The translations under genes and the position numbers were made by a program. The notes under the pieces are model-generated. The model saw only the letters and a list, made by a program, of their open reading frames with translations. It searched no databases and had not been told where the DNA came from. From Pelomonas sp. KK5 (GTDB taxonomy: Bacteria; Pseudomonadota; Gammaproteobacteria; Burkholderiales; Burkholderiaceae_C), in NCBI RefSeq assembly GCF_001984095.1, contig NZ_LYVQ01000044.1, positions 1 through 35,320 on the forward strand: a stretch of 35,320 bases of DNA. Reading direction: 5' to 3'. Positions 1-35,320 of the stretch are shown one piece after another. Numbering within the stretch: position 1 is the first letter of the stretch; the number at the start of each line of letters is the position of its first letter.

Positions 1-49
1 CCATGGGGTGCCCCATCGCTCAGCGCTCTCCGCCAACGACCAGACATCT

Positions 50-889
50 TCAGTTCCCCTCGAACACCGGCTTCTGCTTGGCCACGAAGGCGTGATACGC
101 CCGGTGGAAGTCCTGCGTCATCATGCAGATCGCCTGGGCCTGCGCCTCGGACTCGATCGCTTCGTCCACGCCCATCGCCCATTCCTGATGAAGCATCTTC
201 TTGGTCATCGCATGACCGAAGCTGGGACCGCTCGCCAGGTCCGTCGCCAGCGCCAGTGCGGTCTCCAGCACCTGCTCCGGTTCCACCAGGCGATTCAGGA
301 AGCCCCAGGAGTAGCCCTCCTCACCGCCGAGCGAACGGCCGGTGTAGAGCAGGTCCGACGCGCGCCCCTGGCCCACGATGCGCGGCAGGATCGCGCAGGC
401 GCCCATGTCGCAGCCGGCCAGGCCGACGCGGGTGAACAGGAAGGCGGTCTTCGAGCGGGCCGTGCCCACGCGCATGTCCGAGGCCATCGCGATGATCGCG
501 CCGGCGCCGGCGCAGACGCCGTCGATGCTGGCGATCACCGGCTGCGGGCAGGCGCGCATCGCCTTGACCAGGTCGCCGGTCATCCGCGTGAACGCGAGCA
601 GGTCGGGCATGGACATCTGCGTCAGCGGGCCGATGATCTCGTGCACGTCGCCGCCGGAGCAGAAGTTGCCGCCGGCGCCCTGCACGACGATGGCCTTGAC
701 CGCCGGCGCATAGCAGAGCGTGCGGAACAGGTCGCGCAGTTCGGCGTAGGAATCGAAGGTCAGCGGGTTCTTGCGCTCGGGGCGGTTCAGCGTGATGAGG
801 CCCACGCTGCCCTGCTGCTCCCAGCGGAAGTGCTCGGGCGCATAACTCATCAGATCGACGGTATTGCCCGCCGCCAGGTGCTTGTCCAT
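50..889 (-). CDS. Enoyl-CoA hydratase/isomerase family protein
   Basis: A crotonase-fold protein of 279 aa, probably acting on a ring-derived or ring-cleaved CoA thioester in the 2-aminobenzoyl-CoA pathway. The oxyanion-hole segments are visible as GGNFCSGGD (about residues 73-81) and GVCAGAGA (about 124-131). The two glutamates that catalyse classical hydration are not obvious; an Asp at about residue 161, in GCDMGA, sits where some crotonase relatives place a catalytic acid. The start codon shares one base with the marR stop (TGATG), so the two genes are translationally coupled. A shorter start at Met14 is possible. It is the last minus-strand operon gene visible; the 49 bases beyond its stop hold no gene, and the pathway may continue off the left edge. 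The family is certain, the exact reaction is inferred. Confidence 0.88.
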
Positions 890-1359
890 CAGCTCATGTC
901 CTTTGCTTGTTGATCCTTCAGAACGGCCAGCAGTTCATAGACCTGGCCCTTCTGCTCGGTGTTCCATCCGGCCAGCAGCTCGACGATCCACTGCTCGTGC
1001 GTGCTGGCCATCTTCTTGAACTGGCGGCGGCCCGCGGCCGTCAGCTTGACGGCGAAGGAGCGGCGGTCGCTCGGGTGGGCTTCGCGCGCCACCAGCCCTT
1101 CCGCTTCCAACTGGTCGGTGATGCCGGTGACGTTGCCGCCGGTCACCATCAGCCGCTGCGAGAGCTCGCGCATCGACAGGCCGTCCGGGTGACGCTCCAG
1201 CTGCGCCAGCAGGTCGAAGCGGGGCAGCGTGGTGTCGAAGTCTGTGCGCAGGCGACTGCGGATCTGGTTCTCCACGCGGGTGGTGCAGGCGAGCAGGCGC
1301 AGCCAGAGCTTGAGCGCCTGGTGGTCGCCGTCGGCGACTCGCGATTCCATGTCGGTCAT
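889..1359 (-). CDS. MarR-family transcriptional regulator
   Basis: A 156 aa winged-helix regulator. The helix-turn-helix lies at about residues 61-92 (SMRELSQRL followed by [15 protein letters not shown]), and the wing carries the typical [17 protein letters not shown] segment. MarR relatives in aromatic-degradation clusters often repress their own operon and release DNA on binding an aromatic CoA thioester. Here 2-aminobenzoyl-CoA or a later intermediate is the natural guess, which is inference only. The gene lies inside the operon it probably controls, between the dehydrogenase and the hydratase. Its ribosome binding site (GAGGGG, 1365-1370) lies in one arm of a leader hairpin annotated separately. 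Its stop overlaps the start of the hydratase gene by one base. Confidence 0.92.
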
Positions 1360-1361
1360 GT

Positions 1362-1408
1362 CTGCCCCTCGTCCAGCGAGTACGCTGGCCGGTCCCCCGA
1401 GGGGACAG
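1362..1408 (-). promoter_or_regulatory. Leader with two mutually exclusive hairpins before marR
   Basis: This lies in the 82-base gap between the dehydrogenase stop and the marR start, in an operon whose other junctions overlap. Plus-strand CCCCTCG (1365-1371) is the exact reverse complement of CGAGGGG (1398-1404). CTG (1362-1364) and CAG (1406-1408) extend the stem past one bulged base. An inner perfect hairpin, CCAGCG-AGTA-CGCTGG (1373-1388), sits within the loop. In the minus-strand RNA the 1365-1371 arm contains the marR Shine-Dalgarno sequence. A competing hairpin, GTCCCC-CGA-GGGGAC (1392-1406), uses 1401-1404 and would free that site. The pairings are read directly; the switching role is inference. 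Confidence 0.4.
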
Positions 1409-1441
1409 CCGCTTGCTTGGGGCGGCCCGGCGCTGCGCGGC

Positions 1442-2163
<722 letters not shown>

Positions 2164-2167
<4 letters not shown>

Positions 2168-4473
2168 ACGCCCAGCGCCTTGTTCGCCTGTTCCTGCGCC
2201 GCCACGCCCTGCGCCCGCTGCCGCTCGAACTCGCGCTCCAGCTGTTGCTTGCCCGACAGGTACTGCTTCGGCCACTCGATGCCGGTGTAGCCGATGCGCG
2301 CGGCCTCGGTCAGCGTCCAGGCCGGGTTGGCCAGGTGCGGGCGTGCCACGGCGCAGAGGTCCGCGCGGCCGGCCGCGATGATGCTGTTGACGTGGTCCGC
2401 CTCGGAGATCGCGCCGACGGCGATCGTCGCGATGCCGACGCGGTTGCGGATGTTCTCGGAGAACGGCGTCTGCCACATGCGGCCGTAGGTCGGCTTCTCC
2501 TGCTTGCTGACCTGGCCGGAGGACACGTCGATCAGGTCCGCGCCGGCCGCCTTGAAGGCCTCGGCGACGAGCACGCTGTCCTGTGGCGTGATGCCGCCGG
2601 CCACCCAGTCATGGGCCGAGATGCGCACCGACAGCGGCCCGGTCCAGATCGCACGCATCGCGGCGAACACCTCCAGCGGAAAGCGCAGCCGGTTCTCCAG
2701 CGAGCCCCCGTACTCGTCGCTGCGCTGGTTGGTCAGCGGCGAGATGAAGCTGGACAGCAGGTAGCCGTGCGCGCAGTGCAATTCCAGCCAGTCGAAGCCG
2801 GCAGCCCGCGCGCGACGGGTCGCGGCGATGAAATCGGCCTTCACGCGGTCCATGTCCTCCCGCGTCATCGCCCGCGACTGCTGGCTGATGCCTTCGAGGT
2901 ACTGCTGCTCGGAGGCCGAGATCAGCGGCCAGTTGCCCGTGTCCAGCGGCAGGTCGATGCCCTCCCAGGCCACGCGGGTCGAGCCCTTGGCGCCGGCATG
3001 ACCCAGCTGCATCGCGATCTTCGCCGTCGTGCTCGCATGCACGTAGTCGACGATGCGCTTCCAGGCCGCACCCTGCTCGTCGTTCCACAGGCCCGGGCAG
3101 CCGGGCGTGATGCGCGCATCGGGCGAGGTGCAGGTCATCTCGGCGAACACCAGGCCCGCGCCGCCCATCGCCCGCGCACCGAGGTGCATCAGGTGATGCT
3201 CGGCCGGCAGGCCGTCCACGCAGCTGTACTGCGCCATCGGCGAGACGACGACGCGATTCTTCAGCGTCAGGCCGTGCAGCGTGAAGGGCGTGAACATCGG
3301 CGGCACGGCCTTATCGCCACCGGCCAGCCAGCTCTCGAAACGCTCCACGTAGCCATGGTCGCGCAGCCGCAGGTTCTCATGCGAGATGCGCTGCGAGCGG
3401 GTCAGCAGGGAGTAGGCGAACTGCTGCGGGTCCAGCCGCGCATGACGCTCGACGTTCTCGAACCATTCGGTCGAGTTGCGGGCGGCGTTCTGGATGCGCA
3501 GCACGTCGATCGAGCGGGTGGCGACATAACGGTCCAGCGCAGCGGACAGGTCGCCCTTCTCTTCGGCGATGTCGTTCGCCAGCGCGATCGCGTCTTCCAG
3601 CGCCAGCTTGGTGCCGGAGCCGATCGAGAAGTGCGCGGTGTGCGCGGCATCGCCCATCAGCACGACCGGCGCGCGGCCGTTGTGATGGACCCAGTTGCGG
3701 CAGACCACGCGAGGGAAGCGGATCCACTGCGCCGAGCCGCGCAGGTGCGAGGCATTGGAGACGAGCTTGTGTCCGTCCAGCACACCCGCGAACAGGGTCT
3801 CGCAGAAGGCGATGCCCTCTTCCTTGCTCATGTCCGCCAGGCCGGCGGCCTGCCAGACGGCCTCGGGCGTCTCGACGATGAAGGTCGAGGTGTGCTCGTC
3901 GAAGCGGTAGGCATGGGCCTGGAACCAGCCATGCTCGGTCTTCTGGAAATCGAAGGTAAAGGCGTCGAACAGCTTCTCGGTGCCGAGCCAGACGAAGCGA
4001 CAGTTGCGCAGGTCGACGTCGGGCTGGTAGCTGGCGGCGTACTTGTTGCGGATGCGGCTGTTCAGGCCGTCGGCGGCGATGATCAGGTCGGCATCGATGT
4101 CGGCGTCGTCCTGCACGTCGGCCTCATAGACCAGCTTCACGCCCAGTTCCTCGCAGCGCGACTGCAGGATGTTCAGCAGCTTCTTGCGGCCGATACCGCA
4201 GAAGCCGTGGCCACCGGAGCGCACGCTGTGGCCGTCGATGTGGACGTCGATGTCGTCCCAGTGATTGAAGGCCTGCAGGATCTCGTCGGCGGTCTTGGGG
4301 TCGGCCTCGCGCAGCGCGCCAAGCGTCTGGTCGGAGAAGACCACGCCCCAGCCGAAGGTGTCGCCGGCGCGGTTGCGCTCCAGCACGGTGACCTCGTGCC
4401 GCGGGTCCTGCTTCTTCATCAGCAGCGCGAAGTACAGGCCGGCGGGGCCGCCGCCGATGCAGGTGATGCGCAT
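2164..4473 (-). CDS. Bifunctional 2-aminobenzoyl-CoA monooxygenase/reductase (salicylyl-CoA 5-hydroxylase family)
   Basis: A fused flavoprotein of 769 aa. Residues 1 to about 385 form an aromatic-ring hydroxylase FAD domain with GGGPAG at 7-12 and GDAAH at 274-278. Residues from about 391 to the end form an Old Yellow Enzyme-type NADH:flavin oxidoreductase domain, with [13 protein letters not shown] near the start and [11 protein letters not shown] later. Characterised relatives in Azoarcus evansii hydroxylate and then reduce the ring of 2-aminobenzoyl-CoA; salicylyl-CoA 5-hydroxylases share the architecture. The divergent kynurenine genes make anthraniloyl-CoA the more likely substrate. It is the first gene of the minus-strand operon, with Shine-Dalgarno AAGGAG at 4482-4487. 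Its stop overlaps the dehydrogenase start. The CoA ligase it needs is not visible and may lie beyond the left edge. Confidence 0.9.
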
Positions 4474-4487
4474 GGATCGAACTCCTT

Positions 4488-4499
4488 GTTGCGAGCAAC
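4488..4499. promoter_or_regulatory. Candidate repressor operator (inverted repeat)
   Basis: GTTGC (4488-4492) and GCAAC (4495-4499) form a perfect 5-bp inverted repeat around a GA centre. It overlaps the -10 end and the expected transcription start of the minus-strand promoter, where a MarR-type repressor would act. The assignment to the operon's own MarR protein is a guess. Confidence 0.35.
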
Positions 4500-4526
4500 T
4501 TTAGGCATAGATAATTTAGATGTCAA
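4498..4526 (-). promoter_or_regulatory. Sigma70-type promoter of the 2-aminobenzoyl-CoA operon
   Basis: Read on the minus strand, a perfect -35 TTGACA (4521-4526) is followed by a 17-base spacer and a -10 TAAAGT (4498-4503, four of six consensus bases). It sits 25 bases upstream of the oxygenase start codon, in the most AT-rich part of the divergent gap 4474-4629. No equally good promoter was found for the divergent kynBUA genes in the same gap. Confidence 0.6.
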
Positions 4527-4629
4527 ATACTTTCCAGCTGTGCCAAACTTCATGCTGCGCGTTGGAAATAACCGACACCACGGCCTGCGGAACCCTTCTA
4601 GAGTTCGCCCGTTTTTCGAGGAGCCCCAC

Positions 4630-5250
4630 ATGACACGGCTCTGGGACATCTCTCCCACCGTCTCGCCCGTCTCGCCGATCTTTCCCGGCGACGAGCCCTT
4701 TTCACTCCGCTGGACCGCGCAGCTGGGACCGGACTGCCCGGTCAACCTGAGCGCGATCACGATGTCGCCGCACGTCGGCGCGCACGGCGACGCGCCCTTG
4801 CACTACGCCAATGGCGCCGCCAGCGCGGCCGAGGTGGACCTGCACCCGTACCTCGGCCCCTGCCGCGTGATCCACGCGATCGGCTGCGGGCCGCTGATCC
4901 GCATCGAGCACCTGATGCACGCAGCTAACGAGTTACCCGAGCGGGTGCTGGTGCGCTGCATGGAGAAGGCCGACGAGACCTGGAACCCGCACTTCACCGC
5001 CTACGCGCCCGAGACCGTCGAATGGCTGGCGGCGCAAGGTGTGAAGCTGATCGGGCTGGACACGCCCTCGGTGGACCCGGCCGACAGCAAGACGCTGGAC
5101 AGCCACCAGCGCCTCTTGCGCCTGGACCTGCGCGTGCTGGAGAACCTGGTTCTGGACGAGGTGCCGGAAGGCGACTACGAACTGATTGCACTGCCGCTGA
5201 AGCTGGCCGGGGCCTGCGCCTCGCCGGTGCGCGCCGTACTGAGGAAATGA
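4630..5250 (+). CDS. kynB: Kynurenine formamidase (arylformamidase)
   Basis: Hydrolyses N-formylkynurenine to kynurenine and formate, the second step of tryptophan degradation. The 206 aa length matches the bacterial metal-dependent cyclase-like KynB family. The metal-binding motif is visible as HVGAHGDAPLH, giving His48, His52 and Asp54. The start at 4630 has Shine-Dalgarno GAGGAG (4618-4623) six bases upstream. It is the first gene of a compact operon with kynU and kynA and is divergent from the 2-aminobenzoyl-CoA operon. The order kynB-kynU-kynA matches clusters known from Pseudomonas and Burkholderiales; the usual kynR regulator is not in the window. Confidence 0.95.
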   Translation: MTRLWDISPTVSPVSPIFPGDEPFSLRWTAQLGPDCPVNLSAITMSPHVGAHGDAPLHYANGAASAAEVDLHPYLGPCRVIHAIGCGPLIRIEHLMHAANELPERVLVRCMEKADETWNPHFTAYAPETVEWLAAQGVKLIGLDTPSVDPADSKTLDSHQRLLRLDLRVLENLVLDEVPEGDYELIALPLKLAGACASPVRAVLRK

Positions 5251-5255
5251 AGACC

Positions 5256-6545
5256 ATGAGCAAGACGAGACACGACTACGAACTGATGGACGCGGCCGAC
5301 AAGCTGCGCCCGCTGAAGAAGCAGTTCGTCCTGCCGCCCGGCGTGATCTACCTGGACGGCAACTCGCTGGGCGCGATGCCCGCGGCCACCGCCGAGCGCA
5401 CGCGCCAGGTGGTGGAGGATGAATGGGGCGTGGGCCTGATCCGCAGCTGGAACGACGCCGGCTGGATCGAGCAGCCCCACCGCATCGGCGACAAGATCGC
5501 CCGGCTGATCGGCGCCGGCAAGGGCGAGGTGATCGTTGCGGACTCGACCTCGCTGAACCTCTACAAGGTGCTGTCGGCCGCGCTGGAACAGGTGAAGGCG
5601 CAGGCCGGCAACTCGTCGCGCCGCACCATCGTCTCCGAGCGCGAGAACTTCCCGACCGACCTCTACATCGCCCAGAGCCTCGCCAAGCAGCACGGCTTCA
5701 CGCTGAAGCTGATCGACTCGCCCGACGAACTGCCCGCCGTGATGGACCAGCACCTGGCCGTGCTGATGCTGACCCAGGTCAACTACCGCAGCGGCCGCGT
5801 GCACGACATGCAGGCCCTCACCGCCCAGGCCCACGCCGCCGGCGCGCTGACGGTGTGGGATCTGTGCCATTCGGCCGGCGCCATTCCGGTGGACCTGCTG
5901 GCGGCCAATGCCGACTTCGCCATCGGCTGCGGCTACAAGTACCTCAACGGCGGCCCCGGCTCGCCGGCCTTCGTCTGGGTCAATCCGCGCCATGCGGACA
6001 AGTGCTGGCAGCCGCTGTCGGGCTGGCTGGGCCACGAGGCGCCCTTCGCCTTCACGACCGACTACCAGCCGGCCGCGGGCATCAAGCGCTACATCTGCGG
6101 CACGCCCGGCATCATCGCGATGGCGGCGCTGGAGTGCGGCGTGGACACGCTGCTGGCGGCCGAGCCGATGGGCGGCATGGCCGCGCTGCGCCAGAAGTCG
6201 CTGGACCTCTCCAATGCCTTCATCACGCTGGTGGACGAGCGGCTGGCGGCCGAGTTCGGCGTGCGCATCGCCTCGCCGCGCGACCCGGCCCTGCGCGGCA
6301 GCCAGGTCTCGCTGGCGCTGTCCGAGGAGATGAACGGCGAGGCCTATGCCACCGTGCAGGCGCTGATCGGCCGCGGCGTGATCGGCGACTACCGCGCCGG
6401 CGCGCCCAACCTGCTGCGCTTCGGCTTCACGCCGCTGTATCTCGGCTTCGCCGAGGTGTGGGACGCGGTGGAACACCTGGTGCAGGTGCTGCGCGGCAAG
6501 GAGTACCTGCAGCCGCGCTTCCAGAAGCAGGGAGCGGTGACATGA
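5256..6545 (+). CDS. kynU: Kynureninase
   Basis: A PLP enzyme that cleaves kynurenine to anthranilate and alanine. With the chosen start it is 429 aa, close to the family norm. The PLP lysine is Lys228 in [12 protein letters not shown], and DLCHSAG (about 202-208) provides cofactor contacts. Two in-frame ATGs exist. The one at 5247 overlaps the kynB stop as ATGA but has its GAGG only three bases away. The one at 5256 has GAGGA (5241-5245) at a better distance, so it was preferred; the alternative adds three residues. Its stop overlaps the kynA start by four bases. The anthranilate it makes would feed the divergent CoA-dependent operon. Confidence 0.95.
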
Positions 6546-7393
6546 GCTGCCCGATGCATCACACCGAGGGTGTCGTGAAGGAGGAAGGCGCCCAGCTCGA
6601 CTTCTCCAGGGACATGAGCTACGGCGACTACCTGCACCTCGACGAGATCCTGAACGCCCAGCATCCGCTCTCGCCCGAGCACAACGAGATGCTCTTCATC
6701 GTCCAGCACCAGACTTCCGAGCTGTGGATGAAGCTGATGCTGCACGAGCTGCAGGCCGCGATTCAACACGTGGCGCAGGACAAGCTGCCCGAGGCCTTCA
6801 AGATGCTGGCCCGGGTCTCGCGGATCATGGAGCAGCTGGTCCACGCCTGGGACGTGCTGGCCACGATGACACCGCCCGAGTACACGGCCATCCGCCCCTA
6901 CCTCGCCAACAGCAGCGGCTTCCAGAGCGCGCAGTACCGCCGCATCGAGTTCCTGCTGGGCAACAAGAACGCGGCGATGCTGAAGCCCCATGCGCACCGG
7001 CCGGACCTGCTGGCCCAGGTCGAGGAGGCCTACCAGGCGCCGAGCCTCTACGACGAGGCGCTGAAGCTGATGCAGCGCCGCGGCATCGTCGTGCCGGCCA
7101 CCCATCTGCAGCGCGACTGGACCCAGCCCTACGCGGCCGACGACGGCGTCAAGGCCGCCTGGCTGGAGGTCTACCGCGATCCCTCGAAGCACTGGGATCT
7201 CTACCAGATGGCCGAGGAACTGGTGGACCTGGAGGACGCCTTCCGGCTCTGGCGCTTCCGCCATGTGACGACGGTCGAGCGGGTGATCGGCTTCAAGCGC
7301 GGCACCGGCGGCACCGGCGGCGTCAGCTACCTGCGCAAGATGCTGGACGTGGTGCTGTTCCCGGAGCTGTGGGCGCTGCGCACCGAGCTGTAG
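6542..7393 (+). CDS. kynA: Tryptophan 2,3-dioxygenase
   Basis: A haem enzyme that opens the indole ring of L-tryptophan to N-formylkynurenine, the first step of the pathway. The 283 aa length fits bacterial tryptophan dioxygenases. The segment [13 protein letters not shown] (about residues 52-64) carries the distal His56. FRLWRFRH, about 40 residues before the end, supplies the proximal haem histidine, and it is followed by the characteristic GTGGTGG substrate loop. The start overlaps the kynU stop (ATGA), so translation is coupled. It is the last gene of the operon; a possible hairpin terminator follows ten bases after the stop. Confidence 0.96.
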
Positions 7394-7402
7394 GAGGAAG
7401 CC

Positions 7403-7424
7403 GACAGGCGGCGCCCCGCTTGTC
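7403..7424 (+). terminator. Possible hairpin terminator after kynA
   Basis: GACAGGCG (7403-7410) pairs with CGCTTGTC (7417-7424) over 8 bp with one G-T wobble and a six-base loop. It begins ten bases after the kynA stop. There is no T-tract, so it may instead be an RNA-stabilising or Rho-associated structure. Confidence 0.35.
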
Positions 7425-7488
7425 CGATGCAGGCGCGGCGCGGATCGGCGCAGACTGGGGCGATCTCAGCAGTTCCGAAGGACGCCCC

Positions 7489-7911
7489 ATGAGCACCCCC
7501 TCCTCCCTGGCCGGATCGGCCGCCGACACCCTGATCGGCCTGGAAAAGCAGTTCTGGCAGTCCATGGTCGACGAGGACACCGACACCGCTCTAGGCCTGC
7601 TCGACGAGCCCGCGCTGATGATCAGCGCCCACGGCAGCATGCGCTTCGACCATGCCCAGTACCGCCAGATGGCCGAGCACGGCAAGTTCGTCCTCAAGGA
7701 CTACGAGCTCAGCGACATGGAGGTGGTGTTCCCCACCGAGGGGACGGCGGTGATGAGCTACAAGGTCCGCCAGGTGATGGCGCCGCGCGAGAGCAGGACC
7801 GTCGCCGAGCGCATGGAGCAGCACATGTCCGACGCCTCGGTCTGGACGCGCAAGGACGGCCGCTGGCGCTGTGTGATGCACACGGAGACGCCGGCCGAAG
7901 CCGCCCATTGA
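7489..7911 (+). CDS. NTF2/SnoaL-like small protein
   Basis: A 140 aa protein of the nuclear transport factor 2-like (SnoaL/DUF4440-like) cone fold. This is judged from the pattern of an N-terminal helix with EKQFWQSMVDEDTDTALGLL, a middle segment starting DEPALMISAHG, and a closing strand WTRKDGRWRCVMHTETP. Such proteins are often small ligand-binding proteins or isomerases, and no function can be given here. The start is supported by Shine-Dalgarno GAAGGA (7477-7482) six bases upstream. It is separated from kynA by 95 bases that include a hairpin, so it may be transcribed separately. It converges with the cyclase gene at only seven bases. Confidence 0.75.
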   Translation: MSTPSSLAGSAADTLIGLEKQFWQSMVDEDTDTALGLLDEPALMISAHGSMRFDHAQYRQMAEHGKFVLKDYELSDMEVVFPTEGTAVMSYKVRQVMAPRESRTVAERMEQHMSDASVWTRKDGRWRCVMHTETPAEAAH

Positions 7912-7918
7912 GCGCCGT

Positions 7919-9127
7919 TCAGGCCGCGGCCGTCACGCGATCGCGGCCCGCGGCCTTGGCCCGGTAGAGCGCGGCATCGGCCCGGCGCACGGCGTCTACC
8001 AGGTCACCGGCGAGTGGCCACTCGGCCACGCCGATGGAGACGCTCAGCGCGTAGCCGGCCGGCAGCGCGGCGACCAGTGTGCGGCCCACCGCCACGCGCA
8101 CCTGCTCCGCCCGCGCCATCGCGGCCTCGACCGCGCAGTCCGGCATCAGCACCAGGAACTCCTCGCCGCCCCAGCGCGCCACCACGTCCACCTCGCGCAG
8201 CTCACCCTGCAGCGTCGCGGCGATGGCCATCAGCACCGCGTCGCCGGCGGCGTGGCCGTGCAGGTCGTTGATGCGCTTGAAGTGGTCCAGATCCAGCAAC
8301 ATGACGGTGCAGGGGCCGGGCTCGCGCCGCCGCGACGCGGCGATGTAGTCGGCCCGCGCATGCAGGGCGCGGCGGTTGAGCAGGCCAGTCAGGGAATCGC
8401 GGCTGGCGGCCTGCGTCGCCTGGCGCAGCGCCTGCTCCAGCTCCCCGTTGACGCGACGCAGGTTCAGCGTGAGCTGCTCCCGTTCCAGCTCGGCCAGCAC
8501 GCCGCGGCGCGTCTGCCGCACCAGCATGCGCCCGTAGCCGAGCGTCGTGACCAGCAGGCCGGCCACCGCCACCAGGATCACCAGGCTCTCCTGCAGCGCC
8601 TCGCGCTGGAAGGCCGCCGGCAGCACCGCCACGCCCCACAGCGCGCCGATGTGGGCCACCATGCCGCGCGGGCTGTGGGCCGCGGTGATCAGCATCATGC
8701 TGGACACGTAGACCAGCACCAGGCAGGAGAACACGTCGCGCGCGCTCCAGTGCACCAGGTCCATGTTCGGCACCATCCAGCCCACCAGCCCCCAGGTGGC
8801 GCCGGATGCCGCCAGGCCCAGCACGAAGCGCGGCTCCAGCGCGGCGGCCTGCGCCGCCTGGCCGTCGAGCGCACGGAGGCGCCGCCCGAGCCACCAGCCA
8901 TGGGCGAACAGCATCAGGCGCAGAGCCAGGAACCAGGGCAGCAGCCCGGCGCCGGGGCCGTTCCAGTGGGCGGCGCCCACCAGCGCCGCCCCGAGCAGCG
9001 CACTGCGGGCGGCGGCGTCCTGCCGGGCGGCGGCGCGCTGAAGCATCAAGGCGGCCAGCGGCAGGGCTTCGGCGCCGGCGCGGCCCGTCGCCGGCTCGGG
9101 CAGGAGGGTGAATGCAGCTCGATCCAT
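7919..9127 (-). CDS. Membrane-anchored GGDEF diguanylate cyclase
   Basis: Likely makes cyclic di-GMP. Of 402 aa, roughly residues 40-200 form several hydrophobic membrane helices without a recognised sensor domain. A short linker helix (about 210-240) leads to the GGDEF domain from about 243. The active-site motif reads GGEEF (320-324), which is catalytically competent. An inhibitory I-site RxxD, here REVD (311-314), lies five residues before it, so product inhibition is expected. The first Met was kept although no good Shine-Dalgarno sequence precedes it; a start near residue 28 is possible. It stands alone between convergent and divergent neighbours, and nothing nearby suggests its signal. 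Confidence 0.93.
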   Translation of the reverse strand: MDRAAFTLLPEPATGRAGAEALPLAALMLQRAAARQDAAARSALLGAALVGAAHWNGPGAGLLPWFLALRLMLFAHGWWLGRRLRALDGQAAQAAALEPRFVLGLAASGATWGLVGWMVPNMDLVHWSARDVFSCLVLVYVSSMMLITAAHSPRGMVAHIGALWGVAVLPAAFQREALQESLVILVAVAGLLVTTLGYGRMLVRQTRRGVLAELEREQLTLNLRRVNGELEQALRQATQAASRDSLTGLLNRRALHARADYIAASRRREPGPCTVMLLDLDHFKRINDLHGHAAGDAVLMAIAATLQGELREVDVVARWGGEEFLVLMPDCAVEAAMARAEQVRVAVGRTLVAALPAGYALSVSIGVAEWPLAGDLVDAVRRADAALYRAKAAGRDRVTAAA

Positions 9128-9305
9128 TGACAGAAGGTTACGGGTGCGCGTCCCCTGCCGTGTCCCTTACGGCCCGGCTCCACCACGAACGCGGGGGCCG
9201 CTGCCTGTGAAGGAGTTCACGCAACAGTGCTCGACCCCGGAAGCAGGCGGGCGGCGGCCCATGCGTCAGAATGGTTTCAACCGCGTGCCGCAGGAGATCC
9301 GCCCG

Positions 9306-10112
9306 ATGCAGGCCCCGAATGCCAGCCCCAGCCTTCCGCTGGTCCTCGTGCCCAGCTGCCAGCGCCTGCTCGGCGAGCATCCCTTCCACGTCGCCGGCGC
9401 CAAGTACGTGCAGGCGGTGCGCCTGGCCGGCGCGCTGCCGCTGGTGGTGCCGCCGGTGGATGAGCAGGAGCTCGACGCGCTGCTGGACCTCGCCGACGGC
9501 GTGCTGCTGACCGGCTCGAAGAGCAACGTCCACCCCGACCACTACGGCGCCGCGCTGCACGACCCCTCGCTGCCGCTCGACCCGGCCCGCGACGCCTGGA
9601 CCCTGCCGCTGATCCCGCGCCTGCTGGCGCGCGGCCTGCCGCTGCTGGCCATCTGCCGCGGCCTGCAGGAGGTGAACGTGGCGCTGGGCGGCACGCTGCA
9701 CCAGGCCGTGCAGGACCTCCCCGGCCATGCCGACCACCGCGAGCCCGAGGGCGAGCCGGTCGAGGTGAAGTACGGCGACAGCCACCCGGCCCGGCTGCAG
9801 CCCGGCGGCTGCCTGGCCGCGCTGCTGGGCGGGCGCGAGCAGATCGCGGTGAACTCGCTGCACGGCCAGGGCGTGGACCGGCTGGCCGCGGGCCTGCGGG
9901 TCGAGGCCCGTGCGCCGGACGGCCTGGTCGAGGCCTTCAGCATTCCGCCCGACGGCGCCGCGCGCCGCTCCACCTTCGCGCTGTGCGTGCAGTGGCACCC
10001 GGAGTGGCGGGCCGAAGGCAACCCCGTTTCCATGCAGCTGCTGCAGGCCTTCGGCGAGGCCTGCAGCAGCTATCGCCAGAACCGACCAGCAGCACAACAG
10101 GGACCACGATGA
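9306..10112 (+). CDS. puuD: Gamma-glutamyl-gamma-aminobutyrate hydrolase (class I amidotransferase fold)
   Basis: Releases GABA from gamma-glutamyl-GABA in the gamma-glutamylated putrescine pathway. The 268 aa length is close to E. coli PuuD. The nucleophile Cys117 lies in LLAICRGLQEVNVALGG, and the partner His and Glu lie in CVQWHPEW near the C-terminus. The start at 9306 was chosen because AGGAG (9292-9296) lies nine bases before it; an upstream in-frame ATG at 9261 lacks one. The stop overlaps the next gene start by four bases (ATGA), coupling it to the puuA-like synthetase. Some relatives act on other gamma-glutamyl amines, so the exact substrate is inferred. Confidence 0.88.
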   Translation: MQAPNASPSLPLVLVPSCQRLLGEHPFHVAGAKYVQAVRLAGALPLVVPPVDEQELDALLDLADGVLLTGSKSNVHPDHYGAALHDPSLPLDPARDAWTLPLIPRLLARGLPLLAICRGLQEVNVALGGTLHQAVQDLPGHADHREPEGEPVEVKYGDSHPARLQPGGCLAALLGGREQIAVNSLHGQGVDRLAAGLRVEARAPDGLVEAFSIPPDGAARRSTFALCVQWHPEWRAEGNPVSMQLLQAFGEACSSYRQNRPAAQQGPR

Positions 10113-11479
10113 ACGAGAACACCAATACCCGCTTCGCCGACCTCGAGCAATGGTTCCGCCAGCACGGCGTGACCGAGGTCGAGTGCCTGGTGCCCGACCT
10201 CACCGGCGTGGCGCGCGGCAAGATCCTGCCGCGCGAGAAGTTCACCGAGGACCGCGGCATGCGCCTGCCCGAGGCGGTAGTGGCGATGGGCGTGACCGGC
10301 GAGTTCCCGTCCGAGGGCATCTACTACGACGTCATCAGCCCGACCGACCGCGACATGCACCTGCAGCCCGACCCGAGCACGGTGCGCATCGTGCCCTGGG
10401 CCACCGACCCGACCGCGCAGATCATCCACGACTGCTTCGACCGCGACGGCCAGCTCGTGCCCTTCGCGCCGCGCTCGGTGCTGCGGCGGGTCTGCGCCCT
10501 GTACGAGGCGCAGGGCTGGAGCCCGGTGGTGGCGCCGGAGCTGGAGTTCTACCTGGTGGCGCGCAACACCGACCCCGACATGCCGCTGAAGCCGCCGATC
10601 GGCCGCAGCGGCCGGGCCGAGACCTCGCGCCAGGCCTACTCGATCGACGCGGTCAACGAGTTCGACCCGCTGTTCGAGGACATCTACGACTACTGCGCCA
10701 AGATGAAGCTCAACGTGGACACGCTGATCCACGAGATCGGTGCGGGCCAGATGGAGATCAACTTCTTCCACGCCCACCCGCTGGGCCTGGCCGACGAGGT
10801 CTTCTTCTTCAAGCGCACGGTGCGCGAGGCGGCGCTGCGCCACGACATGTTCGCCACCTTCATGGCCAAGCCGATCGCCGGCGAGCCGGGCAGCGCGATG
10901 CACATCCACCAGAGCATCGTCGACAAGGCCAGCGGCAACAACCTGTTCAGCAATCCGGTGGACGGCTCGGCCACCGACGAGTTCCGCTGGTACATCGGCG
11001 GGCTGCAGCGCTACGTGCCGGCGGCGATGGCGCTGTTCGCGCCCTACGTCAACAGCTACCGGCGCCTCACCCGCGGCGCCGCCGCGCCGATCAACATCCA
11101 GTGGGGCACCGACAACCGCACCGTCGGCATCCGCTCGCCGCTGGCGGCGCCGGCCGCGCGGCGCATCGAGAACCGCGTGATCGGCGCCGACGCCAACCCC
11201 TACGTGGCCCTGGCCGCCACGCTGGCCTGCGGCTACCTGGGCATCCGCAACCGCATCGAGCCCAGCGCCGAATGCCAGGGCGACGCCTACCTGGGCGACT
11301 TCGCCCTGCCCCGCAGCCTCGGTGAGGCGCTGGAACTGCTGCGCGCCGAGACCGACCTGGCCGAAGTGCTGGGCCAGGCCTTCGTGACCGTCTATACCGA
11401 GGTCAAGGAGATCGAGCACGCGGAGTTCATGAAGGTGATCTCGCCCTGGGAGCGCGAGCACCTGCTGCTGCACGTCTGA
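10109..11479 (+). CDS. puuA: Gamma-glutamylputrescine synthetase-like glutamine synthetase
   Basis: A glutamine-synthetase-family ligase that joins glutamate to an amine, most likely putrescine, with ATP. The 456 aa length is near E. coli PuuA. Typical segments are VAPELEFYLV (glutamate/metal site), GAGQMEINFFH, GEPGSAMHIHQS and INIQWGTDNRTVGIRSP, in the expected order. The coupled puuD gene supports a polyamine role. GlnA-type use is unlikely because the canonical nucleotidylylation region is not apparent. Ethanolamine or another amine is an alternative substrate. The oxidase and dehydrogenase steps of the Puu pathway are not in the window. A possible hairpin follows immediately after the stop. 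Confidence 0.85.
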   Translation: MNENTNTRFADLEQWFRQHGVTEVECLVPDLTGVARGKILPREKFTEDRGMRLPEAVVAMGVTGEFPSEGIYYDVISPTDRDMHLQPDPSTVRIVPWATDPTAQIIHDCFDRDGQLVPFAPRSVLRRVCALYEAQGWSPVVAPELEFYLVARNTDPDMPLKPPIGRSGRAETSRQAYSIDAVNEFDPLFEDIYDYCAKMKLNVDTLIHEIGAGQMEINFFHAHPLGLADEVFFFKRTVREAALRHDMFATFMAKPIAGEPGSAMHIHQSIVDKASGNNLFSNPVDGSATDEFRWYIGGLQRYVPAAMALFAPYVNSYRRLTRGAAAPINIQWGTDNRTVGIRSPLAAPAARRIENRVIGADANPYVALAATLACGYLGIRNRIEPSAECQGDAYLGDFALPRSLGEALELLRAETDLAEVLGQAFVTVYTEVKEIEHAEFMKVISPWEREHLLLHV

Positions 11480-11480
11480 C

Positions 11481-11501
11481 CAGCCGCTGACCGCGCGGCT
11501 G
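11481..11501 (+). terminator. Weak hairpin after the puuA-like gene
   Basis: CAGCCGC (11481-11487) and GCGGCTG (11495-11501) form a perfect 7-bp stem with a seven-base loop directly after the stop. Only GTTGTG follows, so the T-tract is poor. The rest of the 146-base gap before the receptor gene shows a ten-base palindrome (TGCCGCGGCA, 11517-11526) and no clear promoter. Confidence 0.35.
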
Positions 11502-11625
11502 TTGTGCCGTTCCCACTGCCGCGGCATCGGGCCTAGCCAGCGCGGCATCGTCGATCGCATCATCACGGCGCCGCCGCTGGCGCTGAACTTGCTCGCGTGA
11601 CGGCATCACAACGGGGAGTCCAGAC

Positions 11626-14328
11626 ATGCAGCGATGGAAGAACAAGAAGACGCGGGCCGTCCATGCGGCCTGCCTGATGACCTGCCTGATGGCCTGCGCC
11701 AGCTTCGGCGCACTGGCCCAGCAGCAGCAGCAGCCAGCCGACACCGAGCAGCTCGGCCGCGTCGTCGTCACCGGCTCCAACCTGCGCCGCATCTCCGGCG
11801 AGACGCCGAGCCCGGTGCAGGTGATCGGCGCCGCCGAGATGAAGGCCTCCGGCTACACCAGCGTGGCCGAGGTGCTGCACGGCATCAGCGCCAACAATAT
11901 GGGCTCGCTGAGCCAGGGCAATGCCAGCGCCTTCGCGGCCGGCGGCTCGGGCGTCTCGCTGCGCGGCCTCACCGTCGGCGCCACGCTGGTGCTGATCGAC
12001 GGCCATCGCATGGCCTCCTACCCGATGCCCGACGACGGCGAGCGCGACTTCGTGGACATCGCCTCCATCCCCTTCGACGCGATCGAGCGCATCGAGGTGC
12101 TGAAGGACGGCGCCTCCGCCGTCTACGGCTCCGACGCGATGGCCGGCGTGGTCAACGTGATCCTGAAGAAGCAGTTCAAGGGCCTGACGCTGAACGGCGA
12201 CTACGGCGTCTCCTCCCGCGGCGACGGGCAGACCAGCCACGCCTCGATCACCGCCGGCACCGGCGACCTCGACGCCAACGGCTGGAACGCCTACGCCTCG
12301 CTGGAGTTCCGCCGCCAGAGCCCGGTGCTGCTGAAGGACCGGTCCTACCTCGCGATCACCGACTGGTCCAAGTGGGGCGGCACGCCCAATATCTTCGACA
12401 GCAACGGCACGCCCAACCTCGCCGGCAACGACTTCCTGCAGCTCTCCCCGCGCACCGAGAACATCAACTTCATGAGCCGCCTCTCGGCCAAGCTGGGCGA
12501 GAGCTGGACCGGCAATATCCAGGCCTCGGTGCTGCAGAGCAAGGCCACGCAGGTGGGCGTGTTCAACGACATCAGCGGCGGGCAGCAGAGCTTCATCTTC
12601 GGCCCGGCCAATGCGCAGAGCCCCACCTCCGCCTACGCGGACAGCCTCTACGTCTTCAAGAACACGGACGGCTCCGACTTCACCGACCCGCTGAACCAGC
12701 TGGGCCCGCAGACCCAGCACAGCCAGACCCGCTCCTACCGGCTGGTGGCCGAGCTGAGCGGCGAACTGGGCGTCTGGTCCATCGACGCCTCGGTGGGCCT
12801 GACCCGCACGCAGCTGCACCTCAGCAGCCAGAACTTCCTCAGCATCGCCGGCTTCCAGGGCGCGCTGGACGACGGCAGCTTCGTGCCCGGCCAGCAGACG
12901 ATCAGCGAGGCGCTGCGCCAGCGCATCGCCCCGACCGGCCGCTCCAATGCCACCAACTCGCTGAACTTCATCAGCCTGCGCGGCACGCGCGACCTGATGA
13001 AGCTGGACGGCGGCCCGCTCTCGCTGGGCCTCGGCGCCGAGTACCTGCAGCGCAAGCTCAACGACACCTTCCCCGCCAACTTCGCGGCCGGCGACCAATA
13101 CAGCCCGATCTACTCCTTCGCCGTCGGCTCGCAGAAGGTCAGCGCCGCCTATGCCGAGCTGGCCGCGCCGTTCACCAAGCAGCTGGAGGTGGACGCCGCC
13201 GCCCGGGTCGACCACTACGCCGGCTACGGCAGCTCGGTCACGCCCAAGCTCGGTGCCAAGTACACGCCGACCAAGCAGTTCACCTTGCGCGGCACCTACT
13301 CGCAGGGCTTCCGCGCACCGAACCCGGCCGAGACCGGCAAGGCCGGCTCCACCTCGGGCGTGCTGAACCCGGTCTATGACCCGATCCTGTGCGCGAACGG
13401 CAACAACGCGACCGCGATCGACCCGAACCAGTGCGTGCTGTACTTCCCGCAGCTGCAGGTGTCGAACCCGAAGCTCAAGTCCGAGCACTCCAAGTCCTGG
13501 ACGCTGGGCGTGATCGTGGAGCCGACCGACTGGTTCAACGTCTCGGTCGACTACTACGACATCACGATCAAGGACCAGATCATCGCCGTGGGCCTGCTGG
13601 GCCAGACGCAGATCAACAACCCCGCCGCCTACGGCGCCGTCCTCTATCGCGCCGACCCCGACCCGAGCATCCCCGGCGCCACCGTGGGCCCGATCGTCTA
13701 CGAGACCTACCCCTTCCTGAACGCCAGCCGCACCCACACCCGCGGCGTCGACATCGACCTGCGCACCCACTTCGACCTGGGCGACGGCAACAAGCTCAAG
13801 ACCGGCTTGAGCATCACCCACATGCTGGCCTACGACATGGTCTTCGGCGGCACCACCTACCGCTTCCCCGGCACCCACGGGCCCAGCTTCATCTCCGGCG
13901 ACACCGGCACCCCGCGCGACCGCGCCCAGGCCAGCCTCACCTGGAGCCACGGCCCGCTGGAGCTGACCGGCACGCTGAACTACATCAGCGGCATGAGCGT
14001 GCTCGACGCCACCGCCGGCGCCGACAACAACGTCTGCGACTACTGGCTCAGCGGCACCTTCCCCGCCGGCGTCACCGCCCAGTCGCAGCGCTTCTGCCGC
14101 GTGCCGTCCTTCACCACGGTGGGCCTGTCGGCCCGCTACGAGCTGAGCAAGCAGCTGACGCTGCGCGGCGCCGTCAGCAACCTCTTCGACCGCAAGGCGC
14201 CCTACGACCTGCAGACCTTCGGCACGCCCGGCAACGGCGCGCAGTCCGGCGGCGCGGCCTACAACCCGATGCATCAGGACGGGGCCATCGGCCGCTACTT
14301 CACGGTGGGCGCGACCTACACCTTCTGA
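11626..14328 (+). CDS. TonB-dependent outer-membrane receptor
   Basis: A 900 aa energy-coupled outer-membrane importer. It has a signal peptide (about residues 1-32, ending SFGALA), then a five-glutamine run encoded by CAG repeats at 11719-11733. A TonB-box-like segment RVVVTGS follows, then a plug domain (about 50-180, with VSLRGL and the ERIEVLKDGASAVYGSDAMAGVVN signature). The remainder is a beta-barrel ending in aromatic Phe (VGATYTF), as expected for barrel insertion. The start has GGGGAG (11613-11618) seven bases upstream. The substrate cannot be read from sequence. It follows the polyamine genes after 146 bases, and its end overlaps the convergent LysR gene by 13 bases, so a regulatory link with either is possible but unproven. 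Confidence 0.93.
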   Translation: MQRWKNKKTRAVHAACLMTCLMACASFGALAQQQQQPADTEQLGRVVVTGSNLRRISGETPSPVQVIGAAEMKASGYTSVAEVLHGISANNMGSLSQGNASAFAAGGSGVSLRGLTVGATLVLIDGHRMASYPMPDDGERDFVDIASIPFDAIERIEVLKDGASAVYGSDAMAGVVNVILKKQFKGLTLNGDYGVSSRGDGQTSHASITAGTGDLDANGWNAYASLEFRRQSPVLLKDRSYLAITDWSKWGGTPNIFDSNGTPNLAGNDFLQLSPRTENINFMSRLSAKLGESWTGNIQASVLQSKATQVGVFNDISGGQQSFIFGPANAQSPTSAYADSLYVFKNTDGSDFTDPLNQLGPQTQHSQTRSYRLVAELSGELGVWSIDASVGLTRTQLHLSSQNFLSIAGFQGALDDGSFVPGQQTISEALRQRIAPTGRSNATNSLNFISLRGTRDLMKLDGGPLSLGLGAEYLQRKLNDTFPANFAAGDQYSPIYSFAVGSQKVSAAYAELAAPFTKQLEVDAAARVDHYAGYGSSVTPKLGAKYTPTKQFTLRGTYSQGFRAPNPAETGKAGSTSGVLNPVYDPILCANGNNATAIDPNQCVLYFPQLQVSNPKLKSEHSKSWTLGVIVEPTDWFNVSVDYYDITIKDQIIAVGLLGQTQINNPAAYGAVLYRADPDPSIPGATVGPIVYETYPFLNASRTHTRGVDIDLRTHFDLGDGNKLKTGLSITHMLAYDMVFGGTTYRFPGTHGPSFISGDTGTPRDRAQASLTWSHGPLELTGTLNYISGMSVLDATAGADNNVCDYWLSGTFPAGVTAQSQRFCRVPSFTTVGLSARYELSKQLTLRGAVSNLFDRKAPYDLQTFGTPGNGAQSGGAAYNPMHQDGAIGRYFTVGATYTF

Positions 14329-15167
14329 CCGCCGGTCGCCTCGCGCAGGCCCGCCAGCGCCGGCTCGATGACGGCCATGTCCGCGCCTTCCGCGAACACC
14401 GCATAGGCCGGGTAGAGGAACTCCGGCGCGCCCTTGATGCGGCGCAGCCGGCCGCTCTCCAGGTGCTCGCGCACGACGGCCAGCCGGAAGTAGCCGCTGC
14501 CGCCCGCCGCCAGCACGTACTCGCGCCCCAGCGGCCCCAGGCCCGCGCTGACGCCCGCATGGCTCAGCTCGGGATAGGCCAGCGCATGCTGGGCCGCGAA
14601 CTCCGGCCCCCAGTCCACGTAGACATAGTCGGCCGGGTCGAGCCTGTTGCCGCGCCTACGCGTCGTCACCAGCACCAGCTTCTCCTCGATCAGCAGCTCG
14701 ATGCGCAGACCCGGCCGCTGCTGCGGCGCGTAGACCACGGCCAGGTCCAGCAGGCCCGCGGCGACCCGGTCGATCAGGTCCGCCGGGAAGCCGACCTCGG
14801 TGCGCAGCGCCAGCTGCGGCGCGGAGGTGCGCATCCACAGCAGCCAGTCCAGCAGCAGCGGATCCCACAGGCTCATCTCGCAGCCGATCGTCAGCAGCAG
14901 CTCGCGCCCGGCCGGCACCGCCACCTGCCGCCGTGCGCGCTCCCACACCTGCACCAGCATCGAGGCGTACTGGCGGAACTGCTCGCCGGCCGGCGTCAGC
15001 GAGGCGCCGGCCTTGTTGCGCACGAACAGGCGCGCGCCCAGCAGTTCCTCCAGCGTGCGCACCCGCGCGCTGATCGCCGTCTGCGTGACGTGCAGGTCCT
15101 CGGCGGCGCGGACGAAGCTGCCCGCGGCCACGATGCCGAGGAAGGTGCGGGCGAGCGTGATGTCCAA
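14316..15167 (-). CDS. LysR-family transcriptional regulator with probable TTG start
   Basis: A 283 aa LysR regulator. The helix-turn-helix covers about residues 15-45 (GSFVRAAEDLHVTQTAISAR), followed by a substrate-binding domain. The start was set at the TTG at 15165-15167 because GGAGG lies six bases before it and the resulting N-terminus begins at the usual LysR position. The ATG further upstream would add 16 residues without homology sense. The gene converges with the TonB receptor (13-base overlap) and diverges from a 73 aa small ORF, with a palindrome between them that fits a LysR operator. By the usual LysR arrangement it probably controls the small ORF and itself, perhaps the receptor too. 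The effector is unknown. Confidence 0.9.
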   Translation of the reverse strand: MDITLARTFLGIVAAGSFVRAAEDLHVTQTAISARVRTLEELLGARLFVRNKAGASLTPAGEQFRQYASMLVQVWERARRQVAVPAGRELLLTIGCEMSLWDPLLLDWLLWMRTSAPQLALRTEVGFPADLIDRVAAGLLDLAVVYAPQQRPGLRIELLIEEKLVLVTTRRRGNRLDPADYVYVDWGPEFAAQHALAYPELSHAGVSAGLGPLGREYVLAAGGSGYFRLAVVREHLESGRLRRIKGAPEFLYPAYAVFAEGADMAVIEPALAGLREATGGQKV

Positions 15168-15182
15168 GGCAGGCCTCCAGAG

Positions 15183-15210
15183 AATTGATGCAACTATTTT
15201 GCATTCAATT
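15183..15210. promoter_or_regulatory. LysR-type operator palindrome
   Basis: ATGCAA (15188-15193) and TTGCAT (15199-15204) are a perfect inverted repeat around a five-base centre. AATTG (15183-15187) and CAATT (15206-15210) extend it with one unpaired T. It is an AT-rich island just upstream of the TTG-started LysR gene and facing the divergent small ORF, the classical site for LysR autoregulation and divergent activation. No convincing -35/-10 pair was found around it. Confidence 0.55.
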
Positions 15211-15285
15211 GCCAATAAAGATCGCTTTACATGACTTCAACGGCGATCGACGATCCAGCCATCACCTCAGTTCAAGGAGCATCCG

Positions 15286-15507
15286 ATGAAGACCTTCCAG
15301 ACCCGCGCCGTCGAAGCCGGCATCAAGCACCCCGCACGGCCCTCCACGGGCTGGACCGCGTTCGAGGCCGAGCTGCGGCGCAGCCTGGCGCTCGCGCCGA
15401 TCGGTTTGCTGGTCGCCGCCGTCCGCGAAGGCCGTGGCGGGAGCGCCGGGCCGTCCCCCGCGGATGCCGCGGCCGTGCCTTACCTCGAAGGCTGCAACAT
15501 CCACTGA
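15286..15507 (+). CDS. Small unrecognised protein (73 aa) divergent from LysR
   Basis: I do not recognise this 73 aa protein. It is likely real: Shine-Dalgarno AAGGAG (15274-15279) lies six bases before the ATG, third codon positions are almost all G or C, and it occupies the place of a LysR target gene behind a palindromic operator. It has a charged N-terminal part beginning MKTFQTRAVEAG and a short hydrophobic stretch SLALAPIGLLVAAV (about residues 33-46). A Gly/Ser/Pro/Ala-rich linker leads to a C-terminus ending PYLEGCNIH with its only cysteine. The hydrophobic stretch is short for a membrane helix. A secreted or modified peptide, a small membrane-associated protein and a gene remnant are all possible. 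It converges with the YtcJ-type amidohydrolase gene at 29 bases. Confidence 0.6.
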   Translation: MKTFQTRAVEAGIKHPARPSTGWTAFEAELRRSLALAPIGLLVAAVREGRGGSAGPSPADAAAVPYLEGCNIH

Positions 15508-15520
15508 GCCGCATCGCGGC
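15508..15520. terminator. Short GC hairpin between convergent genes
   Basis: GCCGC (15508-15512) and GCGGC (15516-15520) form a 5-bp stem with a three-base loop directly after the small ORF stop. It lies within the 29-base gap to the convergent amidohydrolase. It has no T-tract and is short, so it is only a weak bidirectional terminator candidate. Confidence 0.2.
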
Positions 15521-15536
15521 CGTGCAGCCCCGGCGC

Positions 15537-17420
15537 TCAGGCCGCCCAGCAGGCGCAGCCGAGCACGCCCCAGAAGCCCTTCAGGTCCGCGGCCGGCACG
15601 GAGGCACCCCAGGCATGGGCGTGGCCGTGCACGCCGCAGGCACGTGAGCAGGCACAGGCGGCCGCCGCCTTCAAGGCCCGCTGCAGCGGCCTGCCCTCGT
15701 CCGGCGCCTGGCGCTCGAGCCGCACCGGCGACCAGTCCGGCATCGCCGGCGGCGGTGAGGCCTCGTCCTCGGGCGCGAACGGTCCCGCGGCGTAGACGAC
15801 CCGGCCTCCGACGAGCGTCAGCAGCGAGGCCGTGTCCGCGATCTCCGATTCCGGGCAGGCGAAGAAGTCGCGGTCCGGCACCATCAGGTCGGCCAACTGG
15901 CCGGCCTCGATGCGGCCCTTGCGGCCGTCCTCGTCCGAGAACCAGGCGACCTTCTCGGTCCACATCCGCAGGGCCGTCTCGCGGTCCAGGCAGTTGCGCT
16001 GCGGATAGAGCTGCAGGCCGCCGACGGTCCTGCCGGTGATCATCCAGGCCAGCGAGACCCAGGGGTTGTAGGAGGCGACGCGGGTGGCGTCGGTGCCGGC
16101 CGAGACGCGCACGCCGCTGTCCAGCAGCCGCGCGATCGGCGGCGTGGCCTGCGCGGCCGCCGCGCCATAGCGCTCGACGAAGTACTCGCCCTGGTAGGCC
16201 ATCCGGTGCTGCACGGCCACACCGCCGCCCAGGGCGGCGATGCGGTCGATCGAGCGCTGGGAGATGGTCTCGGCATGGTCGAAGAACCAGTTCAGGCCGG
16301 CCAGCGGGATCTCCGCGTCCACACGCTCGAACACGTCCAGCGCCCGCGAGATGGTCTCGTCGTAGGTGGCGTGCATGCGCCAGGGCCAGCGGTTCTGGGC
16401 CAGCAGGCGCACGACGTCCTCCAGCTCGCTCTCCATGCCTGCCGCCAGCTCCGGCCGCGGCTCGCGGAAGTCCTCGAAGTCGGCGGCCGAGTACACCAGC
16501 ATCTCGCCGGCGCCGTTGTGGCGGAAGTAGTCGTCGCCCTGCTTGTAGGCGGACGAGGCGGCCCAGGCGAGGAAGTCCTCCTTCTCCTGCTTCGGCTTCT
16601 GCGTGAACAGGTTGTAGGCGATGCGCACGGTCAGCTGCCGCTCGGCCGCCAGCCGGCGCACGACCTCGTAGTCGTCGGGCCAGTTCTGCGCCCCGCCGCC
16701 CGCATCGATCACGCCGGTGATGCCCAGGCGGTTCAGCTCGCGCATGAAATGGCGGGTCGAGTTCAGCTGGTACTCGAACGGCAGCTTCGGGCCCCGGCCC
16801 AGCGTGGCGTAGAGGATGGCCGCATTCGGCCGGGCCAGCAGCAGGCCGGTCGGATGGCCGTCGCGGTCGCGCACGATCTGGCCCCCCGGCGGCTCCGGCG
16901 TGTCGCGCGTGTAGCCGACGGCGCGCAGCGCAGCGCGGTTCAGCAACGCGCGGTCGTACAGGTGCAGGATGAAGACCGGCGTGTCCGGCGCCAGCGCGTT
17001 CAGCTCGTCCAGCGTCGGCAGGCGCTTCTCGGCGAACTGCTGCTCGCTGAAGCCGCCCACCACCCGCACCCACTGCGGCGCCGGCGTGCGATCGACCTGG
17101 CGCTTCAGCAGGGCCATCGCGTCGGCCAGGCTGCGCAGGCCGTCCCAGCGCAGTTCCAGGTTGTAGTTCAGGCCACCGCGGATCAGGTGGGTGTGGTTGT
17201 CGACCAGGCCCGGCAGTACCGGCCGGCCCCGCAGGTCGATGCAGCGCGTGGCCGGGCCGGCCAGCGCGAGGATCTCGGCGTCGTCGCCGGCACGCAGGAA
17301 GCGGCCATCCCTGATGGCCACCGCGCCCGCCTGGGGCCGGCCGCGGTCCAGCGTGGTGATCCGGCCGCCGTGCAGGATCAGGTCGGGGAAGCGGCTGGCG
17401 TCTGTGTCGGGGCTCGTCAT
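15537..17420 (-). CDS. YtcJ-type metal-dependent amidohydrolase with Cys/His-rich tail
   Basis: A 627 aa TIM-barrel amidohydrolase of the amidohydrolase-3 (YtcJ) family, hydrolysing an unknown amide or related bond. The first metal motif is DNHTHL (His76, His78) after the PVLPGLVD segment. Later family features are DAGGGAQNW, FFDHAE and SAGTDATR. The start at 17420 gives the normal N-terminal strand VDLI-type entry and leaves 23 bases after the transporter stop, although its ribosome binding site is weak. The last 43 residues (about 585-627) are unusual: five Cys as CAC, C and CAC plus three His in GVHGHAHAW. This resembles a small metal site, a feature I recall loosely from relatives. It is third in an M20 / transporter / amidohydrolase operon. 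Confidence 0.87.
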   Translation of the reverse strand: MTSPDTDASRFPDLILHGGRITTLDRGRPQAGAVAIRDGRFLRAGDDAEILALAGPATRCIDLRGRPVLPGLVDNHTHLIRGGLNYNLELRWDGLRSLADAMALLKRQVDRTPAPQWVRVVGGFSEQQFAEKRLPTLDELNALAPDTPVFILHLYDRALLNRAALRAVGYTRDTPEPPGGQIVRDRDGHPTGLLLARPNAAILYATLGRGPKLPFEYQLNSTRHFMRELNRLGITGVIDAGGGAQNWPDDYEVVRRLAAERQLTVRIAYNLFTQKPKQEKEDFLAWAASSAYKQGDDYFRHNGAGEMLVYSAADFEDFREPRPELAAGMESELEDVVRLLAQNRWPWRMHATYDETISRALDVFERVDAEIPLAGLNWFFDHAETISQRSIDRIAALGGGVAVQHRMAYQGEYFVERYGAAAAQATPPIARLLDSGVRVSAGTDATRVASYNPWVSLAWMITGRTVGGLQLYPQRNCLDRETALRMWTEKVAWFSDEDGRKGRIEAGQLADLMVPDRDFFACPESEIADTASLLTLVGGRVVYAAGPFAPEDEASPPPAMPDWSPVRLERQAPDEGRPLQRALKAAAACACSRACGVHGHAHAWGASVPAADLKGFWGVLGCACWAA

Positions 17421-17443
17421 GCCCGCAACGATAGCCCGATCAG

Positions 17444-18754
17444 TCAGTTCTCCAGCGCCCGGTCGCGGCTCTCCGGCAGCATCAGCATCGCCACCGCGGT
17501 GATCACGCTGGTCACCGCCACATACCAGGCCGGCGCGGCCGGGTTGCCGGTGGCGCCGATCAGCCAGGTGATGATGAACTGGGTCGTGCCGCCGAACAGG
17601 GCCACGCCGATCGCGTAGGCGATGGACAGGCCGGTGGCGCGGATGCCGCGCGGCAGCAGCTCGGGGATGGCGATCAGCGAGGCCGCACCGGTGATCGCCT
17701 GCAGGATGGCCAGGAAGGCCGTCACGGCCAGCAGCATCGCCGGCGTCGGGTTGGCGATCAGCAGGCCGAAGGCGGGCACCGTCAGCAGCGCCAGCGCCAG
17801 CCGCGGCCACAGCATCGCCGGCTTGCGGCCGTAGCGGTCGCACAGCCAGCCGCCCACCAGCGAGAACACCAGCGTCATCAGGCCCACCATCACCGTGGCG
17901 CCCATCGCGATCAGCGGCGGGAACTTCAGCGTGGTGATCGCATAGGTGGTCATGTAGCTGCCCACGTAGTTGGACACCGTGCCGCCCAGCACGACGAAGA
18001 CCGCCAGCGTGATCAGACGCCGGTGCTTCACCAGGCCGGCGGTGCCGCTGTTGGCGGCCACCACCGGCGCGTCGTGCAGGGTCTCGGGCATCGCGCGGCG
18101 CAGGTACAGGGCCACCGGCAGCAGCAGCAGGCCCGCGGCGAAGGGCAGGCGCCAGCCCCAGGCCTGCACCTCGGCCGGGCTCAGCGCGGACAGCACCCAC
18201 ACGCCCAGCCCGCCGGCCACCAGCGTCGCCGCGCCCTGGCTGGCGAGCTGCCAGCTGGCGAACAGGCCGCGCCGGTCGGCCGGCGCCGCCTCGATCAGGA
18301 AGGCGCTCGACGGCCCCACCTCGCCGCCCAGCGCCAGGCCCTGCACCAGCCGGCAGATCACCACGATGATCGGCGCCGCCATGCCGATGCGCTCGTAGGA
18401 CGGCGTCAGCGCCAGGCCCAGCGTGCCGACGGTGATCAGCGCGATCGTCAGCAGCATCGCCGGCTTGCGGCCGGCCCGGTCGGCGAAGGCGCCGATCAGC
18501 ACCCCGCCCAGCGGCCGCGACACGAAACCTACCCCGAACACCGCCACCGACAGCAGCAGCGAGCCCATGGCCGTGGAGGCCGGGAAGAAGGTCTTGCCGA
18601 TGTAGACGGCGAAGAAGGCGTAGGTGACGAAGTCGTAGAACTCCAGCGCATTGCCGGCCACGGTGGCGGCGACGATCTTGGTGGGGATCGTCGTGCGCGT
18701 GGGGATGCGGCTGGGGCTCGCCGGTGAGGTGAAGGCCGGGGTGGCAATGTCCAT
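17444..18754 (-). CDS. MHS-family MFS transporter
   Basis: A 436 aa inner-membrane symporter of the metabolite:H+ symporter branch of the major facilitator superfamily, with about 12 helices. The N-terminal signature NALEFYDFVTYAFFAVYIGK and the loop 2-3 motif GAFADRAGRKP are clear, and a second RYGRKPA motif occurs mid-protein. Relatives carry dicarboxylates, citrate, shikimate or osmolytes. Here the two flanking amidohydrolases suggest an N-acylated amino acid or similar organic acid, which is inference. The start has GAGG six bases upstream. It lies 24 bases after the M20 gene and 23 bases before the YtcJ-type gene, so all three are one operon. Confidence 0.93.
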   Translation of the reverse strand: MDIATPAFTSPASPSRIPTRTTIPTKIVAATVAGNALEFYDFVTYAFFAVYIGKTFFPASTAMGSLLLSVAVFGVGFVSRPLGGVLIGAFADRAGRKPAMLLTIALITVGTLGLALTPSYERIGMAAPIIVVICRLVQGLALGGEVGPSSAFLIEAAPADRRGLFASWQLASQGAATLVAGGLGVWVLSALSPAEVQAWGWRLPFAAGLLLLPVALYLRRAMPETLHDAPVVAANSGTAGLVKHRRLITLAVFVVLGGTVSNYVGSYMTTYAITTLKFPPLIAMGATVMVGLMTLVFSLVGGWLCDRYGRKPAMLWPRLALALLTVPAFGLLIANPTPAMLLAVTAFLAILQAITGAASLIAIPELLPRGIRATGLSIAYAIGVALFGGTTQFIITWLIGATGNPAAPAWYVAVTSVITAVAMLMLPESRDRALEN

Positions 18755-18778
18755 GGGGCGCCTCGCGGGTTGGAAGGA

Positions 18779-19981
18779 TCAGTCTGCCAGGAATCGCTCG
18801 GCCAGCAGCGTCCAGTAGGCCGCGCCGATGGCGATGTTGTCGTCGTTGAAGTCGTAGCCGGGGTTGTGGACCATGCAGGCGCCCTGGCTGTCGCCCTCGT
18901 CGCCATTGCCGATGAACAGGTAGCTGCCAGGCAGCCGTTCCAGCATGAAGGCGAAGTCCTCGCTGCCGCTGAGCGCCGGGCCGTGCTCGACGATGCCGGC
19001 GTCGCCGCGCAACTCGCGGCCGACGGCGCGGGCGAAGTCGGTCTCGGCCGGGGTGTTGACCAGCACCGGATAGCCGCTGCGCCAGGCGATGTCGGCGGCG
19101 ACGCCATAACTCTCCGCCTGAGCTGACACCAGCGCCCGGATGCGCCGCTCCAGCAGCGCGCGCACCTCGCGGTCCAGCGCGCGCACGCTCAGCTCCAGCG
19201 TGGCCTGGGCGGGGATCACGTTGTTGGCCTTGCCCGCATGGATCGCGCCGACGGTGACCACCGCCATCTGCTGAGGGTCGACGTTGCGCGACACGATGGT
19301 CTGCAGCGCCATCACGATGCTGGCGGCGGCGACCACCGTGTCGGTGGCCTTGTGCGGCATCGCGCCGTGGCCGCCGAAGCCGCTGAGGGTGATGGTCACG
19401 TAGTCCGAGGAGGCCATCGTCGGCCCGTCGCGGAACACCAGCTGGCCCTGCTTGACGCCGGGCATGTTGTGCATCGCGAAGACCGCGTCGCAGGGATGCT
19501 TCTCGAACAGGCCCTGCTCGATCATCCGCAGCGCGCCGGCGCCGCCCTCCTCGGCCGGCTGGAAGATCAGGTGCAGCGTGCCGCTGAAGCGGCCCTGTTC
19601 CGCCAAGCGCCTCGCCGCGGCGAGCAGCATGGCCGTGTGGCCGTCGTGCCCGCAGGCGTGCATCAGGCCGGGCTTGCGGCTGGCCCAGGCGTGGCCGGTG
19701 GCCTCCTGGATCGGCAGCGCGTCCATGTCCGCGCGCAGGCCCAGGCGCTTCATGCCGGTGCCGCGCCGCAGCGTGCCCACCACGCCGGTGCCGCCCAGGC
19801 CGCGGCTGACCTCGTAGCCCCAGTCCTGCAGCTTCGCGGCCACCAGCGCGGCCGTGCGGTGCTCCTCGAAGGCCAGCTCGGGCTCGGCGTGGATCTCGCG
19901 GCGCAGGCGGATGAACTCTCCCACCTGGGCGTTCATGGACTGGGCCAGGTAAGGGCTCGATTCCGTATCAATGGCAGCCAT
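18779..19981 (-). CDS. M20-family N-acyl-amino-acid amidohydrolase (hippurate hydrolase-like)
   Basis: A 400 aa metal-dependent amidohydrolase that would release an amino acid from an N-acylated form. Family motifs are HACGHDGHTAMLL (metal ligands Cys110 and His112), PAEEGGAGA (Glu144/Glu145) and AMHNMPG (His171). The dimerisation-domain segment GFGGHGAMPHKATD is also present, as is SGSEDFAFM near the C-terminus. The start at 19981 has GGAG six bases upstream; a longer frame to 20062 runs through the operator region and was rejected. It is the first gene of the minus-strand operon and diverges from a LysR gene that probably regulates it. Confidence 0.92.
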   Translation of the reverse strand: MAAIDTESSPYLAQSMNAQVGEFIRLRREIHAEPELAFEEHRTAALVAAKLQDWGYEVSRGLGGTGVVGTLRRGTGMKRLGLRADMDALPIQEATGHAWASRKPGLMHACGHDGHTAMLLAAARRLAEQGRFSGTLHLIFQPAEEGGAGALRMIEQGLFEKHPCDAVFAMHNMPGVKQGQLVFRDGPTMASSDYVTITLSGFGGHGAMPHKATDTVVAAASIVMALQTIVSRNVDPQQMAVVTVGAIHAGKANNVIPAQATLELSVRALDREVRALLERRIRALVSAQAESYGVAADIAWRSGYPVLVNTPAETDFARAVGRELRGDAGIVEHGPALSGSEDFAFMLERLPGSYLFIGNGDEGDSQGACMVHNPGYDFNDDNIAIGAAYWTLLAERFLAD

Positions 19982-20010
19982 CGGGGACTCCGGCGAATGG
20001 ATCTGGCTCG

Positions 20011-20040
20011 AATGTAGGAGCCCGCATCGCAATCGTCCAA
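20011..20040 (-). promoter_or_regulatory. Possible promoter of the M20 operon
   Basis: On the minus strand, TTGGAC (20035-20040) and TACATT (20011-20016) are separated by 18 bases, 29 bases upstream of the M20 start. Both hexamers are only partial matches. The -35 overlaps the CAATGCATTG palindrome, consistent with LysR activation. Confidence 0.35.
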
Positions 20041-20068
20041 TGCATTGTCGAGACTCATTCAATGAGTC
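20038..20068. promoter_or_regulatory. Two adjacent palindromes in the LysR/M20 divergent gap
   Basis: CAATGCATTG (20038-20047) is a perfect 10-bp palindrome. Four bases later GACTCATT (20052-20059) and AATGAGTC (20061-20068) form a perfect 8-bp inverted repeat around one base. LysR regulators typically bind a recognition and an activation site like this. The second repeat contains an upstream ATG of the LysR frame, an argument for the later LysR start. Confidence 0.55.
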
Positions 20069-20085
20069 GGGCGCATACTTTGGCC

Positions 20086-20979
20086 ATGACGCTCGTCCAG
20101 CTCCGCCACCTGATCTCGCTCGCGCAGAGCGGCTCCTTCAGCCGCTCGGCCGAGGCACTGCACCTCACCCAGCCGGCGCTGAGCCGCAGCATCAAGGCGC
20201 TGGAGGACGAGCTGGGCCAGCCGCTGTTCGACCGCGTGGGCCGCCGCGCCACGCCCACGGCCTACGGGCGCGAGGTGCTGGAGCGCGCCCGCCACCTGGT
20301 CTTCGAGGCCGACGAACTGGCGGCCAGCGGCAGCCGCCAGTTGGCGGGCCGCAGCGGTTCCATCCGCATCGGCATGGGCTCCGGGCCGGGCGCGATGCTG
20401 ATGACGCCGCTGCTGCAGCTGATGGCCACCGAGCACCCGCTGATCCGCTGCGAGGTCTCGCGCGCCCGCACCGACACGCTGGTGCAGGCGCTGCGGGCGC
20501 GCGAGCTCGACGCGCTGGTGGTGGACGCGCGCTCGTTGCAGCCGGCGCCGGACCTGAACGTGGGCAGCGTCAGCGAGATGCGCGGCACCGTCCTGTGCCG
20601 GCGCGGCCATCCGCTGGCGCGGCGGCGCGACAGCAAGACGCCGCTGCGCTTCGACGCCCTGCTGGCCTACCCGATCGGCGCCACCCCGCTCAGCGACGAG
20701 GTGGCCCGCACGCTGGTCGAGCGCTACGGCCCGCAGGCCCATCCGGCGCAGTGCGTGACGCTGCGCTGCGAGGAGATCCCGAGCCTGGTGGACGTGGCCA
20801 GGCACAGCGACGCAATCCTGATCGCGATCCGGGCTGCGGCGCCGGACCTGGTGGAGCTGCCGCTGAAGCCGGCGCTGAACGCGACAGCGCGGTTCGGGAT
20901 CGTGACGCTGGCGGGACGGGTGGAGGCGCCGGCGATGGGGATCGTCAGGGCCCTGGTGGAGCGCCTGATGGTCGATTGA
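20086..20979 (+). CDS. LysR-family transcriptional regulator
   Basis: A 297 aa LysR regulator with the helix-turn-helix at about residues 16-40 (GSFSRSAEALHLTQPALSRS) and a periplasmic-binding-like effector domain thereafter. The start at 20086 gives the typical N-terminus MTLVQLRHLISLA. The earlier ATG at 20062 lies inside a palindromic operator and adds eight residues of no family character; neither has a strong ribosome binding site. It diverges from the M20 / transporter / YtcJ operon and most likely activates it in response to the imported N-acyl compound or its product. The effector identity is not readable. Confidence 0.9.
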   Translation: MTLVQLRHLISLAQSGSFSRSAEALHLTQPALSRSIKALEDELGQPLFDRVGRRATPTAYGREVLERARHLVFEADELAASGSRQLAGRSGSIRIGMGSGPGAMLMTPLLQLMATEHPLIRCEVSRARTDTLVQALRARELDALVVDARSLQPAPDLNVGSVSEMRGTVLCRRGHPLARRRDSKTPLRFDALLAYPIGATPLSDEVARTLVERYGPQAHPAQCVTLRCEEIPSLVDVARHSDAILIAIRAAAPDLVELPLKPALNATARFGIVTLAGRVEAPAMGIVRALVERLMVD

Positions 20980-20990
20980 GGCCATCCCCA

Positions 20991-21010
20991 AGAACACCTC
21001 AGAACACCTC
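20991..21010 (+). repeat. Exact tandem duplication of a 10-base unit
   Basis: AGAACACCTC occurs twice head to tail at 20991-21000 and 21001-21010, just after the LysR stop and upstream of the sugar operon. It may be a replication slip or a direct-repeat binding site. No similar copy was noticed elsewhere in the window. Confidence 0.6.
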
Positions 21011-21020
21011 AAGCAAGGCG

Positions 21021-21050
21021 TTCACCGATTTCGGCTCCCGATCCCAGAAT
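21021..21050 (+). promoter_or_regulatory. Weak candidate promoter and operator of the sugar operon
   Basis: TTCACC (21021-21026) and CAGAAT (21045-21050) match four of six consensus bases each and are 18 bases apart. The imperfect palindrome CCGATTTCGG (21025-21034) overlaps the -35 and spacer and might be the site of the operon's LacI regulator. This is the best candidate in the 141-base gap but not strong. Confidence 0.25.
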
Positions 21051-21120
21051 CCATCGCAGCACGCAGGCCGCACGAATCCGGCAGGCGGCGAGATCGATCA
21101 ACGACATCCGGAGACAAACC

Positions 21121-22080
21121 GTGAAACACCCCCTGCGCACACTCACCCTCGGCACCGCCTCCGCGGCGCTTGCCGCCCTGTTCCTGTGCAGCCCCGCCGC
21201 CGCGCAGGGCACCTCAAAACAGATCTACCTCGTTTCCCACGGCAGCGAGTCGGATCCGTTCTGGATCGAGTGGAACCGCGGCGTCAAGGCGGCCTGCGAG
21301 AAGGTGCGGGCCAGGTGCAACGTGTCCTTCAACGCGAACAACGTCGCGGGGCAGAAGGAGGCGATCAACGCAGCGATCGCGGGCAAGGCCGACGCGATCG
21401 TCACCACCAGCGCCGAGCCCAAGCTGTGGAACACGGAGGTCGCCGCCGCGAAGAAGGCCGGCATCCCGGTGATCTTCTTCAACTCGGACGACCCCGCTTC
21501 CGGCCGCTATGCCTATGTGGGCGCCAACCTGCAGGAAGCGGGCGTGATCTGGGCGCGCTACCTGGTGGACAACAAGCTGGTGAAGGCCGGCGACAGCGTG
21601 TTCCTGCCGGTCGAGGCCGCGGGCGCCACGTACCAGATCCTGGAGACGCGGGGCATCGCCAGCGTCTTCGATCCGCTGGGCATCAAGCACCAGGTGCTGG
21701 AGGTCGGCTCGGACCCGGCCAGCCTGATCGCCCGCATGACCGAATACCTCACCGCCCATCGGGACGTGAAGGCCATCATCGGCCTGGGCGACCTGGTCAC
21801 CGCCCATGCGCGCACGGCGCTGAAGAACGTCGGCGCCAAGCCGGGCCAGATCCCGGTCGTCGGCTGGGGCAACACCAGGGAAACAGCCGACGCGGTGGTG
21901 GCCGGCTATGTGCAGGCTGGCCTGTGGCAGTTCCCCTACGACCAGGGCTACCTGCCGGTGATCATGGCCGACAACCTGGCCAAGCCGCAGGGCAAGGGCT
22001 ATGACGTGGTGACCCTGGCCGTCTACGACAAGAGCACCGTGCAGGACATCCTCAAGGGGATGGCCGGCGCCAAGAAGTGA
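21121..22080 (+). CDS. Periplasmic sugar-binding protein of an FrcB-like ABC importer
   Basis: The solute-binding component of a CUT2-type (ribose/fructose-like) ABC importer, 319 aa. It has a classical signal peptide of about 28 residues ending SPAAA, then a type I periplasmic binding fold with SHGSESDPFWIEWNRGV at the start, typical of the family. Hinge segments such as VVGWGNTRETADAVVAG follow later. Translation starts with GTG at 21121, supported by GGAGA (21110-21114) six bases upstream. It is the first gene of a ten-gene operon; the permease and ATPase follow at once. The ligand cannot be named, but family members bind monosaccharides, sugar alcohols or sugar derivatives. Confidence 0.92.
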   Translation: MKHPLRTLTLGTASAALAALFLCSPAAAQGTSKQIYLVSHGSESDPFWIEWNRGVKAACEKVRARCNVSFNANNVAGQKEAINAAIAGKADAIVTTSAEPKLWNTEVAAAKKAGIPVIFFNSDDPASGRYAYVGANLQEAGVIWARYLVDNKLVKAGDSVFLPVEAAGATYQILETRGIASVFDPLGIKHQVLEVGSDPASLIARMTEYLTAHRDVKAIIGLGDLVTAHARTALKNVGAKPGQIPVVGWGNTRETADAVVAGYVQAGLWQFPYDQGYLPVIMADNLAKPQGKGYDVVTLAVYDKSTVQDILKGMAGAKK

Positions 22081-22094
22081 TCGAAGCGAACCCC

Positions 22095-23147
22095 ATGAAC
22101 ACCACCAAGCTCGCGCCGCCGGGGGCGGCAAGACCTGTCCCCCCACCCGTGCCCGCCGCCGCAAGAAAGCGCCTCGAGGTCCGCGTCCTGGCCACGCTGG
22201 CCAGGCATCGCGAACTGACGCCGCTGCTGATCCTGCTCGTGCTGTCCGCCGGGTTCACGATGCTGAACCCGAACTTCTTCTCCAGCCTCAATGTGACGAC
22301 GCTGCTCTCCATCGTGCCGGAACTGGGCATCATCGCGCTGGGCATGGCGCTGCTGCTGACGGCCGGCGAGTTCGATCTCTCCGTCGGCGCGGTGTTCGGC
22401 CTGGCGCCGATCCTGCTGCTGCTGGCCGTGCAGTTCGGCGCGCCGCTGCCGCTGGCGCTCGCCGGCGCGCTGGCGGTGTCGGTGGCGATTGGCTGCCTGA
22501 ACGGCGTGCTGGTGACCGGCCTGTCGATCACGTCCTTCCTGGTCACGCTGTCCATCCTGCTGATCGTCCGCGGGTCGGCGCTGTTCGTCACCAACGGCTT
22601 CCCGCAGCAGCCGCTGGAGGACGAGTCGCTGCTGCGCTCGCTGCTGGCCGGCAACTTCGAGCTCGCGGGCATCACGGTCAATGCGTCCCTGGTCTGGTTC
22701 GCGGGCCTCGCGGCGCTGTGCCACTACCTGCTGCGCCATGCGCGCCTGGGCAACTGGATCGTGGCGACCGGCAGCAACAGCGCGGCCGCGACGGCGCGCG
22801 GCGTGCCGACCGCGGGCGTGAAGATCGGCCTGTTCGCATTGACCTCGGCGCTCGCGGGCTTCGCCGGCATCCTCAGCGCGCTGCGCATCTCCTCGGCCTC
22901 GCCGGTGGCCGGCACCGGCTACGAGCTGGAGGTGATCGCCATGGTCGTGATCGGCGGCACGGTGCTGACCGGCGGCCAGGGCACGATCGTCGGCACCGTC
23001 ATCGGCGTGATGCTGCTGCGGATCATCCGCAACGGCATCATCATGGCCGGCGCCCCCGGGCTGGCCTACAACATCTTCGTCGGCGTGATCATCCTCGCGA
23101 TGCTGATCATCCATGCGCGCCTCGAGAAATACACCAAGCTGCGCTGA
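22095..23147 (+). CDS. Sugar ABC transporter permease (FrcC/RbsC-like)
   Basis: A 350 aa inner-membrane permease of the CUT2 branch with about nine or ten helices. Family segments include ALGMALLLTAGEFDLSVGA near residue 90 and VIGGTVLTGGQGTIVGTVIG near residue 300. The N-terminal 40 residues are Pro/Ala-rich and cytoplasmic. The ATG at 22095 was chosen; an in-frame GTG at 22077 overlaps the stop of the binding-protein gene as GTGA and would add six residues. The ATPase gene follows after 16 bases. Together with its neighbours it forms one complete importer. Confidence 0.93.
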   Translation: MNTTKLAPPGAARPVPPPVPAAARKRLEVRVLATLARHRELTPLLILLVLSAGFTMLNPNFFSSLNVTTLLSIVPELGIIALGMALLLTAGEFDLSVGAVFGLAPILLLLAVQFGAPLPLALAGALAVSVAIGCLNGVLVTGLSITSFLVTLSILLIVRGSALFVTNGFPQQPLEDESLLRSLLAGNFELAGITVNASLVWFAGLAALCHYLLRHARLGNWIVATGSNSAAATARGVPTAGVKIGLFALTSALAGFAGILSALRISSASPVAGTGYELEVIAMVVIGGTVLTGGQGTIVGTVIGVMLLRIIRNGIIMAGAPGLAYNIFVGVIILAMLIIHARLEKYTKLR

Positions 23148-23163
23148 AGGGCCACGCATCATC

Positions 23164-23940
<777 letters not shown>

Positions 23941-23956
23941 GCAGGAAGGCCCCACC

Positions 23957-25132
23957 ATGCCTCGACTGTTCGGAAGAGACTGGAGCCGGCGCGAGCTGGC
24001 CGCGCAGGCGGGCCAGCTGGGCCAGTACGCCGGAGTCCAGTTGCTGACGCTGGGCGACGGCGCCGGGCGCGGCCTGCGCTGCCTCGAGTTCCGCACCGGC
24101 ACCGGCCTCGCCTTCCGCGTGCTGGTGGACCGGGCCTTCGACATCGGCCCCTGCGAGTTCCGTGGCGCCTCGCTGGGCTGGCAGTCGCCGACCGGCCTGC
24201 GCCATCCCGGCCTGCACGAGAACGCCGACGAGGACGGCCTGGGCTGGCTGCGCTCCTTCAGCGGCCTGCACGTCACCTGCGGGCTGGACCACACGCTGGG
24301 GCCGGAGCTGGAAACCGCCGCGCACTACCACCACCCCCATCGCCAGGCGGTCCGCCAGCCGCTGCACGGCCGCATCGCCAACACGCCCGCGCGCCTGACC
24401 GGCCATGGCGAGCGCTGGGACGGCGACGAGTGCGTGCTGTGGGCCGAGGGCGAGGTCCGCCAGGCCGCGGTCTTCGGCGAGAACCTGTGCCTCTACAGGC
24501 GGGTCGAGGCCCGCGTGGGCGGCAATACCTTCTCCATCCGCGACCGGGTGGTCAACGAAGGCTTCTCCACCACGCCGCACATGCTGATGTACCACATCAA
24601 CCTGGGCCATCCGCTGCTCGACGCCGGCAGCCGCTACGTGGCGCCGGTGCGGCACACCCGGTGGGCCGCGCACGCCGGGCGCCTGCGCGAGCAGGGCGTG
24701 GGCAGCGTGACCCAGGGCGGCCCGCAGCCGGGCTTCGTCGAGCAGGTGTTCGAGCATGCGATGGCGGCCGGCCCCGACGGGCGCATTCCGATGGGCCTGG
24801 TGAACCCGGGCTTCGACGGCGGCCACGGCCTGGGTCTGGCGATCGAGGTCGATGCGCGCGAGTTCCCCTGCCACCTGCAATGGCAGAACCTGCGCAGCGG
24901 CCTCTACACGATGGCCATCGAGCCGAGCACGAACCACGCGCCGGGCAAGCAGTTCGCGCGCGAACGCGGCGAGCTGATCCAGCTGGCCGCCGGCGAGGAG
25001 CGCCGCTACGGCGTGGACTACACGGTGCTGGACGGCAGCGCCGAGATCGAGCGCTTCGAGCGCCGCATCGCCAGCCTGGCGCCGCACCCGCAGCAGGACT
25101 ATCCAACGCCCACCGGGCGATGGGACGACTGA
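23957..25132 (+). CDS. DUF4432 aldose-epimerase-like protein
   Basis: A 391 aa beta-sandwich protein of the DUF4432 group within the galactose-mutarotase-like fold. Recognition rests on the VDRAFDIGPCEFRG and HGRIANTPA segments, a mid-protein MLMYHINLGHPLLDAG and MAIEPSTNH near the end. Proteins of this fold interconvert sugar anomers or bind sugars, and several conserved His and Glu residues would suit that. Position after a sugar importer supports action on the imported sugar or its oxidised form. The catalytic role is not established for this subgroup. The stop is four bases before the desaturase-like gene, so the two are coupled. Confidence 0.8.
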   Translation: MPRLFGRDWSRRELAAQAGQLGQYAGVQLLTLGDGAGRGLRCLEFRTGTGLAFRVLVDRAFDIGPCEFRGASLGWQSPTGLRHPGLHENADEDGLGWLRSFSGLHVTCGLDHTLGPELETAAHYHHPHRQAVRQPLHGRIANTPARLTGHGERWDGDECVLWAEGEVRQAAVFGENLCLYRRVEARVGGNTFSIRDRVVNEGFSTTPHMLMYHINLGHPLLDAGSRYVAPVRHTRWAAHAGRLREQGVGSVTQGGPQPGFVEQVFEHAMAAGPDGRIPMGLVNPGFDGGHGLGLAIEVDAREFPCHLQWQNLRSGLYTMAIEPSTNHAPGKQFARERGELIQLAAGEERRYGVDYTVLDGSAEIERFERRIASLAPHPQQDYPTPTGRWDD

Positions 25133-25136
25133 GAAC

Positions 25137-26204
25137 ATGAGCCAAGTCGAGAACGAATCACCGCACGTGAGCGCGCAGGACTACGCCCTGATCGGCGGCG
25201 CCGGCGAGCGTGCGCGGGCCGCGGGCCTGGTCAACGGCGCCTGGTACCGCTGCGCCGTTCCCCGGGCCACGATGAAGGCGCTGATGCAGCGCAGCGACGG
25301 CCCCGCGATCCGCGACACGCTGCTGTGGCTGGCGCTGATCGCGGGCAGCGGCGCGCTGGCCTTCGCGCTGCGCGGCAGCGCGTGGTGCATCCCCGCCTTC
25401 ATCGTCTACGGCGCGCTGTATGGCGGCTCCGCTGATTCGCGCTGGCACGAGGCCGGGCACGGCACGGCCTTCCGCACGCGCTGGATGAACGAGGCGCTGT
25501 ACCAGCTGGCCAGCTTCATGATCTTGCGACGCCCGACGGTCTGGCGCTGGAGCCATGCGCGCCATCATTCGGACACCCTGGTCACCGGCCGCGACCCGGA
25601 GATCGCGGTGCAGCGGCCTCCGAGCGTCGCCAGGATCCTGGCGAACGTGTTCGCGCTGGAGTCCGGTCCTTCGGCGCTGCGCCAGGTGCTCGCCAACGCC
25701 TTCGGCCGCGTCGACCCGCAGGAGCGGAGCTTCATCCCGGAGAGCGAGCATCCGCGCGTGGTCCGCGAGGCGCGCGCCTGGCTGGTGGCCTATGCCGCCG
25801 TCGCCGCGTGCTGCGTCGCGACCGCTTCGCCGTGGCCGCTGATGTTCGTCGGCCTGCCTTCCTTCTACGGCGCCTGGCTCTATGTCTTCTTCGGCCTGAC
25901 CCAGCACGCCGGCCTGCCCGAGAACACGCTGGACCATCGCCTCAACTGCCGCACGATACGGATGAATCCGGTGTTCCGCTTCCTGTACTGGAACATGAAC
26001 TATCACGTCGAGCACCACATGTTCCCGATGGTTCCGTACCACGCGCTGCCCAGGCTGCATGAGGAGATGAAGCAGGACTGCCCGCCGCCCTATCCCGGCA
26101 TCCGGGCGGCCTACCGCGAGCTGGTCCCGGCCGTGCTGCGGCAGCGGACGGAACCTGCCCACCACATCGTGCGGCCCCTGCCCACCAACGATTCGAAGGC
26201 CTGA
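25137..26204 (+). CDS. Fatty-acid-desaturase-fold membrane di-iron oxygenase
   Basis: A 355 aa integral-membrane protein with the three histidine boxes of the desaturase/alkane-hydroxylase superfamily: HEAGH (104-108), HARHH (140-144) and HVEHH (290-294). These bind a non-haem di-iron centre that activates O2. Hydrophobic segments lie at about 60-95 and 215-255. Family members desaturate lipids, but others hydroxylate alkanes, xylenes or carotenoids. Here the gene is followed at three bases by its likely electron donors, a Rieske ferredoxin and a ferredoxin reductase, inside a sugar-uptake operon. A soluble or amphiphilic sugar-like substrate, hydroxylated or oxidatively demethylated, is therefore more plausible than a fatty acid. 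Fold and metal site are seen; the substrate is unknown. Confidence 0.85.
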   Translation: MSQVENESPHVSAQDYALIGGAGERARAAGLVNGAWYRCAVPRATMKALMQRSDGPAIRDTLLWLALIAGSGALAFALRGSAWCIPAFIVYGALYGGSADSRWHEAGHGTAFRTRWMNEALYQLASFMILRRPTVWRWSHARHHSDTLVTGRDPEIAVQRPPSVARILANVFALESGPSALRQVLANAFGRVDPQERSFIPESEHPRVVREARAWLVAYAAVAACCVATASPWPLMFVGLPSFYGAWLYVFFGLTQHAGLPENTLDHRLNCRTIRMNPVFRFLYWNMNYHVEHHMFPMVPYHALPRLHEEMKQDCPPPYPGIRAAYRELVPAVLRQRTEPAHHIVRPLPTNDSKA

Positions 26205-26207
26205 GAC

Positions 26208-26516
26208 ATGAGCGAATGGATTGAAGTCTGCCCGCTGGCTGCACTGGACGAGGAGGACGTGATGCGCTTCGACCACGCGGGCCGCAGCTTCGCGGTCTAC
26301 CGCATCGGCGACGAGGTGTTCGCCTCCGACGGCCTGTGCACCCATGAGCAGGTGCATCTGTGCGACGGCCTGGTGATGGACGGCGTCATCGAATGCCCCA
26401 AGCACAACGGCCGTTTCGACGTGCGTACCGGCCGGGCGCTCGGCGCGCCGGTCTGCGTCAATCTCGGGACCTATCCCGCCAAGGTCGATGGCGGCAGGAT
26501 CCTGATCCAGCCATGA
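26208..26516 (+). CDS. Rieske-type [2Fe-2S] ferredoxin
   Basis: A 102 aa single-domain Rieske ferredoxin. The cluster ligands are Cys44 and His46 in GLCTHEQVHLCDG, and Cys63 and His66 in IECPKHNGRFD. Such proteins shuttle electrons from a flavoprotein reductase to an oxygenase. It lies three bases after the desaturase-fold gene and overlaps the reductase start by four bases, so the three make a complete electron chain for one oxygenase. Rieske donors usually serve Rieske oxygenases; pairing with a membrane di-iron enzyme is less usual. Confidence 0.94.
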   Translation: MSEWIEVCPLAALDEEDVMRFDHAGRSFAVYRIGDEVFASDGLCTHEQVHLCDGLVMDGVIECPKHNGRFDVRTGRALGAPVCVNLGTYPAKVDGGRILIQP

Positions 26517-27757
26517 CCAGCAACAAGCCCATCGTGATCGTCGGCGCCGGCCAGGCGGGCGCGCGAGCCGCGCTGGCGCTGCGCGCGCAGGGCTGGAACG
26601 GGCCGGTGCTGCTGATCGGCCAGGAACCTCACGCGCCCTACGAGCGCCCGGCGCTGTCCAAGCAGGCCCTGCTCGATGCTGCCACCAGCCTGAGCTGGGT
26701 CGCGCCGGTGGAGGACTACGCCGCGCAGCGGATCGAGCTGCGGCTCGGCACCCGGGTTCTCGCGCTGGATGCGCAGGCCCGCAGCATCGAGCTGCAAGCC
26801 GGCGACGGCCCGGCCGAGCGCATCGGCTACGACCGGCTGCTGCTGGCGACCGGCGGCAGCGCCCGGCGCCTCGCGATCCCGGGTTCGGACGACGAGCGGG
26901 TGCTGTACCTGCGCGACGCGGCCGATGCCCGCCGGCTGGCAGCCCGCCTGCGGCCCGGCGCGCGACTGGCCGTGGTCGGCGGTGGCTTCATCGGGCTGGA
27001 GGTGGCCGCCTCGGCGCGCCAGCGGGGCTGCGAGGTCACCGTGCTGGAGGCCGGGACCGGCGTGCTTGGCCGCGCGGCGCCGGCCTCGCTGGCGGCGCTG
27101 GTGCAGGCGCTGCACGCGCGGCACGGGGTGAAGCTGCGGCTCGGCGACGCCCCGCTCGCCTTCGAGGGCCTGCCGGACCAGGTGCTGGTCCAGCTCGGCT
27201 CGGGCGGCCTGCTGGGCGTCGATGCGGTGCTCATGGGCGTCGGCATGATGCCCAACGTGGCGCTGGCCCGGGCGGCCGGGCTGCGGGTGAACCGCGGCAT
27301 CGTCGTGGACGAGCGGCTGCAGGCCAGCGCGCCCGGCATCTACGCCGCCGGCGACGTCTGCGAATACCCCGATGCCGATGGAGCCGGCACCGTCCTGATG
27401 GAGTCCTGGGCCAATGCCGAGGCGACGGGGAGCCATGTCGCGGCCAGCATGCTGGGCGCGGTGCTGCCCTATCGGCCGGTGCCGTGGATGTGGTCCGACC
27501 AGTACGACCATGCCTTCCAGCGGGTGGGCCGATGCGGCGCGGCCGACCGGGTCGTCACGCGCGAGATCAGCGGCGGCCGGATGGAGTTCTACCTGGGTGC
27601 CGACGGCCGGCTGGTCGGCGCCGCAGGCTTCGCGCCCGCGTCGAGCCTGGCGCGCGCCTTCCTGGTCGCTCGCAAGCTGGTCGAGGCCCGGCCGTGCCTG
27701 CCGCCCACCGGGCTGGCCGATCCGGACGTGCCGCTGAAATCCCTGCTGAACCGATGA
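26513..27757 (+). CDS. FAD-dependent ferredoxin reductase
   Basis: A 414 aa NAD(P)H:ferredoxin reductase of the type that serves dioxygenases and P450s. The FAD motif GAGQAG (11-16), the NAD motif VVGGGFIGLE (about 155-164) and the late FAD segment GIYAAGDVCEYPD are present, as is the C-terminal reductase domain with WMWSDQYD. It would pass electrons from NADH to the overlapping Rieske ferredoxin gene's product and on to the di-iron oxygenase. ATGA overlaps join it to the ferredoxin before and the LacI gene after it. Confidence 0.93.
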   Translation: MTSNKPIVIVGAGQAGARAALALRAQGWNGPVLLIGQEPHAPYERPALSKQALLDAATSLSWVAPVEDYAAQRIELRLGTRVLALDAQARSIELQAGDGPAERIGYDRLLLATGGSARRLAIPGSDDERVLYLRDAADARRLAARLRPGARLAVVGGGFIGLEVAASARQRGCEVTVLEAGTGVLGRAAPASLAALVQALHARHGVKLRLGDAPLAFEGLPDQVLVQLGSGGLLGVDAVLMGVGMMPNVALARAAGLRVNRGIVVDERLQASAPGIYAAGDVCEYPDADGAGTVLMESWANAEATGSHVAASMLGAVLPYRPVPWMWSDQYDHAFQRVGRCGAADRVVTREISGGRMEFYLGADGRLVGAAGFAPASSLARAFLVARKLVEARPCLPPTGLADPDVPLKSLLNR

Positions 27758-28818
27758 AGAAGCTCGCCTCATCCGTCGTCGTGCCCCTGCCCACCGGCCG
27801 TGCCACGCTGGCCGACGTGGCCGCCCAGGCCGGCGTGTCGCTGGCCACGGCGGACCGGGTCATCCACGAACGCAAGGGCGTGCGCGACGCGGTGCGCCAG
27901 CGGGTGCTGGGCGCCGCCGCCCGCCTCGAGTACCTGCCCGCACCCACGCTGGAGACGATGCTGCGGCCGCCGCCGCTGCGCCTGACCCTGCTGCTGCCCA
28001 AGGGGTCCAACCGCTTCATGAACCTGCTGGCGGACTATGCCGAACGGGCCGAGGAGCAGTGGAGCCCGTACAACGTCCAGTGCAAGGTCCGCTGGATCGA
28101 GGCCTTCGACCCGGAGCGGCTGGCCAAGGCCCTGAACGGCCAGGCGCGCAAGGCCGATGGCGTCGCCTTCATCGCCCTTGAGCATCCGCTGGTCAGGGAG
28201 GCCGCGAACCGCCTGGTCGATGCGGGCATGCCCGTCATCACGCTGGCTTCCGACCTCTCCAACAGCAAGCGCACCGCCTACATCGGCCTGGACAACTACG
28301 CCGCCGGCCGCACCGCCGGCCTGGTGATGGGCCGCTGGTGCGAACGCGCCGGCGGCAAGGTCGCGATGATCTGCGGCAGCCTCAGCTACCGCGGCCACGG
28401 CGAGCGCGAGATGGGCTTCCAGCACATGCTGCAGGAGAGCTTCCCGAACCTGCTGGTCACCGGCGTGCGGGAGGCCCACGACGATCCCCAGCACACCTAC
28501 CAGGCGATGCGCGAACTGGTGGCGCAGCACCGCAACCTGGTCGGCGTCTACAACGTTGGCGGCGGCTCGGACGGCGTGGGCCGCGCGCTGCGCGAAGCGG
28601 GCCTGGCCGGCAAGGTGAGCTTCATCGGCCACGAGCTGACGCCCGAGACCCGCGGCTTCCTGATCGACGGAACCATGGCCGCCGTGATCCACCAGAACCC
28701 GCAGCTCGAAGTGATGAACTGCGTGCGCATCCTGGCCAATGTGCGCGGCGGCAAGAAACCGCAGGAGGGCATCGAGCCGCTGCGCATCGCGTTGATCCTG
28801 CGCGAGAACCTGCCCTAG
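27754..28818 (+). CDS. LacI-family transcriptional regulator
   Basis: A 354 aa LacI-type repressor. The N-terminal helix-turn-helix and hinge helix span about residues 17-65 (ATLADVAAQAGVSLATADRV). A sugar-binding type I periplasmic-like domain follows, with VISLASD-type and GHELTPETRGFL segments. It is encoded in the middle of the operon, sharing its ATG with the reductase stop, so it is probably autoregulated with the whole unit and released by the imported sugar or an intermediate. The candidate operator is upstream of the first gene. This regulator marks the operon as inducible by a sugar-like ligand. Confidence 0.93.
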   Translation: MKKLASSVVVPLPTGRATLADVAAQAGVSLATADRVIHERKGVRDAVRQRVLGAAARLEYLPAPTLETMLRPPPLRLTLLLPKGSNRFMNLLADYAERAEEQWSPYNVQCKVRWIEAFDPERLAKALNGQARKADGVAFIALEHPLVREAANRLVDAGMPVITLASDLSNSKRTAYIGLDNYAAGRTAGLVMGRWCERAGGKVAMICGSLSYRGHGEREMGFQHMLQESFPNLLVTGVREAHDDPQHTYQAMRELVAQHRNLVGVYNVGGGSDGVGRALREAGLAGKVSFIGHELTPETRGFLIDGTMAAVIHQNPQLEVMNCVRILANVRGGKKPQEGIEPLRIALILRENLP

Positions 28819-28829
28819 GAAGACAAGCG

Positions 28830-29792
28830 ATGAATGCATTCCAGCCGCGGCCCTTCGGCCACAGCGGCCTCCTGGTCTCGTCCCTGGCCTACGGTGCGAT
28901 GAGCATCACGGCCGATCCCGGCATCGCCGCCGGCGTCGCCCCGTCGCTGCTGCGGGCGCTGGAGCGCGGCGTGAACCTGATCGACACGGCGCGGATCTAC
29001 CCAGGTTCCGAAGCGCTCGTGCGCAGCAGCCTGGCGGCCTGGCGCGGCCCGCGGCCGCTGATCTCGACCAAGCTCCAGACCCGCTGCCTGGACGCCTGGC
29101 GCTTCCCGCACCCCCTGCACGAGGCCTACACGCCGGCATCGATCCGCCAGTCGGTCGACGAGAGCCTGGCCGCCCTCGGCGTGGAGACGCTGGACATCGT
29201 CCACCTGCACCAGTGGCACTACGGCTGGACCCACGAGCCGGACTGGCTGGAAACGCTGCAGGCGCTGCGCCGCGAGGGCAAGCTGCGCTGCATCGCCGTC
29301 AGCGCGCAGGACCACGAGCACGACGCCCTGCTGGAGCTGGTCAGCCGCCGGATGGTGGACGGCATCCAGCTGATCGTGAACCTGTTCGAGTCCCGCCCGC
29401 TGAACGCGGTGCTGCCGCTCGCCGAGGCGCGCGGCGTCGGCGTCATCGGCCGCTGCGTGATGGATTCGGGCGGCCTCGCCGGCGGCCTGGGCCGGGAGGA
29501 CTTCGCGGCACGCCGCTTCCTGCAGCATGCGCCCTACGACGAATACCGCCGGCGACTCGACCGGATGGAAGCCGCGCTGTGCCCGCAGCACGCGGGCAGC
29601 CTCGCCGAACTGGCGCTGCGCTTCGCCGCCTTTGCGCCCGGCGTCAGCTCGATCACCCTCGGCACCTCGACGGCCGCCTGGGTGGACCAGGCCCTCGCGG
29701 TCCTCGACAAGGGGCCGCTGGCGCAGGAGGCCGTCAGGCTCATTGCACGCGAGCACGTCTGGAGCAAGAACTTCTACGAGGAGCTGCTGTGA
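28830..29792 (+). CDS. Aldo/keto reductase
   Basis: A 320 aa NAD(P)H-dependent oxidoreductase of the aldo/keto reductase superfamily. The catalytic tetrad is Asp52, Tyr57, Lys81 and His127 in LIDTARIY, LISTK and DIVHLHQWH. The start has AGGAAG shortly before it. It could oxidise an aldose or reduce an aldehyde or ketose made by the oxygenase; sugar dehydrogenases occur in this family. Its stop overlaps the GTG start of the deacetylase-like gene (GTGA). Within the operon it is the only obvious carbonyl-handling enzyme. Confidence 0.92.
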   Translation: MNAFQPRPFGHSGLLVSSLAYGAMSITADPGIAAGVAPSLLRALERGVNLIDTARIYPGSEALVRSSLAAWRGPRPLISTKLQTRCLDAWRFPHPLHEAYTPASIRQSVDESLAALGVETLDIVHLHQWHYGWTHEPDWLETLQALRREGKLRCIAVSAQDHEHDALLELVSRRMVDGIQLIVNLFESRPLNAVLPLAEARGVGVIGRCVMDSGGLAGGLGREDFAARRFLQHAPYDEYRRRLDRMEAALCPQHAGSLAELALRFAAFAPGVSSITLGTSTAAWVDQALAVLDKGPLAQEAVRLIAREHVWSKNFYEELL

Positions 29793-30484
29793 CGAGCAAG
29801 CAGGTGAGCTTCTGCTTCGACGACGGCTTCCGGCGCAGCGCCGAGACCGTCTGCCAGGTGTTCGAGCAGCGCGGTCTGAAGGCCTGCTTCGCCATCCTGG
29901 CGGATCCCGGGCACGCGCTGGACCCCTTCGTGCGCGGCGCCGATCTGGGCGACTGGGCCTTCTGGCGGCAGGTCATGGCGGCGGGCCACGAGCTCGGCTC
30001 GCATGGCCTGATGCACGAGCGCTATGACGAGCTGGGCATCGAGGCCGCCCGGGCCAGCGTGCTGCGCGCGCTGGCGGCGATGGAGGCCCGGCTGCCCGGC
30101 TTCCGGCGGCGCGACGCCGTATTCCATGTGCCCTACCTGAGCGCACCCGACGAACTGGTCCGCTGGCTGGGCGAGGACCAATCGCTCGCGGTCCGGCTGG
30201 GGCCGGCGGCCGCGGGCTTCAATCGCTGGTCGGAGCTGCGGCGGGGCGCCGTCATCAACTGCGTCTGCTTCGGCCCCGAGGGCGTGGGCGAGTCGCTCGC
30301 CGCCCGGCTGCAGCAGTTCAGCCAGCAGGCGGAAGACGGCTGGCTGGTCCTGGTCCTGCATGGCGTGGACGGCGAAGGCTGGGGGCCGGTGACGCGGGCC
30401 CAGTTGGAGCGCCTGCTCGACGATGCGCTGGCGGCCGGCATCACCGTGGCCACGCCGAATGCCACGCTGGCGGCGTTCCTGTGA
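29789..30484 (+). CDS. NodB-fold (CE4) polysaccharide-deacetylase-like protein, cytosolic
   Basis: A 231 aa protein of the carbohydrate-esterase-4 (NodB homology) fold. Motif 1 reads CFDDG with Asp11 and Asp12, motif 2 is SHGLMH with His72 and His76, and a late LVLHG resembles motif 5. These residues would bind a metal and remove an acyl group or split an amide. Unlike cell-wall deacetylases it has no signal peptide, so it probably acts on a small cytosolic molecule, fitting the catabolic operon. It starts with GTG overlapping the aldo/keto reductase stop. It is the last gene of the ten-gene unit and ends four bases from a convergent gene. Confidence 0.82.
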   Translation: MTSKQVSFCFDDGFRRSAETVCQVFEQRGLKACFAILADPGHALDPFVRGADLGDWAFWRQVMAAGHELGSHGLMHERYDELGIEAARASVLRALAAMEARLPGFRRRDAVFHVPYLSAPDELVRWLGEDQSLAVRLGPAAAGFNRWSELRRGAVINCVCFGPEGVGESLAARLQQFSQQAEDGWLVLVLHGVDGEGWGPVTRAQLERLLDDALAAGITVATPNATLAAFL

Positions 30485-30488
30485 TCAC

Positions 30489-31031
30489 TCACCCCACCCG
30501 CTCGACACCCGCCATGCCGGCAGCCGACACGATCAGCACGCGCACCGGCCTCGCGTAGGCCGCGCTGCTGGCGCGCAAGGCGGCCAGCAGCACGGCGGCC
30601 CTGGCGGCGTCCGGCTCACGCACCATCAGCAAGGTCGCCCGGCGGGGGCGGAAGGCCTCGGCGGCGCCGGGCGATGCCGCACGCCACCAGCCGCAGTCCC
30701 AGGGCCGCCCGGCCTGCATCCCGCCATCCGCCGCCCGTTCGCGCCAGAGGATCTGCAGCCGCCACCCCAGGCCGCGCCAGCGCCCCAGGCGCGCCAACTC
30801 GTGGCTGCCGTCCAGGGCGCAGGCGACGCCGTCCAGCGCGGCATGCGGTGCGATGCTGGCCACGCGCAGCGGTGCCGTCAGCGCGGGGAAGGCGCCTTCT
30901 TCGCACCAGGCGCGCAGCCGGGCGAGCAGCGCCGCATCGCCAGCGCGGCGGGCGTCCGGCGGCTGCATCAGCGCCTCGTCGAAGCGGCGGGGCAGATGCA
31001 CGCGCGACGCGGCCTCCCGCTGCCCCGTCAC
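30489..31031 (-). CDS. Unrecognised protein in an aldolase/tautomerase operon
   Basis: I do not recognise this 180 aa protein. Codon use is normal for the window, with strong G/C third positions. The GTG start overlaps the tautomerase stop by four bases (GTGA), so it is very probably expressed with that operon. It has no signal peptide or membrane helix. It has a basic N-terminal segment, Trp-rich central parts (LGRWRGLGWRL and WDCGWWRAA), and two segments that read like beta-alpha units near the end (ATLLMVREPD and PVRVLIVSAAG). It could be a small enzyme or binding protein of the same pathway. Confidence 0.65.
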   Translation of the reverse strand: MTGQREAASRVHLPRRFDEALMQPPDARRAGDAALLARLRAWCEEGAFPALTAPLRVASIAPHAALDGVACALDGSHELARLGRWRGLGWRLQILWRERAADGGMQAGRPWDCGWWRAASPGAAEAFRPRRATLLMVREPDAARAAVLLAALRASSAAYARPVRVLIVSAAGMAGVERVG

Positions 31032-31219
31032 TTCCCCTTCTCGCTCCACAACACCCCGCCCGTCGCCCAGTCCTGGCGCTTCATGTCGAAGAACAGCACG
31101 TCCACGCCGTCGGGGCTGCCGCCCAGCACGCGCACGCAGGCTGAAGTGAGTTCCTTGGCCAGCTCGGCCTTCTGCTCGGGCGTGCGCCCTTCGAAAAGTT
31201 CGACTCGGATGGTGGGCAT
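31028..31219 (-). CDS. 4-oxalocrotonate tautomerase-family protein
   Basis: A 63 aa tautomerase subunit. After Met removal the catalytic Pro1 is exposed (MPTIRVELFEGRTPEQK), and Arg11 of the classical enzyme is kept. From memory of the Pseudomonas enzyme the sequences align without gaps; position 39, normally Arg, is Asp here, and position 50, normally Phe, is Trp. This suggests an altered substrate rather than 2-hydroxymuconate. The start was chosen for Pro1, and GAGGAG lies ten bases upstream. It sits between the class II aldolase gene (14-base gap) and the unknown gene (overlap), implying a keto/enol acid intermediate. Confidence 0.88.
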   Translation of the reverse strand: MPTIRVELFEGRTPEQKAELAKELTSACVRVLGGSPDGVDVLFFDMKRQDWATGGVLWSEKGK

Positions 31220-31233
31220 GGTCAGCTTGCTCC

Positions 31234-31977
31234 TCAGTTGCGGAATCCGGGGGAAAGACGTTCGACGCGGCGCAGCAGCGCGGGCCACTCGGCATCGCCG
31301 TCGCGTTCGCTGCCGTCGCCCACCCACTGGCGGTAGGTGAGCGCGGCGAGGTCGGGGCTGGCGGCCTGGATGCGGCCGGCGCCGGCAGCCATCGCACGCA
31401 GCTGGGCCTGGGCGGCGCGTTCGAGGATGTGCATCAGCATGAAGGCCTCGGCCACCGTGCGGCCCACCGTCAGCGTGCCGTGGTTCTCGAGGATCAGGCC
31501 GTCGAGCTCGCCCAGGTTCGCCACCAGCCGCTGCTGTTCCTCGCGGCCCAGCGCCAGCCCCTCATAGGCATGGCGGCCGAGCCGCCCGTGCAGGCGCATC
31601 GCCCACTGCGTCGTCGGCTGCAGGCCGCCGGGCAGCATCGCCAGCGCCACGCCCCAGGGCGCATGCAGGTGGATCACGCACTCCAGCTCGGGCCGCGCGG
31701 CGTGGACGGCGCCATGGATCGCGAAGCCACTCGGGTTGACGCGGCGCCCGCTGCCATCGGCCACCCGGCCGGCGATGTCCACCTTCACCAGGTTCGAGGC
31801 GCAGACCTCGTCGAAGCCGAGGCCGAACTCGTTGATCAGGTAGACGCCGGGCTCGCCCGGCACGGTGGCGGACAGGTGGGTGTAGATGGTGTCGTCCCAG
31901 CCCGCCAGCGCCGCGAGGCGGTAGGCGGCGGCGAGGTCGATGCGGACGTCGGCTTCGGTGCGCGGGCTCAGGCTCAT
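31234..31977 (-). CDS. Class II aldolase/adducin-family protein
   Basis: A 247 aa zinc-type aldolase or decarboxylase-like protein. Metal histidines are visible in CVIHLHAPWG and in LENHGTLTVG, with INEFGLGFDEV earlier. Relatives cleave sugar phosphates or hydroxy-keto acids; the bacterial subgroup next to LysR genes often has no assigned substrate. It begins inside the LysR stop (ATGA, four-base overlap) and is followed by the tautomerase, so an aldol cleavage plus keto-enol isomerisation is a reasonable pathway guess. The reaction is not established. Confidence 0.88.
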   Translation of the reverse strand: MSLSPRTEADVRIDLAAAYRLAALAGWDDTIYTHLSATVPGEPGVYLINEFGLGFDEVCASNLVKVDIAGRVADGSGRRVNPSGFAIHGAVHAARPELECVIHLHAPWGVALAMLPGGLQPTTQWAMRLHGRLGRHAYEGLALGREEQQRLVANLGELDGLILENHGTLTVGRTVAEAFMLMHILERAAQAQLRAMAAGAGRIQAASPDLAALTYRQWVGDGSERDGDAEWPALLRRVERLSPGFRN

Positions 31978-32891
31978 GGGTTCATTCTGCCCTCGCCGAC
32001 GATGCCCACGACGAAGGCCAGGAAGGCCCTCACCTTGGCCGGCACCTGGTGGCGCGAAGGGTAGATCGCATGCATCGGGAAGCGCTCGTCGGGCCAGTCC
32101 GGGAACAGGTCGACCAGGCTGCCCGTCTCCAGCAGCGAGCGCGTGCCGAAGTCCATCACCTGCGCGAGGCCGTAGCCGGCCAGGCAGGTGCTCAGCAGCG
32201 TGCCGGCGTCGTTGACGATCAGGCGGCCGTCGGTCGGCACGACGAGCCGCCGGCGCCGGCGGTGGAACTCCCAGGGAAAGGGCCGGCCGGTGGCCGGGTC
32301 GCGGAAGTCGATGCAGGCATGGCCCTCGCGCTCGATGTCCTGCGGCGCCGCGGGCCGGCCGCGGCGCGCCAGGTAGGCCGGCGCGGCGACAGTGACGATG
32401 CGCGTGTCCAGCAGCTTGCGCGCGATCAACCCGGAGGCCGGCAGGTGGCCGAAGCGCACCGCCAGGTCGAAGCCGTCGGCCACCATGTCGCCCAGCTGGT
32501 CGCGGGTGACGAGGTCCAGCCTCAGCTCCGGATGCGCCGCGAGGAACTCGCCGATGCGCGGCCCCAGCGCCATGCGCGAGAAGAAGGGATCGAGCTGCAC
32601 CCGCAGCCGCCCGCGCACCGCCGTGCGACCCAGCGCCACGCCGTTGGCGGCCTCCTCCAGCCCCGCCAGCAGCGGCAGCACCTGGCTGCGGAAGGCGCGC
32701 CCCTCGTCGGTCAGGCTCACCGAGCGGGTCGTGCGGTCGAACAGCCGCACGCCGAGGCGCTGCTCCAGCCGGGCCACCGCGCGGCTCACGCCGGGCTGGG
32801 ACATGTCGAGCTGGCGGCCCGCCTCGGCAAAGCTGCCCGCGTCGGCAATGGCCAGGAACACGCCCAGGCCGCCCAGCATCCGTTCATCCAT
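31974..32891 (-). CDS. LysR-family transcriptional regulator
   Basis: A 305 aa LysR regulator with the helix-turn-helix at about residues 19-45 (GSFAEAGRQLDMSQPGVSRA) and the RTTRSVSLTDEGRAF segment typical of the subgroup. Unusually, it heads the same operon as its likely targets: its stop overlaps the aldolase start, so it would be co-transcribed with the aldolase, tautomerase and unknown gene. It also diverges from the NmrA-type oxidoreductase across 93 bases carrying an inverted repeat, and may control that gene as well. Confidence 0.92.
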   Translation of the reverse strand: MDERMLGGLGVFLAIADAGSFAEAGRQLDMSQPGVSRAVARLEQRLGVRLFDRTTRSVSLTDEGRAFRSQVLPLLAGLEEAANGVALGRTAVRGRLRVQLDPFFSRMALGPRIGEFLAAHPELRLDLVTRDQLGDMVADGFDLAVRFGHLPASGLIARKLLDTRIVTVAAPAYLARRGRPAAPQDIEREGHACIDFRDPATGRPFPWEFHRRRRRLVVPTDGRLIVNDAGTLLSTCLAGYGLAQVMDFGTRSLLETGSLVDLFPDWPDERFPMHAIYPSRHQVPAKVRAFLAFVVGIVGEGRMNP

Positions 32892-32899
32892 GCTTGTCA

Positions 32900-32916
32900 G
32901 TCATCAATGCAATGAC
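32900..32916. promoter_or_regulatory. Candidate LysR operator
   Basis: GTCAT (32900-32904) and ATGAC (32912-32916) form a perfect 5-bp inverted repeat with a seven-base centre just upstream of the LysR start and facing the NmrA-type gene. The spacing suits a LysR half-site pair. No clear -35/-10 pair could be fixed in the 93-base gap. Confidence 0.4.
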
Positions 32917-32984
32917 ATCGATGCTATCGCCGAATCGATCGCAAGTTTCCAGAATCGGTCCATCCATCAACGAAAGGACATCCG

Positions 32985-33842
32985 ATGTTTGCAATCACGG
33001 GAATCACGGGCCAGGTCGGCGGCGCAGTGGCGCGGGCGCTGCTGGCGCAGGGGCAACAGGTGCGGGCCGTCGTACGCGACACGGCCCGGGGCGCGGCCTG
33101 GCAGGCACGCGGCTGCGAGCTGGCCCTGGCCGACGTCGGCGATGCGCAGGCCCTGGCCGAGGCCCTGCGCGGCTGCGAGGGCGTCTTCCTGCTGCTGCCG
33201 CCCTGCTTCGATCCCTCGCCGGACTTCGCCGAATCGGCCCGCCTCATCGCCGCGATGCGCGCCGCCCTGCTGGCGGCCCGGCCGGCGCGCGTGGTGGCGC
33301 TGTCGACGATCGGCGCGCGGGCGGGCCATCGCAACCTGCTGAGCCAGCTGGGCATGCTCGAGGCGGCGCTGCAGGACCTGCCGCTGCCGGTCACGCTGCT
33401 GCGGCCGGGCTGGTTCATCGAGAACCTGGCCTGGGATGTCGCCGGCGCCCGCGAGCGCGGCGAGATCGAGTCGCTGCTGCAGCCGCTGGATCGCGCGGTG
33501 CCGATGGTGGCGACCGAGGACGTCGGCCGCACGGCCGCGGCCCTGCTGCTCGAAGACGCATCGACCGGCCATCGCGTCGTCGAGCTGGAAGGCCCGCGCC
33601 GCCTGTCGCCGAACGACCTGGCCGCGGCGCTGGCGCGCGCACTGCGCCGCGAGGTGCGGGCGGTGGCGGTCCCGCGCGACCAATGGGAAGCGCGCATGCA
33701 CGCCCAGGGCATGCGCAACCCGGAGCCGCGCATGCGCATGCTGGACGGCTTCAACGAGGGCTGGATCGCCTTCGACGGCCCGGCGCGCCAGGGCGGCACC
33801 GGCGTGGACGAGGTGCTCCGCCGCCTGGTCGACGCCGCCTGA
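32985..33842 (+). CDS. NmrA-like NAD(P)-binding oxidoreductase
   Basis: A 285 aa atypical short-chain dehydrogenase of the NmrA / NAD(P)H-binding family. The dinucleotide motif TGITGQVG lies at about residues 5-12, and LLRPGWFIENLAW is characteristic of the family. Members act as quinone or carbonyl reductases or as redox sensors. The start has AAGGA (32974-32978) six bases upstream. It is divergent from the LysR/aldolase operon, a placement that suggests control by that LysR protein. It converges with the hydrolase gene at six bases. Confidence 0.87.
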   Translation: MFAITGITGQVGGAVARALLAQGQQVRAVVRDTARGAAWQARGCELALADVGDAQALAEALRGCEGVFLLLPPCFDPSPDFAESARLIAAMRAALLAARPARVVALSTIGARAGHRNLLSQLGMLEAALQDLPLPVTLLRPGWFIENLAWDVAGARERGEIESLLQPLDRAVPMVATEDVGRTAAALLLEDASTGHRVVELEGPRRLSPNDLAAALARALRREVRAVAVPRDQWEARMHAQGMRNPEPRMRMLDGFNEGWIAFDGPARQGGTGVDEVLRRLVDAA

Positions 33843-33854
33843 TCCTGATCAGGC
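33837..33854. terminator. Palindrome across convergent stop codons
   Basis: GCCTGATC (33837-33844) and GATCAGGC (33847-33854) are exact reverse complements around CT. The palindrome covers the end of the NmrA-type gene and the stop of the hydrolase gene. It could terminate both transcripts, though no T-tract follows on either strand. Confidence 0.35.
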
Positions 33855-34394
33855 CAGCACCGTGCGCGCGACCCGCGCCAGCGCCGCTTCCACCCAGCGC
33901 TGGGCCAGCGGGAACGGTCCGTAGCCGGACTCGGTGTTGATATGGCCGGCCCGGCCCAGATTGGTCAGGTGCGAGCCCCAGCGCCCGGCCCAGCGCTGGG
34001 CCAGGGCGAGCGACATCCACGGATCGTTCTGGCTGGCGATCAGCGCCGTCGGGATCTGCAGCCGGTGCTGCGGCAGCGACTCGGCCACGCCGAACTTGTC
34101 GGGCGAGGCCGGCGCCACCAGCAGCGCCTCGCGGATCGGCGAGTGCGGGTGCTCGCCCAGGTGCCGCGCCAGCGCCAGCACGCCGAAGCTGTGGGCCACG
34201 GCGACCCACTCGCCCTCGCCGGGGGTCTCCAGCGTGCTGGCGATGCGGTCGGCCCAGCGCTGCAGGTCCGGCCGGGCGAAGTCGCGCTGGACGACGCGGC
34301 GCGCGTCGGGATGCCGGGCCTGCAGCCAGGTCTGCCAGTGGGCCGGGCCGCTGTCGTGCAGGCCCGGGATGATCAGCAGGCGGGTCGTGCTCAT
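33849..34394 (-). CDS. RBBP9/YdeN-family alpha/beta hydrolase
   Basis: A 181 aa small serine hydrolase of the RBBP9/YdeN family. The N-terminal LLIIPGLHDSGPAHWQ, the nucleophile Ser69 in VAHSFG, the acid in SQNDPWMS and the histidine in GHINTESGYGPF are all in their usual places. The physiological substrate of this family is not known. The start at 34394 gives the family N-terminus and has GGAG eight bases upstream; a longer frame adds unrelated residues. It is a single gene, convergent with the NmrA-type gene and divergent from the acyl-CoA dehydrogenase-like gene across 168 bases where no clear promoter was seen. Confidence 0.9.
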   Translation of the reverse strand: MSTTRLLIIPGLHDSGPAHWQTWLQARHPDARRVVQRDFARPDLQRWADRIASTLETPGEGEWVAVAHSFGVLALARHLGEHPHSPIREALLVAPASPDKFGVAESLPQHRLQIPTALIASQNDPWMSLALAQRWAGRWGSHLTNLGRAGHINTESGYGPFPLAQRWVEAALARVARTVLA

Positions 34395-34562
34395 GGGAAG
34401 GGCTCCGAGGGGATGGTGGCCACAGCCTAGGCGCCTGCGCACGCCGGCTGAACGAAGGCTTGCTCAGCAGCACATGCGCGATGCGCCTAATGCGGGACGC
34501 GCATACGCATCGACGTTTTTGTCGCTTCACCGCCGTCGGGGCCTGCGCAAGACTGCCGGCCC

Positions 34563-35320
34563 ATGAGCACCAGCATTCCCACATTTCCCCGCATCGCCGC
34601 GGCGCCGGCGCCGGACCTGGCGCAGGCCCTGGGGCCAGGTCTTGCCAGCCTGCGCGAGCAGCTCGCCGCCACCGCGATCGAACGCGACCGCCGCGGCGGC
34701 CACGCGGCCGAGCAGCGCGAGGCGATCCGCGCCAGCGGCCTGCTGGCGCTGACCATCCCCGCCGAGCTGGGCGGCCTCGGCGGCAGCCTGGCGGACTTCT
34801 ATGCCACGCTGCGCCAGATCGCCCAGGTGGACAGCGCGCTGGCCCATCTGTTCGGCTTCCACCACCTGCAGCTGTTCGGCGTGCAGCTCTACGGCGGCCC
34901 GGCCGCCACCGCCCACGGCGCGCGCCATCTGCGCGAGACGGCCGAGCAGCGCCTGTTCTGGGGCAATGCGCTGAACCCGGCCGATGCGCGGCTGCTGGCC
35001 CGCCAGGTGGAAGGCGGCTGGCGGCTGGAAGGCAGCAAGGGCTTCTGCTCCGGCGCGCTGGGCTCGGACCGGCTGACCGTCTCGGCGCTGACGAAGGAGG
35101 GCGCGCTGCTGATCGGCATCGTGCCCACGCGCCGCGTCGGCGTGCAGGTGGCGCAGGACTGGGACGCCTTCGGCCAGCGCCAGACCGACAGCGGCAGCGT
35201 GCGCTTCGTCGATGTCTGGCTGGCCGACGACGAACTGCTGCAGAAGCCCGGCAGCAGCGCCACGCCGCGCGCCACGTTGCGCTCGCAGATCGCGCAGCTG
35301 GTGATGTCCAACCTGTATCT
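34563..35320 (+). CDS. Acyl-CoA dehydrogenase-family flavoprotein (SfnB/DszC-like), partial
   Basis: The first 252 codons of an open frame that runs off the right edge. The N-terminal helical domain (SGLLALTIPAELGGLGGSLADF) and the middle beta domain (WRLEGSKGFCSGALGSDRL, then DWDAFGQRQTDSGSVRF) match the acyl-CoA dehydrogenase fold. The pattern, including FWGNALNP, is closest to SfnB/DszC-like flavin monooxygenases used in organosulfur use, rather than to beta-oxidation enzymes. This is judged by eye and is tentative. The ATG at 34563 is the first sensible start, though its ribosome binding site is weak. Downstream genes would decide whether a sulfur-acquisition operon begins here. Confidence 0.8.
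   Translation, partial: MSTSIPTFPRIAAAPAPDLAQALGPGLASLREQLAATAIERDRRGGHAAEQREAIRASGLLALTIPAELGGLGGSLADFYATLRQIAQVDSALAHLFGFHHLQLFGVQLYGGPAATAHGARHLRETAEQRLFWGNALNPADARLLARQVEGGWRLEGSKGFCSGALGSDRLTVSALTKEGALLIGIVPTRRVGVQVAQDWDAFGQRQTDSGSVRFVDVWLADDELLQKPGSSATPRATLRSQIAQLVMSNLY

Follow-up and report, generated by a model that had tools for sequence, protein, structure and literature searches.

A MocDEF-type oxygenase system in a sugar-transport gene run of Pelomonas sp. KK5 with a probable role in O-methyl sugar demethylation

Sequence comparison places three consecutive genes for an oxygenase, a Rieske ferredoxin and a reductase from Pelomonas sp. KK5 in the MocD/MocE/MocF oxygenase family of rhizopine catabolism, which is long known and little studied. 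They lie in a 35,320-nucleotide stretch of contig NZ_LYVQ01000044.1, referred to here as the window. The locus probably forms an operon for breaking down an O-methylated sugar or a polyol resembling a sugar, in which the MocD-type enzyme would oxidatively O-demethylate the imported substrate.

The gene run and its MocDEF-type core

The initial annotation had described the trio as consecutive at 25137-27757, with a 3-base gap followed by a 4-base overlap, and recomputation from the open reading frames gave the same arrangement. These limits hold, yet they cover only part of a larger run of closely spaced plus-strand genes, most likely co-transcribed, which begins at 21121 with a sugar ABC transporter and extends past the trio to a deacetylase-like gene. 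The start codons in the list below are our choice; for the longer open reading frame ending at 27757 (+), the ATG at 26513 gives a reductase of 414 aa.

21121..22080, + strand: ABC transporter substrate-binding protein (SBP), Peripla_BP_4 (Pfam, 162.6 bits)
22095..23147, + strand: sugar ABC transporter permease, BPD_transp_2 (Pfam, 134.4 bits; 58-62% identity to loci L231, L235 and L239)
23164..23940, + strand: ABC transporter ATP-binding protein (GDNGAGKST in the translation; 60-61% identity to the same three loci)
23957..25132, + strand: DUF4432, aldose-1-epimerase-like protein (PF14486, 296 bits)
25137..26204, + strand: MocD-type oxygenase, predicted membrane di-iron, FA_desaturase fold (355 aa; Pfam, tree, predicted structure)
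26208..26516, + strand: MocE-type Rieske [2Fe-2S] ferredoxin (102 aa; TIGR02377 match; 70% identity to R. etli mocEa)
26513..27757, + strand: MocF-type FAD ferredoxin reductase (Pyr_redox_2 and Reductase_C; 41% identity to R. etli mocFa)
27754..28818, + strand: LacI-family regulator with sugar-binding domain (Pfam LacI and Peripla_BP_4)
28830..29792, + strand: aldo/keto reductase, candidate aldose dehydrogenase (PF00248, 125.9 bits)
29789..30484, + strand: polysaccharide-deacetylase-family protein, last gene of the run (PF01522, 40.4 bits)

The DUF4432 gene ends 4 bases before the oxygenase gene, and the reductase and LacI genes overlap by 4 bases. The SBP is 53-56% identical to the SBPs of L231, L235 and L239, and the ATP-binding protein carries, in GDNGAGKST, what we take to be the Walker A motif. 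Among solved structures, 3ty1 ('hypothetical aldose 1-epimerase') is related to the DUF4432 protein (E 4.1e-28), and L-galactose dehydrogenases are found, not ranked first, among the seven solved relatives of the aldo/keto reductase. The LacI regulator shares 33% identity with the one encoded divergently from mocD in R. etli. An Rfam scan of the window at gathering scores gave zero matches.

The three desaturase boxes of the oxygenase (HEAGH at residue 104, HARHH at 140 and HVEHH at 290) and the Rieske ligands of the ferredoxin (C44/H46 and C63/H66) were found as previously annotated. The oxygenase matched the FA_desaturase Pfam family with 145.1 bits (cut-off 29.7), the ferredoxin matched Rieske with 60.9 bits (cut-off 20.3) and the reductase matched Pyr_redox_2 and Reductase_C with 226 and 59.7 bits. 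All 43 rows of an oxygenase alignment, which comprised the window's protein and rows picked from its 80 relatives, kept the eight histidines of the boxes as well as H257, H267 and H308. Together with the fold of the predicted structure (pLDDT 88.5, pTM 0.86), the histidine boxes identify the protein as a membrane enzyme of the FA_desaturase class with a predicted di-iron centre. Structure comparison matched the model with AlkB structures (Z 10.4-10.8), the match to AlkB of the AlkB-AlkG complex having a Z of 10.8 over 264 residues at 4.6 A, and the fold resembles that of FtAlkB; solved desaturases such as SCD1 were absent among the structure matches listed. With Foldseek alone, the two matches at E <= 0.001 were subunits of the Chlamydomonas Ycf2-FtsHi and Orf2971-FtsHi complexes, and a profile search of PDB sequences yielded three matches (E 0.15-0.53), by name none related to MocD.

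Family assignment rests on several comparisons. The ferredoxin passes the curated NCBI MocE model TIGR02377 (151.1 bits, cut-off 136.15), and identity to the R. etli genes so named is 53% for mocD, 70% for mocEa and 41% for mocFa. As the initial annotation had proposed, a phylogeny was inferred, and the oxygenase fell within a 91-row MocD-type clade (support 99/95) together with rhizobial MocD-like proteins. The rows outside it were nine references and L010, and the program flagged long branches at the join to the MocD clade; L147 among the references is a DesA by a curated model, scoring above the cut-off, the others were labelled from weak matches or motifs, and the tree includes no named AlkB or XylM protein (xylM was not found in two pWW0 stretches). 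The clade spans seven phyla, several of them represented solely by metagenome bins. Thus the suggestion of a distinct oxygenase subfamily stands insofar as the clade is apart from the other FA_desaturase rows, but not as a new discovery: a Rieske-fed membrane enzyme of this kind is not new, since MocDEF was described in 1998, being termed a 'ferredoxin oxygenase complex' in the title of Bahar et al., and the ferredoxin passes the existing MocE model.

Pairing of ferredoxin and oxygenase

With the window's ferredoxin as query, a ferredoxin was found fused to the desaturase or within 1.5 kb of it in 75 of 80 related loci: in 11 of them (Verrucomicrobiota and Acidobacteriota) as a single chain of desaturase, Rieske domain and reductase, and in 64 further loci as an unfused neighbour. 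Among the loci drawn from whole genomes, 34/39 had the ferredoxin on the same strand within 1.5 kb, against 0/40 control windows containing any such ferredoxin, and the adjacency is therefore not due to chance. These sequence comparisons strongly support a partnership between the Rieske ferredoxin and the membrane di-iron enzyme. The structure model of a fusion protein (pTM 0.51) was too weak to show the interface. In searches of the open-licence literature that were not aimed at the fusion itself, no three-domain fusion was found reported. The initial premise, that Rieske donors normally feed Rieske oxygenases or P450s, was too strict, because the Rieske ferredoxin T4moC serves a soluble di-iron monooxygenase.

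Proposed function and alternative substrates

The known role of mocDEF is in rhizopine catabolism, where MocD converts 3-O-methyl-scyllo-inosamine (3-O-MSI) to SI, according to the excerpted text of PMC2593844. The portions of the MocD literature consulted contained no purified-enzyme assay, the demethylation resting on genetics and on modelling cited by others. For the window, oxidative demethylation is the most likely chemistry, an O-methylated sugar or polyol the most likely class of substrate, and the following the most likely order of steps. The ABC transporter would import the O-methylated substrate, which the LacI protein would sense. Electrons would pass from NAD(P)H to the FAD reductase and then singly, via the Rieske ferredoxin, to the MocD-type enzyme, which would activate O2 and hydroxylate the O-methyl carbon. 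The resulting hemiacetal would break down to formaldehyde and a free hydroxyl, and the demethylated reducing sugar could then be handled by the DUF4432 protein (mutarotase-like) and the aldo/keto reductase.

The genomic context of MocD relatives was compared with phmmer in 39 drawn loci and 40 control windows. PanB-like (ketopantoate-hydroxymethyltransferase-like) genes, from a family that uses methylene-THF, were present in 14/39 loci and 0/40 controls, and inositol, MocA-like or TIM-barrel genes in 30/39 and 0/40. In counts made without a control among the 80 loci, PanB-like, PurU or FolD genes were within 6 kb of MocD in nine, and inositol, MocA-like or TIM-barrel genes within 8 kb in 44. 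In locus L009, mocD-E-F-type genes share a run with purU and folD, and L231 has purU; this is the kit expected for the disposal of formaldehyde or methylene-THF. PurU and FolD alone were not enriched in the drawn loci (1/39 and 0/39, versus 0/40 controls), and FrmA (formaldehyde dehydrogenase) gave two weak matches near MocD (46 and 68 bits, below the threshold of 100). In the same test, the window had zero MocA-like, TIM-barrel, PurU, FolD and PanB-like genes.

A rhizopine or a methyl-inositol such as pinitol or ononitol could be the substrate instead, the product being passed to an inositol pathway whose genes lie elsewhere in the genome, with the DUF4432 and aldo/keto reductase genes incidental or for a second substrate. 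Many of the closest MocD relatives adjoin iolG, TIM-barrel and MocA-like genes, the same genome encodes, on another contig, IolE- and IolG-like proteins together with a relative of IolD (48% identity), and the best NCBIfam match of the SBP is the rhizopine SBP model NF052284. However, that match reaches 90.3 bits, far below the cut-off of 420 (none of six SBPs beside MocD reached it, the best scoring 123.9), the phmmer test found no inositol-type genes in the operon, and DUF4432, 4 bases from the mocD-type gene, recurs with it in separate lineages. We therefore regard a rhizopine or inositol substrate as rather unlikely.

The order SBP, permease, ATPase, DUF4432, mocD-type and mocE-type gene is common to the window and to L231, L235 and L239, which are probably alphaproteobacterial and whose mocD-type genes sit elsewhere in the tree than that of the window. 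DUF4432 directly beside the mocD-type gene, or with two genes between, was found at four separate places in the tree, two of them within one 32-row rhizobial group. Among the drawn loci, DUF4432 was near in only 4/39 (p 0.055), and these four belong to a single genus. An operon of Variovorax (L131) combines a DUF4432 gene 66% identical to the window's with genes for a Rieske protein and a VanA_C protein and has no mocD-type gene. Of five plasmid relatives of the SBP that were checked, two (L285 and L286) had no mocD-type gene within 9 kb, and five of seven DUF4432 plasmid regions list no oxygenase. No DUF4432-MocD operon was found reported in the open-licence literature. We tentatively suggest, at somewhat less than even confidence, that the window represents a second, so far undescribed MocD branch whose substrate for O-demethylation is a reducing methyl sugar in place of an inositol derivative, and that several lineages independently added a MocD oxygenase to the transporter-DUF4432 cassette, whereas another added a VanA-type enzyme.

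Hydroxylation or desaturation of a target without an O-methyl group (a lipid, carotenoid, alkane or aromatic compound, for example), with the sugar genes present by chance, would agree with the FA_desaturase Pfam family and the AlkB structure matches, and aromatic substrates were raised as an alternative in the portion seen of a P. syringae paper (PMC5132102). It is nevertheless improbable, given the sugar or inositol genes near 30/39 MocD loci and 0/40 controls. Identity as a lipid desaturase or carotenoid hydroxylase was rejected: the scores for the lipid desaturase DesB (39 bits, cut-off 500), the arginine hydroxylase GntB (33.4, cut-off 380) and the carotene hydroxylase CrtR (22.1, cut-off 475) are far too low, the DesA model is absent from the curated model matches listed, and the tree clade is separate. 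That the ferredoxin and reductase merely adjoin the desaturase and serve a different oxygenase has a next to negligible probability, for although five of the 80 relatives and 5/39 drawn loci lack a nearby ferredoxin, and L126 has a second ferredoxin-reductase pair beside a PF04116 hydroxylase instead of a desaturase, the natural desaturase-Rieske fusions contradict this reading and the ferredoxin is fused or near in 75/80 loci.

Comparison with known systems and significance

The rhizopine MocDEF systems of Sinorhizobium meliloti L5-30 and Rhizobium leguminosarum (Bahar et al. 1998) match the window in all three components and in their order. The window's run differs from the rhizopine operon in having no MocA- or MocC-like gene (by the queries used, in the window only), a LacI-type regulator rather than MocR, and its own sugar ABC transporter, DUF4432 and aldo/keto reductase, with an SBP that is not the rhizopine equivalog. 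L231, L235 and L239, which share six genes in the window's order with transporters 53-62% identical, differ in having MocA-like and TIM-barrel genes upstream, a PanB-like gene downstream (purU too in L231) and no mocF-type gene in the stretch, and a mocD-type gene from another branch. The 6-O-methyl-D-galactose demethylase of marine bacteria oxidatively removes the methyl group of a methoxy sugar, yielding the sugar and formaldehyde, according to the part of PMC10033563 consulted. That enzyme is a cytochrome P450, whereas the window's is a predicted membrane di-iron enzyme. The P450 works with redox partners. The AlkB-AlkG alkane monooxygenase, related in fold to the window's oxygenase, was solved as a complex of AlkB with its redox partner AlkG, a rubredoxin; it acts on alkanes with this rubredoxin donor, whereas the window's system has a Rieske donor. 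VanA-type Rieske O-demethylases likely carry out the same reaction, and a VanA_C protein takes the place where MocDEF might be in the Variovorax DUF4432 operon; VanA-type enzymes are mononuclear iron oxygenases unrelated to the MocD type.

The pairing of MocD with its donor has so far been described from gene clusters and genetics, in the parts of the literature consulted, and the single-chain desaturase-Rieske-reductase proteins would offer a simple experimental handle on it. Methyl-etherified sugars and inositols occur widely in plants and cell walls, and we are aware of few bacterial enzymes able to open these ethers. If the proposed function is true, one widespread family would remove them by coupling a Rieske ferredoxin to a desaturase-like membrane enzyme. 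If the more tentative reading of a reducing methyl sugar as substrate is also true, the Rieske-fed and sometimes reductase-fused desaturase fold would serve many phyla as a general demethylase of sugar ethers.

Identity of the window gene set as MocDEF

The D-E-F arrangement reported in the initial annotation is real: the open reading frames and a motif check confirmed the positions, the histidine boxes (HEAGH, HARHH and HVEHH), the Rieske ligands (Cys44/His46 and Cys63/His66), and the 3-base gap and 4-base overlap. The genes and their Pfam domains are as follows:

25137-26204, + strand, MocD-type desaturase-fold oxygenase (D; FA_desaturase)
26208-26516, + strand, MocE-type Rieske ferredoxin (E; Rieske)
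26513-27757, + strand, MocF-type FAD reductase (F; Pyr_redox_2 plus Reductase_C)

A scan of genome contigs for D yielded at least 591 relatives, the best 80 of which were retained. In an alignment of the window protein with 42 sequences picked from these 80, all eight box histidines were invariant (43/43 rows), as were H257, H267 and H308.

The window ferredoxin scored 151.1 against the NCBIfam MocE model (cut-off 136.15), and D fell far below the DesB, GntB and CrtR cut-offs. The homologues on plasmid pA of R. etli CIAT 652 were named by their depositors mocD ('hydrocarbon oxigenase'), mocEa ('ferredoxin of the Rieseke type') and mocFa, with identities to the window proteins of 53%, 70% and 41%, respectively. 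Passages of four papers present mocDEF as rhizopine-catabolic genes (among them PMC10107442, PMC5132102 and PMC5789663), with PMC5132102 describing their function in P. syringae as unclear. A Rieske-fed oxygenase of this kind has therefore been proposed before, and the family to which D belongs is a known one. The founding MocDEF paper is reportedly that of Bahar et al. 1998.

The MocD clade comprised 91 of the 101 tree rows, and the window D fell within it, in a 30-row Burkholderiales clade (100/94). The separation of this clade from the other ten rows (99/95, with a long-branch warning at the join), which include one curated DesA (L147) and references with weaker labels, agrees with the distinct oxygenase lineage envisaged initially. 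The phylum labels on the tree rows were Pseudomonadota, Verrucomicrobiota, Acidobacteriota, Kiritimatiellota, Cyanobacteriota, Bacillota and Actinomycetota. At E <= 1e-60, with its own genome counted, D was found in 8/399 genomes of the family, 8/399 of the order and 28/398 of the phylum; relatives were also present in 282 of 72,556 plasmid records, mainly from Rhizobium (147) and Sinorhizobium (85). Three loci from the window's family (L122, L123 and L124; genomes G310, G369 and G242) each carry two MocD paralogues, and every paralogue is accompanied by a LacI regulator. A third copy lies elsewhere in G369, and another genome, G039, has three on separate contigs.

The assignment of D to the putative di-iron desaturase fold is carried by the histidine boxes and Pfam. 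The structural model (25137-26201; pLDDT 88.5, pTM 0.86) matched FtAlkB-AlkG 8f6t (Z 10.8, 264 residues, 4.6 A) and 8sbb (Z 10.4), values near 10 not being strong for helical proteins. The best matches, ahead of AlkB, were to subunits of two motor complexes, Orf2971-FtsHi (Z 19.1) and Ycf2-FtsHi (Z 18.5). These subunits are not desaturases by name, and the model comparison suggests a desaturase-like subunit within the two complexes.

Elsewhere in the window, an FAD_binding_3 (FAD monooxygenase) and Oxidored_FMN (old-yellow-enzyme) domain fusion (2164-4473, - strand) lies near genes whose translations make them candidates for tryptophan/kynurenine degradation; it resembles 2-aminobenzoyl-CoA monooxygenase/reductase.

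Pairing of oxygenase and ferredoxin

Ferredoxins were located by phmmer with the window's own E as the query; TIGR02377 was run on this protein and three others, two of which were above the cut-off and one, a fragment, below it (111.2). E was within 1.5 kb of D, on either strand, in 64/80 loci and fused to D in 11 more, and by phmmer it was neither nearby (1.5 kb) nor fused in five (L045, L049, L052, L066 and L090). Every D place other than the window's own that turned up in the draws at order and phylum level (39 places in 32 genomes, many closely related) was compared with 40 control windows placed by hand in 23 of these genomes, counting matches of at least 100 bits. The ferredoxin was present in 34/39 drawn loci, always on the same strand and within 1.5 kb of D, versus 0/40 controls. 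D-E pairing is thus strongly supported, and its occurrence in 75/80 loci and in the drawn set bears out the initial view of E as the dedicated partner of D. A window-type reductase was found within 3 kb of D in 35/80 loci.

Single-chain D-Rieske-reductase fusions

L041, L044, L054, L058, L062, L069, L071, L073, L076, L079, L081: eleven loci, Verrucomicrobiota and Acidobacteriota

All 11 fusions are single open frames of 764-816 aa with the desaturase and a Rieske motif, the ten others being 68-82% identical to L041; Pfam, run on three, gave FA_desaturase, Rieske and NAD_binding_1, with a weak FAD_binding_6 in two. The reductase domain belongs to a family different from that of the window MocF; the reductase therefore looks exchangeable, with the oxygenase-Rieske pair retained. 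No description of such fusions was found in the open-licence literature, in a search not aimed at the fusions themselves.

Besides an ordinary D-E-F set, locus L126 has a second operon (L126:3329-5889) that begins with a PF04116 protein (FA_hydroxylase/sterol desaturase) and contains a separate Rieske ferredoxin and a MocF-like reductase; another PF04116 protein directly precedes MocD in L005 (L005:7897-8907). Rieske donors may serve this second membrane di-iron family.

Proposed reaction and substrate

Electrons would pass from NAD(P)H through the FAD reductase and the Rieske cluster to the di-iron site, where O2 would be activated and the methoxy carbon hydroxylated, with subsequent loss of formaldehyde. 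The closest analogue by reaction is the P450 system for 6-O-methyl-D-galactose (PMC10033563). C1-tetrahydrofolate genes adjoin MocDEF in several loci (L009:11724-14337, L231:6962-8637, L004:11687-12502), and these PanB-like (ketopantoate hydroxymethyltransferase family), purU and folD genes fit the disposal of formaldehyde or methylene-THF. PanB-like, PurU or FolD was found within 6 kb of D in 9/80 loci; in the drawn set, against 0/40 controls in each case, PanB-like was counted in 14/39, PurU in 1/39 and FolD, at >=100 bits, in 0/39.

Inositol/MocA/TIM genes lay within 8 kb of D in 44/80 loci, and were frequent in the drawn loci (iolG 13/39; any MocA/TIM/iol gene 30/39; 0/40 controls for both). 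Genes resembling iolD, iolE and iolG lie on a different contig of the window's genome, and methyl-inositol is therefore a possible substrate of the window oxygenase, the best reading remaining O-demethylation of an imported O-methyl sugar or cyclitol.

Sugar-pathway neighbourhoods

D lies in a run (21121-30484) with intergenic spacing of -4 to +16 bases. LacI genes were found within 4 kb of D in 46/80 loci (29/39 drawn, 0/40 controls) and transporter genes within 8 kb in 32/80; a window-type permease or substrate-binding protein (SBP) occurred in 7/39 drawn loci and 0/40 controls, and DUF4432 in 4/39 and 0/40 (p 0.055, kinship ignored). The order SBP-permease-ATPase-DUF4432-D-E is common to the window and L231, L235 and L239, whose genomes are probably alphaproteobacterial, judging from the tree of D proteins. 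Their transporters are the nearest to the window's among the loci compared (SBP 53-56%, permease 58-62%, ATPase 60-61%), while their D proteins belong to a rhizobial branch that lies apart from the window D. Locus L234 has DUF4432-D-E without the window-type transporter. These loci additionally contain MocA-like, TIM-barrel and PanB-like genes, with purU also in L231. DUF4432 adjoins D in Gemmobacter L135 and is separated from it by two genes in Acidisoma L045. The association thus occurs at four separate places in the tree, two of which (the L231 group and L135) are inside one 32-row rhizobial group. No description of this DUF4432-transporter variant was found in the open-licence literature searched.

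Nine plasmid relatives of the SBP were 42-46% identical to it; of the five inspected, three (L011, L287 and L288) carry a D-E-PanB set that immediately precedes the SBP, and in the other two (L285 and L286) no D lies within 9 kb. Among the seven plasmid DUF4432 regions fetched, one contains D (L135), five list no oxygenase (L132, L133, L134, L136 and L137), and one, from Variovorax (L131), lacks D. In this last region a sugar operon with DUF4432, MocA and TIM-barrel genes includes two overlapping annotated genes (L131:2626-5119), for a Rieske protein and for a VanA_C-NAD_binding-Fer2 protein, which may act as an O-demethylase in place of MocDEF. Given these mixed neighbourhoods, with D, a VanA_C protein or no oxygenase, the oxygenase may be an addition through which a sugar pathway could accept a methylated substrate.
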